From: an uncultured bacterium
GTDB taxonomy: Bacteria > Cyanobacteriota > Vampirovibrionia > Gastranaerophilales > Gastranaerophilaceae
Assembly: GCA_947428835.1 (NCBI GenBank)
Contig: CANENE010000001.1
Coordinates: forward strand, 124,001 to 188,000
Direction: 5' to 3'
DNA: 64,000 nt
The first letter of the stretch is position 1. The number at the start of each line of letters is the position of its first letter. The notes beneath the pieces were generated by a model. That model was given only the letters and a program-made list of their open reading frames with translations. It did no database searches and had not been told where the DNA came from. Of the stretch, positions 1 to 64,000 are shown one piece after another. The position numbers and the translations under genes were made by a program.

Positions 1-1
1 T

Positions 2-616
2 TCAGATGAGCAGGCACTTTTTGTGGGAGATATCCTCTCAACAGGTTTTTGGGCAGCCAAGATTAGTGAAATTAAAGAAGATGATACGGTATTAATCATT
101 GGAGCAGGACCGACAGGAATATGTACTTTACTATGTACTATGTTGAAAAATCCCAAAAAAATTATTATCTGCGAAAAAGATGAAACAAGAAGAGAATTTA
201 TTAAAAAGCATTATCCGGCTGTAATTGTAGTAGCTCCTGAAAACTGCCTTGAAGTTGTAAATAAAGAAAGCACACATGGTGGAGCGGATGTGGTTTTGGA
301 AGTTGCAGGAAGTAAAGATTCTTTTAAGATGGCTTGGGAAAGCGCAAGGGCAAATGCGATAGTTACAATTGTTGCACTTTATGATGAGCCGATGGTTTTG
401 CCTTTGCCTGATATGTATGGGAAAAATCTCATATTTAAAACGGGAGGAGTAGATGGCTGTGATTGCAAGGAAATATTGTCTTTAATCGAGCAGGGAAAAA
501 TCGACACAACTCCTTTAATTACACATAAATTTGCTCTTAAAGATATTGAAAAGGCATATGAGATGTTTGAAAAGAAACTGGAAAATGTCATAAAAATCGC
601 AATTGTTAATGGATGA
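2..616 (+). CDS. Zinc-type alcohol dehydrogenase (MDR), C-terminal part, truncated by window start
   Basis: The frame is open to the window edge, so the N-terminal catalytic zinc domain lies outside. The visible ~204 residues are the NAD(P)-binding Rossmann domain and C-terminal cap of a medium-chain dehydrogenase: SDEQALFVGDILSTG is the family's typical hinge, and VLIIGAGPTG is the glycine-rich dinucleotide loop. IEQGKIDTTPLITHKF followed by an IEKAYEMFE helix is the usual MDR end. It would oxidise an alcohol or polyol with NAD(P); the substrate cannot be read from this half. It ends 4 bp from the convergent hsdM remnant. Two further MDR genes occur near 12-14 kb. Confidence 0.88.
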   Translation, partial: SDEQALFVGDILSTGFWAAKISEIKEDDTVLIIGAGPTGICTLLCTMLKNPKKIIICEKDETRREFIKKHYPAVIVVAPENCLEVVNKESTHGGADVVLEVAGSKDSFKMAWESARANAIVTIVALYDEPMVLPLPDMYGKNLIFKTGGVDGCDCKEILSLIEQGKIDTTPLITHKFALKDIEKAYEMFEKKLENVIKIAIVNG

Positions 617-620
617 GTTA

Positions 621-1587
<967 letters not shown>

Positions 1588-1941
1588 TGCCCCACGCATT
1601 AAATATCCATATCGTAAAATCTCATTGTATATGTTTGCCACGGTATTGAACAATATTGCAATTTTGTCATTCCTTTGTTCATCATTTTCTTTTAATTCAA
1701 TAGCTAACAAAATATTATCTGAAAATATTTTTACAAATATTTCTTCTTTTTTAGGAAATATTCCTCCACCGGATTCTTCAATTGCATCTTCCATAAACAT
1801 ATTTAAGTGATTTAGAAAATTGAAATCATTATCTTTGCATATCATTTGTTTTGCACCGAGCATATCTAAATATGTAATAATGTGATTTGAAGTTTTATAA
1901 TTTGTCCAAGGAAATCTTGCATAACCAGTTCTTAATACCAT
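1588..1941 (-). pseudogene. 5' fragment of an unrelated hypothetical gene fused in frame to the hsdM remnant
   Basis: The first ~118 codons of this reading frame do not look like an HsdM N-terminus. They contain HIITYLDMLGAKQM, then VKIFSDNILLAIEL and YGYLMRGAI, an order I associate from memory with a family of uncharacterised proteins (YxDxLG near the start, FSDNI, then RGxI). Right after RGAI the sequence becomes HsdM (VEVMHPKP), without a stop. The reading frame begins 8 bp after the ATPase pseudogene, so the three pieces were probably one transcript. I read it as a deletion or recombination scar that joined two genes. A true domain fusion is less likely, because both partners are incomplete. 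Confidence 0.6.
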
Positions 1942-1949
1942 TTTGTTTA

Positions 1950-4141
1950 CTAATTCTCTGTAAATAAGTTTTTTATATCTGTATATAGTAGTTTTAAATG
2001 TTCATTGGACATATCTAAAATAGGCTCGTACATAAATGAATTAAGATGAATATTTTCAGGAGTCATTAAATTTACACGTCGTAAAACTTTTAATTCCTCT
2101 CTATTGTCGCCAAACAATTCTTGATACTTTTCGATTAATTTTTGAGTTTGATTTTTTGTAATTTGAGCAACAAATTCAGCATTGTCTATTGCTTGAATCA
2201 TAAATTCTTCCGCTTTTAACCGTATCGCTATAGATAAAACTATCTTCTTTTCTAATTCTAAGGTTTCCCCCTCTGAATTTTCTATATCATCAGCAGTTTC
2301 ATATAATTTATCTAGTATTATTGGGCTAAGATCCATTGAAATTTGAGGTATAACCGTTTCATTTAAAGTGTCTTTTATAATATCTACAAATTTTTGCATT
2401 GTTATACTTTTTGTATCGTTTTTTATATGTAATAGTGATGTCAAAATATTATATTGGTCACTATTTTCGCCTAACGTATATTCAGCTATATTTCTTATAA
2501 ATGGAACAAGTGCTATAACCTGTTCAATATTACCAGAAGATAAATTTTTTATCCAAGTTTTAAAAACATCTTTCTGATACTTTATTTCTATTAGACTAAT
2601 GTCATTTTTTGTTTTAATAGACTGGAGACGATTTTTTCTAGGCACACCAAGCCGCCCACATGCTGTCCTATAAAAATCAAAATTATGTGTTAATATTATT
2701 TGATAAAAATTGTTTGAAGCAGATATTTCTTTTAAATACTCTATTATTGCATATTTATTTTTATAGTCAAATGAATCAGCAATATCATCTATTATCAATA
2801 GACTAGATTGTTCCAGCTCTTTTCTTGCTTCAATTTCAAAAATTATATTTAATATATATAATGCGCGCCTTTCTCCTTGACTTAACACATTTAACAATGT
2901 ATTTTTTTCAATAGCAATCAAATTTGTATCTTCATAGTAATCTTTAAAATCAAATTTAAGAGTCGGAACAGCTGCACCAACAATAGCATCGGTTTTATTT
3001 TCAATTCTTACATTAAAAGGAACAAAAAACCTTTCATTAAAAATATTAATAATTGATTGCCATTTTGTAACTTCTTTTTCTGCAGTTTCAACAATATTGT
3101 TTAATCTTTCTCTACTCTCTTTATATGTCTCAATTGTATCCTTGTAAATTTCTTTTCTGGTTGAAAGATAAGCAACCCAAATATCCTGTTTTAATTTTTT
3201 TATATTATTAAATTTAGGCAACAAATCTTGTCTATTTAATAGATAACGTCTAAATTCAACAAGTTCCTTATTTTTTATTGCTTTATCAATCGCTGAAAAT
3301 GCTTTTTTCAAATCCTCATTTCCTAAAATTCTGGATTTTTCAATATTAATAGCATCAGCTAGCTCTTTATCTGATTTTATTTCTTTTTTCTCACCTTCTT
3401 GATTGATGTATACAGAATGCTTTGCAAGGAAAAATCGATTATCTTTTAAACTTTTTTCAACATTAGAAGCATTATAATGTTCGAAGTTTCCACGACTAAA
3501 AAATGTGGAATTGCTAATTAAACTATCATATATATTTATATAATTTTCTAATTTTTCTTTAAAATCGTGAGTTTCAAGAAATGCTTGAACTTTCTCATTG
3601 AATAAAATACTATAATTTACTGTTTTTAACGAGTCATCTACTTCATTTGATATTTCATATTCTAGACGCAATAATGCTTTATAAAAACTATTATTATCTG
3701 AAACAATATCAAAAGATAGCGTTTCTGCAATGTTCTTATTTAATCCTGATAATTGCTTTAATTCTTTAATAATAAGATCTTGTTTCTTGTCGATTTGGAT
3801 ATGTATTTGATCATACTCTTTTTTTAATTCCTTGTTCACTAACAAAGTAGAAATTTTATCGGATTCATATGTTGCATTATATGGTTCAATAACAAATATT
3901 GATTGTGGTGTGATTGAATTTGATAAATTATCCAATATTTCAAAGAGAGTTTCTTTATCTGGAAAGATTAGATCTTTTGGGCATTCATTTCTGAATAATC
4001 ACTAAAAGTTCTAGCAAAAGATGTTTTAATGGTTCCATTCGGAGAATAAATAACATAGGTATTTTTATTGTTAAATTCGAATTCGTATTTTAATTTTTTT
4101 ATTCCATAACAATTTTTTAGATTTACTTTCAACTTTTTCAT
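1950..4141 (-). pseudogene. AAA/ABC-type ATPase of a likely defence locus, frameshifted near its 5' end
   Basis: The main open segment (661 codons) holds a long helical middle, a signature-like LNVLSQGERRALYILNII, the Walker B LLIIDDIADSFD and an H-loop-like IILTHNFDFYR. That is the layout of RecF/SMC-like ATPases found with restriction systems. The P-loop lies just upstream in another frame: starting at the ATG at 4141, VIYSPNGTIKTSFARTFSDYS is the Walker A region, and the frame then stops after AQKI. Adding one A at the A4 run (T at 3975-3978) joins it to KDLIFPDKETLFEI and the rest. So the gene is one base short: broken, phase-variable or a sequencing error. About 728 residues if repaired. 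It reads into the hsdM chimera 8 bp downstream. I cannot name the exact defence family. Confidence 0.72.
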
Positions 4142-4566
4142 AACATTCTCATTATTCTTTATTGTTATATTTCTATTTTAATATATCTTACAAAACATTT
4201 TAAAAAAATAAATAAAAAATTAATATTTTAACAGTCTTATCATTATTCTGACTTTAAGCAACAAATGCATTACCCGAAAAGAGGAACATATATAGAAAAG
4301 CAGGATTTAATATTACACCGAGAGAATTTAAATAGTTGAGCAAATGGGCAAAATGTTTGCATAATTGTCGTTTAGATTGTTTTATTGCAAACCAACCAGA
4401 GATTAAAGAGCGTTATAATCTTGCCCCATTTAAGGAACAATACTGATTTATTGAATGCGTTCTTCATTAACAACGAAGAAGAACTTGAAAAATAATATAT
4501 ATCTAAATCTTGTTCAAATACTGTTCAAAAGGTGTTCTAAAAAATTTTTTGTGATATATTTAGGCA
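4142..4566. other. Intergenic 425 bp between ATPase pseudogene and HNH gene, possibly decayed coding sequence
   Basis: No intact gene is visible. On the plus strand a stretch ending LNAFFINNEEELEK (about 4410-4494) is open for some 40 codons after a stop and looks protein-like, so a decayed gene is possible, but I cannot identify it. The last 60 bp hold the TGTTC repeats and the promoter of the HNH gene, listed separately. Confidence 0.4.
4511..4560 (+). promoter_or_regulatory. HNH gene promoter with three TGTTC iterons spaced 11 bp
   Basis: TGTTC occurs at 4511, 4522 and 4533, exactly one helical turn apart, with shared flanks (TGTTCAAATAC, TGTTCAAAAGG, TGTTCTAAAA). The third copy overlaps a poor -35 (GTGTTC, 4532-4537), 17 bp before a -10-like TATATT (4555-4560), and the ATG follows after 6 bp. 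The phasing suggests an operator for a regulator that binds one face of the helix. No Shine-Dalgarno is present, so the mRNA may be leaderless. Confidence 0.4.
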
Positions 4567-5388
4567 ATGAATATAGATTACATTATTAATATTGATGATT
4601 GGGGTCATTCTGCCCAAAGGCAAGATGGTGGAAATAACGATTATTATTTTTATCCCAAGAATGAGATTGATTTTAAACAAGAAGCTTTCTCTTCTGGTGG
4701 TATTAGTTGGCTTTTTATTTCTAAAATAAACAATCATTTTGAATATCATAATACTGTTGTTCATAAAATATTTTCAGAAGATATAAGAACTCGGATGAGC
4801 ACAACAACTATTAAGAATGTTGATATTAGCAAAAAATATTCAAATACGTTTATTGTAGCAGTACCTAATAATTATAAACATTTATTGAATGTATTTTATA
4901 ACTACATTGTAGGTATAACACAACAGCAGCAAATAGAGTTTATTCTTAACTCTAAAGATTTGATCATAGAAAGCAACAATGAATTAAATCCTATAGAAAA
5001 AAATAATAAAATTGTTAAAGAAAAGCAAATACAACAGTACAATCGTTCATCAATAGAAAAAGCAAAAGCCATTAAAAAAGCTGCGTTTAAATGCGAATGT
5101 AATAAAACACATCTTACATTCATTTCAAATATAACTAATAACAATTTTGTAGAAGCTCACCATTTAATTCCTTTAAGTAAAAGAGATGAGTTTGAATTTG
5201 AAATAGATATTGCCTCTAATATTATTTCTCTTTGTCCTAATTGTCATAGAAAATTGCATTACGGTAAATTATCAGAAAAAGAAGCTCTTTTAAGAAAATT
5301 ATATAAAGAAAGGATTTGTTTATTAAACAAGCAAGGTATTTTTCTTTCTGAAGAAGATTTAATAAAAATATATTCAACTTCCGACTAA
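4567..5388 (+). CDS. HNH endonuclease, McrA-like, probable restriction or defence nuclease
   Basis: The C-terminal third carries a clear HNH/beta-beta-alpha-metal site: a Cys pair in FKCECNKTH, then VEAHHLIPLS (the first His, general base region), NIISLCPNCHRKLHYG (central Asn, second Cys pair and final His). The four cysteines should bind the structural zinc of His-Me nucleases. The N-terminal ~160 residues (DYIINIDDWGHSAQRQDGG onward) are a separate domain I do not recognise, perhaps for target recognition. Such two-part proteins often cut modified or foreign DNA. The decayed restriction genes next to it support a defence role. The gene is complete, with its own promoter-like region and a hairpin terminator at its stop codon. 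Confidence 0.82.
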   Translation: MNIDYIINIDDWGHSAQRQDGGNNDYYFYPKNEIDFKQEAFSSGGISWLFISKINNHFEYHNTVVHKIFSEDIRTRMSTTTIKNVDISKKYSNTFIVAVPNNYKHLLNVFYNYIVGITQQQQIEFILNSKDLIIESNNELNPIEKNNKIVKEKQIQQYNRSSIEKAKAIKKAAFKCECNKTHLTFISNITNNNFVEAHHLIPLSKRDEFEFEIDIASNIISLCPNCHRKLHYGKLSEKEALLRKLYKERICLLNKQGIFLSEEDLIKIYSTSD

Positions 5389-5411
5389 AATGTCAAACTT
5401 GCGACATTTTA
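5387..5411 (+). terminator. Hairpin terminator of the HNH gene
   Basis: AAAATGTC and GACATTTT form a perfect 8-bp stem with an 8-nt loop, starting inside the stop codon. A short T-rich tail follows. This fits a weak rho-independent terminator. Confidence 0.5.
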
Positions 5412-5437
5412 TGTCAAAATCCCCGATACACGACAAA

Positions 5438-5480
5438 AATAAAAAGACCTAAAACATACACAGTTCTAAGTCTTTTTATT
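5438..5480 (-). terminator. Rho-independent terminator of tRNA-Ala
   Basis: On the minus strand the 3' end of tRNA-Ala runs into an 11-bp inverted repeat (AATAAAAAGAC / GTCTTTTTATT, loop 21 nt) followed by ATTTTTG-type U-rich sequence. The distal arm overlaps the encoded CCA, so the hairpin and the mature tRNA end compete. Confidence 0.55.
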
Positions 5481-5555
5481 GGTGGAGGTTAGGAGATTCG
5501 AACTCCTGACCCCCTGCGTGCAAAGCAGGTGCTCTACCAGCTGAGCTAAACCCCC
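5480..5555 (-). tRNA. tRNA-Ala (anticodon TGC)
   Basis: Read on the minus strand, the 76 nt fold as a cloverleaf: acceptor GGGGGTT paired with AACCTCC (one G-T pair), D arm TAGCTCAGCTGGTAGAGC, anticodon loop with TGC, and T loop GTTCGAATC. The terminal ACCA is encoded, unlike in the two other tRNA genes of this window. It decodes GCN alanine codons. Confidence 0.97.
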
Positions 5556-5775
5556 ACGTTATTCAATTTTCATTTTTGCCTCAAAGAAACATCTTCAAGA
5601 CAAAAGCTATACTATATTAAACAAAAAAAATAATCAAGCATTTTATTTAAAAAATTATTTAAATCTACCAAAACGCAAATACACCAAAAGCACGACCGAC
5701 AATATAGCTCAAGTTGAAAAAATTAAATTTAATGAGATAATCTAATAAGAAAACAAAATTATCGGAGCAATACAA

Positions 5776-7599
5776 ATGAAACTAGAGGCAACTTCCGCTA
5801 AAAATTCTTTCAAGTACAGCTGGCTGTTATCAAGAATTTTTCCATACATAAAACCATATTTATTTAGAATATTTATTGGTTTTCTAATTGCAATTCCTTT
5901 AGGACTATTGGATGGTGTCACAGCTTTTGCTCTAAAGCCATATATGGATTATGTTGTAGGTGGCAAAACCCTTGAATTTACAATTCTAAACCACGATTTC
6001 ACCATAGAAAGCATCACTATGGCTTTTGTTTTGCCTTTTGGTGTTGTTTTATTTGCACTTGTGCAAGGTGTTTTAAAATACCTTAATGAATACATTACAA
6101 CCTGGACAAGTCAAAAAATTACAAATGATGTTAAAATAGACTTATTTCACAAACTAATCTACATGCATCCGCAATTTTTTGATGAAAATTCTTCGGGCAT
6201 AATCATTTCAAGGTATATGAATGATCCGTCTACTGCTTCAAGCGGCATAGTAGAACAAATTAAAACCATTACAACAAGCCTCTTTGGCGCACTTGGTTTA
6301 ATTGCTGTTATGCTCTATAGCTCCTGGAGGCTTGCATTTATTGGCATTGTTGTTTTATGTATTGCTTTTGTTCCGGTTGCACTTATCAGAAAAAGAATTA
6401 AAAATGCTTCAAACAAAAACATGGTCATAGGCGGAAACATAACCACAAACATAAATGAAACTTATGGCGGCAACAAAATTATGACTGCATACAGCCTGCA
6501 GCAAAGACAGGAAAACAATTTCAAAGAACAAATATTCAAAAGTTTTGATGTAAATATGTCTTTAACAAAGCGTGCTGCCTGGATGAGCCCTTTAATGTAT
6601 ACAATTGCTTCAATGGGAATTGCAATAGTTCTTGGCTATGGTACATATTTAATAAATTCCGGACAAATGACAGCAGGCTCCTTTGCTTCTTTTGTAACTT
6701 CGCTTTTGCTTTTGTATAAACCGGTTAAAACCCTTGGCAACACTCTTACAAACATTCAAAACATCTTTGTTGCAATGGGAAGGGTATTTGAGCTGTTTGA
6801 CCTAAGTTCCGAAATAAAAGAAGCCGAAGAACCGATTGAAATGAAAGAATTGGACAGAAATATCAAATTTGAAAACATTAACTTTGAATATATTGAAGGT
6901 CACAGTGTATTAAAAAATATCAACCTCACAATAAACAAAAATGAAACACTTGCAATCGTTGGAAACTCAGGAGGCGGCAAATCAACAATTGTAAACCTTC
7001 TTCCAAGATTTTACGATATTAAATCAGGTTCAATCAAATTTGATGATATTGATGTCAGAAAATTCTCTCTCAAATCCTTAAGAGACAATATTGCAATGGT
7101 TTTTCAGGACAATTTCCTATTTTCAGGTACAATAAAAGAAAACATAATGATGGGAAATCCAAAAGCCACAGAAGTTGACCTTCAAAATGCAGTTGAAGCA
7201 GCACATTTAAATGAACTTATTGATGATCTTGAACAAGGTCTTGATACAGAGCTTGGCGAGCGCGGATTAACATTATCAGGCGGTCAAAGACAAAGGGTTG
7301 CAATTGCAAGAGCAATGATTAAAAAAAGCCCTATTGTTATACTGGATGAAGCAACAAGTGCCCTGGACAATAAATCCGAAGCAATTGTTCAAAAAGCGCT
7401 TGATAACTTAATGAAAAATAAAACAGTGTTTGTAATCGCCCACAGACTTTCAACAATTAAAAATGCGGATAGAATTGCCGTTATAAATGAAGGCGAACTT
7501 GTTGAACTCGGAAGCCATGAAGAGCTTATGCAAATACCTGATGGTCAATACAAGGCTCTTTATGAAATGCAATTTAAAAAACAGGAACAGCCTGTATAG
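5776..7599 (+). CDS. msbA: MsbA-like ABC exporter (half-transporter, lipid A / lipid flippase type)
   Basis: At 607 residues this is the normal size for a type IV ABC half-exporter that works as a homodimer in the inner membrane. Residues ~20-330 form the six-helix transmembrane domain. The nucleotide-binding domain shows Walker A GNSGGGKST (~396-404), Q-loop VFQDNFLFSG, signature LSGGQRQRVAIARA (~500), Walker B IVILDEATSALD (~520) and H-loop IAHRLST. The usual substrate is the lipid A-core of LPS. That fits the lptB/lptF genes at 52 kb, but multidrug exporters look alike, so the substrate is inferred. A CGGAG ribosome-binding site precedes the ATG. The gene stands alone and ends at a strong hairpin terminator. 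Confidence 0.88.
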   Translation: MKLEATSAKNSFKYSWLLSRIFPYIKPYLFRIFIGFLIAIPLGLLDGVTAFALKPYMDYVVGGKTLEFTILNHDFTIESITMAFVLPFGVVLFALVQGVLKYLNEYITTWTSQKITNDVKIDLFHKLIYMHPQFFDENSSGIIISRYMNDPSTASSGIVEQIKTITTSLFGALGLIAVMLYSSWRLAFIGIVVLCIAFVPVALIRKRIKNASNKNMVIGGNITTNINETYGGNKIMTAYSLQQRQENNFKEQIFKSFDVNMSLTKRAAWMSPLMYTIASMGIAIVLGYGTYLINSGQMTAGSFASFVTSLLLLYKPVKTLGNTLTNIQNIFVAMGRVFELFDLSSEIKEAEEPIEMKELDRNIKFENINFEYIEGHSVLKNINLTINKNETLAIVGNSGGGKSTIVNLLPRFYDIKSGSIKFDDIDVRKFSLKSLRDNIAMVFQDNFLFSGTIKENIMMGNPKATEVDLQNAVEAAHLNELIDDLEQGLDTELGERGLTLSGGQRQRVAIARAMIKKSPIVILDEATSALDNKSEAIVQKALDNLMKNKTVFVIAHRLSTIKNADRIAVINEGELVELGSHEELMQIPDGQYKALYEMQFKKQEQPV

Positions 7600-7616
7600 C
7601 AAAACTTAAAAACTAC

Positions 7617-7658
7617 AAAGCAGGCCTTTAAACATTTAATTAAAAGGTCTGCTTTTTT
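7617..7658 (+). terminator. Strong rho-independent terminator after the ABC exporter
   Basis: AAAGCAGGCCTTT and AAAAGGTCTGCTTT form a stem of about 13 bp (with a G-T pair), then T6. The downstream gene is convergent, and the A-rich 5' flank could let the hairpin work in both directions. Confidence 0.85.
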
Positions 7659-7691
7659 ATATGCCTTTGCTTAAAACAATTTCAAGAATAA

Positions 7692-8024
7692 TTATTCAAT
7701 TCTATTAATAACAGGTGTAAATACAGCCAATATTATCGAACCCAATAGCGCACTTAAGAACCCATTAACTGCAAATCCTGGAGTAATGTAGCCTGCCAAC
7801 CACAACATAAGCGCATTAATTACAAAACTAAATAAACCAAGTGTCAAAACATTAATCGGAATTGTAATAAATGTCAATAAAGGTTTGATAAAAGCATTAA
7901 TTAGAGCCAAAATAACGCATACGAGCATTGCACTTAAAAAATTGCTAACGGTAATACCGGGAATTATCCAAGCGGTAAATACGATTAAAGCTGCAAAAAG
8001 TATCCATCTTAAAAATATATTCAT
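7692..8024 (-). CDS. Small membrane protein of the YvlD / phage holin 4 superfamily
   Basis: This 110-residue protein is almost entirely four transmembrane helices: LRWILFAALIVFTAWIIPGI, a second with ALINAFIKPLL, then LGLFSFVINALMLWLAGYI and LSALLGSIILAVF. The GI.V..F..A..V..ILALIN..IKP pattern is diagnostic of the holin-4-like (YvlD) family. That family is widespread in bacteria outside phages; the name holin is historical and lysis is not implied. Its cellular role is poorly known. TTCTCC in the plus strand just before the start gives a GGAGAA ribosome-binding site. It is convergent with the exporter and divergent from yebC. Confidence 0.85.
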   Translation of the reverse strand: MNIFLRWILFAALIVFTAWIIPGITVSNFLSAMLVCVILALINAFIKPLLTFITIPINVLTLGLFSFVINALMLWLAGYITPGFAVNGFLSALLGSIILAVFTPVINRIE

Positions 8025-8162
8025 AAAATTTCTCCTATTCTGTTTTAAAAATACATTTTTTTAAAAACATTTTCATTGCCTGAAATAACTATATTTAATT
8101 TTCTTGCTAATCAACTTTGAACATGATTTAATTAAAGAAACGATAAGAATAAGGAAAGTTAT

Positions 8163-8957
8163 ATGTCAGGACACTCCAAATGGGCAAATATTAAACATAA
8201 AAAAGCAAAAGCAGACGCGGCAAGAGGTGTCAATTTTGCGAAATTTTCAAGAGAAATAATAATTGCAGCAAAAATCGGAGGGGCTGACTTAAACGGTAAC
8301 TTCAGACTAAGAACTGCTGTTGAAAAAGCTAAAGCAGGCGGACTTCCAAATGACACAATCAAACGCGCTATAGATAAAGGGGCCGGAAACCTTGCAGGCG
8401 AAAACTTTGAAGAAATAACTTACGAAGGCTATGGTGCAGGAGGCGTTGCGGTATTTATTGAAGCTGCAACAGATAACAGAAACAGAACCGCAGGCGATAT
8501 CAGAAGCTATTTTACAAAATTCGGCGGTAATCTTGGTGAAACAGGCTGCGTAGGTTGGATTTTTGAACCTTGCGGTTTGATAACAATAGACAAGCCCGTT
8601 GAAGCAGACAAACGCTCAAAAGAAACAGTCAAAATGTTTGATTTTGACAAGCTCTTTGAAGATAGTATGGAATTTGACCCGATGGATGTATATGAAGATA
8701 CTGATGAAGATAACTACAAAATCAAAACAACTGTATCTAATCTTGAAGCAACCGCTAAAGGGCTTGAAGCTTTAGGCTACATTATAAAAAGTGCTGAAGC
8801 AACGAGAATTCCATCTAATTCAAGCGAAATAACAGATCCTGCTATCGCTAAAAAAATCGTTCTTCTTTTGGAAAAATTAGATGAGCACGATGATGTTCAA
8901 AATGTTTATTCTAATTTTGAAGCAAGTGATGAAATTATGAACTCGCTTGATGTATAG
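8163..8957 (+). CDS. yebC: YebC/PmpR family regulator (TACO1-like)
   Basis: The start MSGHSKWANIKHKKAKAD and the following NFAKFSREI.IAAK are the hallmark of this highly conserved family. AGGLPNDTIKRAIDKG and ITYEGYG.GGVA complete the three-domain fold. Length (264) is slightly above the usual ~245, with an acidic insertion (YEDTDEDN) around residue 180. Family members have been described as DNA-binding regulators and, more recently, as translation factors that relieve ribosome stalling; the sequence does not decide between them. AAGGAAAG lies 8 nt before the ATG. The next gene starts 18 bp downstream, so they are probably co-transcribed. Confidence 0.95.
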   Translation: MSGHSKWANIKHKKAKADAARGVNFAKFSREIIIAAKIGGADLNGNFRLRTAVEKAKAGGLPNDTIKRAIDKGAGNLAGENFEEITYEGYGAGGVAVFIEAATDNRNRTAGDIRSYFTKFGGNLGETGCVGWIFEPCGLITIDKPVEADKRSKETVKMFDFDKLFEDSMEFDPMDVYEDTDEDNYKIKTTVSNLEATAKGLEALGYIIKSAEATRIPSNSSEITDPAIAKKIVLLLEKLDEHDDVQNVYSNFEASDEIMNSLDV

Positions 8958-8975
8958 GATTTATCCGGACAATAT

Positions 8976-9971
8976 ATGATTACAATTAACACAAGCACAT
9001 TTTTTATGATTATAGGGTTTCTTTTGTCCCTGTATGCTTGCGTTTCAAACGATGTTATCCAAACTTTAGGAACATTTCTTTCAACCACAAAAGATAAGCC
9101 CGTTTGGCAAGTTTGGCTTTTTACAAGTACAATTCTTGTAATAACTTTTGTTTTGGGGTGGATTATAAATGATGGTGATATGGCTTTTGGTCTCTTAGAT
9201 AGAATTCCTCACCCTGAAACCTTTTACTGGTGGCATATTTTACCTCCAATTATTCTTTTATATCTAACCAAAAAAGGGATTCCTGTTGCAACATCATTTT
9301 TAATTATAAGCATATTTTCAAGTAACACAATAATAGGTATGATGATTGCAAAGTCTTTCATAGGTTATGTTACAGCTTTTATTTTATCTTTAATATTATA
9401 TTTCTTTATTGCAAGAAGGGTTGAAAGAGCCTTTTTATACAAAAAAAATAAACCCATTTCAATAGGCTGGTATATTGCAAAATGGGCGTCAACTGCGCTT
9501 TTATGGACTGCCTGGCTTTTGCAGGACGGCTCTAAGCTCTTTGTATTTTTGCCAAGAAAACTGACATTTGTCCAAATGGTCCTAAGCCTTGTTGTTTTTG
9601 TAGCACTTTTGTTTATAATCTGCTACAAAAGAGGGGGCGAAATCCAAAATATAATTAAGCTCAAAACCAATACCCAGGATATAAGATCAGCAACAATTAT
9701 TGATGTTGTTTATGCTTGTATATTAATTTATTTTCTAAATTTAAATAATATACCAATGTCTACAACCTGGGTTTTTCTAGGGGTTTTAGCAGGAAGAGAA
9801 ATTGCTCTTTATAACAGACTCCGCTTTATAACAGAAAAGAAAGTCTATAAACACGTTATAAAAGACTTTACAAAAGCAATTATAGGGCTAATTGTCTCAA
9901 TTGCAGTAGTCTTGATAATCAATCAATATGATACTATTTTAAATCTCATTAAACACTATGCTAATCTATAA
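8976..9971 (+). CDS. Polytopic membrane protein distantly resembling PiT phosphate permeases
   Basis: There are about nine hydrophobic helices over 331 residues. Two segments recall the inverted signature repeats of PiT inorganic phosphate transporters: CVSNDVIQTLGTFLS (compare the GANDVAN-type motif) and IPMSTTWVFLGVLAGRE (compare the STThtl.G motif), one near each end as in that family. The long hydrophilic middle loop of classical PiT proteins is reduced to a short KRGGEIQN segment. Transport of phosphate or another anion is therefore a guess. It follows yebC by 18 bp and precedes the next gene by 3 bp, so it sits within a likely three-gene unit. Confidence 0.6.
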   Translation: MITINTSTFFMIIGFLLSLYACVSNDVIQTLGTFLSTTKDKPVWQVWLFTSTILVITFVLGWIINDGDMAFGLLDRIPHPETFYWWHILPPIILLYLTKKGIPVATSFLIISIFSSNTIIGMMIAKSFIGYVTAFILSLILYFFIARRVERAFLYKKNKPISIGWYIAKWASTALLWTAWLLQDGSKLFVFLPRKLTFVQMVLSLVVFVALLFIICYKRGGEIQNIIKLKTNTQDIRSATIIDVVYACILIYFLNLNNIPMSTTWVFLGVLAGREIALYNRLRFITEKKVYKHVIKDFTKAIIGLIVSIAVVLIINQYDTILNLIKHYANL

Positions 9972-9974
9972 AAA

Positions 9975-10946
9975 ATGAAAATCACTTCTATACAGCCATC
10001 ACAAACTACAAAAATTTCTAAAAAAATACCCCATTTGGGCATATTTAGATTAAAATTGTCAAAAGATAATTTTGAAAAAAGGACCATTTGCGCAACGGAT
10101 AAATCTAAAAACAAAGATGTCACAGGTTTTTTGGAAAAAAATATAATCTTAAAAACTACAGATGGCGAATATATTAAAGGCTGCATTATTAAAGATATTG
10201 AAGATAAAAACACCTTCTATGCCTGTGCAGATGATGAAAAACTATGCGAGATGATAGTTCAAAATTATCCGGGCAACTCCTTTCAAGTCAGATCTCTTCA
10301 AGGGCAAAACAATCAAGGAGAATACAAAGGTGCAGGAACCGAATTATTAAAACTGGCAGCCGAAAAAAGCAAAAAATTCAGACATGATGGCGAGCTTGAA
10401 CTTGTGATGACGGGGTCTTTTCTTTTTTATTATAAAAACAATTTTCGGGCAAACAAAAAATATAAAGGATATGAGCATAAAAATGCATTTTTAGATTACG
10501 CATTTAGAAACAATATTGATATCACAAAACTTCCAAAACACAATGAAAATAACTATATTTCGCTTATGTATCTCGATAAACAAGGAGCAGATGCTCTTTT
10601 AAAAGGCGAAAGACTTTGTGATACAAGCGCGTCTGTGACTTTATTTTCTAAAGAAAGACAAGATAAGGTATATTCTAAGATAGTTCCATATGATATCGAT
10701 TTGGCTGAAGTTGACGAAAATAAATCCGTTCTTCAAATAATTGAAAAAGAACCCTATATAAGGCAGGTAGCATACATTATATTAAATCTTCAAAATGATG
10801 GAGGCAAAAAAAGATTTGAAATAGCAGACGATTGCATACATTATATACAAAAAAATGACAATAAATTGAATGATTTCTATGAAAAAGAACTAACGAATAC
10901 CTTTGAAATCATCCAAGGCTATTTCTTGGGACATAAAATCTCTTAA
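9975..10946 (+). CDS. Uncharacterised protein with GNAT-like acetyltransferase segment
   Basis: I do not recognise the whole protein (323 aa). Residues ~110-150 (FQVRSLQGQNNQGEYKGAGTELLKLAAEKS) resemble the acetyl-CoA-binding motif A of GNAT N-acetyltransferases (R/Q-x-x-G-x-G/A, then a long helix). The flanking LELVMTGSFLFYYKNNF fits the following strand and the Y-x-x-x-x-F pattern. The N-terminus (MKITSIQPSQTTKIS) is polar with no signal peptide, similar in style to the leader-bearing proteins elsewhere here but without the Phe-x-Gly box. It starts 3 bp after the membrane protein, and its 3' end overlaps the convergent Fe-S gene by 57 bp. Confidence 0.5.
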   Translation: MKITSIQPSQTTKISKKIPHLGIFRLKLSKDNFEKRTICATDKSKNKDVTGFLEKNIILKTTDGEYIKGCIIKDIEDKNTFYACADDEKLCEMIVQNYPGNSFQVRSLQGQNNQGEYKGAGTELLKLAAEKSKKFRHDGELELVMTGSFLFYYKNNFRANKKYKGYEHKNAFLDYAFRNNIDITKLPKHNENNYISLMYLDKQGADALLKGERLCDTSASVTLFSKERQDKVYSKIVPYDIDLAEVDENKSVLQIIEKEPYIRQVAYIILNLQNDGGKKRFEIADDCIHYIQKNDNKLNDFYEKELTNTFEIIQGYFLGHKIS

Positions 10947-11948
10947 TTCCAGCGTCTTTTTAAAATTAAAAGAAATAATTTGATTGTATCTTAACCCCAT
11001 AGTGCAGCTCGGGCAAGCGGTCAAAATCAAATCAGCTTGTGAATCTTTGATGACTCTTGCTTTTTTAAGAGCAATTTTAGTTGATATTATAGGATGAAAA
11101 AGAAAATAGCTTCCTCCAAAGCCGCAGCAGCTATCGTCTTTTGCAGAAATATAATTAATATCTTTGATAGAATTTAGCATATTTTCTATTTTTTCAAAAT
11201 CTTTTTGAATCATATGACAGGGTTTATGAAAAGTGACTTTTTTCCCTTTGTATTTAGAATTTTGTTTCAATTCTAAAACCATATCATCAAAAATATCAGA
11301 TATGAAAATAAGCTTCTTTTTTTCATTTTCATTAAGCTCTTCATATTCTAAAACGGCACTATAACAGCTTGCGCAATCAAAAACAACATATTTAGCTTTC
11401 TTAATTAATTCAATATTTCTTTCTTTTGCTTTTTTATAGTTTTTAATGTCGCCTCCGGTTAGATATGGAAGCGCGCAGCAGCTGAAATCGGGATTATAAA
11501 AAAGATTATCTAAAAAGGTGATTTTATGTTGATTTTTAGCTACACACCCTTTGAAATATAAGATATCTTTGTGTTTAGGTTCTATTTTTTTATTTTTTTT
11601 AAACAAATTTAAAAAATACACTATAGAAAGAGGTAAAAGCTTCAATTTCAAAAATAATCTTTGGCTTATTTTTGATGGCGCCAATTGTGCATTTTTATAG
11701 GCAAAAATCAACGAAGTATCGACCTTTGAAGGGCAGTTTGCTTTGCATCTTGAACAATTGAGACAAATTTTTAAATCTTTTATAATTTGCTTTTTTTCAA
11801 GATTACCGTTTAAAAAACCAAGAATTTTAATAATAAGCCCTCTTGGGGTTTGATTTTCATCTTTTTTAATGTTATATATAGGGCAATTTTTAAGACATAG
11901 TGCACATCTTGAACATCTTTTAAGATTTTTTTCAATTTCTTCACTCAT
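10890..11948 (-). CDS. Fe-S oxidoreductase with two 4Fe-4S clusters and two CCG domains (GlcF/HdrD-like)
   Basis: Two ferredoxin-type clusters are encoded near the N-terminus: C12-C15-C18-C22 (CSRCALCLKNCP) and C62-C65-C68-C72 (CLNCSRCKANCP). Two cysteine-rich CCG domains follow: FKGCVAKNQH...SCCALPYLTGG, and FHKPCHMIQ...DDSCCGFGGSYF. This is the architecture of glycolate oxidase iron-sulfur subunit GlcF, LutA and heterodisulfide-reductase-type subunits, which pass electrons from a flavoprotein dehydrogenase to a quinone or thiol acceptor. No flavin partner (GlcD/GlcE) is adjacent, so the donor is unknown. Length (352) is a little short of GlcF. The 3' end overlaps the convergent gene. Confidence 0.85.
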   Translation of the reverse strand: MSEEIEKNLKRCSRCALCLKNCPIYNIKKDENQTPRGLIIKILGFLNGNLEKKQIIKDLKICLNCSRCKANCPSKVDTSLIFAYKNAQLAPSKISQRLFLKLKLLPLSIVYFLNLFKKNKKIEPKHKDILYFKGCVAKNQHKITFLDNLFYNPDFSCCALPYLTGGDIKNYKKAKERNIELIKKAKYVVFDCASCYSAVLEYEELNENEKKKLIFISDIFDDMVLELKQNSKYKGKKVTFHKPCHMIQKDFEKIENMLNSIKDINYISAKDDSCCGFGGSYFLFHPIISTKIALKKARVIKDSQADLILTACPSCTMGLRYNQIISFNFKKTLELRDFMSQEIALDDFKGIR

Positions 11949-11992
11949 ATGGTTTATAGTATAATTTAAAGGTAATTTAAAGGCAAAATATT

Positions 11993-12979
11993 ATGAAAAG
12001 CGCAAAACTAATAAATGGAAAAGTCGAATTAACAGCTGTAGAAAAACCTGTTCTAGATAGTACAGGCGCTATTATAAAGGTTCTTGGATGCGGGCTTTGC
12101 GGCTCAGATATTGTAAAAATCCGCCATGCAAACCAGAATAATGAAGAAAAAATTGTCTTAGGGCACGAGGTTGTAGGCATCATTGAAGAAATTAATGACG
12201 AGAAATCAAAGTTTAAAGTCGGAGATATTGTAGCCCTTGGGCATCATTATCCTTGTTTAAAGGACGATTGCGAATTTTGCAAAAACGCCTCCTATTCTAT
12301 GTGCAAGACTTTTAAAGCCTCAAATATAATCCCCGGCGGCTTTAGCGAATACATAAAAGTGGATTCTAATCATCTAAAATATACCGTCTATAAAATGGAC
12401 GACAACCTAAAAGAAGATGAAAAAGCATTTCTGGAACCATTATCCTGTTGCATTAGAGCAGTTGAAAGAGCGGGATTTAATTATAAAGATAAAAAAAATT
12501 CAAAACACTCGGCTCTTGTTATAGGATTAGGCTCAATCGGGCTTTTAATGATGAAAGCACTTAGAGCCTTTGAAGTAGAGACATTTGGCTTTGATATTTC
12601 AGCGCAAAGAATGAATTTAGCAAATCGCCACGGCTTTAGATTTGATGAAAATAAAAAATATGATACAGTTTTTCTTACTGCAGGAAATTCAAAAGCCATC
12701 GAATCTGCTCTAAAATACGTTATAGATGGCGGCAAAATTATAGTATTTTCATCAGTTGAAGATGATTTTAAAGGTTTTTCGAATAATGAAATATATTATA
12801 GGGAACTTTCTATTATTGCAAGCTATTCGCCTTCTCCAAGTAACATTAAACTTTCAAGTGAATTGTTAAACAGCAAAAAAGTTGATGTTTCAAATCTTTC
12901 AACGTATTATAAACTTGATGATATTCAAAAAGCAATTGAAGATAGCAGCAAGATTTTAAAGGCATATATCAAAATATGA
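11993..12979 (+). CDS. Zinc-dependent medium-chain alcohol/polyol dehydrogenase
   Basis: All zinc ligands are visible: catalytic C36 (GCGLCGSD) and H58-E59 (VLGHEVVG), and the structural four-cysteine lobe C88, C93, C96, C104. The NAD-binding loop is ALVIGLGSIGLLMMKALRAF. At 328 residues it is of normal length. The substrate cannot be told; sorbitol, threonine or sugar-alcohol dehydrogenases are the closest style. A TATAAT at 11959-11964 lies upstream as a possible -10. The next dehydrogenase begins inside its stop codon (ATGA overlap), so the pair is translationally coupled, perhaps acting on successive steps or as a heteromer. Confidence 0.88.
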   Translation: MKSAKLINGKVELTAVEKPVLDSTGAIIKVLGCGLCGSDIVKIRHANQNNEEKIVLGHEVVGIIEEINDEKSKFKVGDIVALGHHYPCLKDDCEFCKNASYSMCKTFKASNIIPGGFSEYIKVDSNHLKYTVYKMDDNLKEDEKAFLEPLSCCIRAVERAGFNYKDKKNSKHSALVIGLGSIGLLMMKALRAFEVETFGFDISAQRMNLANRHGFRFDENKKYDTVFLTAGNSKAIESALKYVIDGGKIIVFSSVEDDFKGFSNNEIYYRELSIIASYSPSPSNIKLSSELLNSKKVDVSNLSTYYKLDDIQKAIEDSSKILKAYIKI

Positions 12980-14025
12980 TAAATAATAAAATGAAAGCTA
13001 TAAGATTTTACGCACCCGGTGACATCAGATACGAAGAAATTGAAATCCCATCTTTAGGTGACGGAGAAATTCTTGTTAAAATCGAAGCAGCGCTCACTTG
13101 CGGAACAGATGTTAAAACCTTTAAAAGAGGTCATCCTGTTTTAATTAAAAAGGTTCCATCAGGTTTTGGACACGAATTTGCAGGAATTGTTGCTAAAATC
13201 GGAAAAAATGTTCAAAACGTAAAGACTGGTGATAGAGTAGTTTGCGCCAATTCTGCTCCTTGTGGCGAATGTTTCTTTTGCAAAAAAGGGCAATATGAAC
13301 TTTGCGAAAATCTTGAACTTTTAAATGGAGCATACGCCCAATATATCAAAGTACCAAAAAGAATTGTTGAAAAAAATACACTGATTATCCCTGATGACTT
13401 GGCTTTTGAGCTTGCAGCATTCACCGAACCTTTGTCTAACGTGGTCCACGGAATTGAAAAAACACCAATTCAAAAAGGCGATAGTGTTGGAATTATGGGA
13501 ATTGGCCCAATCGGGCTTATGTTTGCAAGGCTTGCAAAATTAAAAGGCGCAAGAGTAATAGCATTTGGAAGAAATCCTTTGAAATTAAAGGCAGCTAAAG
13601 AATTTGCTAAAGCCGATAGAGTTGTTGATATAAGCAAAACCGACAATATTGATAGTGCAGTATATGATTTTGCAGGCAAATACGGTCTTGATGTTGCAAT
13701 AGAATGCGTCGGAATGCCCGCTATTTGGGAAAAAATGTTCAAGCTTACAAGAAAAGGCGGCATTGTACATTTCTTTGGAGGATGTGCATCTGATACGTCC
13801 GTTTGTTTTGATACAAGGCGCCTGCATTATGATGAAGTCAGAATCATAAGCTCTTTTCATCATACGCCCAAATATTTTAGAAAAGCACTTGAATTAATTT
13901 CAAATAAAACAGTTGATGTTGAAAAATTGATTACAAAAAAAATGCCCCTGAAAGATGCCAAAAAAGCAATTGAAGAGCATAAAGAGGGCAAGGCTATAAA
14001 AATTTTGTTTCAAGATGAATTTTAA
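12976..14025 (+). CDS. Second zinc-dependent medium-chain dehydrogenase, coupled to the preceding one
   Basis: Catalytic ligands are C42 (TCGTDVK) and H66-E67 (GFGHEFAG). The structural zinc cysteines are C96, C99, C102 and C110 (PCGECFFCKKGQYELC). The Rossmann loop is VGIMGIGPIGLMFARLAKLK. The first ATG overlaps the previous stop by 4 bp; an ATG five codons later (MKAIRFYAPG) matches the usual MDR N-terminus better, so either start may be used. RRLHYDEVRIISSFHHTP near the C-terminus is typical of the L-threonine / sorbitol dehydrogenase branch. The exact substrate is open. Confidence 0.88.
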   Translation: MINNKMKAIRFYAPGDIRYEEIEIPSLGDGEILVKIEAALTCGTDVKTFKRGHPVLIKKVPSGFGHEFAGIVAKIGKNVQNVKTGDRVVCANSAPCGECFFCKKGQYELCENLELLNGAYAQYIKVPKRIVEKNTLIIPDDLAFELAAFTEPLSNVVHGIEKTPIQKGDSVGIMGIGPIGLMFARLAKLKGARVIAFGRNPLKLKAAKEFAKADRVVDISKTDNIDSAVYDFAGKYGLDVAIECVGMPAIWEKMFKLTRKGGIVHFFGGCASDTSVCFDTRRLHYDEVRIISSFHHTPKYFRKALELISNKTVDVEKLITKKMPLKDAKKAIEEHKEGKAIKILFQDEF

Positions 14026-14119
14026 GTTTTGTAAATTTTATTTCTTAACAAATCAACAAATATTTTTCTTGTGCTTTTAACAAATACATATAAGAATTAA
14101 GAAAGATGGTTGTTAGAAA

Positions 14120-15556
14120 ATGAATATTTCCCCTATCAAATTCTTCCAAAATAATATTAATTGTCAAACAAAAGATTGTAAAAAGCCAAATGCGCAAAAT
14201 GTAACTAATAATATTGAATTGCCGGGCTATAATGTTGCCTTTGGCGCTTTGATTAAAGATTATGATAAAAATCCTCTCGTAAATCTTAAGAAAGAAGATA
14301 GACAAGAAGTTATTTTCAACGTTGATTCTCTGCTTGAAGCTGCAAGAGTCCATGATGAAGTAAAAGTTAAATATGTAATGGATGATTTGTTTAAAAAATA
14401 CGGTAACATAAATCAAGTACACAAATATATCATTACGCAGGGAATTAACGTTAAAGACAGACAAGGCAAAAGAATAGAGCCTAATTATATATATTGGAAA
14501 TCATATTTTGACCATTTAGATGCATTTTTCAAACATGATGCCACAAGAAAAAGAAAATATCTGTCTATGGCAATATTTACAAAAAATGAAAATTTAAACA
14601 ACCTTGTTCATGCCTCAATTAATAAAAATACACATATGGGAAACGGTATTATCCCGCTGGTTTTTGATGCTACAAAGGAATTTCCTACTTTACAGGCAAA
14701 AATTTTAGAAAGTAAAAACTTCCAAGGCAGATCCATAGGTGACAGAATTCTGCCAATACTTAATAATGGCAATGATGCCAAGAAAATTAACGAAGTATTA
14801 AACGAGCTTTGCACAAGAACAAAAGCCATAAACAGAACTGCTTCAATTAATTTGTTGGAACTTAACAAACAAATATTAGAACAAGATAATAAAGAAGTGC
14901 TTGAAGCTCTATTATCTAAAGAATGCGTTTGTTATGGCGAGCTTTCAAAAGAAAACAGACAAAATTCATACACCAGCCTTAATAGTGAAGACTTTAGGAG
15001 GCTTGATAATTTATCAAAAGAAATTACCGTCCACGGAGGAACTTTAACAAAAGATGTCGTTTTGACAAATACGCCTCCTGTTGAGATGAAATACATGTGT
15101 CTTCACGATAAAGAATCTTATATGGATGTTAACAAAAGGGATATTTTAAGGCTTTGTAAATTCTTTAATGACTGTGTTGATAGCGATGAACTTGAAAAAT
15201 TCTATACATCGGCTGACCATAAAGGAAGATATATTTCAAGCTCATTGTGCAAAAGTGCTGAAGGTTTGAAGCTTATGAATGAAGCATGTTCAAAAAGAGG
15301 CGCCAGAGTCCTTTATAATATCTACATGCATAAAGACAAAGACGGAAAAACAATGGCAGATTATATGTTGATGTCTGATGACGAATTGAGGCAAGAAACA
15401 ATTGATGAATTAAATGATACTCTTATTGATATCTGCGCATCTTGTCTGCCTGTTAAGGAATTAAAAGCACTTAAAGATACTTATGCAGATTTTCTTGATT
15501 CAAGAATGCAAAAAATTGCAGACGAAATTGATGTAAGAGTTAAAAAAGCTGCATAA
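14120..15556 (+). CDS. Uncharacterised 478-aa protein with Asn-rich leader and F-G box
   Basis: No known domain is recognised. The N-terminus (MNISPIKFFQNNIN) is Asn-rich and polar, has no signal peptide, and leads to a box YNVAFGALI at residues 38-45. The same layout is found in several other proteins of this window. The body is mostly charged, helical-looking sequence with frequent Leu/Lys/Asp, no membrane segments and a few scattered cysteines. It stands alone, with about 95 bp upstream and the repeat-rich tRNA-Phe region downstream. Ribosome-binding site is poor (AAGAAAGATGG well upstream). Function unknown. Confidence 0.7.
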   Translation: MNISPIKFFQNNINCQTKDCKKPNAQNVTNNIELPGYNVAFGALIKDYDKNPLVNLKKEDRQEVIFNVDSLLEAARVHDEVKVKYVMDDLFKKYGNINQVHKYIITQGINVKDRQGKRIEPNYIYWKSYFDHLDAFFKHDATRKRKYLSMAIFTKNENLNNLVHASINKNTHMGNGIIPLVFDATKEFPTLQAKILESKNFQGRSIGDRILPILNNGNDAKKINEVLNELCTRTKAINRTASINLLELNKQILEQDNKEVLEALLSKECVCYGELSKENRQNSYTSLNSEDFRRLDNLSKEITVHGGTLTKDVVLTNTPPVEMKYMCLHDKESYMDVNKRDILRLCKFFNDCVDSDELEKFYTSADHKGRYISSSLCKSAEGLKLMNEACSKRGARVLYNIYMHKDKDGKTMADYMLMSDDELRQETIDELNDTLIDICASCLPVKELKALKDTYADFLDSRMQKIADEIDVRVKKAA

Positions 15557-15665
15557 AGAAAAGCTTGATGTTGCAAGATAAACAATAGTGCTTGATTTTT
15601 AAATTTGTTTCTGTTATTTTTTATAGAGTTGATAGCAGTTATCAACCTTGGATTTCAAGCAAAGA

Positions 15666-15768
15666 TTGAAAATTAAATATAATTTGCGTACGTTAGCTCC
15701 CTTAGTGGAGCGAAGCGAAACGGAATAAGTAATGTAGAGCAAGCTCTACCAACTGTTCCAACTATAAA
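15666..15768 (+). repeat. tRNA-Phe 5'-end-derived repeat unit 1 (decayed)
   Basis: The unit opens with TTGAAAATTAAATATAATTT, the same 20 bp that precede the real tRNA-Phe, then GCGTACGTTAGCTC, a damaged copy of the tRNA 5' end. It closes with GCTCTACCAACTG, the reverse complement of the tRNA D-arm. A GTAGAGC-AA-GCTCTAC hairpin lies within. It looks like a rearranged fragment of a tRNA gene. Confidence 0.6.
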
Positions 15769-15860
15769 TTGAAAACTAAATAATTTGCCGCGTTAGCCTT
15801 GGCGAGTTTACGAAGACAAAATACATATTCTCACCAACTGAGCTAACAAAAGTAAAAAAC
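15769..15860 (+). repeat. tRNA-Phe 5'-end-derived repeat unit 2 (decayed)
   Basis: TTGAAAACTAAATAATTT leads into GCCGCGTTAGC (15787-15797), an exact copy of the first 11 nt of tRNA-Phe. About 35 bp of unrelated sequence follow, then ACCAACTGAGCTAAC (15833-15847), the reverse complement of tRNA-Phe positions 7-21. So the tRNA 5' end faces an inverted copy of itself. The intact tRNA follows after the third copy of the leader. Confidence 0.6.
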
Positions 15861-15880
15861 TTGAAAATTAAATATAATTT

Positions 15881-15953
15881 GCCGCGTTAGCTCAGTTGGT
15901 AGAGCAAGGGACTGAAAATCCCTGTGTCCTTGGTTCGATTCCGAGACGCGGCA
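15881..15953 (+). tRNA. tRNA-Phe (anticodon GAA)
   Basis: The 73-nt cloverleaf has acceptor GCCGCGT / ACGCGGC, D arm TAGCTCAGTTGGTAGAGC, anticodon stem-loop GGGACTGAAAATCCC with GAA, and T arm GGTTCGATTCC. Discriminator A; CCA is not encoded. A TATAAT box ends only 2 nt before the first tRNA base, too close to give a normal 5' leader, so the true promoter is probably further upstream. Last 11 nt are repeated downstream (see the mobile element entry). Confidence 0.97.
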
Positions 15954-15967
15954 AATTTTTTGCATTT
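15943..15967 (+). repeat. Direct repeat A1 (tRNA-Phe 3' end)
   Basis: 25 bp beginning at tRNA nucleotide 63 (GAGACGCGGCA) and running 14 bp past the tRNA (AATTTTTTGCATTT). Perfect copy at 16067-16091; the bases just outside differ. Confidence 0.9.
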
Positions 15968-16066
15968 ATTATAAACTTTATTGTTTGGTCTGCGCCTCGG
16001 AGCAACCGCTTCGCTTATGCCCTCTCTTCGAAAGTGCGATTCAACGCACTTTCTCATCGGCAGAGT

Positions 16067-16091
16067 GAGACGCGGCAAATTTTTTGCATTT
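16067..16091 (+). repeat. Direct repeat A2 (copy of tRNA-Phe 3' end)
   Basis: Exact 25-bp copy of the tRNA-Phe 3' end and flank, 124 bp downstream of the original and immediately after TCGGCAGAGT. It lies 2 bp before the stop codon of the convergent gene at 16094. Confidence 0.9.
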
Positions 16092-16093
16092 TA

Positions 16094-16819
16094 TTAATTA
16101 CTTTTTTCAGACAGCATTTCAAGTGCTTCTTTTGCTGATGTTTCTAAATCTTCACTTATTACCGAGCTTACGGAAAATGGTCCGATATCTACTTGCTTAT
16201 CGGCAACCTTCATTATTTTGTCATATAGTTCATCAATGTTGCCATTTTTTAAATCTTTAATTGCCTCATCAAGAAATCCTTCAGACAGCATATCATTGCA
16301 GCAAGAAGCATTTTCCTTAATGAAATTTTCTACACCCTTTTCTTCCATTTCGGATACTGCAGCATTAATATCATCTTCACTTATATCAACAAAATTTGAT
16401 ATCGGCCAAGGAATGCTATCAACCACATTTGTTATTTTTTTAATATCACTTTTGTCAAACTCTGCTGCATTATCCGATTTTTCTATTGTTTTATCGGATG
16501 AATTATCCAAATAATTTTCATTTGATTTTGGATTTCGGAAAAAATCAAATATTGTTTTTAATTTACCATCAAAAGCATCAAACGTTTCTCCGCAAAAATC
16601 AGCTGCATCATTTATTAGCTCAAATACCTCTTCGGCAGTCAATTGTGCTTCTTGATTTTGCAAAACAGGAAATATTTCATTTTCTTCATTTGGCTGCACA
16701 TTTTGCGACACCGTATTCGCCTTAGGGCAGTAATCTCCTTTTGTTTGTTTGACGGTTGAATTAACATATTTCCATCCCTTGTTTTTCTTGATAGTATATT
16801 TATATAAACTATTTTTCAA
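16094..16819 (-). CDS. Uncharacterised acidic 241-aa protein
   Basis: I do not recognise this protein. It is strongly acidic (repeated Glu/Asp/Ser), soluble-looking, with no signal peptide or membrane helix. After a basic first 25 residues (MKNSLYKYTIKKNKGWKYV) come polar, low-complexity stretches and several short amphipathic helices (LTAEEVFELINDAADF, FLDEAIKDLKNG, AKEALEMLSEK). Five cysteines are scattered. Start choice is uncertain because no clear Shine-Dalgarno is seen. Its stop lies next to the tRNA-Phe-derived repeat. The large GHKL-type gene is divergent, about 300 bp away, and may share a regulatory region. Function unknown. Confidence 0.6.
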   Translation of the reverse strand: MKNSLYKYTIKKNKGWKYVNSTVKQTKGDYCPKANTVSQNVQPNEENEIFPVLQNQEAQLTAEEVFELINDAADFCGETFDAFDGKLKTIFDFFRNPKSNENYLDNSSDKTIEKSDNAAEFDKSDIKKITNVVDSIPWPISNFVDISEDDINAAVSEMEEKGVENFIKENASCCNDMLSEGFLDEAIKDLKNGNIDELYDKIMKVADKQVDIGPFSVSSVISEDLETSAKEALEMLSEKSN

Positions 16820-17123
16820 ATTAAAAATTGTTATATTTTATATATAAAAATTATATATCTTTACAATATTTAATATTAGCGCTGGGGCATAATTTGATTT
16901 ATTTGCATAAAAACTAAGCACCTTCCTTGTGAAAATACAAAAAATTCAACATTAAAAGTTGCTCAACAAATTAAAATATATTTACGCATTTTCTTATCAA
17001 AGTAAACGGGTACATATTTTCTGCGTGTTATTCCATCAAAAACCATTTGTAACAAATGCTACAAAATTAAAAAATTTCTTAGATTTTAAGCAATTCTTAT
17101 TTATCTGATTTTTTTATTTATTT
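16820..17123. other. 304-bp intergenic region between two divergent accessory genes
   Basis: Very AT-rich; no gene, tRNA or clear hairpin seen. It must hold the promoters of both divergent genes. The plus-strand gene has no Shine-Dalgarno before its ATG (TTTTTTATTTATTT). Confidence 0.5.
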
Positions 17124-20100
17124 ATGAAAATTTCCCATAGTTTTAAAATAAATACCCCCTTAAATAAAAAAGCTCCAATTGCAGCTTCTAGAAACAATAC
17201 TCTGCCTATTGGGCAAATTACCTCTATACCTGCTTTTTGCGGAAATGCATCTCAAATTTCATATTCAGGTTCAGCGTTATTAAATCAATTGATAGAAAAA
17301 GACTATTGTCCGCCGGAAACACCCGAAGAAATCCAAAAAGTCAACCAAATTGCCTCGCGCTACACAGATGATGACACTAAAAGCCCGGCTGCTGCCATAA
17401 CGGACGATTATGATTTAGATAATATTGAACTTAGCGAAGATGAAAAAGAATTTTTTCAAAATTTTCTTAAAAAACATGGCTATACATATATAGATGAATA
17501 TTCAAAATTTTCAGATGAAGAACTATTGAGACAAAGCTGCCAAAAAGTTTCAGATTGGGAAAAACTAAGGCAAAAATATCTCACAAACATTAAAGAAGCT
17601 TTTGAAGAACCAAAAAACAAAGAAATAATGAGCGAAGAAGAATTAGATTCAATATCTTCAAATTTCTTTGAAAATATTGCCCCTAAATTATGTTTGCAAG
17701 AATTAAAGGATGCAGGTCATCTTTTATATAGAGCCGGAGGCGATGCGGAAAAATTGAAATTTGATTATTCAATTCTTGCAGAAAGAAGATTATCTGCGCT
17801 TTTTAGTCATGTTGTTCCCCCGCACCCTTATCCAACCATGGATTTGATTTGCGATTTTCTTTATTGTCCGGATTATGATTTTGAAGAAAAAATCAAAAAA
17901 CTAAGCAAAAGACCCGCTCTTAGATCTTGTACTCTACCCGGAAGGCCAAAAATAAGCTTTGAAAATTGGAAAACTCTTTTAAATATGGAAGATGACGAAT
18001 ATCTTGAAAAAACTACTCCTAATATTAAAAGAACGCCTAAAAAAACTGATTTAAATTTATTTAAAAACCAAATTAAAACTTGTATTGAAAAACCAATCGA
18101 ATATGACAATAAGGCTGTGCAAGAGCTGATTCAAGACTTTAACCCGCAAATTGTTACAAATTACTATGCTCCAAAAACTTTATATAAATTTGAACCTCTT
18201 GCAAAAACAGAAAAAAAAGAAATACTCGTTTTATCTTTATTATCTGCCAAACAGGCACTTTTCAATAATGAAGATATTAATTTTTCAATTCCCAATAAAG
18301 GCGGCGCCCGCCCTACAAGAGATGAAGAGCCTGTTATTCATCCAAACGATTATGAAAGATTAAATAAAACACAAAGTGCTAGAAAAACCATAAAATACGG
18401 CGCAAAAATCAATTGGAGCAATGAAAAAATTGCAAGAGATATTTTACAAAATTTCTACGATGGCAACGGACACACTCTTGAAGGAGTGGAATTTGATTTC
18501 AAAGCCCAAGAAGACGGAAAATATACAGTCACAATAAAAGGTCTTGGAAATTATGATTATGAACATATTGAAAATACAGGAAGTTCCACAAAAGATGACG
18601 ACTATGAAAGTGCAGGTTTCTATGGCGAAGGAACAAAAATTCTTGCAGTAAATTTGTTATCAAAAATGGACACGCCATTTGTTGAATATGGATGCGGCGA
18701 ATGGAAGATGACCCTTGGACGCTCATCTGATAATTTAAAAGAAGCACTTATGACAAAGACTCTTGAAAAAAATGAAAACTATGTTGAAGGCAACTACATA
18801 AAATTTGAAACAAAAGATACGGGCTTAATTGAATCTTTGATTGAAGCAAGAAATTATTTCTACCATCCTTCCAATCCGGATTTTTTCAACTTTGATTATG
18901 AAAACGAATTTTTCGGCATAAAGTTTCTTGAAAAAAATGAAGACGGAAATTTATACTTAATACAAAGATACGAAAGCAGCCTGCCTTTAAAAGGTGTTTC
19001 AATTGTATTCAAAAAAAATCCAAACGATCCTTATTTGGTTGAAAAAAATTATGGCAGTCAATATCAAATAACAGATCGTGACAGAAATGCCCTTAGCGAA
19101 AATGATATTATTCAGTTGTTTTCCAGATATATAAAAACCATGAGCAACGAAGATATCTCAAAAATGGTATGTTCATTGGAACCTGTTTGGAATTTGGACA
19201 AATTAAAGCAAGAAGGCGCAACATATTTTCAAGCTAAATTTTTAGACAAACTCCTTGATGAAATGAAATTGAGAGATATTGGAATTGATTTTGGCGATAA
19301 ATATGCCGTTGATGATAAAAATGAAGTATCACGTGATATGATGCATAATTTAGGATATAAAATCGGGATATCCAAAATGAGCAAAGCGGGTATGAAGCCT
19401 TATGAAGATGTTGTTATCAAAAAACCAAAAACTCCAAACAAAATGCAGACAAGAAAAATTCATATTTTAGATGAAGGATTAAAAGTCTTACATGATAACG
19501 CCGATATTCCTCAAATGGAATTAATCAAGGAAAGCGAAATCTATACTCCTAAATATATCTTCAAAGATGAAGATTGTCCTAATACAAATGCACAGGCAAT
19601 TATAGAAAGTATTTTTGGTATTAACAACAATTATAAAGGAAATTGGATAAAAGAAAGCTATTTGACCTATGCACCATTTGAAGATGTTTTTAGTACCTGG
19701 CTCCATGAGCTTTCTCATAAAGTCGGAGGCGATGAATCCGAAATATTTTCTAATCAGTTGATTGAAGTTCAAGAAATGGTGTTGGATATTTTGATAAATA
19801 ATGAAGCAGCACGTCAAAAAATGACAGCATTAAAAGAAATGTACGACAACATCGAAATTAAAAATATTCCAATTAACAAAGAAGGATATAAAGCGCATCT
19901 GCTTCATATTATAAATAATAGTGATTATTCAATAGGAAATTACGAAGAAAAACAAAATTCCACCATAGAAAACTATGAAAAAGAATTTGATTTTCAACAT
20001 AATCCGGTTAATGCTTTAGATATAAAACCGCTAAAAACCCTGCCTGATACAGATGAATATATGAAAAAACTTCATCAAAACGGCTCTGTTTGTGTAAGTA

Positions 20101-21659
20101 TTCCAAATGAAGGTAAAGCAAAACCCAATAAAGACGAAAATGCCATTATAAATTCAGACGATATTCAAAGACTTGGAATAGAAGAAAGTGCGGATATCAC
20201 AATAAAATACGGTGCAAAAATCAATTGGAGCAATGAAAAAATTGCAAGAGATATCCTGCAAAATTTCTATGACGGTAACGGATACACTCTTGAAGGAGTG
20301 GATATAGAAGTTGAAAAAACAAACAACGGAAAATATAAAATTAAAATTAAAGGTCTTGGGGAATATGATTATGAACATATCGAAAATATAGGAAGTTCCA
20401 CAAAAGACAACGATGTAAACAGCGCAGGTTTCTATGGCGAAGGAACAGGTATTGTTGCAGTAAACCTGCTATCTAAACTCGATACTCCATATGTCAGATA
20501 TGCGTCAGGCGACTGGGAGGTGACCTTCAAGCGCTCATCAGATAATATCAAAGAAGCACTTATGACTCAAACTCTCGATAAAAATAAAGAAAGAATTGAA
20601 GGTAATTATATCGAGTTTGAAACAGAAAATGAAAATTTAGTTGAAAGTATTATCAAATCAAAAGATTATTTTTATCATCCTTATAATCCTGATTTTCAAA
20701 ATTTAGACTTTGAAAATGAATTTTTTGGCTTTAAACTCTGCCCGAATGAAAACGGCAATTTATATTATATACAAAGATATCAGGATGAAACCGGAAAGAT
20801 GGAAAAGCCTTTAAGAAATATGGGAATTGTATTTAAAAAGGCAATTATAAATGAACCTGTCGGAACCGGAAGAGACAGGACAGAAATAGAATCCGATATG
20901 CTTTTTACTTTAGCTTATGATTATGCAACAACAATGACAGACGATGAATTAGTTAAAGCAATTTGTCTTTTGCTGCCTGTATATACAAATGATTATGCAG
21001 ATTCATATATTTTTAAAGAGCCGGATAGTGTGATGTATTTTGTTCAAGGCCTCACTCAAGAAGCAATCGATAGACAAATTAAAATTAATTTCGATAATCA
21101 AAAAATAGTTGCAAATACAAAAAAACCTTATCAGGATTCATCTGTCAGCAATTGTCTTCATAATTCCAAATACATATTTGCTCCTTATTTTATGGCACGC
21201 ATTGGAATGAAAAGGGATGATGAAATTTATAAAACACTACATTTGAAAAAATCTATAACTCCGACTGAAATTGAAAAAAAGAAACTAAAAATATTAAAAG
21301 AAGCTCTTTTTTTCATATGTCCGCAAGCAGAAGATATGGATATTTATATGTATGAAAGCAAAAATTATTTTGAAAATTTTACCTCACTTCAAGATGAAGC
21401 AGGGGTTATGATAGATAGAGAATTTATGGAAGAAAATGATTTTATAAAAGTTCTGTCAGGATTGCTTGCACAAGTACACGATAAAAATAATAATAAAGAA
21501 TTAAGTACATTCAGCTATGATTTAACCGATCAAATAACAGATGACCTTAAAGTATTAATTCAAAATCCCGAAATTGCACAAAAACTTAAAGTTATAGAAG
21601 AAGTTTATAATGAAATTGAAACAAAACAAAATCAAGAATGGAAATATCGAACTTTTTGA
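17124..21659 (+). CDS. Giant protein with two GHKL-like ATPase units and one HExxH metallopeptidase motif
   Basis: The 1511 residues begin with an Asn/Lys-rich leader and an F-x-G box (IPAFCGN, 38-40) but no signal peptide. Residues ~390-975 and ~990-1511 are two diverged copies of one unit. Each opens with SIPN.G and KYGAKINWSNEK (from ~424 and ~1028), then RDILQNFYDGNG (like the N-box of GHKL ATPases), IKGLG.YDYEHIEN.GSSTKD and SAGFYGEGT..VAVNLLSK (G1/G2-like glycine boxes, as in Hsp90 and MORC). The Asp usual in DxGxG is Lys in both copies. Unit 1 ends with WLHELSHKVGGDESE: H861-E862-x-x-H865 is a zinc-peptidase motif. Unit 2 has LLAQVHDKNNNKE at the same place, so the site is lost. Substrate and role unknown; a conformational ATPase controlling a protease is one possibility. 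Confidence 0.65.
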   Translation: MKISHSFKINTPLNKKAPIAASRNNTLPIGQITSIPAFCGNASQISYSGSALLNQLIEKDYCPPETPEEIQKVNQIASRYTDDDTKSPAAAITDDYDLDNIELSEDEKEFFQNFLKKHGYTYIDEYSKFSDEELLRQSCQKVSDWEKLRQKYLTNIKEAFEEPKNKEIMSEEELDSISSNFFENIAPKLCLQELKDAGHLLYRAGGDAEKLKFDYSILAERRLSALFSHVVPPHPYPTMDLICDFLYCPDYDFEEKIKKLSKRPALRSCTLPGRPKISFENWKTLLNMEDDEYLEKTTPNIKRTPKKTDLNLFKNQIKTCIEKPIEYDNKAVQELIQDFNPQIVTNYYAPKTLYKFEPLAKTEKKEILVLSLLSAKQALFNNEDINFSIPNKGGARPTRDEEPVIHPNDYERLNKTQSARKTIKYGAKINWSNEKIARDILQNFYDGNGHTLEGVEFDFKAQEDGKYTVTIKGLGNYDYEHIENTGSSTKDDDYESAGFYGEGTKILAVNLLSKMDTPFVEYGCGEWKMTLGRSSDNLKEALMTKTLEKNENYVEGNYIKFETKDTGLIESLIEARNYFYHPSNPDFFNFDYENEFFGIKFLEKNEDGNLYLIQRYESSLPLKGVSIVFKKNPNDPYLVEKNYGSQYQITDRDRNALSENDIIQLFSRYIKTMSNEDISKMVCSLEPVWNLDKLKQEGATYFQAKFLDKLLDEMKLRDIGIDFGDKYAVDDKNEVSRDMMHNLGYKIGISKMSKAGMKPYEDVVIKKPKTPNKMQTRKIHILDEGLKVLHDNADIPQMELIKESEIYTPKYIFKDEDCPNTNAQAIIESIFGINNNYKGNWIKESYLTYAPFEDVFSTWLHELSHKVGGDESEIFSNQLIEVQEMVLDILINNEAARQKMTALKEMYDNIEIKNIPINKEGYKAHLLHIINNSDYSIGNYEEKQNSTIENYEKEFDFQHNPVNALDIKPLKTLPDTDEYMKKLHQNGSVCVSIPNEGKAKPNKDENAIINSDDIQRLGIEESADITIKYGAKINWSNEKIARDILQNFYDGNGYTLEGVDIEVEKTNNGKYKIKIKGLGEYDYEHIENIGSSTKDNDVNSAGFYGEGTGIVAVNLLSKLDTPYVRYASGDWEVTFKRSSDNIKEALMTQTLDKNKERIEGNYIEFETENENLVESIIKSKDYFYHPYNPDFQNLDFENEFFGFKLCPNENGNLYYIQRYQDETGKMEKPLRNMGIVFKKAIINEPVGTGRDRTEIESDMLFTLAYDYATTMTDDELVKAICLLLPVYTNDYADSYIFKEPDSVMYFVQGLTQEAIDRQIKINFDNQKIVANTKKPYQDSSVSNCLHNSKYIFAPYFMARIGMKRDDEIYKTLHLKKSITPTEIEKKKLKILKEALFFICPQAEDMDIYMYESKNYFENFTSLQDEAGVMIDREFMEENDFIKVLSGLLAQVHDKNNNKELSTFSYDLTDQITDDLKVLIQNPEIAQKLKVIEEVYNEIETKQNQEWKYRTF

Positions 21660-21757
21660 AGTATCTTAGATATATCTGTGTAAATTAAAAGGCAACATGG
21701 TTATTGACCAAAATTCTTTATTTACATACAAAAGGCTATGTTGGAGAGATAATATAA

Positions 21758-22654
21758 ATGCTTTTTTCAATAAATATTGCAAGAGACTGGATAGATAATA
21801 TTTGGGGATGGGGAGGTTTTATAGGTGCAATTATAGTACCTGTTTTAATTTGGTACTTCGGCTCAACAAGGGCGGAAGCTAAAAGAACCAACCACCAGCA
21901 AAACGAACATCTTAATTACCTATTGATGGTTATTGACCGCTATTTTCAATATCTTAAGACTTTAGACAGCGTTATTACTTCATCATTAGAAAAAATGGAA
22001 ATTTTTATAGCCAACCCGAATGAAGAAACCAAGATGGATGCCTTCCATCAAATAATACCTCCCCAATTGAATTTTAATTTAAAGATTAATGACTATGCTT
22101 TTACTATCAACAATCAGGCAAATTTGATAAAACTATTGATGAAATTTTTATCTTTGCACAATGAATTACAAACTCATATCCATTTCTATAACAATGATGC
22201 GATGCAAATTTATAACCCTCAGATACCGATTGAAGCCTTTGTCAAAACAGCAAAAGGTTATCGGGATTTGAATTTTCGTAATTTTTTAGCAACAATTTGG
22301 CTTGCACAATACATATTGCATCGATTGTTTGAAACTGTTTACGGTTATGAAAAGCACCTTAAAAAATCGCATATGGTATCTTCCTATATTCCTCCTGAAA
22401 GTGTTAATTATTTTGAAAATATTATAATTAAGCTTAATAATGTATATGAAAATGATACTTGGCAAAAAGCATACGATAACGCAATTGAGCCTATAAAAAA
22501 TTCTTTTTATGAAAAAATATACGAATCCTTTAAAAATAAATTTTTTAATAAAACACCAAGCGAAAATCAAAATACTCAAATCCCTTTTCCTATAAGCTGG
22601 ATGGTAGATTTTGTAAATAATTTTCCCAAAGATTCAGATAAAGATGGCGATTAA
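21758..22654 (+). CDS. Uncharacterised membrane-anchored protein
   Basis: One hydrophobic helix near the N-terminus (GGFIGAIIVPVLIWYFGS, about 18-36) is followed by positive charges (TRAEAKRTNHQ), so the rest should be cytoplasmic. The remaining ~260 residues are predicted-looking long helices rich in Lys, Asn and aromatic residues (NEHLNYLLMVIDRYFQYLK, FLSLHNELQTHIHFY). No enzyme motif is visible. This layout recalls small membrane sensors or effector-type proteins, but I cannot assign a family. A GGAGAG ribosome-binding site lies ~13 nt before the ATG. It follows the GHKL/peptidase gene by 98 bp in the same direction and may be functionally linked. Confidence 0.6.
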   Translation: MLFSINIARDWIDNIWGWGGFIGAIIVPVLIWYFGSTRAEAKRTNHQQNEHLNYLLMVIDRYFQYLKTLDSVITSSLEKMEIFIANPNEETKMDAFHQIIPPQLNFNLKINDYAFTINNQANLIKLLMKFLSLHNELQTHIHFYNNDAMQIYNPQIPIEAFVKTAKGYRDLNFRNFLATIWLAQYILHRLFETVYGYEKHLKKSHMVSSYIPPESVNYFENIIIKLNNVYENDTWQKAYDNAIEPIKNSFYEKIYESFKNKFFNKTPSENQNTQIPFPISWMVDFVNNFPKDSDKDGD

Positions 22655-22680
22655 TTGCAAGGAGAGCTTTGGCCGACATG

Positions 22681-22730
22681 GCAATCCCCGTGAATTGATG
22701 CGGGTAATAAACTCATGGAAACCGGATTGC
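22681..22730. repeat. Short inverted-repeat element between convergent genes
   Basis: GCAATCC (22681-22687) and GGATTGC (22724-22730) enclose about 36 bp with a CCCGTGAATTGATGCGGG inner hairpin. The outer arms echo the GCAATCC/GGATTGC ends of the dispersed repeats at 46-51 kb. It may act as a terminator for both flanking genes. Confidence 0.45.
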
Positions 22731-22736
22731 TTTAGT

Positions 22737-23267
22737 TTACAATTCAGACAGATATCTATTCGTTTTTAGAAGCTTCCATTCGCTATTTATTTCAAACACC
22801 CAGTCGCGTTTCACTGTAACAAGCCCTAAATCAACAATAATCTTTCTTCTCAGCCCTGACAGGGAATACTCTTTTCCATCCGCTTCGCTTTCAAGATAAT
22901 ATCTGTTGCCATTTGCATCTCTGATTATTTTGGCTTTAATACGGCTATCATTAATTGTTGCTTTCCCTTCTTCAATAGCGGGATAATATATTAATTCATC
23001 TCCTATAGACAGTCTGCCGTCTTTGAAGAAATCTCTGATATAATGACTTTTTTCACTAACAGACTGAATAGATGGAGCAGTTGAAGCAGATGTCATTTGC
23101 TGATATTCAGATGAACTTATAGAAGCAGCAGAAAAAACCACTAAAGATTCATTTTCAATCTTTAAAATAATGTCATCAGAATCTTCAAGCCCTAAATACT
23201 CAAGCAAAAACGGCTCCATCGTAAGTACTTTTGAATTTCCAATTGTAGTTAATTTACGTCTAATCAT
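22737..23267 (-). CDS. AbrB/MazE-type DNA-binding protein with C-terminal RAMA-like domain
   Basis: Residues 1-50 (IRRKLTTIGNSKVLTMEPFLLEYLGLEDSD) are a SpoVT/AbrB swapped-hairpin domain as in MazE antitoxins. After a Ser-rich linker, residues ~75-170 (RDFFKDGRLSIGDELIYY, YSLSGLRRKIIVDLG, RDWVF...WKLLKTNR) match the outline of RAMA domains: G-L-x-x-G-D-x-L, then S-x-S-x-A/L, W-x-F and a final L-x-x-x-R. RAMA domains accompany restriction and methylation proteins and may read modified DNA. No toxin gene is adjacent. AAGGAGG precedes the ATG, and a consensus promoter with a symmetric element lies upstream, consistent with autoregulation. The RAMA call is by eye. Confidence 0.65.
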   Translation of the reverse strand: MIRRKLTTIGNSKVLTMEPFLLEYLGLEDSDDIILKIENESLVVFSAASISSSEYQQMTSASTAPSIQSVSEKSHYIRDFFKDGRLSIGDELIYYPAIEEGKATINDSRIKAKIIRDANGNRYYLESEADGKEYSLSGLRRKIIVDLGLVTVKRDWVFEINSEWKLLKTNRYLSEL

Positions 23268-23293
23268 TTTTTCCTCCTTGTTTAGATACTCTA

Positions 23294-23333
23294 ATTATAC
23301 ACTGTTAATATCTAAATGTCAAATAGTGTGTAT
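23294..23333 (-). promoter_or_regulatory. Consensus sigma-70 promoter and palindromic operator of the AbrB-like gene
   Basis: On the minus strand TTGACA (23322-23317) and TATAAT (23299-23294) are both perfect and 17 bp apart. Flanking the -35/-10 spacer are ATACACT (23297-23303) and AGTGTGTAT (23325-23333), a near-palindrome that covers both boxes. A strong promoter masked by a self-binding regulator is the natural reading. Confidence 0.8.
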
Positions 23334-23378
23334 CTATTAATTCTAAAAATATCTATTGATTTAAATTCTGCAATAAAT

Positions 23379-24497
23379 TTACTTGTTCAAGCGCCTTTTA
23401 ACAAGGTTTTGATAGTATGATAAATCTACGGAAATTGCTTTTCTGTAAACAGCATTTATATATTGATTAACGTTATTTTTATTTATCAAATGTTCATTTT
23501 TTCTTAATGATTCCAGAATAAAATCGTTGGTGTCGGCAGTATAGTGAGTCAAGTCTTTGTAGTTTTTGATATTTGTTATCTCTTTTAAATTTTCAAATGC
23601 AAATATCTTCATATTAGGGTATTTATTTTCATTTTCAACTAAATACCTTAAAAGCGCTTCTTCTTTATAAAAGACATCGCTTCTTATTGAAATTGCCAAT
23701 GACAAATCAGAAACAGGAGGGATTATAATATAAAATTCAACTTTCGGATTTGAAGCGACAACTTCAAGCAAATTTTCATCGAGATATTTATGCAAACTGC
23801 GCTTATATTCTTCATCAATAGAAATTTCGGGAATTTGTTTGGCTATATCAAGTATAGTTTTAAAATTGGCTGATATTTGGCTATCATCCTTGTATTTAAG
23901 CCATTTATCAAAACCTCCAAACCTTCTTGCATGTATTTCATCTTCAAACCAGGCATAGGGTCTATCAATATCTTTAATTGAATTTGTGCACTTTGTAAAA
24001 CCCAGCGCACAAGGCATAAATTTATCGTTTAAATATATTTTATAATCATCAATAGGATTATCATTATACAAAAAGCCATAGGTGCTTATAGGATATGATT
24101 CGTGTTCGTTTTCAAGATTTAAATAGTGGCTGTCTATTATATAAATTACTTTTTTAATATCTCTATATTTAAATAAATAATTTAATATCATTTTCTTTTC
24201 ATACATTGTTGAACCTGATATTGATAGATTAAAAAATTTGCCTCCCAATAATTTTGAAGCATTTTTAGAAGATGTATTTTCCGAATGGGAATTTCCGACA
24301 ATTACAGAATCAAAATCATAATCTCTGATAAATGCTTTAATAGCAAGTCTTGCGTGAGCATATTTGGTTTTTCCAATGAAATTTTTGTGCCAAATTTGAA
24401 GCGGATCTTTTAGAAAAATATATATTGCAATACAGCAAATCAAAGCTATTGTCGTTATTAAAAATATTATCAATGTAAGTTTTGAGAATTTTTGCAT
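23379..24497 (-). CDS. Membrane-anchored SGNH-like protein, probable partner of the MBOAT acyltransferase
   Basis: An N-terminal membrane anchor (LTLIIFLITTIALICCIAIYIF, 8-29) is followed by an extracytoplasmic domain. VIVGNSHSENT with Ser70 resembles the first block of SGNH/GDSL hydrolases (AlgX, AlgJ, DltD, PatB type). NLSISGSTMYEKKMILNYL resembles the second, and KDLTHYTAD near the C-terminus supplies the Asp-x-x-His of the triad. Such proteins finish transfer of acyl groups that an MBOAT protein passes across the membrane. The MBOAT gene is the upstream partner, 11 bp away on the same strand, which strongly supports a joint role in O-acylating a surface glycan. The glycan itself is unknown. 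Confidence 0.78.
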   Translation of the reverse strand: MQKFSKLTLIIFLITTIALICCIAIYIFLKDPLQIWHKNFIGKTKYAHARLAIKAFIRDYDFDSVIVGNSHSENTSSKNASKLLGGKFFNLSISGSTMYEKKMILNYLFKYRDIKKVIYIIDSHYLNLENEHESYPISTYGFLYNDNPIDDYKIYLNDKFMPCALGFTKCTNSIKDIDRPYAWFEDEIHARRFGGFDKWLKYKDDSQISANFKTILDIAKQIPEISIDEEYKRSLHKYLDENLLEVVASNPKVEFYIIIPPVSDLSLAISIRSDVFYKEEALLRYLVENENKYPNMKIFAFENLKEITNIKNYKDLTHYTADTNDFILESLRKNEHLINKNNVNQYINAVYRKAISVDLSYYQNLVKRRLNK

Positions 24498-24508
24498 AAT
24501 TTTTCTTT

Positions 24509-25951
24509 CTAAAAATTAAAATAGATAAATTCGCTGTAGGTGTTTAAATTTAATTTTATCAAGCATAATGTAAATATTATTGCAAATATAATTGCGCAAA
24601 ATATCGCATTTGTTTTTTTATTTATTTTAATTTTAGATATTATTTCCTGCGAATTTGGGCACATAAAAACTATTATAAAAGATAATGTCAAAATCAAAAT
24701 AATTGATGAATATGTTGTATTATTGAAAACAAAATCCAAATGACGGGTTTTAGGAATGACAAAATTATTAAAATTAATTAAAGACATAAAAACATTCTTT
24801 GCCTGATGAAGGTTTTCAGCCCTAAAAATTATCCAGGTAAGATTTATAAACATAAAAGTTATAAATATCGACAATGGTTTTGGCATTTCAATTTTTGTTT
24901 TTTGCCATAATTTATTAACGCACTGCGCAAGCCCGTGGAGCCCGCCCCAAATCACAAATAGCCAGCTTGCCCCATGCCAAAGCCCGCCAATTAGCATTGT
25001 GGTGATTAAATTAGAATATGTTCTAATTTCGCCTTTTCTGTTGCCGCCCAGTGGAATATAGATATAGTCTCTTAAAAATCTCGACAAGGTCATATGCCAT
25101 CTTTTCCAAAAATCCTGCACAGAAATTGCTCTGTATGGAGAATTAAAGTTCAAAGGTAAATCAATATTTAGCATTTTAGCGCTTCCAAGCGCCATATCCG
25201 TATAACCTGAAAAATCGAAATAAATTTGCATAGTATAGCTTAAAACAACAAGCCAGGCTTCAATTACAGAAAGTTCAGCCGAAACAGAATATCCCTGCTG
25301 AACGTATGTTGCAAGTATATCTGCGATAAAGACTTTCTTAAATAAACCTATAATAAACAAAAATAACCCTGATGTTATATTTTTATATTTCAAAACCTTT
25401 CTTTTTAAATCATTAAACTGGGGCATAACTTCTTTGTGATGAAGAATAGGCCCTGCAATCAAATGAGGGAAAAATGTCACAAACAGCAAATAGCTTAATA
25501 TATCATATTCCTGCGCTTCTTTTTTATAAGCATCAACCAAATAAGCAATTTGCGTAAAAGTGAAAAAGCTTATACCCAAAGGCAAAATGACCTTTGCAAT
25601 TTCTATATGAGTGTGCAGTATGTAATTTACATTATCAATAAAGAAATTTGCATATTTAAAATAGCCCAAAATAAGAATATTGATTAATAACCCGACTATA
25701 AGCAGGATTTTTCGATTTTTGTTGTCTTGAAAAACCTTTGCGCTAAAACAGCTTCCGATACAGAAATTTATCAGCATAGATATTAAAAGAAGAGCCGTAT
25801 ATTTAGGGTCCCACCAGCTGTAGAATGCAACTGAAGCAAGAACCAGCCACACTTTTGAAGCTAAAATTAATCTGAATTTTAAAAATGTATAATAACCCAA
25901 TAATGTCAAAGGCAAAAACAAAAACATATATGACATTGAGTTAAATAACAT
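24509..25951 (-). CDS. MBOAT family O-acyltransferase (AlgI/DltB/PatA type)
   Basis: A polytopic inner-membrane protein of 480 residues. MLFNSMSYMFLFLPLTLLGYY is the usual AlgI-type start, so I take the ATG at 25951, not one 15 codons upstream. The central block VQDFWKRWHMTLSRFLRDYI and PLGGNRKG and the invariant histidine of MLIGGLWHGASW (H326) define the MBOAT catalytic funnel. It moves acyl (often acetyl) groups from cytoplasmic donors to the periplasmic side. With the SGNH-like gene 11 bp downstream it forms a two-gene surface-glycan acylation operon. An AGAAGAT ribosome-binding site precedes the chosen start. Confidence 0.92.
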   Translation of the reverse strand: MLFNSMSYMFLFLPLTLLGYYTFLKFRLILASKVWLVLASVAFYSWWDPKYTALLLISMLINFCIGSCFSAKVFQDNKNRKILLIVGLLINILILGYFKYANFFIDNVNYILHTHIEIAKVILPLGISFFTFTQIAYLVDAYKKEAQEYDILSYLLFVTFFPHLIAGPILHHKEVMPQFNDLKRKVLKYKNITSGLFLFIIGLFKKVFIADILATYVQQGYSVSAELSVIEAWLVVLSYTMQIYFDFSGYTDMALGSAKMLNIDLPLNFNSPYRAISVQDFWKRWHMTLSRFLRDYIYIPLGGNRKGEIRTYSNLITTMLIGGLWHGASWLFVIWGGLHGLAQCVNKLWQKTKIEMPKPLSIFITFMFINLTWIIFRAENLHQAKNVFMSLINFNNFVIPKTRHLDFVFNNTTYSSIILILTLSFIIVFMCPNSQEIISKIKINKKTNAIFCAIIFAIIFTLCLIKLNLNTYSEFIYFNF

Positions 25952-26111
25952 AATTTTATCTTCTTTTGGCGCTATCCATTTAGAATATAAACACAAACCC
26001 GTATATTAGTCAATGAAACAAAGACACTCAAAGGCACGGCCTTGCATAATTATTAAAAAGATATTAAATTTACCTAACAAAAAACTAATAAAATTTATGT
26101 ATAATTAAAAT

Positions 26112-26798
26112 ATGAATCTTAAATCCGCAAAAATCCTAATAGTTGAAGATGAGCCCCAAATTAACAGATTAATTGAATTGGTATTATTGTCAGATGGTTT
26201 TTATAATGTCAAAAAAGCATATGACGGCAAAATGGCACTTGATATTATCCAATCGGATAAACCGGATTTAGTTCTTCTTGATGTTATGATTCCAAATATA
26301 GACGGCTTTGCTCTTTGCAGACAAATAAAAAATGATTCTTATTTAAATACAATTCAAATTATTATGCTTACTGCCAAAAAAATGGAAGAAGATATCCTGA
26401 ATGGCTTTGAATGCGGAGCGATAGACTATATCTCAAAACCCTTCAGCAATAAAATTCTTCTTGCAAGAGTAAAAGCTCATCTGAAAAATATTACTGTTCG
26501 CAGCATAAACTATAAAAATATTGAAATTGATAATTTAAAAAAGATCGTAAGCTTGGATGGAAAATTAATCAACTTAACAAAATTTGAATTTGAAATATTA
26601 AAAATAATGTTATCTGCGCCGGGTGTTGTATTTTCGCGCGCTCAACTGCTTGATTATCTTAGAGGAGACGGAGGATTTGATGTTTCACAAAGAGCAATTG
26701 ACGTTCAAATATTAAACCTTAGAAAAAAACTGAAAGATTTCGGCTCAAACATAGAAACAGTAAGAGGTGTCGGATACAGATTAAAGGAAGATAATTAA
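26112..26798 (+). CDS. OmpR/PhoB-family response regulator
   Basis: The receiver domain (1-120) has the acidic pair VEDE, phospho-acceptor D57 (LVLLDVMIP), the Thr of MLTAK and the Lys of SKPF. A winged-helix output domain (~130-228) shows LTKFEFEILKIMLSAPGVVFSRAQLLDYL and TVRGVGYRLK, typical of OmpR/PhoB. It would bind direct repeats near its targets after phosphorylation by the adjacent kinase, whose ATG overlaps its stop by one base (TAATG). TATAAT (26100-26105) ends 6 nt before the ATG and there is no Shine-Dalgarno, so the mRNA may be leaderless. Confidence 0.95.
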   Translation: MNLKSAKILIVEDEPQINRLIELVLLSDGFYNVKKAYDGKMALDIIQSDKPDLVLLDVMIPNIDGFALCRQIKNDSYLNTIQIIMLTAKKMEEDILNGFECGAIDYISKPFSNKILLARVKAHLKNITVRSINYKNIEIDNLKKIVSLDGKLINLTKFEFEILKIMLSAPGVVFSRAQLLDYLRGDGGFDVSQRAIDVQILNLRKKLKDFGSNIETVRGVGYRLKEDN

Positions 26799-28186
26799 TG
26801 AAAAAAAGAGATAAATTTTGGCTGGATAGAATAATATGGATTTTTTTGGTAATAATTCTTTTTATAGCCGTATCTTTTTATAATATTATTGAACTCAACG
26901 GCTCATATCTGACAGAAGAAAAAGCCGAAGTCAATATATTCAAAAAACAAATTGAATGGGCAATAACGCCGATTTTGAAAAAACAAAACATTATAGAATT
27001 GCAAAAATACTGCGATGATTTTAAAGACGACAGGGAATTCGCCTTTAGAATATTTGACAAAAACAAAAATCTGCTTGCTTCATCATCTAAAAACCGTTCT
27101 TTAGAAATTGCCGATGATGATTCAATATTATCAAAAACCAAACACAGCCTGTGGGATTTATATAAACATTCTTTTAAAGATAACAGCTTGGAACAGACAA
27201 CCGAATTAAATATAGACAATTCCAAATATTATATTGAAATTTCAATATCGGAAGAATTTGTAATCAAATCCTTAATCAATGCACAAAAAAATATTATTAT
27301 TTTATTCGGAATTTGTTTGATATTATTGACTTTATTCATATGTCATATTTTTCTTTCCATCAAAAAATCCTTTAATTCGCTTGAAGATAGCGTCATACAA
27401 ATTTCTAACGGCCGGCTTGACACAGAAATCGAAATTCCAAAGAACGGTTTATTACATGAGCTTGCTTTGGCGATTGTCAAAATGACCAACAAACTAAAAA
27501 TACAAATAAAGAGATTATCTAAACTTGAACAATACAAAACGGAATTTATCCAAAATATAACCCACGAAATAAAAACCCCGATTACTGCCATAAATTCTGC
27601 AATTGAGCTTATTGAAATAAAAAATGAAGCGGTCGGTATAAACAAAGAATGCCTTGATATAATTAACTTTCAGACAAATTCAATAAATAAACTGGCAGAA
27701 GATATTTTAGCTCTTTCGGAAATTGATTTAAAAAAGACAGAAGAAATAAAAACACTTGCACCCGTAAATTTAACAAAAATTGCTCAACAAGCTATAAAAT
27801 ACCATTTGGGATTGAATTGTAAAATCAACCTTATTAAAACAGAAGATATTACAACAGATGCTAACGCAGATTTGTTATTGATGGCAATATCGAACCTTTT
27901 AAGTAATGCCGTGAAATATTCCAAATCAGATAAAATTGATGTCATCATATCAAAAGAAAAAAACACCGCTACAATAGAAATAAAAGATTATGGAATCGGA
28001 ATTAAAAAAGAACATCTGCCTCATATATTTGAAAGATTTTATACCATAGATAAATCAAGATCAAAAGAAAAAGGCGGAAGCGGTTTGGGACTATCTATAG
28101 TGAAAAATATCATAGAACTTCATAACTGGAATATTACCGTCGAAAGCAAGTTAAATAAAGGTACATCTTTTAAAATATATACTTAA
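26798..28186 (+). CDS. Membrane sensor histidine kinase
   Basis: Two transmembrane helices (about 12-31 and 165-187) bracket a ~130-residue extracytoplasmic sensor region without a recognised fold. A HAMP-like linker follows (SNGRLDTEIEIP). H256 in FIQNITHEIKTP is the phosphorylation site. The ATPase domain has the N-box (ISNLLSNAVKYS), G1 (IEIKDYGIGI), F-box (IFERFYTIDKSRS) and G2 (GGSGLGLSIVK). It forms a two-component pair with the preceding regulator by a 1-bp overlap. The signal is unknown. The neighbouring MBOAT and GT genes hint at envelope sensing, but only by position. Confidence 0.94.
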   Translation: MKKRDKFWLDRIIWIFLVIILFIAVSFYNIIELNGSYLTEEKAEVNIFKKQIEWAITPILKKQNIIELQKYCDDFKDDREFAFRIFDKNKNLLASSSKNRSLEIADDDSILSKTKHSLWDLYKHSFKDNSLEQTTELNIDNSKYYIEISISEEFVIKSLINAQKNIIILFGICLILLTLFICHIFLSIKKSFNSLEDSVIQISNGRLDTEIEIPKNGLLHELALAIVKMTNKLKIQIKRLSKLEQYKTEFIQNITHEIKTPITAINSAIELIEIKNEAVGINKECLDIINFQTNSINKLAEDILALSEIDLKKTEEIKTLAPVNLTKIAQQAIKYHLGLNCKINLIKTEDITTDANADLLLMAISNLLSNAVKYSKSDKIDVIISKEKNTATIEIKDYGIGIKKEHLPHIFERFYTIDKSRSKEKGGSGLGLSIVKNIIELHNWNITVESKLNKGTSFKIYT

Positions 28187-28257
28187 TTATTTTTTTAGCT
28201 AACAATAAACTAACAATCATTTTGTATATTTGTTCATATAACCAAGCCGGGATTTAT

Positions 28258-29250
28258 ATGAACGACAATAAAAAGATTTCAATAATCAGATTTAATGCAA
28301 TTGGAGATGTTGTTTTATCAACAATCATACCTTTTGCAATAAAACTTAAATACCCAAATTGTCAAATTCATTACCTGACAAGTCAAGGTAATGTAAAAAT
28401 GCTCAAAAATTGCCCTTATATAGATAAAGTTATAGGATTTAAAGGCAATATCTATGAAACAATCAAAAATCAATTCAAACAAAAATACGATGTCATAATC
28501 AGCCTGAATTATACCTTGAAATGCTATGCTCTTGCATTCTTGTCATTTCCTAAAAAAGTTGTTTTTAAAAGCTTCAAAGGAACAAGCTGGGTAGAAAACT
28601 ATTTTTACACAGCAAAAAAAGTTTATAGCGATTTAAAGCTTCCGGATAGATTATTTTTAATGAATCGGGATGAAAAAATATATCATCAGATATCTAAACA
28701 AATGAATAGCTACCCTAAACCGCATATTATAATAAACCCCGGAAAATACTTTAATCAGCCAAGACAAGGAAGGGTTTGGAATATTCAAAAATGGAAGGAC
28801 TTATCCAAAAGGCTTTTAAATACCTATGGAGGAACGGTTTTTGTAAATGGAAGCTTAGATGAAAGAGACTATCATATGTCTCTTATTGACAAAAATATTA
28901 TTATCTGTAGCGGCCTGTTTGAGCTTGAAGAAACCTGCGCTTTTTTATCACTTGCCGATTTAGTAGTTTCCGGTGATTCCGGCCCTTTGCATATTGCAAG
29001 TGCATATAACAGAAAAACGCTTGCAATATTAGGCTCAACTTCTCCGAATAAAATAAAACCCTATGGGAAAAACGGATATTTTATAGAACCTTCTGCAAAG
29101 TGCCGATATTGTTGGAAGAAAAAATGCAGACAATCCAAGTATAGCGGTAAATACTGTCCTTGTATTGAAAGCATAAGCGTGGATATGGTTATGGAAAAAA
29201 TAGAAAAACACACTCTTTTAACGCAAGAATTGGAAACCGTAAAATGTTAA
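28258..29250 (+). CDS. Glycosyltransferase family 9 (heptosyltransferase-like)
   Basis: The start KISIIRFNAIGDVVLSTIIP matches the GT9/WaaC-WaaF N-terminus, including the G-D that follows the first strand. The C-terminal nucleotide-sugar site is VVSGDSGPLHIASAYNRKTL followed by ILGSTSPNKIKPYG. A cysteine cluster near the end (CRYCWKKKCRQ...CPC) is seen in many GT9 proteins of low-GC diderms. I place the start at the ATG giving 331 residues; an in-frame ATG 12 codons upstream adds an unlikely extension. It would add a heptose or similar sugar to the LPS core on the cytoplasmic face. The next gene overlaps it by 7 bp. Confidence 0.88.
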   Translation: MNDNKKISIIRFNAIGDVVLSTIIPFAIKLKYPNCQIHYLTSQGNVKMLKNCPYIDKVIGFKGNIYETIKNQFKQKYDVIISLNYTLKCYALAFLSFPKKVVFKSFKGTSWVENYFYTAKKVYSDLKLPDRLFLMNRDEKIYHQISKQMNSYPKPHIIINPGKYFNQPRQGRVWNIQKWKDLSKRLLNTYGGTVFVNGSLDERDYHMSLIDKNIIICSGLFELEETCAFLSLADLVVSGDSGPLHIASAYNRKTLAILGSTSPNKIKPYGKNGYFIEPSAKCRYCWKKKCRQSKYSGKYCPCIESISVDMVMEKIEKHTLLTQELETVKC

Positions 29251-29858
29251 ATAGTATACAAACACCCGTTAGACAAAATTTAGCAAACCAAAACAACAAT
29301 GCAAAAATAAAAGCAGCATTTGGAGCTATTGTTGGAACAGTAATTCCTGTTGCAATTATGATGAAAAAACAAAATATTCAAAATCCCCTAAAGCTTGAAT
29401 ACAATCTAAAAGATATGCTTGTTTTGTCATCTGCTTCTATTATGGCAGGCACTGCTTCGGGTATGATTAATGAACCTTTAAAATCAAAAGAAAACAAAAT
29501 AAAAGAAGGTACATTTCAGCTTTTAAATGCAGCATTTCCTGCAATTTTGTCTTCAATAGCATTAAAATTTTGTAAAAGTCATAAACAATTCGATTCAGCT
29601 ATTTTTAAAATAATTTCGGTTTTAACAGGAATTACAACAGGAATGTTTATGGCAGTTAAAACTGCAAATAAAATATTTGACCCGAATGATAAAAATCCGG
29701 ATAGAAAATTATCCCCAAAAGATTGTATTGCAAGTATAGATGATGCAATCGGGGCTTTAGCACTTGCAAAATTTCCGATAGTTCAAAAATTGCATTTTGA
29801 TAAGCTGCTTCCTGTAATATATGCCTATTGCGGATATAGAGCAGGAAAAACGAATTAA
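29244..29858 (+). CDS. Uncharacterised membrane protein with Asn/Gln-rich N-terminus
   Basis: 204 residues, not recognised. The N-terminus (MLNSIQTPVRQNLANQNNN) resembles the polar leaders of other proteins here and runs to AAFGAIVG (26-28 FGA), but that box lies at the start of a hydrophobic helix (GAIVGTVIPVAIMM), so the likeness may be chance. Three or four membrane helices follow (MLVLSSASIMAGTASGMI, FPAILSSIALKF, IISVLTGITTGMFMAV). A conserved-looking acidic stretch, CIASIDDAIGALALAKF, sits near the C-terminus. It overlaps the GT9 gene by 7 bp and lies 22 bp before the Na/Pi cotransporter, so the three are probably one operon. Confidence 0.62.
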   Translation: MLNSIQTPVRQNLANQNNNAKIKAAFGAIVGTVIPVAIMMKKQNIQNPLKLEYNLKDMLVLSSASIMAGTASGMINEPLKSKENKIKEGTFQLLNAAFPAILSSIALKFCKSHKQFDSAIFKIISVLTGITTGMFMAVKTANKIFDPNDKNPDRKLSPKDCIASIDDAIGALALAKFPIVQKLHFDKLLPVIYAYCGYRAGKTN

Positions 29859-29880
29859 GAATATAAAAGAGGTATGTTAT

Positions 29881-31641
29881 ATGAATATATATTCAATTTT
29901 TACACTAATAGGAGGACTGGCTTTTTTCTTATATGGCATTTCAATTATGTCGCAAGGATTAGAAAATATAGCAGGCGGCAAGCTTGAAAAACTTCTGAAA
30001 AAAATTACATCAAACCCAATCAAAAGCTTTTTTATAGGGGCAGGTATTACAGCGATTATACAATCATCTTCTGCTGTTACTGTTATATTAATTGGTCTTG
30101 TAAATTCAGGTCTTATGAGTTTGTCGCAAACCATAAGTATTATATTTGGCGCAAATGTAGGTACTACAATAACAGCATGGCTTCTAAGCTTAACTGCTAT
30201 TCAAGAAAATGCAGGTACCATTTTAAAAATATTGAAACCCGAAACTTTCTCTCCTATTTTGGCATTTGTCGGGGTTTGTTTTATTATGTCATCCAAACAC
30301 GCCAAACAAAAAAATATAGGTTCGGTTATGATTGGGTTTTCAATTTTGATGACAGGTATGGTATTTATGGCAAATGCTATGTCTCCTTTGTCTGAACTTC
30401 CCCAATTTAGAAATATCATGCTTGCATTCACCAATCCTGTTTTAGGTTTATTTGCAGGTATTATTATAACAATGCTGATACAAAGCTCATCAGCTTCTGT
30501 CGGAATATTGCAGGCTTTATCCTTAAGCGGAAGTGTCAGCTGGTCTGCAGCTATTCCGATTATTTTAGGACAAAACATAGGAACGTGTGTTTCAGCTCTA
30601 TTAGCAGGTATTGGAGTTAGCACAAATGCAAGAAGAGTTGCTGCAGTACATATCATATTTAATACAATGGGTGCTTTCATTTGGTTTGGTTTATATATTA
30701 TTTTAAATGCAATATTCCATTTCAAATTTGTCTCAAATAATATATCGCCATTTGGAATAGCGTTATTTCATACAATTTATAATATTCTTACGGCAATAGT
30801 TTTGTTTCCTTTTATGAAATTCATCGAACGACTGGCAACTAAATATGTCGTTGATGATAATTACAATAAAACGGTTTTTCTTGATGAAAGGTTATTGTTG
30901 ACTCCCGCTTTTGCAATATCGGAGTGCATTCAAAAGACGACCGAAATGGCAAAAACCACCCATTTCAATTTCATTAATTCACTTAAAATGCTAAAAACTT
31001 ATCGCTCAAGAATGGCCGAAGAAATCATTGAAAACGAAACAAAACTTGATTTATATGAAGATAAACTTAATTCATTTCTTATAAAATTATCAAGCAAGGA
31101 ATTAAGCCAAAAAGATGGGAGCAGGATTTCCCAGTTGCTTCTTATAATAAGTGAATTTGAAAAAATCGCAGATCATGCAATGAGTATTTTAAAAATTGCA
31201 CAAAAATTAGATAATTCTGATAAAAAATTTTCTAATGACGCAGATATGGAACTATATACCATCACGAAAGCAGTTGGAGAAATTTTTTATATAGCATTTG
31301 AAGCATATAAAAATGATGATTTAAAAGCTGCAGGAAAAGTTGAATCATTAGAAGCAGTTATCAAAAAAGGAATCAGGCGCGCAAGAAATAACCATATACA
31401 AAGATTGAAAGAAAATCTTTGCTGTGTTGAAAACGGATTTTTATTTTCAGATATTTTAATTGATTTAAGAAGAATAGCTGCACATTGTTCCAATATAGCA
31501 TTTAGTATTATCCAACTCTATGATTCTGACTTCAATAAACATAAGTTCAATCATAGAGATAAAAAACAAGACTTGGAATTTCAGAAAAAATATCAAAATT
31601 ACAAGTCTATATATAAAGTTCAAAAAAATAAAACAAATTAG
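29881..31641 (+). CDS. Na/phosphate cotransporter family protein with C-terminal PhoU-like domain (NptA/YjbB type)
   Basis: Two inverted repeats of the Na/Pi-cotransporter fold are visible, each with the diagnostic QSSSA: ITAIIQSSSAVTVILIGLV and ITMLIQSSSASVGILQALS, with GANVGTTITAW and GQNIGTCVSALLAG as partner motifs. Residues ~350-586 are a soluble helical PhoU-like region that probably senses or regulates uptake. I use the ATG at 29881 because GAGG precedes it and the membrane domain then starts normally (MNIYSIFTLIGGLAFFLYGI); upstream in-frame starts lie inside the previous gene. Function: sodium-driven phosphate transport across the inner membrane, in a direction that family knowledge leaves open. 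Confidence 0.9.
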   Translation: MNIYSIFTLIGGLAFFLYGISIMSQGLENIAGGKLEKLLKKITSNPIKSFFIGAGITAIIQSSSAVTVILIGLVNSGLMSLSQTISIIFGANVGTTITAWLLSLTAIQENAGTILKILKPETFSPILAFVGVCFIMSSKHAKQKNIGSVMIGFSILMTGMVFMANAMSPLSELPQFRNIMLAFTNPVLGLFAGIIITMLIQSSSASVGILQALSLSGSVSWSAAIPIILGQNIGTCVSALLAGIGVSTNARRVAAVHIIFNTMGAFIWFGLYIILNAIFHFKFVSNNISPFGIALFHTIYNILTAIVLFPFMKFIERLATKYVVDDNYNKTVFLDERLLLTPAFAISECIQKTTEMAKTTHFNFINSLKMLKTYRSRMAEEIIENETKLDLYEDKLNSFLIKLSSKELSQKDGSRISQLLLIISEFEKIADHAMSILKIAQKLDNSDKKFSNDADMELYTITKAVGEIFYIAFEAYKNDDLKAAGKVESLEAVIKKGIRRARNNHIQRLKENLCCVENGFLFSDILIDLRRIAAHCSNIAFSIIQLYDSDFNKHKFNHRDKKQDLEFQKKYQNYKSIYKVQKNKTN

Positions 31642-31667
31642 ATTTTAAAACCATTAGAAGTAAAAAT

Positions 31668-31697
31668 TTGACAAAGTTATGTTTAATAATTTTTAAT
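31668..31697 (+). promoter_or_regulatory. Candidate promoter of the M48 protease gene
   Basis: TTGACA (31668-31673) is a perfect -35; TTTAAT (31692-31697) is a fair -10 at 18 bp. The mRNA would have an ~75-nt leader that ends with a good AGGAGA ribosome-binding site. Confidence 0.4.
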
Positions 31698-31778
31698 ATA
31701 GTATTTTATCGTTTTATTCTTTAGTATAAAATATTTTTATAAGATGGTATTAAGACACAGATAGGAGAATTTTGAGTT

Positions 31779-32630
31779 ATGAAAAAGATTTTGACATCTC
31801 TTTTTGCCTTAATGTTGATGCTGGCTCCGATTTCAAATGCAGCAGCAAACAACTGGACAAGCAAAGCAAGTGTAGAAAGAGTAAACAGAATTGGTAAAGC
31901 GCTGTTATCTAAAAACAGTTTGCCTACTAAAATCAATTTCAAAGTCTATGAAACCGATGAAATCAATGCTTTTGCAAATGCGGATAAAGAAATCTGCGTT
32001 TATACGGGACTGTTAAAATTCGTAAGCAATGATGCGGAATTAGCAGGTGTAATCGCCCATGAAATCGGCCATATCGTAAACAATCACGTTGCAAAACAAA
32101 ATGTAACCAATGCCGTTACATCAACTGCAATTAACACTGCAGCTATAATTAAGCCAAATGCGGCAATTAAAGCTGTTGCTAACACTGCAAACGATTTAAC
32201 CATGCTTAAAATGTCCAGGGTAGAAGAATACGAAGCCGATATCACAGGCGTTGATTTGATGACAAAAGCAGGCTATAGCCCTCTTGCAATGGTGTCTGTA
32301 TTGTTCAAAATCGGAGGAAGCTATAAAGATTTCACATCCACCCACCCTTCATCCGATAAAAGAACAATGTATATCTATGATTACATAACATATACATACC
32401 CTGCCAAAGCCAAAGCAGGCTATACAACGGATTCTTATAAGAAATTTATGGCATACGCAAAACCAATAGTTGATGCCAGAAACGCAGACCCTAAAAAACT
32501 TGCAGCATTTAATAAACAACAAGAAAAACTTAAACAAAAACGTCTTGCAAAGCTTGAAAAATATAAAACTGCAAAAGATTCAAACGGCTGGGATAAGTCA
32601 TTTAACGCTCTAAGAGCACTTTCATATTAG
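31779..32630 (+). CDS. Secreted M48-family zinc metalloprotease
   Basis: A classical signal peptide (MKKILTSLFALMLMLAPISN, cleavage near ANA-AAN) sends it to the periplasm. The zinc site is H94-E95-x-x-H98 in VIAHEIGHIVNNHVAKQ, and the third ligand Glu lies in SRVEEYEADITGVDLM, as in YggG/LoiP and BepA-type M48 enzymes. The HPSSDKRTMYIY segment is also family-typical. It lacks the membrane helices of HtpX and the TPR domain of BepA, so it is a minimal soluble M48 enzyme, likely in outer-membrane protein quality control. A lysine-rich tail closes it. Own promoter and terminator: monocistronic. Confidence 0.92.
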   Translation: MKKILTSLFALMLMLAPISNAAANNWTSKASVERVNRIGKALLSKNSLPTKINFKVYETDEINAFANADKEICVYTGLLKFVSNDAELAGVIAHEIGHIVNNHVAKQNVTNAVTSTAINTAAIIKPNAAIKAVANTANDLTMLKMSRVEEYEADITGVDLMTKAGYSPLAMVSVLFKIGGSYKDFTSTHPSSDKRTMYIYDYITYTYPAKAKAGYTTDSYKKFMAYAKPIVDARNADPKKLAAFNKQQEKLKQKRLAKLEKYKTAKDSNGWDKSFNALRALSY

Positions 32631-32650
32631 AAGTTATTTTTTTATAAAGA

Positions 32651-32682
32651 AAAACCAATTGCTTTGAGCAGTTGGTTTTTTG
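32651..32682 (+). terminator. Rho-independent terminator after the M48 protease gene
   Basis: AACCAATTGCT and AGCAGTTGGTT form an 11-bp stem (one G-T pair) with a 3-nt loop, followed by T6. Confidence 0.85.
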
Positions 32683-32725
32683 CTTTATAATGATATTTGT
32701 AAATGTTAAATTATAAAGGAGAAAA

Positions 32726-33295
32726 ATGACTTTATCCGAAAAAGAAAAGTGTGCAAAAGGAATGCTCTATGACGCTAATTATGATGAAGAAATGAAGCTT
32801 GAAAGAGCTAAGACAAAGCTTTTGTGCCAAAAATATAATAATATTCAATATGATGATTTTGAAAAAAGAAATGGAATAATAAAAAATTTGTTTAACAAAA
32901 CCGGGAATAATTTCTTGATTGAGCCTTCTTTTTGGTGCGATTACGGATATAATATCGAAATCAGAGAAAACTTCTATTCTAATCATAATCTTGTGATTTT
33001 AGACTGCGCAAAAGTTACTTTTGGAAACAATGTCTTTATCGGCCCAAATTGTGCTTTTTATACAGCAGGGCATCCATTGGATATTGAAACAAGAAATAAA
33101 GGCTTGGAATACGCAAAACCAATTGAGGTTGGAAATAACGTGTGGTTTGGAGGAAATGTCGTAGTGCTGCCGGGGGTAACCATAGGCGATAATTGCACAA
33201 TAGGGGCAGGAAGTGTGATTGTAAAAGATATTCCTGATAATTCTGTTGTGGTTGGAAACCCGGGTAAGGTTATAAAGAAGCTGGAAAATGCGTAG
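32726..33295 (+). CDS. Hexapeptide-repeat sugar O-acetyltransferase (Maa/LacA/NodL type)
   Basis: The N-terminal helical cap (MTLSEKEKCAKGMLYDANY) is the family's maltose-acetyltransferase domain. A left-handed beta-helix follows, with hexapeptide turns (VTFGNNVFIGPNCAFY, IEVGNNVWFGGNVVVLPG, VTIGDNCTIGAGSVIV). The catalytic His is in TAGHPLD, and the VVGNPGKVIKKL end binds CoA. At 189 residues it is standard length and acts as a trimer in the cytoplasm, moving acetyl from acetyl-CoA to a sugar hydroxyl. AAAGGAG precedes the ATG. The natural acceptor is not clear for this family. Confidence 0.94.
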   Translation: MTLSEKEKCAKGMLYDANYDEEMKLERAKTKLLCQKYNNIQYDDFEKRNGIIKNLFNKTGNNFLIEPSFWCDYGYNIEIRENFYSNHNLVILDCAKVTFGNNVFIGPNCAFYTAGHPLDIETRNKGLEYAKPIEVGNNVWFGGNVVVLPGVTIGDNCTIGAGSVIVKDIPDNSVVVGNPGKVIKKLENA

Positions 33296-33564
33296 ATATT
33301 GAGGGCGATTTTACATCACCATAGCATTTTAGTTCCAAACTGTCCGGATATTTGCTTTAATTTTATGGTTTCGTTTTTTTTATGTTCGTTTTTCTAATAC
33401 GTCATGCTGAACTTGTTTCAGCATCTGAGGTGTTGGAAATATAATAATGGGTTTTATGCATTCCCATAGACCTCGTCAGACCCTGAAACGAGTTCGAAGG
33501 TGACGAGTTGTAAAATTATTTTAAACAATCGTCGTTATGGTATGAGTAAAACAATCCAAACTCT
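33296..33564. repeat. Repeat-bearing intergenic region (dispersed palindromic repeats)
   Basis: Contains a perfect TGCTGAA / TTCAGCA hairpin (33405-33423) continuing into CATCTGAGGTGTTGG. The reverse complement of that stretch recurs near 36.92 kb and 51.42 kb. A second palindrome-like part (GACCCTGAAACGAG, GGTGACGAG) recurs near 51.36 kb. No gene seen. Confidence 0.65.
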
Positions 33565-35604
33565 CTATGATGCAAGCTTATCAATCATATTATAATATCC
33601 GGACATAACTCCTTGTTTATGCTTACTTTCATATTCTTTAAGCTCGTCTTTGCTCATTTTCTTAGATGGCATACCGGATAAAACACGAGATGCCATATCA
33701 GTTAAAATTGTGCTCACCGCAACAATAATAGCAGAGCTCATCAGTGAACTGTTGTATTGTTTCTTGAATACATTATTCAAGCTTCCTGCAATAACAATTT
33801 GAACCGTCATTCTAAAGAACTTATTAATTCCTCTAAGCCTTGCATCTTTTTCGGCTTGCGATTTTGTAGAACCATTTCTGATAGAAGAATTAAATTCATC
33901 ATTCATATTAAACCACATACCTGTTAAGGTACCTAATGTCTGAGCTAAAACTGCGATTTTTGAATTATCAAAAGAAGATGAAGTTACGTTATTGTTTGAG
34001 CACATAAGCATTTTATTAACGTAATTTCCAAATTCTTTATTCAATTTTGCTTCATCATTTTCATACTTCGCTTCAAATTCCATAAAGCGCTTGTAGAGGT
34101 TTTGGATGTTATAGATATCTTTTGTTTCAGATGGCGGTTTTGGAATTTTGCCCCCTTGTTTGATTATATGAGATTTTTTAATTGATTCTTCAAGCTTATG
34201 TACGATTTTGTATGGATACGATACAATTTCTTTAACAAATCTAAAGGGAGCAGTCTTAAGAGCCTTTAAGTCTTTTACTTTAACTTCCATACCAAATATT
34301 TTTGTGGTTTTATAGGCGGTTCCTAAGTTTACTTTTCCTGATTTATCTGCTTTCTTTGCAATTTCTAAAATATTATCACCTAATTGTTTATTTTTATTTG
34401 CCTTAAGAGCAATTCCCATTTTTATTAAATCATCAACAGAAGCAAATTTTTCTTCTATTATTTGAGGTCTTATTTTACTTTTATGGTTTTGTACCATTTG
34501 CGATATTTTTTCGCCGATTGCCGTATGGCCTTTTAAAAATCTCGAAGAATATCCGCCCAAAATACTCAAAGAGCAGAATAAAATGATATTTTTTATGCTT
34601 AAAAGGTGGTTTTTGGTTTTATTTTCTTTTGAACTATCATTTTCTTGTTTTTTATTTAAAATTTCTTCAATTTCGCCTGTTTTTGCACAATTTGCAAATT
34701 CGTCCAATGTAATATTTGAAAGTTTATTTTGTTTAGGTGCCTTCATTCTTGTAATTTTCATACCCGATGTGAGCCTTGAAATCACACGGGAAACAAGACC
34801 AATTCCGGCGCCTAATAGGGCCGGAGCCCAGGCACTTTTATTAATAGCTTTTGAAAAACAAGCAAATACTGCAAATTGAGTTATCGCTTCACAGATATTT
34901 TCTTTAATTTCCTGTCCTTGTTTCAGATGCTGCTCTTTAACTGCCTCTTTTTCAGTTTTTCCTTTTTTAATTGCCTTATTAAAAAAATCGTTTCCAAGGA
35001 AAAATGCAGCAGTAAAACCTGAAACAAGCCTTGTTACAAATCTTTCTTTTTTGGTATCATAATTTGCAACATCATCTGCCATTGTTTTATTAAGGTTTTT
35101 GTAGAATTTTTCCGTTACAGGGTCACAGATGCTTTTGCAGTAATTGTTGCATTCTCCTGTAGGATAATCTTTGAGCCCCTTTTCATCCATTACTTCTTTT
35201 ACATATTTGAGGCTGTTTTCTTGTATTCCTTGGATGGTTTTGATTTTGTTATCAAGCTCGACAGCATCTCTATGGTTCTTTAAAAATTCACTGTTATTTA
35301 GGCTTGAATTTGGAAATTTCTTTGCAATAGAATCCACTATATCTATCGGCATAGAAAATAGGGATTTAACCACTCCGACGGCTTTTTTTGAAGCTGTATC
35401 ATTCGGTATGTATTTTTGACCCTCTATAGATTGAACAAGATTTGGAGCTTTTTGTTCAACAGAATTTATTAATCTTTTTTCTAATTTATCTAGCGCACAA
35501 TTGGCAAACCTTTTTGCTACAGTAAGGTCATCTATATTTGGAGCCTTGCCTTTAAAAGATATGCTGTTATTTAAGCTATTAAAATTTTGAATAGGGGTAT
35601 TCAT
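33565..35604 (-). CDS. Uncharacterised 679-aa membrane protein with leader, F-K-G box and internal duplication
   Basis: The leader MNTPIQNFNSLNNSISFKGK is Asn-rich and ends in FKG (17-19); no signal peptide. Two regions repeat each other. Near ~200-300: RLVSGFTAAFFLGNDFFNKA with KGKTEKEAVKEQHLKQG, and ISRLTSGMKITRM. Near ~560-660: TLGTLTGMWFNMNDEFNSSI with NGSTKSQAEKDARLRG, and SRVLSGMPSKKMS. Each holds two to three membrane helices joined by a N-D-x-F-N motif and a basic, charged loop. A further helix (IILFCSLSILGGYSSRFLKG) lies between. I cannot assign a function. The gene is isolated, downstream of the tandem pair at 36 kb. Confidence 0.7.
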   Translation of the reverse strand: MNTPIQNFNSLNNSISFKGKAPNIDDLTVAKRFANCALDKLEKRLINSVEQKAPNLVQSIEGQKYIPNDTASKKAVGVVKSLFSMPIDIVDSIAKKFPNSSLNNSEFLKNHRDAVELDNKIKTIQGIQENSLKYVKEVMDEKGLKDYPTGECNNYCKSICDPVTEKFYKNLNKTMADDVANYDTKKERFVTRLVSGFTAAFFLGNDFFNKAIKKGKTEKEAVKEQHLKQGQEIKENICEAITQFAVFACFSKAINKSAWAPALLGAGIGLVSRVISRLTSGMKITRMKAPKQNKLSNITLDEFANCAKTGEIEEILNKKQENDSSKENKTKNHLLSIKNIILFCSLSILGGYSSRFLKGHTAIGEKISQMVQNHKSKIRPQIIEEKFASVDDLIKMGIALKANKNKQLGDNILEIAKKADKSGKVNLGTAYKTTKIFGMEVKVKDLKALKTAPFRFVKEIVSYPYKIVHKLEESIKKSHIIKQGGKIPKPPSETKDIYNIQNLYKRFMEFEAKYENDEAKLNKEFGNYVNKMLMCSNNNVTSSSFDNSKIAVLAQTLGTLTGMWFNMNDEFNSSIRNGSTKSQAEKDARLRGINKFFRMTVQIVIAGSLNNVFKKQYNSSLMSSAIIVAVSTILTDMASRVLSGMPSKKMSKDELKEYESKHKQGVMSGYYNMIDKLAS

Positions 35605-35717
35605 TTAAAACAATTGTTTCTTTTTTTTGAAAATATTTTCAGAAAAATAAAAACAAAACGTTCAAAAAAGTGCTTAAAAATCGTATATTTTTACGAAATA
35701 TTAAAAAATATTATAAT

Positions 35718-36197
35718 TTAATATATTTCCCAAGGGTCATTACCGTATGCGCGCATTTGAGCATAACTGTCGTAGTCTCCATAGAGTTTACTATTGTCAG
35801 ATGCTTTGTTTTCTGTAGAATCCTCGCCTTTAAGGCTTTTATCCATGCTTTCGATTCTCATTGCAAGGTCTTCGGCATTATCTGTTGTACTTAAATCCTC
35901 AAGGGTTTTCCAACTATTTAATAAATTAATGTCAAATTCAACTTTTTTGTAGTCTTCGCTTCTCGTAAATTCATCGCTGAATCTGCCTTTGACGATACCG
36001 TCTTTATCGGTATAGACTTCTATATATTCGCATTCATCAATTTCTCTGAAATATCCGTCATAGCACCATTGTGTGGCATCATAATCATCCGTAAGCGCCT
36101 GTTTTACGACTTTTCTTGCATTATCGTCCATAAATTTCCCAAAGTTTATATTTCTTCTTTGGTTATAATTAAAGTTTGAAATACTGTTTATTCTCAT
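35718..36197 (-). CDS. Leader-bearing hypothetical protein, tandem paralogue 1
   Basis: 159 residues. The first 20 (MRINSISNFNYNQRRNINFG) are the clearest example of the leader plus INFGK box. The middle (KVVKQALTDDYDATQWCYDG, FREIDECEYIEVYTDKDG) is nearly identical to the neighbouring paralogue, and the C-terminal ~60 residues diverge. It is acidic, has no membrane helix and only two cysteines (WCYDGYFREIDECEY). I know no family for it. The duplicated gene lies 95 bp upstream on the same strand. Confidence 0.7.
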   Translation of the reverse strand: MRINSISNFNYNQRRNINFGKFMDDNARKVVKQALTDDYDATQWCYDGYFREIDECEYIEVYTDKDGIVKGRFSDEFTRSEDYKKVEFDINLLNSWKTLEDLSTTDNAEDLAMRIESMDKSLKGEDSTENKASDNSKLYGDYDSYAQMRAYGNDPWEIY

Positions 36198-36292
36198 TTT
36201 GCAACTACCTTTTCTAATTAATAAAATTTATTTTTTTGAAAAATATTAAAAGAAATTTACATTAACCTTGTATTTTTAATTATAGAAAATAT

Positions 36293-36763
36293 TTAATCTG
36301 CAAGATTGTTTAAAAAATCTTCCATTATTCTTTCTTGTTCTCTTGCATAATCATAAGAATCATCAGACTTAGATTTATCTGCAGAATTCTCGCCTTTAAG
36401 TCTCTTATCTATACCTTCTATTGCAATTGCAAGACTTTCGGCATTATCAGTTGTCCTTAAATCTTCAAGAGTTTTGCGTCTGTTTAATGTATTAATACGA
36501 TATTCAACTTTTTTGCTGTCTTCGCTTCTCGTAAATTCATCACTGAGTCTGCCTTTGACGATACCGTCTTTATCGGTATAGACTTCTATATATTCGCATT
36601 CATCAATTTCTCTGAAATATCCGTCATAGCACCATTGTGTGGCATCATAATCATCCGTAAGCGCCTGTTTTACGACTTTTCTTGCATTATAGTCCATGAA
36701 CTTTCCAAAGTTGATATTTTTTCTTTGGTTATAATTAAAGCTTGATATACTATTTATTCTCAA
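36293..36763 (-). CDS. Leader-bearing hypothetical protein, tandem paralogue 2
   Basis: 156 residues, the upstream copy of the tandem pair. The leader (MRINSISSFNYNQRKNINFG) differs at two positions from its partner. A stretch of roughly 190 bp in the middle is almost unchanged between the two genes at the DNA level, while the 3' parts differ (this one ends ERIMEDFLNNLAD). This pattern suggests a recent duplication, or gene conversion limited to the middle. Function unknown; the conserved part is presumably what matters. Confidence 0.7.
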   Translation of the reverse strand: MRINSISSFNYNQRKNINFGKFMDYNARKVVKQALTDDYDATQWCYDGYFREIDECEYIEVYTDKDGIVKGRLSDEFTRSEDSKKVEYRINTLNRRKTLEDLRTTDNAESLAIAIEGIDKRLKGENSADKSKSDDSYDYAREQERIMEDFLNNLAD

Positions 36764-37080
36764 TTTTTCTACTCTTTTCTAAATATGATTATCCGTATTC
36801 GATGTGTGTAGATATAAAGCATCTGAAAAAAAATTTTTGCTATTTAATTTATGATTTTGCGTATACCCGTCACCTATGAACTTGTTTAAGAGTCTGACCA
36901 AGTTTGTAGTAATGCATAAAATACTCCAACACCTCAGATGCTGAAACGAGGTTGGCATGACGTATTCTGCATCCCATGAGTTTACATACTTACATCTTCC
37001 CGGATTGCCGCGTCGGGCAAAGCCCTCCTTGTAATGACATAACTGCACATTAATTTATACAACCCGTCACCCTATAAAAT
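36764..37080. repeat. 317-bp intergenic region made of dispersed repeats
   Basis: Holds CAACACCTCAGATGCTGAAA (from 36927), the reverse complement of the repeat at 33.4 kb, and then a GGATTGCC...GTAATGAC unit followed by ATTAATTTATACAACCCGTCACCCT, partly shared with the repeats at 46, 47.3 and 51.3 kb. No gene is supported here. Confidence 0.65.
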
Positions 37081-37114
37081 AAAAAAGCAGAAGCCAAAGA
37101 CCTCTGCTTTTTTA
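37081..37114 (-). terminator. Rho-independent terminator of pckA
   Basis: On the minus strand AAAAAAGCAGAGG and a matching CTTCTGCTTTTTT form a stem of about 10 bp plus A/T pairs, loop ~8 nt, ending in T6. The A/T symmetry would let it act in both directions. Confidence 0.85.
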
Positions 37115-37132
37115 TAGTTTTATTTATCCAAA

Positions 37133-38731
37133 TTATTTTGAAGATAATGCTCTTGGACCTGCATTTACGATTTCCGTCGGCATGTTTGGATATTTTTCGC
37201 TGAAATTATCAGCAAACATTTGAGCTAATTTGTTAGCTTGTTCGTCATAGGCATTCTTATCAGCCCACATACCGCGAGCATCAAGCATTTCATCAGGAAC
37301 ATTCGGACAAGATGTCGGATAGTCCACATTAAATACATCGTGGTGTTTGAATTCGATTGTATCAAACGAACCATTTAATGCTGCTGTAACCATTGCTCTT
37401 GTATAAGCAAGTTTCATACGTTTAGCACCTGATGAAGCGCTTCCGCCTGCCCAACCTGTATTTACAAGATATACCTTTGTTCCGTATTGGTCTAATTTAT
37501 CGCCGAGCATTTTAGCGTAGACGCTTGCGTCCATTGGCATAAATGGTTCGCCGAATAATGTTGAAAATGTTGGTTGAGGTTCTGTAACGCCGCGTTCCGT
37601 TCCTGCTAATTTAGAAGTAAATCCTGTTACAAAGTGGTACATTGCAGCGTTTTTGTCTAATCTTGAAATAGGAGGTAAAACACCAAATGCATCAGCGGTT
37701 AAGAAAACAACAACTTTTGGAATACCGCCTTTACTTGGAATTTGAGCGTTATTGATATAATCGATAGGATAACCGACACGGGTATTTTCGGTTAATGAGC
37801 CATCTTCAAAATCAAATTCTCTTGTGTTTTCATCCATTACAACGTTTTCAACGAGTGATCCGAATTTAATTGCGTTATAGATATCAGGTTCATTTTCTTC
37901 AGTTAAGTGGATACATTTTGCGTAGCACCCACCTTCAAAGTTGAAGATACCATCAGGAGACCAGCCGTGTTCATCGTCACCGATTAATTTTCTGGAAGGG
38001 TCTGCTGATAATGTTGTTTTACCGGTTCCTGATAATCCAAAGAATACTGCAGTTTCGTTTGTTTCTGGGTCCATATTTGCGCTGCAGTGCATTGGAAGAA
38101 CGTTTTTCTTTGTCATAACGTAGTTCATTGTAGCAAATACTGATTTTTTAATTTCGCCTGAGTATTGAGAACCTGCGATAATGATTGTTTTTGCTTCGTA
38201 GTCGATTGCGATACAAGCTTCTGAATTTGTTCCGTCTACTTCAGGGTTACATTTGAAGCCTGGTGCACAAATGATAGTATAATCAGCTTCACCGTAGCTT
38301 CTAAGTTCTTCTGCTGTTGGTCTGATTAGAAGTTGGTGAATGAATAAGTTTTGGCTTGCAAGTTCGTTGATTACTCTGAATTTTTGAGTATAAGCTTTAT
38401 CTGCACCTGCAAAACCATCAAAAATAAAGATTTCTTTGCCGTTTAGGTATTCTATCATTTTTGATTTAATTGAATTGAAGCTTTCGCGGCTCATAGGACG
38501 GTTGACTTTGCCCCATGCGATATCATTATGAATGCCTTGAGTGTCTACGATAAATTTATCTTTAGGCGAGCGGCCTGTATATTTTCCTGTTGTAACAACA
38601 AGAGCGCCTGTATTAGACAATTTGCCTTCACCACGGCAAATTGCAGCTTCAGTTAATTGAGCAGGCGTTAAGTTGCGATATACTGCTTTCGGCGCAGTAA
38701 TACCAAGGTTTTCAATACCAAATGTTTCCAT
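37133..38731 (-). CDS. pckA: Phosphoenolpyruvate carboxykinase (ATP)
   Basis: 532 residues, the full length of bacterial ATP-type PEPCK. The substrate loop GRSPKDKFIVD, kinase loop GLSGTGKTTLSAD (~230-242), metal-site DDEHGW and the TRAMVTAALNG region are all present. It interconverts oxaloacetate plus ATP with phosphoenolpyruvate, CO2 and ADP in the cytoplasm. In a fermenting gut-type organism it may run in either direction (gluconeogenesis or succinate-type fermentation); the sequence does not say. AAAGGAG precedes the ATG. It is monocistronic, with a strong terminator. Confidence 0.98.
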   Translation of the reverse strand: METFGIENLGITAPKAVYRNLTPAQLTEAAICRGEGKLSNTGALVVTTGKYTGRSPKDKFIVDTQGIHNDIAWGKVNRPMSRESFNSIKSKMIEYLNGKEIFIFDGFAGADKAYTQKFRVINELASQNLFIHQLLIRPTAEELRSYGEADYTIICAPGFKCNPEVDGTNSEACIAIDYEAKTIIIAGSQYSGEIKKSVFATMNYVMTKKNVLPMHCSANMDPETNETAVFFGLSGTGKTTLSADPSRKLIGDDEHGWSPDGIFNFEGGCYAKCIHLTEENEPDIYNAIKFGSLVENVVMDENTREFDFEDGSLTENTRVGYPIDYINNAQIPSKGGIPKVVVFLTADAFGVLPPISRLDKNAAMYHFVTGFTSKLAGTERGVTEPQPTFSTLFGEPFMPMDASVYAKMLGDKLDQYGTKVYLVNTGWAGGSASSGAKRMKLAYTRAMVTAALNGSFDTIEFKHHDVFNVDYPTSCPNVPDEMLDARGMWADKNAYDEQANKLAQMFADNFSEKYPNMPTEIVNAGPRALSSK

Positions 38732-38849
38732 CTTTTTTCTCCTTTTATATCACTAACTGATAAAAATCATTTAACACAATATATTATAAAACAAAATAAT
38801 CTTTTTAAAAGCTTTTTAATATAAAAGGATATTTTTATTTATTTAAATG

Positions 38850-39092
38850 TTATACATTGCCGTTATAGCAAAGATATGCTCTTGCGGCACATTCAAAAGC
38901 AGTGTCTTCGTCTATGCCTAAATTTTTTGCATTATCAAAATACATCTGTGCATATATAAACGGCATTGTTTCATCTTTAAATTCTTTTATTTCACAATCT
39001 TTGCATCCCTTAGACGTTTCAGAACCTCTATCTTTAACTTTAGAAGTGAAATTTACAGGATTGTGCCTCGTTAAATTAATTTTGCTTATCAT
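38850..39092 (-). CDS. Small leader-bearing hypothetical protein
   Basis: 80 residues. MISKINLTRHNPVNFTSKVK has the same plan as the leaders at 33-36 kb, with FTS in place of FxG (15-17). The rest holds two cysteine pairs (GCKDCEIKEF) and a helix with ALA/Tyr-rich end (FECAARAYLCYNGNV). No membrane helix. A AAAAGG-type ribosome-binding site sits before the ATG. It might bind a metal through its cysteines, but no known family is recognised. It is transcribed away from the flavoprotein gene and toward pckA. Confidence 0.6.
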   Translation of the reverse strand: MISKINLTRHNPVNFTSKVKDRGSETSKGCKDCEIKEFKDETMPFIYAQMYFDNAKNLGIDEDTAFECAARAYLCYNGNV

Positions 39093-39164
39093 TTTTAACC
39101 TTTTTTAAAAAACACCTAACAACTAAATTTAGCTTATTTTACCACATAAAATGATTTTTGGCTA

Positions 39165-39800
39165 CTATCTGATAAAATTTGTAAATACAACTTCTTCTTT
39201 TTTTGGAAGTTCAACTCCTGCCTTTTTTCCGGCCTCTATGCATTTTAGATAATATGCCATATTGCGGGCTAATATTCTCATATTTTGCATGCCTTCTAAA
39301 TCCTGACGAACATCATCAGCACAGGAGCCATGGACCATATTCCAGTATCTGCCTGAAATAATTGGCATTTGGGTAATTGTAAAATACTTGTTTAATTCAT
39401 CTAATGTAGCTGTAGTTCCGGCACGTCTGGCGCTTGCTACAGCGGCAGCCGGTTTGTGGATAAAAATTTCACTTCTTCCCGACATAGAAGCTGCAAAAAA
39501 TGCCCGATTTAAAAATGCAGCGGCACCACCTGCAGCTGCTGCATAATAAACAGGAGAGCCAAAAACAAAAGCATCGAAATCTTTTGCATAATCAAGAAAT
39601 TCATTAACTTTATCATCAATAACGCATTTTCCAAGCTTAGCGCACGCGCGGCATGCCATGCAAGGCATAACTCCTTTTGTTCCGATATGATAAATTTCAC
39701 TTTGAATACCTTCTTCATTTAAAGTTTTTTGAATTTCAGTAAGTGCCGTATAAGTACAACCATCTTTATGAGGTGAACCGTTGAATAATAATACTTTCAT
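39165..39800 (-). CDS. NAD(P)H-dependent FMN reductase / iron-sulfur flavoprotein
   Basis: The start MKVLLFNGSPHKDGCTYTAL is the FMN phosphate-binding loop of the flavodoxin-like FMN reductase family. PCMACRACAKLGKCVIDD is the compact cysteine motif of iron-sulfur flavoproteins, and FGSPVYYAAAAGGAAAFLNR is the second flavin-contact block. At 211 residues it is standard. It would pass electrons between NAD(P)H or ferredoxin and small acceptors; the partner is unknown. It follows the uracil-DNA glycosylase gene by 18 bp on the same strand. GGAGC lies before its ATG. Confidence 0.9.
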   Translation of the reverse strand: MKVLLFNGSPHKDGCTYTALTEIQKTLNEEGIQSEIYHIGTKGVMPCMACRACAKLGKCVIDDKVNEFLDYAKDFDAFVFGSPVYYAAAAGGAAAFLNRAFFAASMSGRSEIFIHKPAAAVASARRAGTTATLDELNKYFTITQMPIISGRYWNMVHGSCADDVRQDLEGMQNMRILARNMAYYLKCIEAGKKAGVELPKKEEVVFTNFIR

Positions 39801-39818
39801 ATCTGCTCCTTTTCAAAA

Positions 39819-40394
39819 TTAAAGTTTATCATATTCGCGTTTGATTTCTTGAATATCCTGCCACATCAGCCACTTGGGCGAGCCTTTTTCTCTGCTGTCG
39901 TTTCGAAGCAGATACGATGGGTGAAAAATTGGCATCATCTTGGAGCCATATGGACCATCGAACCATTTTCCTCTTGCTCTTGAAATTCCTCTTTCACTTG
40001 GCAGCATGGAATTTAGGGCAATATTTCCGCAGACCATAATTATTCTTGGCTTCAAAATCCTTATTTGTTCATCTAAATATTCCTTGCAGGCAAGTTTTTC
40101 TTCCGGCAATGGGTTTCTATTTTCAGGAGGGCGGCATTTTATGGTATTACATATATAGACATCTTTTTGTCTTGACAAGCCAACGGAAGCAAAAATTTTA
40201 TCTAAAAGCTGACCTGCTCGGCCTACAAAAGGTTCTGCTTTTTGATCTTCCCAAAAGCCGGGGGCTTCGCCTATAAGCATCAGCTTAGAATTTTTGATGC
40301 CTCCTGAAAAAACTACATTGGTTCTGCTTTGGCTAAGAGCGCACTTTTTGCAGGCTAAGCACTTTTCTTTTACTTTTTCTAAATCTTCAAACAT
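39819..40394 (-). CDS. Uracil-DNA glycosylase, family 4 (Fe-S, thermostable-type)
   Basis: Motif 1 GEAPGFWEDQ, the GRAGQLLDKI segment and motif 2 HPSYLLR identify a family 4 UDG. Cysteines of CLACKKCALS and of CNTIKCRPPENRNP...ACKEYL provide the 4Fe-4S cluster. It removes uracil from DNA arising from cytosine deamination and starts base-excision repair. I use the ATG giving MFEDLEKVKEKCLAC (191 residues); another ATG five codons upstream is possible. It probably shares a transcript with the flavoprotein gene downstream. Confidence 0.93.
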   Translation of the reverse strand: MFEDLEKVKEKCLACKKCALSQSRTNVVFSGGIKNSKLMLIGEAPGFWEDQKAEPFVGRAGQLLDKIFASVGLSRQKDVYICNTIKCRPPENRNPLPEEKLACKEYLDEQIRILKPRIIMVCGNIALNSMLPSERGISRARGKWFDGPYGSKMMPIFHPSYLLRNDSREKGSPKWLMWQDIQEIKREYDKL

Positions 40395-40424
40395 AAAGAA
40401 ATTATACAATAAACTATATTAATT

Positions 40425-40453
40425 TTGAAAATCAGCTATGGTCATGGTAATAT
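40425..40453 (+). promoter_or_regulatory. Promoter of the small secreted protein gene, leaderless geometry
   Basis: TTGAAA (40425-40430), 17 bp, TAATAT (40448-40453), then 6 bp to the ATG. Transcription would start at or next to the start codon. No Shine-Dalgarno is present. Confidence 0.6.
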
Positions 40454-40459
40454 CAACCT

Positions 40460-40759
40460 ATGAAAAAATTAATTTCACTATTTATCATATTTCAAGCGCT
40501 TTCTTTCGCCCATGCCACTGAATGCAGTGACTATCTTAAAGATATGTACAGCAAAAAGAAAGAAAAAATTGAGCTTAAATTTAAAGACGAATATGTTGAT
40601 AAATATGAAAAAGGTACAAACGATAATATGATACCGGCTATTGTCCATGGAACAGGCTATATGAAGCTTCAAGACTATGGAAATAATATTCCTGTTTTTT
40701 ATATATGTATGATGAAAAACAACGGCAAAGTCAACTGGGGCTACGTAATTCTTCATTAA
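40460..40759 (+). CDS. Small secreted hypothetical protein
   Basis: 99 residues with a signal peptide (MKKLISLFIIFQALSFAHA, cleavage before TEC). The mature part is basic and charged (DMYSKKKEKIELKF), with two cysteines (ECSDY and FYICMM) that could form a disulfide, ending in WGYVILH. I recognise no family. Likely periplasmic. It is preceded by a well-formed promoter directly at the ATG and followed by 34 bp before the RgpF-like gene, so it may be the first gene of that unit. Confidence 0.65.
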   Translation: MKKLISLFIIFQALSFAHATECSDYLKDMYSKKKEKIELKFKDEYVDKYEKGTNDNMIPAIVHGTGYMKLQDYGNNIPVFYICMMKNNGKVNWGYVILH

Positions 40760-40793
40760 CGTCAAGAAACAAATCGGGTTTAAAAATAAACAT

Positions 40794-41627
40794 ATGAAAA
40801 GAATTGCAGTATTTGCGCATTATGATAAGAACAACATAATTGAAAATTATGTTGTATATTATTTAAAAGAGCTCAAAAAGGTAGCTGATAGTATAGTTTT
40901 TGTTTCGGATTGTAGTTTGGAAAATGATGAAATAAAAAAAATTTCAGATATTACATCTTATAATATATGCAAAAAGCATGGCGAATACGACTTTGGCTCA
41001 TATAAAAAAGGGTTTTTATATTTAAGAGAAAATGACCTTTTAAAAGATTATGATGAAGTAGTTTTTGCAAACGATTCCTGTTATGCGCCGATATTTCCGT
41101 TTAAAAAAGTATTTGATAAAATGGAAAATTCTAATTGTGATTTTTGGGGAATGAATTGCAATAACATAGATGTTTCTTATCATATACAAAGCTTCTTTCT
41201 TGTTTTTAGAAAGAAGGTATTTTTATCCGAGGCTTTTAATAATTTTGTAGATACAATTACAAAAAAAGAAACTAAAGACAAAATCATTGAAGACTATGAA
41301 ATAGGTTTATCCAAGCTTCTTATGAAGCTTGATTTTAAATCGGATTGTTATATAAAAGAACCGATAGATAGAGTCCTTACTTATAATGTCTTTAAACAAA
41401 ATAACCCTTTGATTAAAACCTGCGCTGTTGATGGCGCTTATAATTTTTTTGTAAATATTGCAATAAAAAATACCAATTACCCGAAAGATTTAATTTTTGA
41501 GGCAAAAAGATATAAGCAAACTAAAAAACAGTTTTCAAAAAACTTTGATATTCTAAAAAAGCTCATAATAAGATTGCATCTGAATAAAAAAGAACTATAT
41601 ATATTTAACAAAAAAATCAACTTTTAA
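40794..41627 (+). CDS. Rhamnan synthesis F (RgpF)-like glycan protein
   Basis: The start KRIAVFAHYDKNNIIENYV and the block HGEYDFGSYKKGFLYL...YDEVVFANDSCYAPIFPF are the hallmark of the RgpF family. DFWGMN...YHIQSFFLVFRKKVF follows as expected. At 277 residues it is the single-domain form. RgpF proteins take part in building rhamnose-containing or other cell-surface polysaccharides, probably as glycosyltransferases. Two more glycosyltransferase genes follow within 2.3 kb, so this is part of a small surface-glycan cluster. The 3' end is 28 bp from the convergent GT4 gene. Confidence 0.85.
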   Translation: MKRIAVFAHYDKNNIIENYVVYYLKELKKVADSIVFVSDCSLENDEIKKISDITSYNICKKHGEYDFGSYKKGFLYLRENDLLKDYDEVVFANDSCYAPIFPFKKVFDKMENSNCDFWGMNCNNIDVSYHIQSFFLVFRKKVFLSEAFNNFVDTITKKETKDKIIEDYEIGLSKLLMKLDFKSDCYIKEPIDRVLTYNVFKQNNPLIKTCAVDGAYNFFVNIAIKNTNYPKDLIFEAKRYKQTKKQFSKNFDILKKLIIRLHLNKKELYIFNKKINF

Positions 41628-41655
41628 TTTTTAATAAAAGCAATTTGGCATGTGT

Positions 41656-42960
41656 TTATTTTTTGTTTTTTCTCGTAATTTTGATACCAAAAATATGGAT
41701 AATTTTTTTGTCAGTACCTATTTTTTTCTTAATTGAAAAAATTTTCTCTAAAAAACTAAATTTCTGCATATACTGTTTTTTTGTAAGTTCGGCCATTTCT
41801 TGAACAGGAAATAATTCATATTTATTTTTGACTGAATTTTGGTTTGTATCTGCCCTAAAGTCTCCATTTAAACTATCTTCTATTGCGTTAAGCCACATTT
41901 TATTTATTTCTTTTTCATTATATTTTTGAACTTCTTTAATTGTGTTTTGGCTGAATTCTTTTCTTGTTTCTTTGTTTGTTATTAATTTTTCGATTTTTAA
42001 TGCAAAATCTTTGTAATCTCTTTGAGCAAGCAAGCCGTTATAATTATCTATAATAAGCTCATTTACGCCCGAACACCCACACAACCCAAGGCAGGGCAAT
42101 CCCACGCTTTGCGCTTCTATAAGCCCCATAGGAAAACCTTCAAAGAAGGATGGAAACACACAAAAATCATATTTTAGAAAATTTTCAATCGGTGCTTTTG
42201 TTATGCCTTTAAAATGAATTTGCTTGTCTAGCTTCAATTTTTTTGTAAGGTTAATAAGTTCATCTAAATAATCTTGTTTGCCCTGCCCCCAAATATCTAT
42301 AGACCAGTCTTTATATTTAGAAGCAATTATATTGAATGAATTTATTAAAAATTCCAATCCTTTGCAGTTATCTATTCTTGATAAATATACTATTTTTTTG
42401 TGCTCAATTTCATTATCTATAAACTTTTTTTGATTTTTAGCAAAATTTGGAATGCAGATAGAATTATCTTTCATATACTTTGGAAGCAGGTTTTTATAGC
42501 TATCAAATAAAACCTGGGCTTTGGTATTTTTATAATACGGTTTTAGATTTTCTTCCATTTTATTATCACAAGCAAAATAAAAATCGGGTCTTGAGCGAAA
42601 CATTAATATTCTTGGGATTTTATCAAAATCCTTTTTTAATTTTGATTTATTATAGAGGCTTGGGAAAAAATACACCAGCATATCGGGGTTTTCATCTTTA
42701 ATTAAGGCATTAATTGATTTACTGAAAGATTTAAAATGTTTGCCATAGTATTTAAGATTTATAAATTTAATACCCTCTCTAAGTCCAAAGGGTCTTTGGT
42801 TTGAATTCGCCTCGCATATTGCATAAACATCATAATTATTTTCAAAAAGCAGTTTACAGAAATTATTGAATGAAGTAATTGCTCCTCCAATGGTATCAAC
42901 TATATCAGACTGACTGATTACAAATATTTTTTTTCGAAAACAAATTTTTTTTATTTCCAT
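41656..42960 (-). CDS. Glycosyltransferase family 4 (GT-B fold)
   Basis: The N-terminal half (IFVISQSDIVDTIGGAITSF) is the acceptor-binding Rossmann domain. The C-terminal half has the GT4 donor site: IVYLSRIDNCKGLEFLINSF, then FCVFPSFFEGFPMGLIEAQ (E-x7-E motif) and GLPCLGLCGCSGVNELI. A ~60-residue lysine-rich extension follows the catalytic domain (KIITRKN-like end), uncommon for the family. It transfers an activated sugar, with retention, to a surface glycan acceptor at the cytoplasmic face. It is monocistronic, lying between two plus-strand glycan genes. Confidence 0.88.
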   Translation of the reverse strand: MEIKKICFRKKIFVISQSDIVDTIGGAITSFNNFCKLLFENNYDVYAICEANSNQRPFGLREGIKFINLKYYGKHFKSFSKSINALIKDENPDMLVYFFPSLYNKSKLKKDFDKIPRILMFRSRPDFYFACDNKMEENLKPYYKNTKAQVLFDSYKNLLPKYMKDNSICIPNFAKNQKKFIDNEIEHKKIVYLSRIDNCKGLEFLINSFNIIASKYKDWSIDIWGQGKQDYLDELINLTKKLKLDKQIHFKGITKAPIENFLKYDFCVFPSFFEGFPMGLIEAQSVGLPCLGLCGCSGVNELIIDNYNGLLAQRDYKDFALKIEKLITNKETRKEFSQNTIKEVQKYNEKEINKMWLNAIEDSLNGDFRADTNQNSVKNKYELFPVQEMAELTKKQYMQKFSFLEKIFSIKKKIGTDKKIIHIFGIKITRKNKK

Positions 42961-43056
42961 AATATCAAAATTCTTCCAACTGAAATTCTACCATAAACTG
43001 CAAAATGAATTCAAAGTTTTATATAAAAATAAATTAATTATGATATTATAAAGATT

Positions 43057-43905
43057 ATGAAAGAAATGAAACTTGGAATATCCTATAATTTGTTTGATGG
43101 CGAAGAACTTTTGGAATCTTCTATTCGAGCCATTCGAAGTGAAGCATTTTATGTAAGTGTTGTTTATCAAACAAAATCATATTATGGCAATTTGGCAGAT
43201 AATAATATTGAAAACTATCTTAAATCTTTAATTGAAAAAGGGCTTATTGATGAGATATATCATTATGACAAAGGCTTTAGTCATAAAGACAAACACCATT
43301 TTGAAATACAAAAAAGAAATATAGGTCTTGAAATTTCTAAAAAAGCAGGCTGCAGCCATTATTTGAGTATGGATGTAGATGAATTTTATGATGCAAAACA
43401 ACTTAAAAAGGCAAAAGAATATATCCTTAGAAAAAACATAAAAACAAGTGCTGTTTCTATTGTCGAATACTTAAAAGAGCCCATTTATAAACTTGTAAAC
43501 AGCTACACATATACACCCGATGTGCCATATAATTTTTATGTTCCTTTTATTATGAAAATACATAAAATCAGTTTTAAAAATCAAAAACACAATAAAAAAT
43601 GGTACCCATGCGTGGTTGATCCGACAAGAGCATTAAATAACAGAGAAAAATTTTATCTTTTTTCTGTTCAAGATATTGTTATGCATCATATGTCAACGAT
43701 TAGAAACGATTTAAATAAAAAATATAATAATTCAAATTTCAACCTTGGAGATGATAAAGTCTTAAATAAAATTCGAAAACTTCAAGATAGTATTTTAAAT
43801 TGGACATTTGAAGAAAATCAAATCAGCGAAAAATATTCAATATTTGAAAACAAGCTTGTCGAAAAAACCGAAAATCATTTTAATATAAATCTAAAAAACA
43901 AATAA
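43057..43905 (+). CDS. Glycosyltransferase of GT-A type (DxD motif)
   Basis: The protein opens with a GT-A-like strand (LGISYNLFDGEELLESSIRA), and HYLSMDVDEFYD carries the D-x-D metal-binding motif that holds the nucleotide-sugar. Downstream, VMHHMSTIRNDLNKK supplies a histidine-rich segment typical of the catalytic end. The 282 residues lack membrane helices. It resembles GT2/GT92-like enzymes of surface glycans, but I cannot fix the family. A TATTAT box lies 7 nt before the ATG and no Shine-Dalgarno is seen, a candidate leaderless start. The last 15 bp overlap the convergent XRE gene. Confidence 0.75.
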   Translation: MKEMKLGISYNLFDGEELLESSIRAIRSEAFYVSVVYQTKSYYGNLADNNIENYLKSLIEKGLIDEIYHYDKGFSHKDKHHFEIQKRNIGLEISKKAGCSHYLSMDVDEFYDAKQLKKAKEYILRKNIKTSAVSIVEYLKEPIYKLVNSYTYTPDVPYNFYVPFIMKIHKISFKNQKHNKKWYPCVVDPTRALNNREKFYLFSVQDIVMHHMSTIRNDLNKKYNNSNFNLGDDKVLNKIRKLQDSILNWTFEENQISEKYSIFENKLVEKTENHFNINLKNK

Positions 43906-44103
43906 ATCTTTAACTTCAATATTAAAATATTTGGCAATTAGAGCAATTTTATCAAGCGTTATATTTATTTTACCTTTTTCAAGTTTTGAAATATAGGAAT
44001 TATCAAAACCCAATTCTAAAGACAACTCCTCTCTTCTAAGGTGCTTTTCTTTTCTTAGTTTAGTAATGTTTTTTGCAAAAATTTCTCTAATTTTTGGACT
44101 CAT
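43891..44103 (-). CDS. XRE-family helix-turn-helix regulator
   Basis: 70 residues consisting of a single Cro/C1-type HTH: IREIFAKNITKLRKEKHLRR, then EELSLELGFDNSYISKLEKG and TLDKIALIAKYFNIEVKDLF. It has no sensor or oligomerisation domain, so it is a minimal dimeric repressor-type protein. It is divergent from the pilin-like gene; the 108 bp between them contain a TATAAT (44128-44133) and a GTCC-9-GGAC inverted repeat (44148-44164) that could be its operator. Control of the pilin gene is an inference from position. Confidence 0.9.
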   Translation of the reverse strand: MSPKIREIFAKNITKLRKEKHLRREELSLELGFDNSYISKLEKGKINITLDKIALIAKYFNIEVKDLFVF

Positions 44104-44211
44104 ATTCCAATTATGAAATATATGTGCTATAATTTACAGGAATGTCAGTCCAATTTTTTCGGACAATATATTTAATCAACACAAAATAACACTAATTTAA
44201 GGAACGAACTT

Positions 44212-45792
44212 ATGAAAAACAAAGCTTTTTTAAAAAAGCATGCTTTGCATCTTGAAAATGCAAAGTGCGCATTTTCTCTAGTCGAGCTTTTGGTAAGCTT
44301 GATTATAATATCTCTTTTAATTGGAGCATTTGCTCCGATTATCACAAAGAAATTAAAAGCATCGGATGTCACAGTCGGAAGCTTTTCAAGTAAAAAAGAA
44401 GAAACTGAACCGGCTTCAAGACCGCCGGCAAAAGAAGACTGCGATAAATTAAATGCCGTATTTATTCCTGCGTCTATGAATGATGGAGTTAAAAATATTT
44501 GTGTTACAAAGTTTAATATAGGAGATGATCCGAATTATTCAAAAGATAAAATAGCAACAGATACAAGCATAACTTTTGTACCTGCAGGTACGACCTGTTC
44601 TGATAATCTATGTTGCTGGTATGGAAATACCGCTATTCAAAATACATGTACAAATGTTGGAGGAGTTTATTCAGGATGCAATAGGACGGTTTGCAAATGG
44701 TGGGCTGCAAACAAAGCCTGTGCTTTTTACGCTCCAAACGGAACTAAAGCAGGAGATTGGAAGCTGCCTGATAATTCCGCTTCAATGGCTAATTGGTATC
44801 CAACGTATTCTACGGCAAGTACCGGTCTTATGCTTTGCGATCTTCAAGCGTCAGGTAGTTCCGCTTCTTTGTGTGCTAATGCAGGTAACTGTCCCGGTTC
44901 TCATACTAATTACTGTAATTCATACCATGTATGGGCTCGAAGCGATAGCGGCAGTAACGCTCAAAACAGGCACTTGCATAGTGGTGTTTGGTATGATAAT
45001 TCACACGATAAGGCGCACGCCTTTAGTGCAAGATGCATATTAGATACGGTTGCAAATGATTTTGGAAAAGAAGAGGAAAAAGACCCCGCTCCAAAATCAC
45101 AGGAAGACTGCGACAAAATCGCACCGCACACTACGTTTATAGATAAAAAATACAATGACGGATTTCACAATGTCTGTGTAACTAAATACAATGTCGGAGA
45201 TTCAGGCGGCCCTTCTTTGGGACCAAATGTTATTCAAGGCGGAAACGGGAAATGTGCAAATGGTTACTGTTGTTGGCAAAATATAACAACATCAAGCTTA
45301 TGCGGAGGAAAAAATTCAGACAGTGTATATAGCGGGTGTAATAGGGCAGTATGTCAATGGAAAGCAGGAAAAATAAGCTGCCAAAACTGGGCGCCAAACG
45401 GAAAATATAAAGGCTATTGGAGACTTCCGACTAAAGAAGAGGCCGACGGATGGGCAATAACTATGAATTCATATGATGCAAAGGGAATACCGATGCTTTC
45501 AAGCGCTATGGGTTCAAAAGGATTGCAGTTTTGTATTTATTCGGAAGCAACGGTAAATGATGAAATATATTGTTTATATAATAGCAGCGCTTGTGCAGGA
45601 GCAGAACCGGAAGGTATAAGAGCCAACTATTGCACACCATCAAGTATGTTTACATCAACATTTCATAATGAAGGCAGTGTCTATAGTTTAGGGTTTTTAT
45701 ACAAAAAGACAGAAGTAGGAAATGATTCTGAACCTAATACCGCCCGCTCTGTCCGCTGTGTATATGATGGCTATGACCATAGCGAAGAGTAG
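44212..45792 (+). CDS. Type IV pilin-like protein with duplicated Cys-rich ectodomain
   Basis: A 20-residue leader precedes the prepilin site KCA|FSLVELLVSLIIISLLIGA, with Ala at -1, Phe at +1 and Glu at +5, followed by the usual hydrophobic helix. The ectodomain contains two diverged ~200-residue repeats. Each has DC.K, a V.KFN/YN.GD segment, CCW, YSGCNR.VC.W and a .C..(Y/W)APNGK...G.WRLP segment. The many paired cysteines suggest disulfides. At 526 residues it is far larger than a major pilin, so it is more likely a minor pilin, tip adhesin or pseudopilin processed by a prepilin peptidase (not in this window). A hairpin terminator follows. Confidence 0.82.
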   Translation: MKNKAFLKKHALHLENAKCAFSLVELLVSLIIISLLIGAFAPIITKKLKASDVTVGSFSSKKEETEPASRPPAKEDCDKLNAVFIPASMNDGVKNICVTKFNIGDDPNYSKDKIATDTSITFVPAGTTCSDNLCCWYGNTAIQNTCTNVGGVYSGCNRTVCKWWAANKACAFYAPNGTKAGDWKLPDNSASMANWYPTYSTASTGLMLCDLQASGSSASLCANAGNCPGSHTNYCNSYHVWARSDSGSNAQNRHLHSGVWYDNSHDKAHAFSARCILDTVANDFGKEEEKDPAPKSQEDCDKIAPHTTFIDKKYNDGFHNVCVTKYNVGDSGGPSLGPNVIQGGNGKCANGYCCWQNITTSSLCGGKNSDSVYSGCNRAVCQWKAGKISCQNWAPNGKYKGYWRLPTKEEADGWAITMNSYDAKGIPMLSSAMGSKGLQFCIYSEATVNDEIYCLYNSSACAGAEPEGIRANYCTPSSMFTSTFHNEGSVYSLGFLYKKTEVGNDSEPNTARSVRCVYDGYDHSEE

Positions 45793-45822
45793 GTTTTGAT
45801 TTCATATTTAATTGTGTTAGAT

Positions 45823-45853
45823 GAGGCTTGTGACAATTCAAGCCTCTTTTTTT
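45823..45853 (+). terminator. Rho-independent terminator of the pilin-like gene
   Basis: GAGGCTTG and CAAGCCTC form a perfect 8-bp stem with an 8-nt loop, followed by T7. Confidence 0.88.
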
Positions 45854-45916
45854 GGATTGCAACGAGTTTTTAAAAAATTCTCGCAATGATGATTGTTCAC
45901 ATTTTAGCGCACATTT

Positions 45917-46012
45917 GTCATTGCGAACGGAGTGAAGCAATCCAGTTCCCAGATGTCTGTATACATACCTTAATGTACTGGATTGCCACGCAGCAAAGCT
46001 GCTCGCAATGAC
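45917..46012. repeat. Dispersed palindromic repeat (large inverted repeat)
   Basis: GTCATTGCGA ... GCAATCCAG faces CTGGATTGC ... TCGCAATGAC, so the ~96 bp can fold into one long hairpin. Related half-units are present near 37.0, 47.3, 51.3 and 51.5 kb. No coding potential is supported. Confidence 0.75.
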
Positions 46013-46083
46013 ATAGCTACGCATTAATTTAAACATACGTCACTGCAAGAGAACGTAAGTGACCGTGGCAGTCCAGTTCCGTG
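45978..46083. repeat. Dispersed repeat, copy 1 of a ~110-bp unit
   Basis: Starts CTGGATTGCCACG, then CGCAATGAC, a T/A-rich joint, and a 50-bp tail (46033-46082) that matches 47348-47397 at 49 of 50 positions, ending CAGTCCAGTTCCGT. The ends are inverted relative to each other. Confidence 0.75.
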
Positions 46084-46168
46084 GTAATAGTATACCAACA
46101 TCTTATTGGACTATCATGACCTTCTCTTTAACTAACAATTTTAATTTATTTTGTGTTTTAATTAATAT
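46084..46168. other. Upstream region of the 46.2-kb gene
   Basis: AT-rich sequence with no gene. Together with the preceding repeats it fills the 376-bp gap after the pilin-like gene. No Shine-Dalgarno is seen before the next ATG (TTAATTAATATATG). Confidence 0.4.
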
Positions 46169-47170
46169 ATGGAGCTTGATTCTATAAAACCAAACTATCT
46201 AATGCAAAATAATCCACTATCAAAACCTAATCTGGAAGATGTGGATAAAAAAGCGCCGAATACCAATAACAAAGAGGGGAATAGGAAAATTGTGGCAGTA
46301 TCACTTGCAGGATTAAGTTTGCTTGCAATTTCCATTATGGCAGCTGTCAAATTAAACAGTAATAAAGCTATAGATAATGCCAAAAATATTTTTGATAAAG
46401 CAACGGACAATCTTGATGCAACAGTACAGAAATATTTAGATACTCTTAAAATTTCTTGCGAAAATTCAAGCAATGAAGAGGCAGCAAGAAAACTTGCAAA
46501 GGCAAGTGGGAATATGCTGTATAATACACAAAGGATGTTTTATGTGCTTAATTCAGAAAAACCAAGACCACTGCGTCTTGAAATAGATCCAAAAAAATAC
46601 TTCAAACAGGCAAACTTGGATATTATTGATGGCAAAATAGTGCAGGAAGTTAAAATTGACTATTCACATTTAAATGAAGAAAAAACAAGAATAGATGGAA
46701 TTATAGGGCAATGGAAGGATTTTTATAATAATTTTGTACAAAATAAAAATAAGAATGAAACAACAGCAAAAGAAGCAGTTGATGCATTCTTGTCCAAACA
46801 TAAAATACAAAAAATAGAAGATAGAGAAATTAATTCACGGTTATCTCAAGCACAAAGATTGCAAAACAGAAGAAAAGATGATTTAAATTTGCTTAATGCA
46901 GCATATGACAACTATGCGCAAATAGCAAAGAAGTATGGCAGCGACATTGAAACTGCTGTAAATAAGCAGGTAGACGAAGAAGGCAAGGCGCTAATTAGAG
47001 AGCTTGTAAATAATATAGAAACAGCAGATGATAGCAGACATTTAAAATTCGTTTATTATGATGATCCAAATCTCGATATAAAAGAGAAAGTGCTATTTGT
47101 AGAAACAAACGGAGGTATTGAAATACCCGGTATCTTTGTAACAGAACATAAAAAAAGGGGGGGGGAGTAG
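46169..47170 (+). CDS. Uncharacterised membrane-anchored coiled-coil protein ending in a G9 tract
   Basis: 333 residues as read. A polar ~40-residue start (MELDSIKPNYLMQNNPLSKP) leads into one membrane helix (IVAVSLAGLSLLAISIMAAV, 45-64), then long charged helices with coiled-coil character (NAKNIFDKATDNLDATVQKY, RLSQAQRLQNRRKDDLNLL). The C-terminal segment (VLFVETNGGIEIPGIFVTE) looks like a small folded domain. The gene ends just after nine G (47157-47165). With eight G the frame would continue with VGYKLFDDFQGTISKILK and stop at 47244, giving a more natural end. Phase variation or a sequencing error is therefore possible. Function unknown. Confidence 0.65.
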   Translation: MELDSIKPNYLMQNNPLSKPNLEDVDKKAPNTNNKEGNRKIVAVSLAGLSLLAISIMAAVKLNSNKAIDNAKNIFDKATDNLDATVQKYLDTLKISCENSSNEEAARKLAKASGNMLYNTQRMFYVLNSEKPRPLRLEIDPKKYFKQANLDIIDGKIVQEVKIDYSHLNEEKTRIDGIIGQWKDFYNNFVQNKNKNETTAKEAVDAFLSKHKIQKIEDREINSRLSQAQRLQNRRKDDLNLLNAAYDNYAQIAKKYGSDIETAVNKQVDEEGKALIRELVNNIETADDSRHLKFVYYDDPNLDIKEKVLFVETNGGIEIPGIFVTEHKKRGGE

Positions 47171-47482
47171 GCTACAAATTATTCGACGATTTTCAGGGTA
47201 CTATTAGCAAAATCTTAAAATTCACTTTGTTGAATAAGAGATAAATTTGGCTACAGTTTTTTGTACTTGTTTTCCTGCTTTATTGTTCTGGATTGCCACG
47301 AGGCAATTTTTTGCCTCTCGCAATGACGGTGCTGCACTTTAATTTATACATACGTCACTGCAAGAGAACGTAAGTGACCATGGCAGTCCAGTTCCGTCGT
47401 GTCCATATGCCTACATCTTCCCGAATTGTCATGGCATATTAAAATATACCTCGCAATGACGATAATTATAATAAGATATAAT
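47171..47482. other. Intergenic region with repeats downstream of the G9 gene
   Basis: The first ~75 bp are probably the true 3' end of the preceding gene in another frame. The rest is the second copy of the ~110-bp dispersed repeat and AT-rich filler before the tRNA-Lys element. Confidence 0.5.
47288..47398. repeat. Dispersed repeat, copy 2 of the ~110-bp unit
   Basis: CTGGATTGCCACG, a GAGGCAATTTTTTGCCTC hairpin, CGCAATGAC, then the 50-bp tail nearly identical to the one at 46033-46082. The central hairpin differs in sequence from copy 1 (GCAGCAAAGCTGC) but keeps a fold-back shape. Confidence 0.75.
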
Positions 47483-47509
47483 AAACCAAGAAATAATTTG
47501 GGTCCGGTG
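47483..47509 (-). repeat. Direct repeat B2 (copy of tRNA-Lys 3' end)
   Basis: Exact 27-bp copy of the tRNA-Lys end and flank, 122 bp beyond the original, immediately following TCGGCAGAGT on the minus strand. Confidence 0.9.
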
Positions 47510-47604
47510 ACTCTGCCGAAAAAAAGTTGCCTTGAATGGCAAGTTTTTTGAGAGGGCATAAGCGAAGCGATTGCTCCCGACGGACCTCTTTGCTTTTCAT
47601 TCAC

Positions 47605-47631
47605 AAACCAAGAAATAATTTGGGTCCGGTG
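47605..47631 (-). repeat. Direct repeat B1 (tRNA-Lys 3' end)
   Basis: On the minus strand: CACCGGACCCA, the last 11 nt of tRNA-Lys, plus 16 bp of flank (AATTATTTCTTGGTTT). Confidence 0.9.
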
Positions 47632-47693
47632 GGACTCGAACCCACGACCAAGTGATTAAGAGTCACCTGCTCTACCAACTGAGCTACAAACCC
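47621..47693 (-). tRNA. tRNA-Lys (anticodon CTT)
   Basis: The 73-nt cloverleaf on the minus strand has acceptor GGGTTTG / CGGACCC (two G-T pairs), D arm TAGCTCAGTTGGTAGAGC, anticodon loop CTCTTAA (anticodon CTT, codon AAG), and T arm with GGTTCGAGTCC. CCA is not encoded. Its 3' end is duplicated downstream by element B. Confidence 0.95.
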
Positions 47694-47762
47694 AAAATTA
47701 TATCTATAATATAAAATAATCACATACAAAAATCAACCAAATTACGCCCTAATTTTAAAATA

Positions 47763-47791
47763 TTGTTCAGCCAAGATATTTATACTATAAT
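47763..47791 (+). promoter_or_regulatory. dnaX promoter with leaderless geometry
   Basis: TTGTTC (weak -35, 47763-47768), 17 bp, perfect TATAAT (47786-47791), then 6 bp to the ATG. No ribosome-binding site lies in the short gap. Confidence 0.6.
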
Positions 47792-47797
47792 CATTAT

Positions 47798-49609
47798 ATG
47801 GACAAAAACTACCTTCCTTTATTTAGAAAATACCGCCCGCAGTCTTTTAAAGATGTCGTCGGTCAAGAAAATTTAGTTAAGGCGCTGACTAACGCTATTC
47901 AGCTAGATAGAATTGCAAATGCTTATCTTTTCTGCGGCCCGAGAGGAACAGGTAAAACAAGCTGCGCCAGAATATTTGCTAAATCCCTAAATTGCACCGA
48001 AGGTCCAACCGTTGAACCCTGCCAAAAATGCCCAAGCTGCATTGATATTACAAACGCCAACGGTCTTGATGTTATTGAAATTGACGCTGCAAGTAACCGC
48101 GGGATACAAGATGCCAAAGAACTTATAAACAAGGTTCAATACGCTCCAATAAACGGTAAATACAAAATTTTCATCATAGATGAAGTCCATATGCTATCTA
48201 ATGATGCTTTTAACGCTCTTTTAAAAACCTTTGAAGAGCCTCCTAAAAATGTTATTTTTATTCTTGCTACAACAGAGCCGCATAAGGTATTAGAAACCAT
48301 TGTTTCAAGATGCCAAAGGTTTGATTTAAGAAGAATTACAACAGACGATATTATAACAAGACTGAGAGAAATTTCCGACCTTGAAAATATCAAAATCACA
48401 GATGATGCCTTATTTACAATAGCCAAAAACGTTTCAGGGGGGCTTCGCGATTCTTTAGCCCTATTGGATCAGGTGAGTATTTTAGGTGTAAAAGAAGAAA
48501 TCACAAGCAACCTTATAAATGAGCTTTTGGGGAAAATCAATTTTGATACTCTGCTTAATTTGCTCAATAACATATATAGCCAAGATATCGAAAAAACAAT
48601 AAAAGATATTGATGAAATCTATTCAAAAGGAAATGAGCCAAGAAATTTAGCTGAAAATTTCCTTGAATTTTTAAGACACAGTATTGTTGTTTTAAGTGCA
48701 GCCGATACATCTGAAATTTCAAATTTTACAACTTTGATTAAGGATAATATTAAAAAAATCAAAGCCAAAAATTTTGATAAAGACAAAGTCATAAAGATTT
48801 TAAATATAATGGTTGAATATTATAAAGAAATCAAAGTTTCGACTAGTCCTTATCTTTGGATGGAATTGGCAAGTATTGCCTGCTGTAAGTTAGATTTGGC
48901 TGCTGTAGAAATTAGCCAAAACAAAATTCAAGTTCAAAATACTTCTAATATAGCTAGTAGGGTTGATATTGTTAAACCTGAAATAAAACCACAACCAATA
49001 CCTGCTTCTAAAGCCGAGGATGTTCCAAAAATTCAACAACAAGAAAAACCTGTAGCACAAGCTCAAACCGCATCTGAAACCATAAAAGAACCAAAGCCCG
49101 CGGAAAATCCCGCTCCTGCTTCTATTTCAGGCAACGTCGATAGCGCTGAAATTTGGCTTAATATAACAGATAAAATTCAATCCCTTCCTGCACGCGCTTT
49201 TTATACAGGTGTTGCAAAATTAATCGGAATTTCAAACAACACAATAAAGCTCGGATTTCTCCACGAAAACGCTCTTGCCCAAGCAAAAAGCGAAGCTAAA
49301 ATGAGCCAATTAAATCAGGCAATTCAAACAGTTTCTCCTAATCTTGAAGTTGCTTTTCAAAAAATTACACCTGATACAAAAGTAATTGAAATTAAACATC
49401 CAAAACCGGCTTTTCAGGCTCCGCCTGCTTTTCAAGCACAATATCAAAACCAAAGCAAGCTAAAACCAAAAGAGCCGGCTAAAACTGAAAGTAATAGTGA
49501 ACAAGGCGAACAAGAAACCGACGAACCAAAAAAACCGGAAAAAAAACACTATAGCGAAGAAGTCCAAAGCATGGTTGAACAATTTGCAGGAAAAATCATA
49601 GAAGATTAA
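47798..49609 (+). CDS. dnaX: DNA polymerase III subunit gamma/tau
   Basis: The AAA+ clamp-loader domain is complete: RKYRPQSFKDVVGQ start, Walker A GPRGTGKTS (47-55), zinc site C66/C75/C78/C81, Walker B IFIIDEVHMLS, sensor 1 ILATTEPHKV and the SRC arginine finger (VSRCQRFD). Residues ~370-460 are a Pro/Lys/Gln-rich linker, and ~450-530 (AEIWLNITDKIQSLPARAF) form a domain V-like part of tau. At 603 residues it is normal. It loads the beta clamp at the replication fork. No convincing internal frameshift site for a short gamma form was seen. The mRNA may be leaderless. Confidence 0.97.
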   Translation: MDKNYLPLFRKYRPQSFKDVVGQENLVKALTNAIQLDRIANAYLFCGPRGTGKTSCARIFAKSLNCTEGPTVEPCQKCPSCIDITNANGLDVIEIDAASNRGIQDAKELINKVQYAPINGKYKIFIIDEVHMLSNDAFNALLKTFEEPPKNVIFILATTEPHKVLETIVSRCQRFDLRRITTDDIITRLREISDLENIKITDDALFTIAKNVSGGLRDSLALLDQVSILGVKEEITSNLINELLGKINFDTLLNLLNNIYSQDIEKTIKDIDEIYSKGNEPRNLAENFLEFLRHSIVVLSAADTSEISNFTTLIKDNIKKIKAKNFDKDKVIKILNIMVEYYKEIKVSTSPYLWMELASIACCKLDLAAVEISQNKIQVQNTSNIASRVDIVKPEIKPQPIPASKAEDVPKIQQQEKPVAQAQTASETIKEPKPAENPAPASISGNVDSAEIWLNITDKIQSLPARAFYTGVAKLIGISNNTIKLGFLHENALAQAKSEAKMSQLNQAIQTVSPNLEVAFQKITPDTKVIEIKHPKPAFQAPPAFQAQYQNQSKLKPKEPAKTESNSEQGEQETDEPKKPEKKHYSEEVQSMVEQFAGKIIED

Positions 49610-49623
49610 ATTAAGTGTACTTC

Positions 49624-49652
49624 TTGCAATAAATCTGTTTTTAGTGTATTAT
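49624..49652 (+). promoter_or_regulatory. Promoter of the Nudix-like gene, leaderless geometry
   Basis: TTGCAA (49624-49629), 17 bp, TATTAT (49647-49652), 6 bp, ATG at 49659. No Shine-Dalgarno. Confidence 0.6.
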
Positions 49653-49658
49653 AGACCT

Positions 49659-50345
49659 ATGAGAACATTCGCAGAAACAAAAACCCACGAAGTCACAGTG
49701 GACGTTGTTATTTTAACTATTCATAACAACAAATTAAAAGTGTTATTGGTAAAACGTGCAAATGAGCCTTTTAAAGGCAAGTGGTCAATCCCCGGGGGAT
49801 TTATCAGATTGTCTGAAAATATAGATGATGCGGCTTTGCGTGTCTTAAAAGAAAAAACAACTGTTTCAAATATCTATCTGGAGCAGCTCTATACATTCGG
49901 TGATCCGCTTCGTTATCCAAACGCCCGTGTCATTACCTGTGCTTATTTTGCGCTTTTAAGAGCGGAAGATATCAAGCTTGACCCTAAAAATGTTGCAGGT
50001 GTAGCTGATGTTCAATGGCATGAAGTTGAAAAATTGCCTCCTTTAGCATTCGACCACAAAGAAATTATCGAATATTCTCTTAAAAGAACAAGAGAAAGGT
50101 TGGAACTTTGCCCGATTGCCTTCCAACTTCTTCCAAAGAAATTTACTCTAACCGAACTTCAAAAATCTTATGAATTAATCTTAAAAAAGAATTTAGATAA
50201 AAGAAATTTCAGAAAAAAAATGTTATCTTCAAACATTCTTGTTGAAACAAACGAATATTCAAAATCCGTTTCAAAGCGCCCTGCAGCCTTGTATTCCTTT
50301 GATAATATCACATTGAATTCTAAAAGGGGTCATTTCTTTTCATAA
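49659..50345 (+). CDS. NrtR-like protein: degenerate Nudix domain plus winged-helix
   Basis: Residues ~10-145 are a Nudix fold (VTVDVVILTIHNNKLKVLLV, WSIPGGFIRLSENIDDAALR). The catalytic box G-x5-E-x7-R-E-U-x-E-E-x-G-U reads GFIRLSENIDDAALRVLKEKTTV in order, with the R-E and E-E acidic residues replaced, so hydrolysis is unlikely. A C-terminal winged-helix (LLPKKFTLTELQKSY, LDKRNFRKKML) matches NrtR-type regulators, which bind ADP-ribose or a related nucleotide and control NAD-linked genes. The targets are unknown; no NAD genes are adjacent. I choose the ATG following the promoter; a GTG five codons upstream is in frame. The next gene starts 3 bp later. Confidence 0.85.
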   Translation: MRTFAETKTHEVTVDVVILTIHNNKLKVLLVKRANEPFKGKWSIPGGFIRLSENIDDAALRVLKEKTTVSNIYLEQLYTFGDPLRYPNARVITCAYFALLRAEDIKLDPKNVAGVADVQWHEVEKLPPLAFDHKEIIEYSLKRTRERLELCPIAFQLLPKKFTLTELQKSYELILKKNLDKRNFRKKMLSSNILVETNEYSKSVSKRPAALYSFDNITLNSKRGHFFS

Positions 50346-50348
50346 GCT

Positions 50349-51215
50349 ATGGCAAAAGTTATTTTAGTCGGATATGGAAAAATGCTCTATTCTTTAATAA
50401 AAGGAATAGATAGAAAACACCATGAAATTCTTGGTGTTTTAAGGGTTGATAGAGTTCAATACAGCAATTTTCACTTGTTTTTTAAAGATATTTTTAACCC
50501 TTCAAGAGACTATACAATAATAAAATATGAAAAATTAAAAGATATCAAAGCAGATAGTGTCAATTCAAAAGCTTTTTTAAAGGCAGTTCAAAAATTGAAG
50601 CCTGATATGATAATTGTTGGCTCCTGGGGAGAAAAATTCGGCAAAGATATCTTAAAAACTGTTCCTTGTATTAATTTTCATCCTGCACTTTTGCCTAAAA
50701 ATCGAGGCGCAAACCCTTATTTTTGGTCAATTTATCTAAATCAAAGTGTCACAGGGCTTACTATTCATTTTATGGATGAAAAATTTGACACAGGAAAAAT
50801 CATTCTCCAGGAAGCAATCACAATAGATGAAAACGAAACAGGCGCAAGCCTTAAAAATAAAACAACAAATTTAGCCAAAGTAATGGTCAATGATTTGCTT
50901 GATTTATTCGATAAAAAACAGCTGCAGCCAATAGAGCAGGATAATTCTTTTGCAAGCTACGAGCATCAGCTAACGCAAAAAGAAATGACTCTTGATTTAA
51001 ATCAATCTAAAGGCGATGTCTGGCGCCATTTAAGAGCGCTTTACCCCTGGGCAAAGCCGATTGTAAAAACAAAAAAAGGCACCATAAGATTTTCAAAATC
51101 CCTAATGCTTCCTTTGTCTCCTTGTCAAAACCAAGATATAGGAGATATCATAGAAGATAACAAGGATTTTTTGGTTGTTAAAGGAAGCGATTTTTTGTTG
51201 AAGATTTTTAAATAA
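50349..51215 (+). CDS. Formyltransferase-family protein (Fmt/ArnA-like)
   Basis: The catalytic triad region is clear: INFHPALLPKNRGANPYFWS holds the Asn and His, and TIHFMDEKFDTGKIILQE holds the Asp. These are the residues that use 10-formyl-tetrahydrofolate in Fmt, PurN and sugar formyltransferases. A C-terminal OB-like domain (VWRHLRALYPWAKPIVKTKKG) is present. The RGANPYFW block and short N-terminus deviate from canonical methionyl-tRNA formyltransferase (RGAAPI), so a sugar or other small-molecule formyltransferase is as likely. The 3-bp gap to the NrtR-like gene suggests co-transcription. Confidence 0.8.
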   Translation: MAKVILVGYGKMLYSLIKGIDRKHHEILGVLRVDRVQYSNFHLFFKDIFNPSRDYTIIKYEKLKDIKADSVNSKAFLKAVQKLKPDMIIVGSWGEKFGKDILKTVPCINFHPALLPKNRGANPYFWSIYLNQSVTGLTIHFMDEKFDTGKIILQEAITIDENETGASLKNKTTNLAKVMVNDLLDLFDKKQLQPIEQDNSFASYEHQLTQKEMTLDLNQSKGDVWRHLRALYPWAKPIVKTKKGTIRFSKSLMLPLSPCQNQDIGDIIEDNKDFLVVKGSDFLLKIFK

Positions 51216-51677
51216 GTTGTTTTTTGTCACTGTGTGTAAGTGAAGTAGTTTGGTTCCTATATGCTTAGCAACTTAACTTTAATTTCCCAAATTGCCATGC
51301 GCAAATTTATTTAAATTACGCTCGCAATGACGTATTTTAAATATCAATTCATACAACCGTCACCCTAGACTCGTTTCAGGGTCTCATTAAGTATAGTAAA
51401 ATATAAAATTTATCATTGCATTCCAACACCTCAGATGCTGAAACAAGTTCACTTTGGCATATTGTATGCATTATTGTTTCCATTCGTCACTGCAAACCGA
51501 GTGAAGCAATTCATCTCCATAGTGTATATACCTGTATCTTTCTTGATTGCCGTGAGGCAATTCTTGCCTCTTGCAATAACATAGCAATTTTTAAAATTTT
51601 TTAAAGATAATCATATAGTCATTTTTATGTTATAATTCACATATTCAATTACACTCGGGCTTTATAAGGACATAAAG
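51216..51677. repeat. 462-bp intergenic region packed with dispersed repeats
   Basis: Holds a CAAATTGCCATGCGC...GCTCGCAATGACG unit (51287-51333), CCGTCACCCTAGACTCGTTTCAGGGTC, then CAACACCTCAGATGCTGAAA (from 51424), the same block as near 33.4 and 36.9 kb, and CGTCACTGCAAACCGAGTGAAGC with a GATTGCCGTGAGGCAATTC hairpin (51480-51590). No gene is supported. The last ~75 bp carry the lptB promoter region and AAGGA ribosome-binding site. Confidence 0.7.
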
Positions 51678-52418
51678 ATGAGAATAGTAGCAAAAAATCT
51701 TGTTAAAATATATGGGGATAGATCTGTCGTCAATGACGTTTCTTTTGATGTTAATAAAGGCGAAGTAGTAGGGCTTTTAGGCCCAAACGGTGCAGGTAAA
51801 ACCACAACATTTTATATGGTGGTGGGTCTTGTTAGAGCAAATTTTGGCGAAGTATTGCTTGAAGATGACAATGGTGAAATCACAGATATAACAAAACTTC
51901 CAATGAATGAAAGAGCAAAACTTGGAATAGGCTACCTTCCACAAGAAACCTCAATATTTAGAAAACTCAGCGTAGAAGATAACCTAAGACTTGTTTTAGA
52001 AATGAATGACAAATTGAACGATAGGCAAAAAGAAGACCTGCTTGAAAATCTTCTTGATGAATTTGGTGTTCAAAAGCTAAGAGAAGCTTCAGCTGTGGCT
52101 CTATCAGGAGGTGAAAGAAGAAGGGTAGAAATTGCAAGAGCACTAGCTGCAACTCCTTCTTTTATATTACTTGATGAGCCTTTTACAGGAATTGATCCTA
52201 TTGCAATAGGTGAAATCAAAGAAAATATCTATAAACTTGCAAAAGAAAAAAACATAGGAATTCTAATTACTGACCACAACCCGAAAGCAACATTATCTAT
52301 TACCGATAGAGCTAATGTTATTTTCGATGGTAAAATCAAAATCTCAGGTAAAAGCAAAGATGTTGCAGTGGATCCTGTTGCAAAAGAATTTTATTTAGGA
52401 AAAGATTTCGTATTATAA
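51678..52418 (+). CDS. lptB: LPS export ABC transporter ATP-binding protein
   Basis: A 246-residue ABC ATPase with Walker A GPNGAGKTT (35-43), the LptB-specific GIGYLPQETSIFRKLSVEDN, signature ALSGGERRRVEIARAL, Walker B FILLDEPFTGIDP and H-loop ITDHNPKATL. It powers extraction of LPS from the inner membrane with LptF/LptG and LptC. The next gene encodes an LptF/G permease 30 bp downstream. Its presence indicates a diderm envelope with LPS or a related glycolipid. Confidence 0.96.
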   Translation: MRIVAKNLVKIYGDRSVVNDVSFDVNKGEVVGLLGPNGAGKTTTFYMVVGLVRANFGEVLLEDDNGEITDITKLPMNERAKLGIGYLPQETSIFRKLSVEDNLRLVLEMNDKLNDRQKEDLLENLLDEFGVQKLREASAVALSGGERRRVEIARALAATPSFILLDEPFTGIDPIAIGEIKENIYKLAKEKNIGILITDHNPKATLSITDRANVIFDGKIKISGKSKDVAVDPVAKEFYLGKDFVL

Positions 52419-52448
52419 AAATCAATTAGAAATTAACGGGAAATTAAG

Positions 52449-53588
52449 GTGGCAAATATATTTAAAAAAAATATAAATTTTAAAATCTCCATTCTTGATA
52501 AATTTATCTTATCTCAAGTAATAGGGGCTACTTTTGTTTGTTTGATTTTATTTATAATTGTTTGGATTGCACCTGAAACTCTTCCTAAAATAGTTAAAAA
52601 AATGCTTCAAGACCACATAGGCTGTTATATGGCAGCTAAGCTTCTTATACTTGAAATTCCAAAGGTTTTGGCTAAAGCAATTCCTGTCGGGATTTTACTT
52701 GGTTCTATTTTTACATTCGACAGACTCTGCAAAAACAGCGAACTGTCTATTTTAAGAGGAATAGGGCTTTCGTTTAACCGAATAATGCTTCCTGTGGTAA
52801 TTTTCGGGGTAATATTATCCATTTTTTGCTATATAGTAAATGATAAACTTGTCCCCAATGCAAGCAACAAACTGGGTGAATCCAAAGGCGGAGGCAGCCA
52901 TTTTGTCTATATCGTTGAAAACCCCGATAAAACTCCAAAGCAAAACATAATTGTATCAAATTTCACTCCTGATAGAATTTATGAAATTACTGTCATGAAT
53001 TTTTCAAAAGAAAAATACGACGATGCTACAACATTTGAAAGTATTGTTTTTGCACCCTATGCTGATGTTAAAGATGGCTGTTGGAGGCTTTCCAATGCTT
53101 TAATTTATGAAATTGATGAAGACGGTATCTATACAAATGTTGAAAAAAGGGCAACTTACGATATTTTAAATGATAAAAATACGCCCAACCTTGCAAAAGA
53201 AGTATTTGATTTGATGCTCAATACCACAAGAAAAGAAAGAGTCTTTACAAACAGGCAAATTTCAAAATATTCAAAACTGCTTAAAAAAGCAAATTTCTCC
53301 GATGAATACAGATACTTTAAAACCAAATTATATCAAAGATACCTGCATCCTCTAACTTGCATTTTATTTGCAATAATCGGTTGTCTGTTGGGCTTTGCCC
53401 CTCCAAGGTCTCAAAGGCTTGTGGGCTTTACTGTTGCAGTTGGTATGATTTTTGGATATTATATAACGCTGCCGTTTTTTGATACACTTGCGCAAAAAGG
53501 AATTGTACCCCCTATTGTTGCAGCAGGATTCCCTATCGCACTATTTATAATCAGTATTTTTATAATTAAAAAAGTAAAGGATTTATAA
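52449..53588 (+). CDS. LptF/LptG-family permease (YjgP/YjgQ)
   Basis: Three N-terminal membrane helices (KFILSQVIGATFVCLILFII; AKAIPVGILLGSIFTFDRL; MLPVVIFGVILSIFCYIVND), a ~170-residue periplasmic jellyroll-type domain, and three C-terminal helices (HPLTCILFAIIGCLLGFAPP onward) are the standard LptF/G plan. NSELSILRGIGLSFNRIM is the coupling-helix region contacting LptB. The start is GTG with no strong ribosome-binding site. Only one such permease is seen here, so the pore may be a homodimer or the partner may be encoded elsewhere. The following gene overlaps by one base. Confidence 0.9.
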   Translation: MANIFKKNINFKISILDKFILSQVIGATFVCLILFIIVWIAPETLPKIVKKMLQDHIGCYMAAKLLILEIPKVLAKAIPVGILLGSIFTFDRLCKNSELSILRGIGLSFNRIMLPVVIFGVILSIFCYIVNDKLVPNASNKLGESKGGGSHFVYIVENPDKTPKQNIIVSNFTPDRIYEITVMNFSKEKYDDATTFESIVFAPYADVKDGCWRLSNALIYEIDEDGIYTNVEKRATYDILNDKNTPNLAKEVFDLMLNTTRKERVFTNRQISKYSKLLKKANFSDEYRYFKTKLYQRYLHPLTCILFAIIGCLLGFAPPRSQRLVGFTVAVGMIFGYYITLPFFDTLAQKGIVPPIVAAGFPIALFIISIFIIKKVKDL

Positions 53589-54400
53589 TGAAAAAACTAT
53601 TTTTAACTGTCTTGGTATTTGGATTTTGTTTGGGATTATTAAATAATCAGGTCTTTGCAAAAGAAAAAATTGAAACTATCCACGATGTTGCAGGGATTTA
53701 TATTTTTAAAATAAATACTAAAAAATACGGCTCTAAAATCAAACCTTATATGCCAATAAAAGTTGAAACACCTCTTAAAGCATTCAACAATAACCCATAT
53801 GATCTTGTAGTGAATGCAAGTTTCTTTGATGTAAAAACAGGAAAAAGTGTTTCCGATGTTACAATCGACTATAAAGAACTATGCAACATAGATAATGATA
53901 CAGCCCTTGTTGAGCAATTGAAAAAACAAGGCAGATATGAAAAAGTTAAAAACAGAGCAGAATTTAGAATTTTAGAAAATAAAAGAGGCAAATTAAAATT
54001 CGATATCGCTCTTAAAGACGGAAAAATCAAAAAAGGATACAAAATCAAACACTCTCTTCAAGCAGGGCCTATAATATATCCTGATATGGATTTAGTTAAA
54101 GAAGGTTTTGTAACATATTGTGATGATACAGTCCAATCGCAGGCAGTCGACATTTTAAAAAGAAGAGAACGCACGATGATTGGATTGAAAGGCAAATACT
54201 TGTATATAGTTCTATTTACAAAAGACCACAAAGTAGATGCCAACGAAATGAGAGATTTTGCAAAAGATGAACTTCATCTTAAAAAAGCTATGGCATTTGA
54301 TGGTGGCCTATCTACCGCAATTACCACAAGAAATCTTTCAATAGGCTCATTTGGGCAATATCAAAGAAAAGTTAAGTCGTTTCTCGTAATTGAAAAATAA
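53588..54400 (+). CDS. Secreted phosphodiester glycosidase family protein (NAGPA domain)
   Basis: A signal peptide (MKKLFLTVLVFGFCLGLLNN, cleavage near VFA-KE) is followed by the NAGPA domain. VVNASFFDVKTGKSV is the N-terminal substrate block, and LKKAMAFDGGLSTAI with its Asp and Gly-Gly is the C-terminal block of this family. Characterised members uncover or cleave N-acetylglucosamine-phosphodiester links, and bacterial homologues are often seen by genes for envelope glycolipids. Overlap by one base with the LPS-export permease supports a role at the periplasmic face on a glycolipid or glycan. The exact substrate is unknown. Confidence 0.88.
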   Translation: MKKLFLTVLVFGFCLGLLNNQVFAKEKIETIHDVAGIYIFKINTKKYGSKIKPYMPIKVETPLKAFNNNPYDLVVNASFFDVKTGKSVSDVTIDYKELCNIDNDTALVEQLKKQGRYEKVKNRAEFRILENKRGKLKFDIALKDGKIKKGYKIKHSLQAGPIIYPDMDLVKEGFVTYCDDTVQSQAVDILKRRERTMIGLKGKYLYIVLFTKDHKVDANEMRDFAKDELHLKKAMAFDGGLSTAITTRNLSIGSFGQYQRKVKSFLVIEK

Positions 54401-54421
54401 TAAATTAAAAAGGGAAATAAA

Positions 54422-54832
54422 ATGAAAAAACGTATAATTATATTTGCAGGTTTTATACTAATCGGCTTTATAATAGGGCTTGGAATTAATCTTTTTTCAA
54501 ATTATAAAAAAGAAAAAGAAGCCAAAATTTCAGCTCAAATCCAAAAAGATACATCAGCATTCATTACAAGAGCGCAGGATGAATTTAATAGCACAAATTT
54601 AAAAGCATCCGATATCTCAAGAAGAATTGTCGAAGACTTTAACAGCAATATAAAAAACCCGTATGATAAAAAACTTCAAGCCTATACATTTGATAAAAAT
54701 TGTGCATCGTGCAGTAACGTTGAAGCTTTCGATAGCGAAAATACAATTATAATTACGACATACAATAGCAAAGGAAAGCTTGAAGCAAGGACAATTATCA
54801 AACCAACTTCCTTTGTAACATATAGCAAATAA
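54422..54832 (+). CDS. Small membrane-anchored hypothetical protein
   Basis: 136 residues: one N-terminal helix (IIIFAGFILIGFIIGLGINL, 5-24), then a charged helix and a small domain with a C-x-x-C pair (NCASCSNVEAF) and strands (TIIITTYNSKGKLEARTII). No family is recognised. GGGAAA-type ribosome-binding site. It follows the glycosidase gene by 21 bp and so probably belongs to the lptB unit; a periplasmic role is a guess. Its 3' end is 8 bp from the convergent operon. Confidence 0.65.
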   Translation: MKKRIIIFAGFILIGFIIGLGINLFSNYKKEKEAKISAQIQKDTSAFITRAQDEFNSTNLKASDISRRIVEDFNSNIKNPYDKKLQAYTFDKNCASCSNVEAFDSENTIIITTYNSKGKLEARTIIKPTSFVTYSK

Positions 54833-54840
54833 TAATTAAA

Positions 54841-55056
54841 TTATTGTCTTTTTAGTGCCGCTTCAAGGGTTTTTATTTTATTTTCAAGCGTCTTAATTTT
54901 CAAAGACGAATCGTCCATTCCGATTGATTTTTTTTCATATTGGCATTTTAAAGCTTTGATTTCTTTTTTTTGTTTTGCTACAACAAACAGAAATCCAATT
55001 GCGCAAACTATAACACCTGCTAATAGATAATAAATATTTACTAAATCAATTTGCAT
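54841..55056 (-). CDS. Small membrane plus coiled-coil protein
   Basis: 71 residues: a single helix (NIYYLLAGVIVCAIGFLFVV, 7-26), a basic flank (KQKKEIKALK) and a C-terminal coiled coil (LKIKTLENKIKTLEAALKRQ). It is the last gene of the minus-strand operon, overlapping the rluD start side by 16 bp. It could scaffold a membrane complex. Function unknown. Confidence 0.65.
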   Translation of the reverse strand: MQIDLVNIYYLLAGVIVCAIGFLFVVAKQKKEIKALKCQYEKKSIGMDDSSLKIKTLENKIKTLEAALKRQ

Positions 55057-55982
55057 ACATTCTTGCTCCTTAAAAATTTCAAAACTTTTACAAAATCATC
55101 GCTGAAGTCTTTTTCTTCAAGCTTAAATTCCATTTTCTCATTTGTTTTTGGATGATTAAAACAAATATAATAGCTTTGAAGCAACTGCTCAGTGGTTTTT
55201 AGATTTTTGTATTCTTTTTTCAAAAAACCTTTTGCCCCATACAATGTGTCTCCCCAAACCGGATGATTGATGGATGCTAAATGCACTCTTATTTGATGAG
55301 TTCTTCCTGTTTTTAAATCTAATTCGACAAGAGCTGCACTATCAAATTTTTCAACAACTTTAAAATCCGTAATCGCCTCTAATCCCTGACTGTCCTGAGC
55401 TATTTCCATTCTGACATTATCTGCCATATAATGCACAACAGGTTTATTTATTGTTCCTTTATCAAGCTCAAAATTTCCAAGCGCAAGAGCTAAATATTTT
55501 CTTTTTGCTGTTTTTTGCTTAATTTGTTCGGCTAAACTTAAATGAGCATCGTTATTTTTTGCTGCAATAATAAGCCCTGCGGTATTTTTGTCGAGCCTGT
55601 GGACGATTCCCGGTCTTTGAATGTCAATATCGGATAAATGTCCCTTGGTGTGGTATAAAAGAGCATTTGCAAGTGTATTTGTTCGTTCAAATTTGGTTGG
55701 GTGCGTAAGCATCTGTTTTGGCTTATTAATTACAATAACATCATCATCTTCATATATGATATCAAGCTTGATATCACAAGGCTCAAGGGGCTGATTTTCA
55801 AGATTTTCTAAAAATTCCTGAATTTTTTTTTCATCATATTCAACAACATCATCTTTTTTTAATTTATAAGAAGGCTTTAAAATAAGACTGTTTACCAAAA
55901 CGAGACCATTTTCAATAATTTTGCTTGAAGCACTTCTTGAAAGGTTAATTTTATTAGATATATATAAGTCAAGCCTTTCCAT
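55041..55982 (-). CDS. rluD: RluA-family 23S rRNA pseudouridine synthase (RluD-like)
   Basis: An S4 RNA-binding domain (RLDLYISNKINLSRSASSKI, 3-60) precedes the catalytic domain. The active-site motif GIVHRLDKNTAGLIIAAKN holds Asp131. DLKTGRTHQIRVHLASINHP and YIC.NHPKT... complete the family signature. At 313 residues it is standard for RluD, which modifies helix 69 of 23S rRNA; RluC-type specificity cannot be excluded. It overlaps lspA by 14 bp, an arrangement (lspA-rluD) common in bacteria. Confidence 0.94.
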   Translation of the reverse strand: MERLDLYISNKINLSRSASSKIIENGLVLVNSLILKPSYKLKKDDVVEYDEKKIQEFLENLENQPLEPCDIKLDIIYEDDDVIVINKPKQMLTHPTKFERTNTLANALLYHTKGHLSDIDIQRPGIVHRLDKNTAGLIIAAKNNDAHLSLAEQIKQKTAKRKYLALALGNFELDKGTINKPVVHYMADNVRMEIAQDSQGLEAITDFKVVEKFDSAALVELDLKTGRTHQIRVHLASINHPVWGDTLYGAKGFLKKEYKNLKTTEQLLQSYYICFNHPKTNEKMEFKLEEKDFSDDFVKVLKFLRSKNVCKLI

Positions 55983-56445
55983 TATTGTCTCCCGTTGTTT
56001 TTAATAAATAAACAATATATATAAAAATTGAGGTGCAAATCATAACATCAAAAGCATTAAAAATTGCAAAATTAATAAAATTTAGCCTGATGTAATCTAC
56101 AACATAGCCTTTCGTAAGCCTTTCTATCATATTGCCTAAGGTTCCTGCCGAAAAAAGAGTCAGAATTATAAGAGGCAGTTTTTTTTGAAATGATATATTT
56201 TTATAGATATAATATCCGATGAAAATGACTGCCACAAGCCCAAGCAGAGCAAGGGCAAAGGTATAATTTTCAAATGTTGAAAATGCGCTTCCCGTGTTTT
56301 TCATATGATATATCGAAAAAATCGGGTTTTTATAGCCAATAAGCTTAAAACTAAGATTTCTTAATTGATTTCCAAAATCAAGCAGAATTAAATTTAAAAA
56401 AACATAAAACAAAAAAGACTTATAATGTTTATTATAATTGGGCAT
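55969..56445 (-). CDS. lspA: Prolipoprotein signal peptidase (signal peptidase II)
   Basis: Four membrane helices and the LspA motifs are present: MKNTGSAFSTF (N-T-G-A/S-A-F), GTLGNMIERLTKGYVVDYIR and FNAFDVM. The two catalytic aspartates are those in VVDYI and FNAFD. The usual GNxxDR is GNMIER here, a conservative change outside the catalytic pair. It cleaves lipoprotein leaders after diacylglyceryl transfer. It overlaps both neighbours by 14 bp, so translation of the operon is coupled. Confidence 0.9.
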   Translation of the reverse strand: MPNYNKHYKSFLFYVFLNLILLDFGNQLRNLSFKLIGYKNPIFSIYHMKNTGSAFSTFENYTFALALLGLVAVIFIGYYIYKNISFQKKLPLIILTLFSAGTLGNMIERLTKGYVVDYIRLNFINFAIFNAFDVMICTSIFIYIVYLLKTTGDNNGKA

Positions 56446-57334
56446 TATTGGCTTTTTCCATATTTATTCTTTTTACAATATACGCCATACCAAGCATTTC
56501 AATTCTTGCTTTTGTTTTTTCTTCATTAACAGAAACTTTTGTAAAACCAACTGACGCGGTTGCATATTCATTTAAGTTTTTATCATTTGCTTTTACATAT
56601 CTTTCAAGAGGACCTTCAACAGGAATTTTTCTGTATTTTTCCTTTGATTCAACAGGGGGATATTTGATCTCTTCTCTCGAAAGGCTTGCAAGAGCGACAA
56701 TATCTTCGGGTTTATCTATGGTAAGTGCTATATCGTATTGTTTGCCGTTTTGTACAAAAACCGGGGTTTTAAAATCCATTTTAATTTTTCTTGCAACCCC
56801 ATACTTCAAAGAAGTCTGCTCCATCATTGTGGTATCAGAAATAATCTTGAAGCTGCCATTTGGCATTTTTCTAAGATATACAACAAAACTGCTTGAACCA
56901 TCAAGTACTCCCATTTTTTCTTTTTTGAGTCTTTTTGCAAGACTTTTTTTCACATTAGAATCAATGCTGGGATATACTTTTGCTTTTGAAACATCTGTTA
57001 TTTGGACAACAACAACATCGTCATATATAGAAATATCATTTATTTTGGATTTATATTTCATATCGGGAAATGCTTGCCTTGTTTTTTTAATCATAGATAA
57101 AATATCGTTTGAGCTGAAGCCATCCGAGCTTTTATACTGGTCATCAAAAAAATCTTTCACTTTTTCAAGCTCATATTTTTGAACAGCCTTATCGTAATTT
57201 TTCATAAAGAAATAGGCATCTTTTTTTTCGCTATTTAACATATACTCAAGCGTACCCGCGTTTGCAGTAAAACTTAAAAGGCTTATAACTAAAAATAATT
57301 TCAATGGTTTTAAAATTTTCATAGGTTTATTCAT
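56432..57334 (-). CDS. Secreted hypothetical protein upstream of lspA
   Basis: After a signal peptide (KILKPLKLFLVISLLSFTANA) come ~275 residues without a family I recognise. The first part (YFFMKNYDKAVQKYELEKVK, YDDVVVVQITDVSKAKVYP) resembles NTF2-like (SnoaL) sheets used in small periplasmic binding or enzyme domains. The second (KQYDIALTIDKPEDIVALAS, EGPLERYVKA) is all-beta in style. I place the start at the ATG that overlaps the previous stop (ATGAATAA), giving 300 residues; an ATG four codons later is possible. It lies in the overlapping operon between two secreted proteins and lspA. Confidence 0.7.
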   Translation of the reverse strand: MNKPMKILKPLKLFLVISLLSFTANAGTLEYMLNSEKKDAYFFMKNYDKAVQKYELEKVKDFFDDQYKSSDGFSSNDILSMIKKTRQAFPDMKYKSKINDISIYDDVVVVQITDVSKAKVYPSIDSNVKKSLAKRLKKEKMGVLDGSSSFVVYLRKMPNGSFKIISDTTMMEQTSLKYGVARKIKMDFKTPVFVQNGKQYDIALTIDKPEDIVALASLSREEIKYPPVESKEKYRKIPVEGPLERYVKANDKNLNEYATASVGFTKVSVNEEKTKARIEMLGMAYIVKRINMEKANNAQL

Positions 57335-57899
57335 CTTTCTTAAATAACAAGTAATATTTTTTATCTCCATAATATAATATCATATTCCAATACCCTCCTT
57401 CATCTTCAAAATCGATATAAGCCTCGGGTATTGGGGTTCTTTGGTTTTTTTTGCCCCATTTTGTACCTATAAATTCCATTGTTTTCTTGCTTATTTTTTG
57501 AAAAAAAGTGGGATTTGGATGCGGAAATTTCTCTTTATAAAACATTTCAGGCACAATTCCTTCCCTATAAACAGGAATTGTATAGCTTACTTTTCCGTTT
57601 TCTTTAAAAAGGACATAAGTTGTGCCGTTTCTTTCTCTTGGGGTCAAAAGATAGTACCCCGGCGGTATTACTTTTGTTTTAAAAATCAACCTGACCCCTG
57701 TTCTAAATAAAGGATAAGGCGAATGCATATAATTTGTGTAATCATCGGCTTGTTTTGGGTCAATTCCGAAAATATAATTAAAATCTGCTTCATAAAGGCT
57801 ATCATATATTGCATCAAAATCTTCATTTGCAAATGCAAAAGAAGCTAAACAAAACACTATAAAAATAATTTTAATTTTTTTAAAAAATTTTTTTAACAA
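57327..57899 (-). CDS. Secreted hypothetical protein
   Basis: 190 residues with a signal peptide (KKIKIIFIVFCLASFAFANE). The mature protein is aromatic-rich with many Tyr and Pro (YPLFRTGVRLIFKTKVIPPG, YYLLTPRERNGTTYVLFKEN, EGGYWNMILYYGDKKYYLLF), suggesting a beta-sheet fold. No known domain recognised. It overlaps the CheW-type gene by 7 bp upstream and the next secreted gene by 8 bp downstream, so it is translated as part of the operon. Confidence 0.68.
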   Translation of the reverse strand: MLKKFFKKIKIIFIVFCLASFAFANEDFDAIYDSLYEADFNYIFGIDPKQADDYTNYMHSPYPLFRTGVRLIFKTKVIPPGYYLLTPRERNGTTYVLFKENGKVSYTIPVYREGIVPEMFYKEKFPHPNPTFFQKISKKTMEFIGTKWGKKNQRTPIPEAYIDFEDEGGYWNMILYYGDKKYYLLFKKDE

Positions 57900-58942
57900 A
57901 TGGTAAGCCTGTCGTCTTTCATAAGTTTTTCGGTATCAATTATCTGATATATTTCATTGTCTTTAACAAATTCGCTCAAATTGGAATCATCCTGTTTTTG
58001 AATTTTATTTTGAACGAGCTTATCAAAATTAATATTCATACTTTCTAAAATTTCATCAGCCAAAATTCCTATTTTGAATTCCGAAGATTTTAGAATGATA
58101 ATTGTGGATTTTTCTTTTATTTCTGTTTTTGCACCTGTGTAAAAATTCCTTATATCAATTACTGTTATATATTCACCTTTGATATTAATTAAGCCAAAAA
58201 CAAAATCAGGAGTATTCGGGATTTTTATGAATTTAGAATTATTTACTTTATAAAATTCTTTAACACTTGCAAGAGTTATGTAGTATTTAATGTTATTTAT
58301 TATAAAAGAAACCCCCATATCATATAATGGCGTAGTAAATTGAATATCGTGTCTAACAGATATTGAAACTTCTCTTCTTTCTTTAAGGATATTTTTGCTT
58401 TTGTCATCAGAGACTATGTATCTTGTATTGCTGCTTCCATCCGAAATATATTTTTCAGGGTGGTTATTTACTTCATCAATTACTTTTTTTGGATCAATTA
58501 TATAAATATTTTGCGTATTTTCACTGTATGTACCAAGCCACAGACTATTTTCATCGCTAAATGGAACAGGATGGATTTTGTTCTTTTGAACTCTTTTAAT
58601 ATCAATAATACTATCACATGCAATTGCACCTAGTGCTTCTTGCTGCTTAATTATAACAAGTTTGGTGTTTAAATCATAAACAATTCTTTCTTCTTTGAAG
58701 ATTTCTCTTAAATCAATTACACCAATTGGAATATCGTCATATTTCATAAAGCCTAAAATGCAGCTTGGAAGGTTATGAGCATAATCCAATTCTATAATTT
58801 TTTCAATTTCAAGAACATTTTCGGTTTTGATTGCGTATATTTTTTTGTTAACTTCAATTAATGTAAAGTTTTCAAAATCGTTTTCAATATCTGTTATTGC
58901 ATTTTGATTATTTAAAACGATATTATTTTCAACATTATCCAT
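57893..58942 (-). CDS. Tandem CheW-like adaptor protein
   Basis: Two CheW domains are present. The first (~25-165: FTLIEVNKKIYAIKTENVLE, GFMKYDDIPIGVIDLREIF) and the second (~205-345: GVSFIINNIKYYITLASVKE, FGLINIKGEYITVIDIRNFY) share the G-x-I/M-x-(I/V)-x-G...VIDLR/VIDIR pattern. Double CheW proteins couple MCP receptors to CheA-type kinases. The divergent MCP and CheA-hybrid genes start 105 bp away, so they form one signalling array. Downstream genes on its own strand are of unrelated functions (lspA, rluD). Confidence 0.85.
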   Translation of the reverse strand: MDNVENNIVLNNQNAITDIENDFENFTLIEVNKKIYAIKTENVLEIEKIIELDYAHNLPSCILGFMKYDDIPIGVIDLREIFKEERIVYDLNTKLVIIKQQEALGAIACDSIIDIKRVQKNKIHPVPFSDENSLWLGTYSENTQNIYIIDPKKVIDEVNNHPEKYISDGSSNTRYIVSDDKSKNILKERREVSISVRHDIQFTTPLYDMGVSFIINNIKYYITLASVKEFYKVNNSKFIKIPNTPDFVFGLINIKGEYITVIDIRNFYTGAKTEIKEKSTIIILKSSEFKIGILADEILESMNINFDKLVQNKIQKQDDSNLSEFVKDNEIYQIIDTEKLMKDDRLTIC

Positions 58943-58985
58943 TTTAAATTTTCTACCTTTAATACCCGAAAATTAACATAATAAT

Positions 58986-59014
58986 TTGCTAACGTTTGAG
59001 ATATTTATTATAAT
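58986..59014 (+). promoter_or_regulatory. Promoter of the MCP-cheA transcription unit
   Basis: TTGCTA (58986-58991), 17 bp, perfect TATAAT (59009-59014), with a start near 59021 and an AAAGGTGG ribosome-binding site before the ATG at 59047. It lies in the 104-bp gap between divergent chemotaxis genes. Confidence 0.6.
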
Positions 59015-59046
59015 AATAATTAGATTATACATTTTAAAGGTGGAAT

Positions 59047-60096
59047 ATGTCAAAAGAGATAAACGATAATAATATCAATATTGGTAAAGAACTTGGAAGA
59101 ATGCAGCTTTTTAATTCCGCAGTTGTAGTTGTTGCACTTGCAATTATCTTTTATAACGTTAGATTTCTAAATTTTGTCGGACACGATTTATTGATTATCG
59201 TTTTTGTAACTTCTGTTTTTATTGCACTATTATTTGAATACAGCAAAAGTATGGTTAAAAAATCGCTTGATAATCTTGTTATTCAGGCAAGCGAAAGAAC
59301 AATTTCAAGCGTAAATGATATTCAAAATCGAAACATATCCCAAAGAGAAAACAACAACTATTCTCTTACAAGAATTAAAAATATTCAGGATTTAGCAGCA
59401 AATCTTCAAAAATATTCCGCTGATATGAAGTCTTTAACCAACCAAACAAGAGAAAAAACAGACCAATCATTATCTTTTACAAATAATGAATATGGGGCTG
59501 TTAAAACAAATATCGAAAAAATGTTTGCAATAAGGCACAAAATCCAAACAATTGCAGAACTTATTCTTGAATTATCCGATTTTGTTCAATCAATATCATC
59601 TACAGTTGGTTTAGTCGAAGATATTGCAGAACAGACCAATTTGCTTGCATTAAATGCGGCAGTTGAAGCTGCCCGCGCCGGAGAACACGGAAAAGGTTTT
59701 GCTGTTGTTGCCTCAGAAATTAGAAAACTTGCAGACGAATCAAAACAAGCAACTACAAAAATTATTTCTTTAATTAATGATATTCAGCAAACCGCTAATT
59801 CGACAGTGCTTGCAACAGAAGAAGGCACAAAAGAAATCGAATCCGGTTTGGAATTAGCCCATATAATTAGCGAAAATATTGAACAATTAATAAACGTTAT
59901 GAATGAAATTTCTTCTAATGTGCAAGAAATTATTGTTTCATCCAAAAAAATAAGTACAGATTCCAAAACAACCGATGAATTTACAAAAGAAATTTTAAGA
60001 AGTGTTGAAGAAAGCAAAAAACTTGCAAACGAAAATGAATCACTTTATGAAAAAATTGAAACAACTTCAAACGATTTGAAACGTTCTGTAATATAA
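59047..60096 (+). CDS. Methyl-accepting chemotaxis protein lacking a large sensor domain
   Basis: Two closely spaced membrane helices ([17 protein letters not shown] and [19 protein letters not shown]) with only ~10 residues between leave no periplasmic ligand domain. The cytoplasmic part has the invariant hairpin tip [20 protein letters not shown] (about 197-216) and [18 protein letters not shown], followed by a coiled coil. There is no HAMP motif. It may sense membrane state or an interior signal, or take input from another protein. It is co-transcribed with the CheA hybrid 19 bp downstream. Confidence 0.93.
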
Positions 60097-60115
60097 AGGA
60101 TTTGCTTGTTTAACT

Positions 60116-63100
60116 ATGGAATTTCAAAAAGAAGAGCTTGATGAAATATTAAATATATTCAGCCAAGAAAGCAAAGAAATCTTATCTTCCATGGATGAAA
60201 AGCTTCTTTCGCTTGAAAAAGACGGATATAATAGCGAAATGGCAATTGCTCTTTTCAGAGACGCACATTCTCTAAAAGGTTCAGCCAGAATGCTTGGTTT
60301 TGTTGATATTCAAAATATTGCCCACAAAATTGAAGATGTTATAAGCCTCATTAAAGAAGAAAAGCTGCAATTAAATACCCAAATTACAGATACCATTATG
60401 GTTTGTTTGGAATTTATTGAAACTTTAATCAATAAAACCGTTGAAAATAAAGAAGAATTTAAAAGCGAAAAATTAAATGAATATATCCAAAAGCTTGAAG
60501 AAATTGAAAAAAGCGTTTTAAAGCAGGATGACAAAACAAATGATATTAATCAAAACCTCGAAAATTTAATAATAGACATTTTATATACAATTCAAAATGC
60601 CAAAAAAGAACAGAACTTTAACCCTGTTTATGAGCTTGAAAATAAAACAAATAATTTAATAAATATTTTAAATGAAATAAACAAAGATGAAATAAATCCT
60701 TTAAAAAATAAAGCACAGGCGCTTTTTGAAGCAATTGAAAAATTTAAAATCTCGGAAAATAAAGACCTTTCTTTTTTAGAAGTATACAATATTATCCATG
60801 AGCTAACCGAAGGACTTGGGCAATATTTTGACAATAATCATATTTTAAGAAAAAACTACTTTGAAACAGTTGAAAATATGATTAATGTTAAAAATGAAGA
60901 TACAAGTATAGTAGAAACCAAAAAAGAAGACCTTTTAAGCCCAAAAGTTGTCGAATTTTTGCAAAGAGTTCCCCTTTTGGAGATAAATTGCGAATTTTTC
61001 CCCGATACTATTGCAATTATTCTGAATATCATTGAAGATGAACAAGATAAAATAAGAAAAGATATTTTTATAAATATCAAAGATATCTTAGATGTCTTTA
61101 AGCAAAACAATGTCACAACCACAAGAGATATAACCCTTGGCATAAAAGAAATAATCGAAGAAATTAAATCAGGCAAAGATGATGTAATTAAAGAAGCTAA
61201 AACCAAATCCGAAGTCATAAAGACTATGGCAAGGTTTCAATATAAAAAAGAACACAAAAAGACCCCCGAAGAAAAACACGAACTAAGCCAAAAAGACATA
61301 TTAAATTCAATTACAAACACAGAAATCAAGACTCTAAGAATTGATTCGCATAAGCTTGATAATTTAGTCGGGCAAATCGGAGAATTAATTGTATCAAAAA
61401 TTAAAACCAATGAACAGCTGTCTTTGGCAAAAAAAATAAGTAATGACCTTGTCGACTGGCAAAAAAACTTTAGTAAAATGAACTATTATATTAAATATTT
61501 TGATAAAAAATATTTATCTAAGCCTGAAAGTCACATGTCAGATGATTATAGAAAAATGATTGCTTACAATAAGCAGTTAAATGCTCTTTGCGAAGCACAC
61601 GGAGATAGAATAACGGCATTAATAAAAGAAATGTCAAATCTTTTTCGCCAGCTGCAGGAAAGCGAAACTAAACTAAATACCACTTCAACCGAAATTGAGA
61701 CAATGGTTAAAAATATGAGAATTTTGCCTCTTTCAACCATATTTCAGCTTTTCCCGAGAATGGTCCACAATATCGCAAGGGATAAACACAAAAAAATTGA
61801 CCTTACTATTGAAGGTTCAGACATCACAGCCGATAAAACCATAATTGAAGAAATCAAAATTCCTTTAATGCACATAATAAGAAATTCAATAGACCATGGC
61901 ATAGAAGACATTGAAACAAGAAAAAGACTCAACAAAAACCCTGTTGGAAAAATTCAAATAATTGCAAAATACAAAGAAAACAAAGTTATAATTGATGTAA
62001 AAGACGACGGGCGCGGGCTCGATATAGAAAAAATCAAATCAAAAGCGCTTGAAAAAGGACTTTTAACTAAAGATGAAATTAATGTTTTAACCGATGAAGA
62101 ACTTACTAATTTGATTTTTTATCCCGGGTTTTCAACTGAAGATTTTGTAACGGAATTATCAGGCCGCGGCTTAGGGCTTGATATTGTAAATAATAAAATA
62201 AATCAAATGTCAGGAAGAGTGGATATTTTCTCCCAGGTAAATGAAGGAACTGTTGTAAGAATAATTCTTCCTGCAACTGTTGCAACAAAAAAAGTATTCA
62301 TAATTGAAGAACTAAATCAGCTCTATGCTATTGAAACTTCTGTGATAAAGACAATTCTAAGAATAAATTCGGATGAAATATTTGAAAAAGATGATAACAA
62401 CTACTATATCTATAACGGGCAGGCTCTTTCAATTTACACCCTTTCTCAAATTCTAAATTTTGAAAATACCCAAAGAGAAACAGACAAATATACTTTAATG
62501 ATTATTGAAACCGAAAGTTCTATGTTTGGAATAATCGTTGAAAGACTTATAGCAGGTCAGGAAATTGTCCACAAAAAACTTGAACCGCCATTATATAAGG
62601 TTAAAAATATTTCAGGAATTACGACACTGGCTAATGGTGATGCCTGCTTGATTTTAAGCGTTAGTGATATAATTTCTACAATAAATTCGGCAAAAATCGG
62701 AATAAAACTCATCTCTAAAAATAAAATTCTAAAAACCAAAGATAATTCAAGCTATAAAATTCTTGTTGTGGATGATTCCCATACAACAAGGGTTTTGCAG
62801 AAAAATATCCTTACAAATTGCGGGTATAATGTTACAACTTCAATCAATCCTATAAACGCGCTTGAAAAATTGAAGGAAAATAAATACGACCTTATTATAA
62901 GCGATATACAAATGCCTGAAATGAATGGTTTTGAATTTATTAAACAAGCAAGAAACATCCCTAACTATAAAGATGCACCAATTATAGTAGTCAGCTCTGA
63001 AAGTAAAGATAAATATGCATCTTTAATTGAAGAAACCCAAATCAAACGCTATATTCAAAAAGCTGATTTCAAACAAGATGAATTTGTAGAAATCGTAAAA

Positions 63101-63121
63101 GAAATACTTAAAAACGTTTAA
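60116..63121 (+). CDS. cheA: Hybrid chemotaxis kinase CheA with C-terminal receiver domain
   Basis: Domains in order: Hpt with H51 (FRDAHSLKGSARMLGF), a long helical linker (~130-400), dimerisation helices (~405-540), ATPase (N-box HIIRNSIDHGIED ~587, G1 DVKDDGRGL, G2 LSGRGLGLDIV), CheW-like domain (~720-850: KKVFIIEELNQLYAIETSVI), and a receiver (881-1001) with D930 (LIISDIQMPEMNG) and VVDDS. CheA-receiver fusions are typical of type IV pilus motility systems (PixL/TaxL, ChpA-like). With the pilin-like gene at 44 kb, control of pili or surface movement is plausible. The linker holds only one Hpt, unlike ChpA. Confidence 0.95.
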   Translation: MEFQKEELDEILNIFSQESKEILSSMDEKLLSLEKDGYNSEMAIALFRDAHSLKGSARMLGFVDIQNIAHKIEDVISLIKEEKLQLNTQITDTIMVCLEFIETLINKTVENKEEFKSEKLNEYIQKLEEIEKSVLKQDDKTNDINQNLENLIIDILYTIQNAKKEQNFNPVYELENKTNNLINILNEINKDEINPLKNKAQALFEAIEKFKISENKDLSFLEVYNIIHELTEGLGQYFDNNHILRKNYFETVENMINVKNEDTSIVETKKEDLLSPKVVEFLQRVPLLEINCEFFPDTIAIILNIIEDEQDKIRKDIFINIKDILDVFKQNNVTTTRDITLGIKEIIEEIKSGKDDVIKEAKTKSEVIKTMARFQYKKEHKKTPEEKHELSQKDILNSITNTEIKTLRIDSHKLDNLVGQIGELIVSKIKTNEQLSLAKKISNDLVDWQKNFSKMNYYIKYFDKKYLSKPESHMSDDYRKMIAYNKQLNALCEAHGDRITALIKEMSNLFRQLQESETKLNTTSTEIETMVKNMRILPLSTIFQLFPRMVHNIARDKHKKIDLTIEGSDITADKTIIEEIKIPLMHIIRNSIDHGIEDIETRKRLNKNPVGKIQIIAKYKENKVIIDVKDDGRGLDIEKIKSKALEKGLLTKDEINVLTDEELTNLIFYPGFSTEDFVTELSGRGLGLDIVNNKINQMSGRVDIFSQVNEGTVVRIILPATVATKKVFIIEELNQLYAIETSVIKTILRINSDEIFEKDDNNYYIYNGQALSIYTLSQILNFENTQRETDKYTLMIIETESSMFGIIVERLIAGQEIVHKKLEPPLYKVKNISGITTLANGDACLILSVSDIISTINSAKIGIKLISKNKILKTKDNSSYKILVVDDSHTTRVLQKNILTNCGYNVTTSINPINALEKLKENKYDLIISDIQMPEMNGFEFIKQARNIPNYKDAPIIVVSSESKDKYASLIEETQIKRYIQKADFKQDEFVEIVKEILKNV

Positions 63122-63218
63122 CCAATTGTAAAATTTTTTACATATTAAGAATTTTGTAGTATTCTTTAAAAATAAGTATACTTTTATAAATTTTAAAATA
63201 GGGGAGTAAATTCATCTG

Positions 63219-64000
63219 ATGTCAGATATTAATACGGTATTAATTGTAAGTAATAAGGAAGATATTGTTAATCAAATATCTCAAAAACTTGTGCTTTTAA
63301 GAAACCTTGATAAGATTAAATCCTGCACAATTGAACAGGCAAATACAGCACTTGATGAATTTGAACCTAATATTATTCTTTTACATTGCGAAAATAACAA
63401 CAAAGAATCTCTTGAATTTGTTAAAAAAATTAAAAACGATTCGCAATATAACACCGTTCCCATTCTTTTGATTAATGAGAATTGTACAAGAGAAGCAATA
63501 ATCGAAGCTTTTGACCTTGGAATATCAGATGTTATTTTTATGCCTATTATTGATTATGAACTACTAATCAGGACAATTTGGGCACTTCAGAAAAATGAAC
63601 TTAATCAAAATGTTGAATCCAAAACAAACTTTTTAGCTTCCCTTGGTATAATTCAGCCCGAAACCGGAGTATATGCCCAAAAATACTGTGATGATTTTAT
63701 AAAAAATGAAATCAATCAAACCAGAAAATATGCTTCCCGTGCTTGCATTTTGCTTGTAAGCCAGGATAGAAAATACCCCACTTGCAAAAATCCTAAAGAA
63801 TTTATTGCAACTATTAAAAATTCAATTCGTATGAATGATTCTGTAATCATTAAAGACGTCGACGAATTTTATGTATATCTTCAAAAAACCAAGCTAAATG
63901 GCGCATATAGTGTTTTTGAAAGAATAAACAATAACCTTGGAATAGATTCGGGAGCAAATGCAGGTGTTGTTGAAGTTCAAAACCAAAAATTTGAAGATAT
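63219..64000 (+). CDS. Response regulator-like protein with degenerate receiver and GGDEF-like domain, truncated by window end
   Basis: The frame is open from the ATG to the window edge (260 codons). The first ~120 residues have the receiver outline (TVLIVSNKEDIVNQISQ; IKNDSQYNTVPILLINENC), but the phospho-acceptor position reads ILLHCEN, with His where Asp is expected, and the acidic pocket is weak. Residues ~145-260 follow a GGDEF-type fold (GVYAQKYCDDFIKNEINQTR, IRMNDSVIIKDVDEFYVYLQ). The GG(D/E)EF loop is replaced by KDVDEF, so cyclic-di-GMP synthesis is unlikely. It may be a binding or scaffolding protein in the same array. GGGGAG precedes the ATG; a 98-bp gap follows cheA. Confidence 0.7.
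   Translation, partial: MSDINTVLIVSNKEDIVNQISQKLVLLRNLDKIKSCTIEQANTALDEFEPNIILLHCENNNKESLEFVKKIKNDSQYNTVPILLINENCTREAIIEAFDLGISDVIFMPIIDYELLIRTIWALQKNELNQNVESKTNFLASLGIIQPETGVYAQKYCDDFIKNEINQTRKYASRACILLVSQDRKYPTCKNPKEFIATIKNSIRMNDSVIIKDVDEFYVYLQKTKLNGAYSVFERINNNLGIDSGANAGVVEVQNQKFED

Follow-up and report, generated by a model that had tools for sequence, protein, structure and literature searches.

Duplicated tRNA ends in the window

The window, a 64-kb stretch of DNA (G000:C1:124001-188000) within the 1.8-Mb, 24-contig assembly of the source genome G000, contains intact genes for tRNA-Lys(CTT) and tRNA-Phe(GAA), each accompanied by a second copy of its own 3′ end on the far side of a short insert (Table 1). 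At tRNA-Lys, the repeated sequence is CACCGGACCCAAATTATTTCTTGGTTT; with a repeat of 27 bp and a spacing of 122, the insert is 95 bp long (47510-47604). At tRNA-Phe, 25-bp repeats enclose an insert of 99 bp (insert A). The two inserts are related: GGAGCAAYCGCTTCGCTTATGCCCTCTC is common to both, both terminate in TCGGCAGAGT, and the two loci agree at 75% over 87 aligned nt. The 20-mer CGCTTCGCTTATGCCCTCTC occurs twice in the window and not at all in shuffles. An earlier note on this DNA had described the tRNA-Lys repeat around its 95-bp insert and the kinship of the inserts, and both descriptions are confirmed. It had also placed the start of the duplicated tRNA part at nucleotide 63; both copies do start there (canonical numbering counted from T54T55C56; ARAGORN index 64), but the repeat also extends into the 3′ flank of the gene.

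Table 1. Features at the tRNA-Lys and tRNA-Phe loci, in window positions.
Feature	Position	Strand	Basis
Intact native tRNA-Lys(CTT), target gene	47620..47694	-	ARAGORN; Rfam tRNA 72.3 bits (L003)
Native copy of 27-bp duplicated stretch: tRNA-Lys nt 63-73 + 3′ flank	47605..47631	-	Offset 122, 27 identical nt
Lys insert, 5′ part: AT-rich, then GGTCCGTCGGGAGCAATCGCTTCGCTTATGC	47555..47604	-	Read from sequence
hp2 hairpin, 45 nt; 5′ end CTCTC, 3′ end TCGGCAGAGT	47510..47554	-	Sequence; family-level covarying stem
Distal (second) copy: tRNA-Lys nt 63-73 + ~16 nt flank	47483..47509	-	Repeat comparison
Intact native tRNA-Phe(GAA), target of insert A	15880..15954	+	ARAGORN
Native copy of 25-bp duplicated stretch: tRNA-Phe nt 63-73 + flank	15943..15967	+	Repeat comparison
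Insert A, 5′ part, with CTCGGAGCAACCGCTTCGCTTATGC resembling inverted tRNA-Phe T-arm	15968..16021	+	Sequence
Insert A hp2 hairpin, CTCTCTTCGAAAGTGCGATTCAACGCACTTTCTCATCGGCAGAGT	16022..16066	+	Sequence
Distal copy: tRNA-Phe nt 63-73 + flank	16067..16091	+	Repeat comparison
Partial 5′ tRNA-Phe copy (flank + nt 1-11)	15780..15797	+	Offset -94

In the 5′ part of the Lys insert, GGTCCGTCGGGAGCAATCGCTTCGCTTATGC resembles the inverted T-arm of tRNA-Lys, GGTGGGACTCGAACC. The whole Lys insert folded no better than its shuffles (z -0.35, not significant), and the support for the hairpin labelled hp2 in Table 1 is comparative, coming from its many copies. None of the proteins of the 64-kb window is implicated. 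The window also holds a REP-like inverted-repeat family (GTCATGCTGAACTTGTTTCAGCATCT...; 33396-33508, 36865-36966 and 51421-51463) and an ORF (44212-45792) whose N-terminus, AFSLVELLVSLIIISLLIGAFAPIITKKL, resembles that of pilins and which contains two Cys-rich repeats (VCVTKYN... domains).

The insert beside the partial 5′ copy of tRNA-Phe is of the hairpin type and holds an inverted D-arm, caccaactgagctaac, without hp2. It has counterparts elsewhere in the source genome, where further partial copies of tRNA 5′ ends form a second group, with other hairpins in place of hp2 in their inserts; these lie at tRNA-Leu(TAG), Leu(CAA), Phe, Pro(GGG), Lys(TTT), Arg(TCT), Val(TAC) and Met (C8:58970), and in the window at 15660-15873. 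An inverted D-arm is present in several of these inserts, and those at Leu-TAG and Leu-CAA both contain GTTTGTGTTTTACRAAGTAAAACCAAACAAATAA. The set suggests that other hairpin families may have taken the same route.

A hairpin with a covarying stem and fixed ends

The unit common to both inserts, hp2, is ~40-46 nt long and consists of CCTCTC, a covarying stem and TCGGCAGAGT. Its anatomy was described from 200 distinct copies. Among 41 distinct 40-nt versions, 94.9% of pair cells were paired, compared with 69.6% when shuffled; the covariation score was 0.69, compared with 0.20 in shuffles, and both sides had changed in all 10 pairs. These figures show that the stem is real. Both ends of the unit are fixed, the first between C and CTCTC and the second directly after TCGGCAGAGT, and conservation upstream stops after ~4 nt. 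The 5′ neighbour is CTAC in 66/200 copies and TTAC in 25/200, with the C at -1 as the sole fixed position. Tandem units are frequent, with periods mostly of ~70-145 bp.

Rfam searches of eight loci at E<=1 gave, besides tRNA, weak matches far under the gathering scores and left the inserts of L002 and L003 uncovered; a search of 20 loci at the gathering score found tmRNA and 5S alone, and no Rfam family corresponds to hp2. We also considered whether TCGGCAGAGT derives from the D-arm of a tRNA and rejected this, the best match to the element's own tRNA having 2 mismatches and most having 3-5.

Junctions lie at fixed positions of structured-RNA genes

At the end of TCGGCAGAGT, 104 of the 200 copies pass into a partial copy of a tRNA or tmRNA gene close by, with 17 tRNA species and tmRNA represented, and the native gene remains intact beside the partial copy. 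On the 3′ side, the copy starts at nt 62-63 in 33/34 cases; on the 5′ side, where the element is antisense to the tRNA, it starts at nt 10-12 in 45/70 and at nt 17-20 in 23/70, these positions being calibrated to within about 1 nt and counted on loci partly picked by rank, not randomly, with copies of one tandem array non-independent. Read against the tRNA cloverleaf, the junction positions correspond to the T-loop or the D-loop. The outer end of the duplication is variable, from 9 to >60 nt. Single cases in tRNA-Met (L109 and L115) have their junction in the anticodon loop, the T-arm of tmRNA is the target of three tandem units (L178), and 5S rRNA is a target at L118. At the end of the L178 array, and at L415, the copy is just 9-11 nt long with unrelated flank beyond.

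From two loci, the earlier note had proposed that unrelated tRNAs are hit at one structural position and that no fixed att sequence is recognised. The wider set bears out the first point, and settles the second, since the junction sequence differs with each tRNA. Targeting of the 5′ half (D-loop) in antisense, of the occasional anticodon loop and of 5S rRNA goes beyond what had been claimed.

At tRNA genes, the native gene and its flank come first, then in many cases a piece of an arm in inverted orientation, then hp2, a second copy of the gene end running outward from the loop, and flank again. The arm piece that often precedes hp2 is an inverted copy of an arm of the target tRNA itself: exact runs average 8.8 nt at 3′ sites, compared with 6.05 nt for other tRNAs (maximum 17 nt), and 6.9 nt at 5′ sites, compared with 5.1 nt. 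Inverted arms of >=8 nt are present in 16/30 elements of the 3′ class and 24/65 of the 5′ class; a long example is TCGGAATCGAACCAAGG at tRNA-Phe (L486).

Placement of hp2 within a host hairpin is weakly enriched (19% vs 8%), an effect too mild to support a rule that places every hp2 in the apical loop of such a hairpin. At L252 and L151, hp2 is seemingly inserted without duplication into a palindromic family (cgtcattgcgag...ctcgcaatgac) that has relatives in the window at 45892-46050 and 47317-47433.

Distribution within Gastranaerophilales

The source genome has 10 exact copies of hp2, nine of them at <=~110 bp from a tRNA gene: on the 5′ side of Leu-CAG, Leu-GAG (a case pieced together across two overlapping contig ends) and Pro-TGG, on the 3′ side of Phe, Lys-CTT, Leu-CAA and Arg-ACG, and on both sides of Met. 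Eight of the nine run straight into a copy of the tRNA end. Just 0.63% of the genome lies that near a tRNA gene, so chance is excluded (binomial P ~1.6e-19). An hp2-like hairpin, CTTGAAGYGCAATTCAATGCACTTCAAG, is present in two copies (G000:C3:~81018 and G000:C2:~54803), both distant from tRNAs and with ~60 bp of common flank.

The pattern CTCTC-N-TCGGCAGAGT was found in 179/191 genomes of the family to which the window belongs (Gastranaerophilaceae), and a reversed-pattern control gave zero matches in nearly all of the same genomes. In a phylum-wide sample of 292 genomes, nearly all family members carry the pattern and the sole member of the order from another family has five copies; the five other members of the class have 0 copies, and matches in the rest of the sample are isolated, with no convincing hairpin, consistent with chance. 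Among the matches listed from GTDB species genomes, at least 56 copies are hairpin-confirmed, and for 30 of these a tRNA lies no more than 300 bp away. Confirmed copies with a taxon name, among those matches, come from Gastranaerophilales/Melainabacteria/Cyanobacteria MAGs, and the listed matches outside Gastranaerophilales showed no convincing hairpin, consistent with chance. Carriage by phages was considered and rejected: among the matches listed from viral contigs, one had a stem of >=7 bp and none lay beside a tRNA. The assemblies are mostly MAGs and all of the evidence is comparative; copy numbers are lower bounds, because many arrays stop at contig edges.

Copy number differs widely within genera: in g7, G138 has 42 copies and G073 has 0; in g14, G104 has 39 and G175 has 0; and in g10, G047 has 61 and G075 has 2. 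Some genomes have many or even most of their copies away from tRNAs. In G098, 18/79 copies lie within 450 bp of a tRNA and 61/79 do not, which partly contradicts the targeted insertion proposed in the earlier note. Many of the non-tRNA copies in G098 sit in a longer structured dispersed repeat of ~220-300 bp, which begins gtcaactgaccccgac, contains one or two hp2 hairpins and is present in many copies (L373-L397); repeats of the gtcaactgaccccgac type are also found at L148, L153, L199 and L218.

Within the genus, loci of tRNA-Lys(CTT) carry an intact hp2 and Lys copy at L402, L409 (two units), L415 and L424, and degenerate remains at L406 and L423, and most others are empty. The occupied loci L424 and L415 and the empty loci L422 and L426 have ~1.6 kb of alignable upstream sequence in common, and this tRNA-Lys locus is therefore polymorphic between species.

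Candidate mover genes

At 95-99 bp, the inserts are too short to contain a gene, and an integrase-sized ORF would not fit. Elsewhere in the genomes, the Y1 transposase (PF01797) is absent from G000, G138, G104, G101, G158, G020 and G077, which have about 10-42 copies, and reverse transcriptase (PF00078) is absent from G098, G005, G138, G118, G072 and G171. Cas1 (PF01867) was found in 5/30 genomes, G000 among them, and is absent from most copy-rich genomes, including G098, G047, G005, G138 and G104. Thus G138, with 42 copies, has neither Y1 transposase nor reverse transcriptase nor Cas1, and G005, with 46 copies, has neither reverse transcriptase nor Cas1 and just two integrase-domain genes, presumably XerC/XerD. 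As a universal mover, Y1/RAYT, reverse transcriptase, Cas1 and extra tyrosine recombinases were each rejected, each being missing from some copy-rich genomes; the co-occurring integrase or reverse transcriptase for which the earlier note had suggested a search does not emerge.

Many Gastranaerophilales have several proteins of ~180-210 aa with a tyrosine-recombinase domain besides two full-length integrases (for example G000:C6:29005, G000:C8:92339 and several in G138). These are possibly invertases, and are not needed for hp2 because they are absent from G005.

A proposed replication model and its alternatives

The reading that we favour, tentatively and at somewhat under an even chance, is that hp2, a short mobile hairpin that encodes nothing, spreads when replication stalls at tRNA arms and switches template there. 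As part of this best explanation, hp2 would colonise the arm loops of structured-RNA genes in Gastranaerophilales, a gut-bacterial order. The structure would form during replication, while the acceptor strand of the gene is being copied by an incoming polymerase. The polymerase would stall in the loop of the arm hairpin, a step suggested by end geometry alone, then take as new templates an hp2 copy already present and the inverted arm, restart in the flank and pass the gene a second time, leaving a complete gene. The event would resemble a tandem inversion duplication with hp2 at the joint, and would require no host function for hp2. The doubled stretch would be the part copied twice, and would therefore start at the stall, which is fixed, and end at the restart, which is variable. 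Stalling, switching and restart would together account for the fixed and variable ends, the intact gene, the tandem arrays and the absence of any transposase common to all copy-rich genomes.

Several observations count against this replication model. A recombinase that cuts the loop, combined with an ill-defined second cut, would leave a similar scar; two fixed hp2 ends are what enzyme recognition would lead one to expect; many copies are distant from tRNAs, an inverted arm of >=8 nt is present in just part of the elements, and location inside a host hairpin is weakly enriched as a general rule; and the copies of 9-11 nt (the L178 end and L415) are not predicted by a simple restart without later change.

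A serious possibility, nearly as likely as the replication model, is that a putative dedicated enzyme, specific for hairpins or single-stranded DNA, moves hp2 as a non-autonomous transposon. It would cut one strand in the tRNA arm loop and the opposite strand in the flank; filling of the gaps would then yield a target-site duplication (TSD) of variable length, and selection would retain just those events that preserve the tRNA. Fixed ends at both sides of hp2, strong stem covariation such as a recognised hairpin would show, and an order-wide family with occupied and empty syntenic sites are all consistent with such an enzyme, and it has precedents in the casposase, which targets tRNA 3′ ends through the T-psi-C loop with a TSD (PMC9939771), and in Yersinia YPAL, with TSDs of 3-26 bp at dyad targets (PMC2229807). 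Against it, none of the candidates Y1 transposase, reverse transcriptase, Cas1 and extra integrases is present in all copy-rich genomes, and cutting with gap filling alone yields no inverted target arm.

We think it improbable that the structures are instead functional cis-acting RNA parts of tRNA operons kept by selection, in which a decoy half-tRNA with its hairpin would tune the processing, termination or expression of the neighbouring tRNA. The strong association with RNA genes, a covarying stem that fits RNA, and partial tRNA copies in leader or trailer positions would agree with such a role. However, one and the same hairpin lies both antisense upstream and sense downstream of tRNAs, most loci of a given tRNA in sister species lack it, and in genomes such as G098 it lies far from RNA genes; its tandem arrays are identical, and the Lys insert, as noted above, is no more foldable than shuffles.

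It is very improbable that ordinary integrative elements of the tRNA-targeting kind (tyrosine-recombinase islands) left the inserts behind as remnants with attL/attR: the duplicated tRNA 3′ end resembles an att core, but the duplicated stretch differs per tRNA and extends into flank that is specific to each gene, 5′ ends too are duplicated by the same insert, in antisense, conserved hp2 ends and a covarying stem are unexpected for random remnants, and copy-rich G005 has so few integrase-domain genes.

More broadly, it is possible, and we advance it with caution, that hp2 represents a class of mobile element in which one non-coding ~45-nt hairpin recognises its targets, on either strand, by loops in folded RNA genes and rebuilds a full gene copy by local direct-inverted-direct duplication. 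If this reading is true, the gene copy is rebuilt and the hairpin can therefore accumulate in essential single-copy tRNA genes; a selfish sequence could live there harmlessly through recognition of DNA structure, not of sequence. The copies would then also provide, for hundreds of species, a natural record of the sites at tRNA genes where replication fails. Covariation of the stem in related copies might arise from self-correction of the DNA hairpin and not just from selection on RNA, which bears on how covariation is interpreted.

Comparison with known systems

In the literature covered (open-licence full texts), we found no description of an hp2-like element. In behaviour, it comes closest to YPAL of Yersinia, REP elements, the casposase with its T-psi-C targets and tandem inversion duplications. 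YPAL/RU-2 of Yersinia is palindromic, non-coding and ~168 bp long, with variable TSDs of 3-26 bp and targets of dyad symmetry (PMC2229807). Like YPAL, hp2 is a small non-coding hairpin with no known transposase, duplications of variable length and targets at or next to dyads; unlike YPAL, it is ~45 nt long, uses tRNA loops and is associated with an inverted target arm, and the two lineages are unrelated. YPAL is not known to target tRNA loops, and no inverted target-arm copy has been described for it.

The GTAG/CGTC REP elements of the RAYT (Y1) system are 20-40-bp palindromes tagged at one end and often in tandem (PMC3733652). Both they and hp2 are palindromes with alternative complementary stems and a tag at one end, often in tandem with flanking DNA of variable length. 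However, hp2 has no 5′ GTAG or CGTC tag, GTAG being present just at the 3′ foot of the complementary strand; Y1 is absent from several copy-rich hp2 genomes, and REPs are not known to be anchored at tRNA loops.

Integration of the casposase Cas1 at tRNA 3′ ends is set by the T-psi-C loop (PMC9939771). Duplication of tRNA ends, tandem insertions and a liking for single strands are common to casposons and hp2, and the 3′ class of hp2 (33/34 at nt 62-63) invites comparison with the casposon site; the majority class, however, is antisense and on the D-loop side. Casposons are large, with terminal inverted repeats and a TSD of about 15 bp, unlike hp2, which also uses D-loops on the opposite strand and is copy-rich mostly in genomes without Cas1.

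Models of tandem inversion duplication and foldback template switching are discussed in PMC4689423. Like tandem inversion duplications, hp2 loci have a direct-inverted-direct arrangement, a locally duplicated segment and foldback joints. The segments of tandem inversion duplications are far longer than those associated with hp2, and their joints are not known to be occupied, as those of hp2 are, by a conserved family-wide hairpin.

Rickettsia palindromic elements (RPE) are small hairpin repeats in RNA genes, including tmRNA (PMC2229807); they lie inside genes, whereas hp2 leaves the gene intact beside a partial copy. Tyrosine-recombinase elements that target tRNAs, with an attP core identical to the tRNA end and an integrase gene that serves them, differ from hp2, in which the duplicated sequence varies per tRNA and the 95-99 bp hold no integrase-sized ORF, and retroelements (group II intron, retron, target-primed reverse transcription) differ in that reverse transcriptase is missing from several hp2 genomes. 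For REP/RAYT, casposons, tRNA-targeting integrases and retroelements alike, hp2 lacks defining features among those compared. In kind, it belongs with the short palindromic repeats that are non-autonomous, being non-coding, <200 bp, multi-copy and dispersed, with target duplication, as bacterial MITEs and short palindromic repeats are broadly defined.
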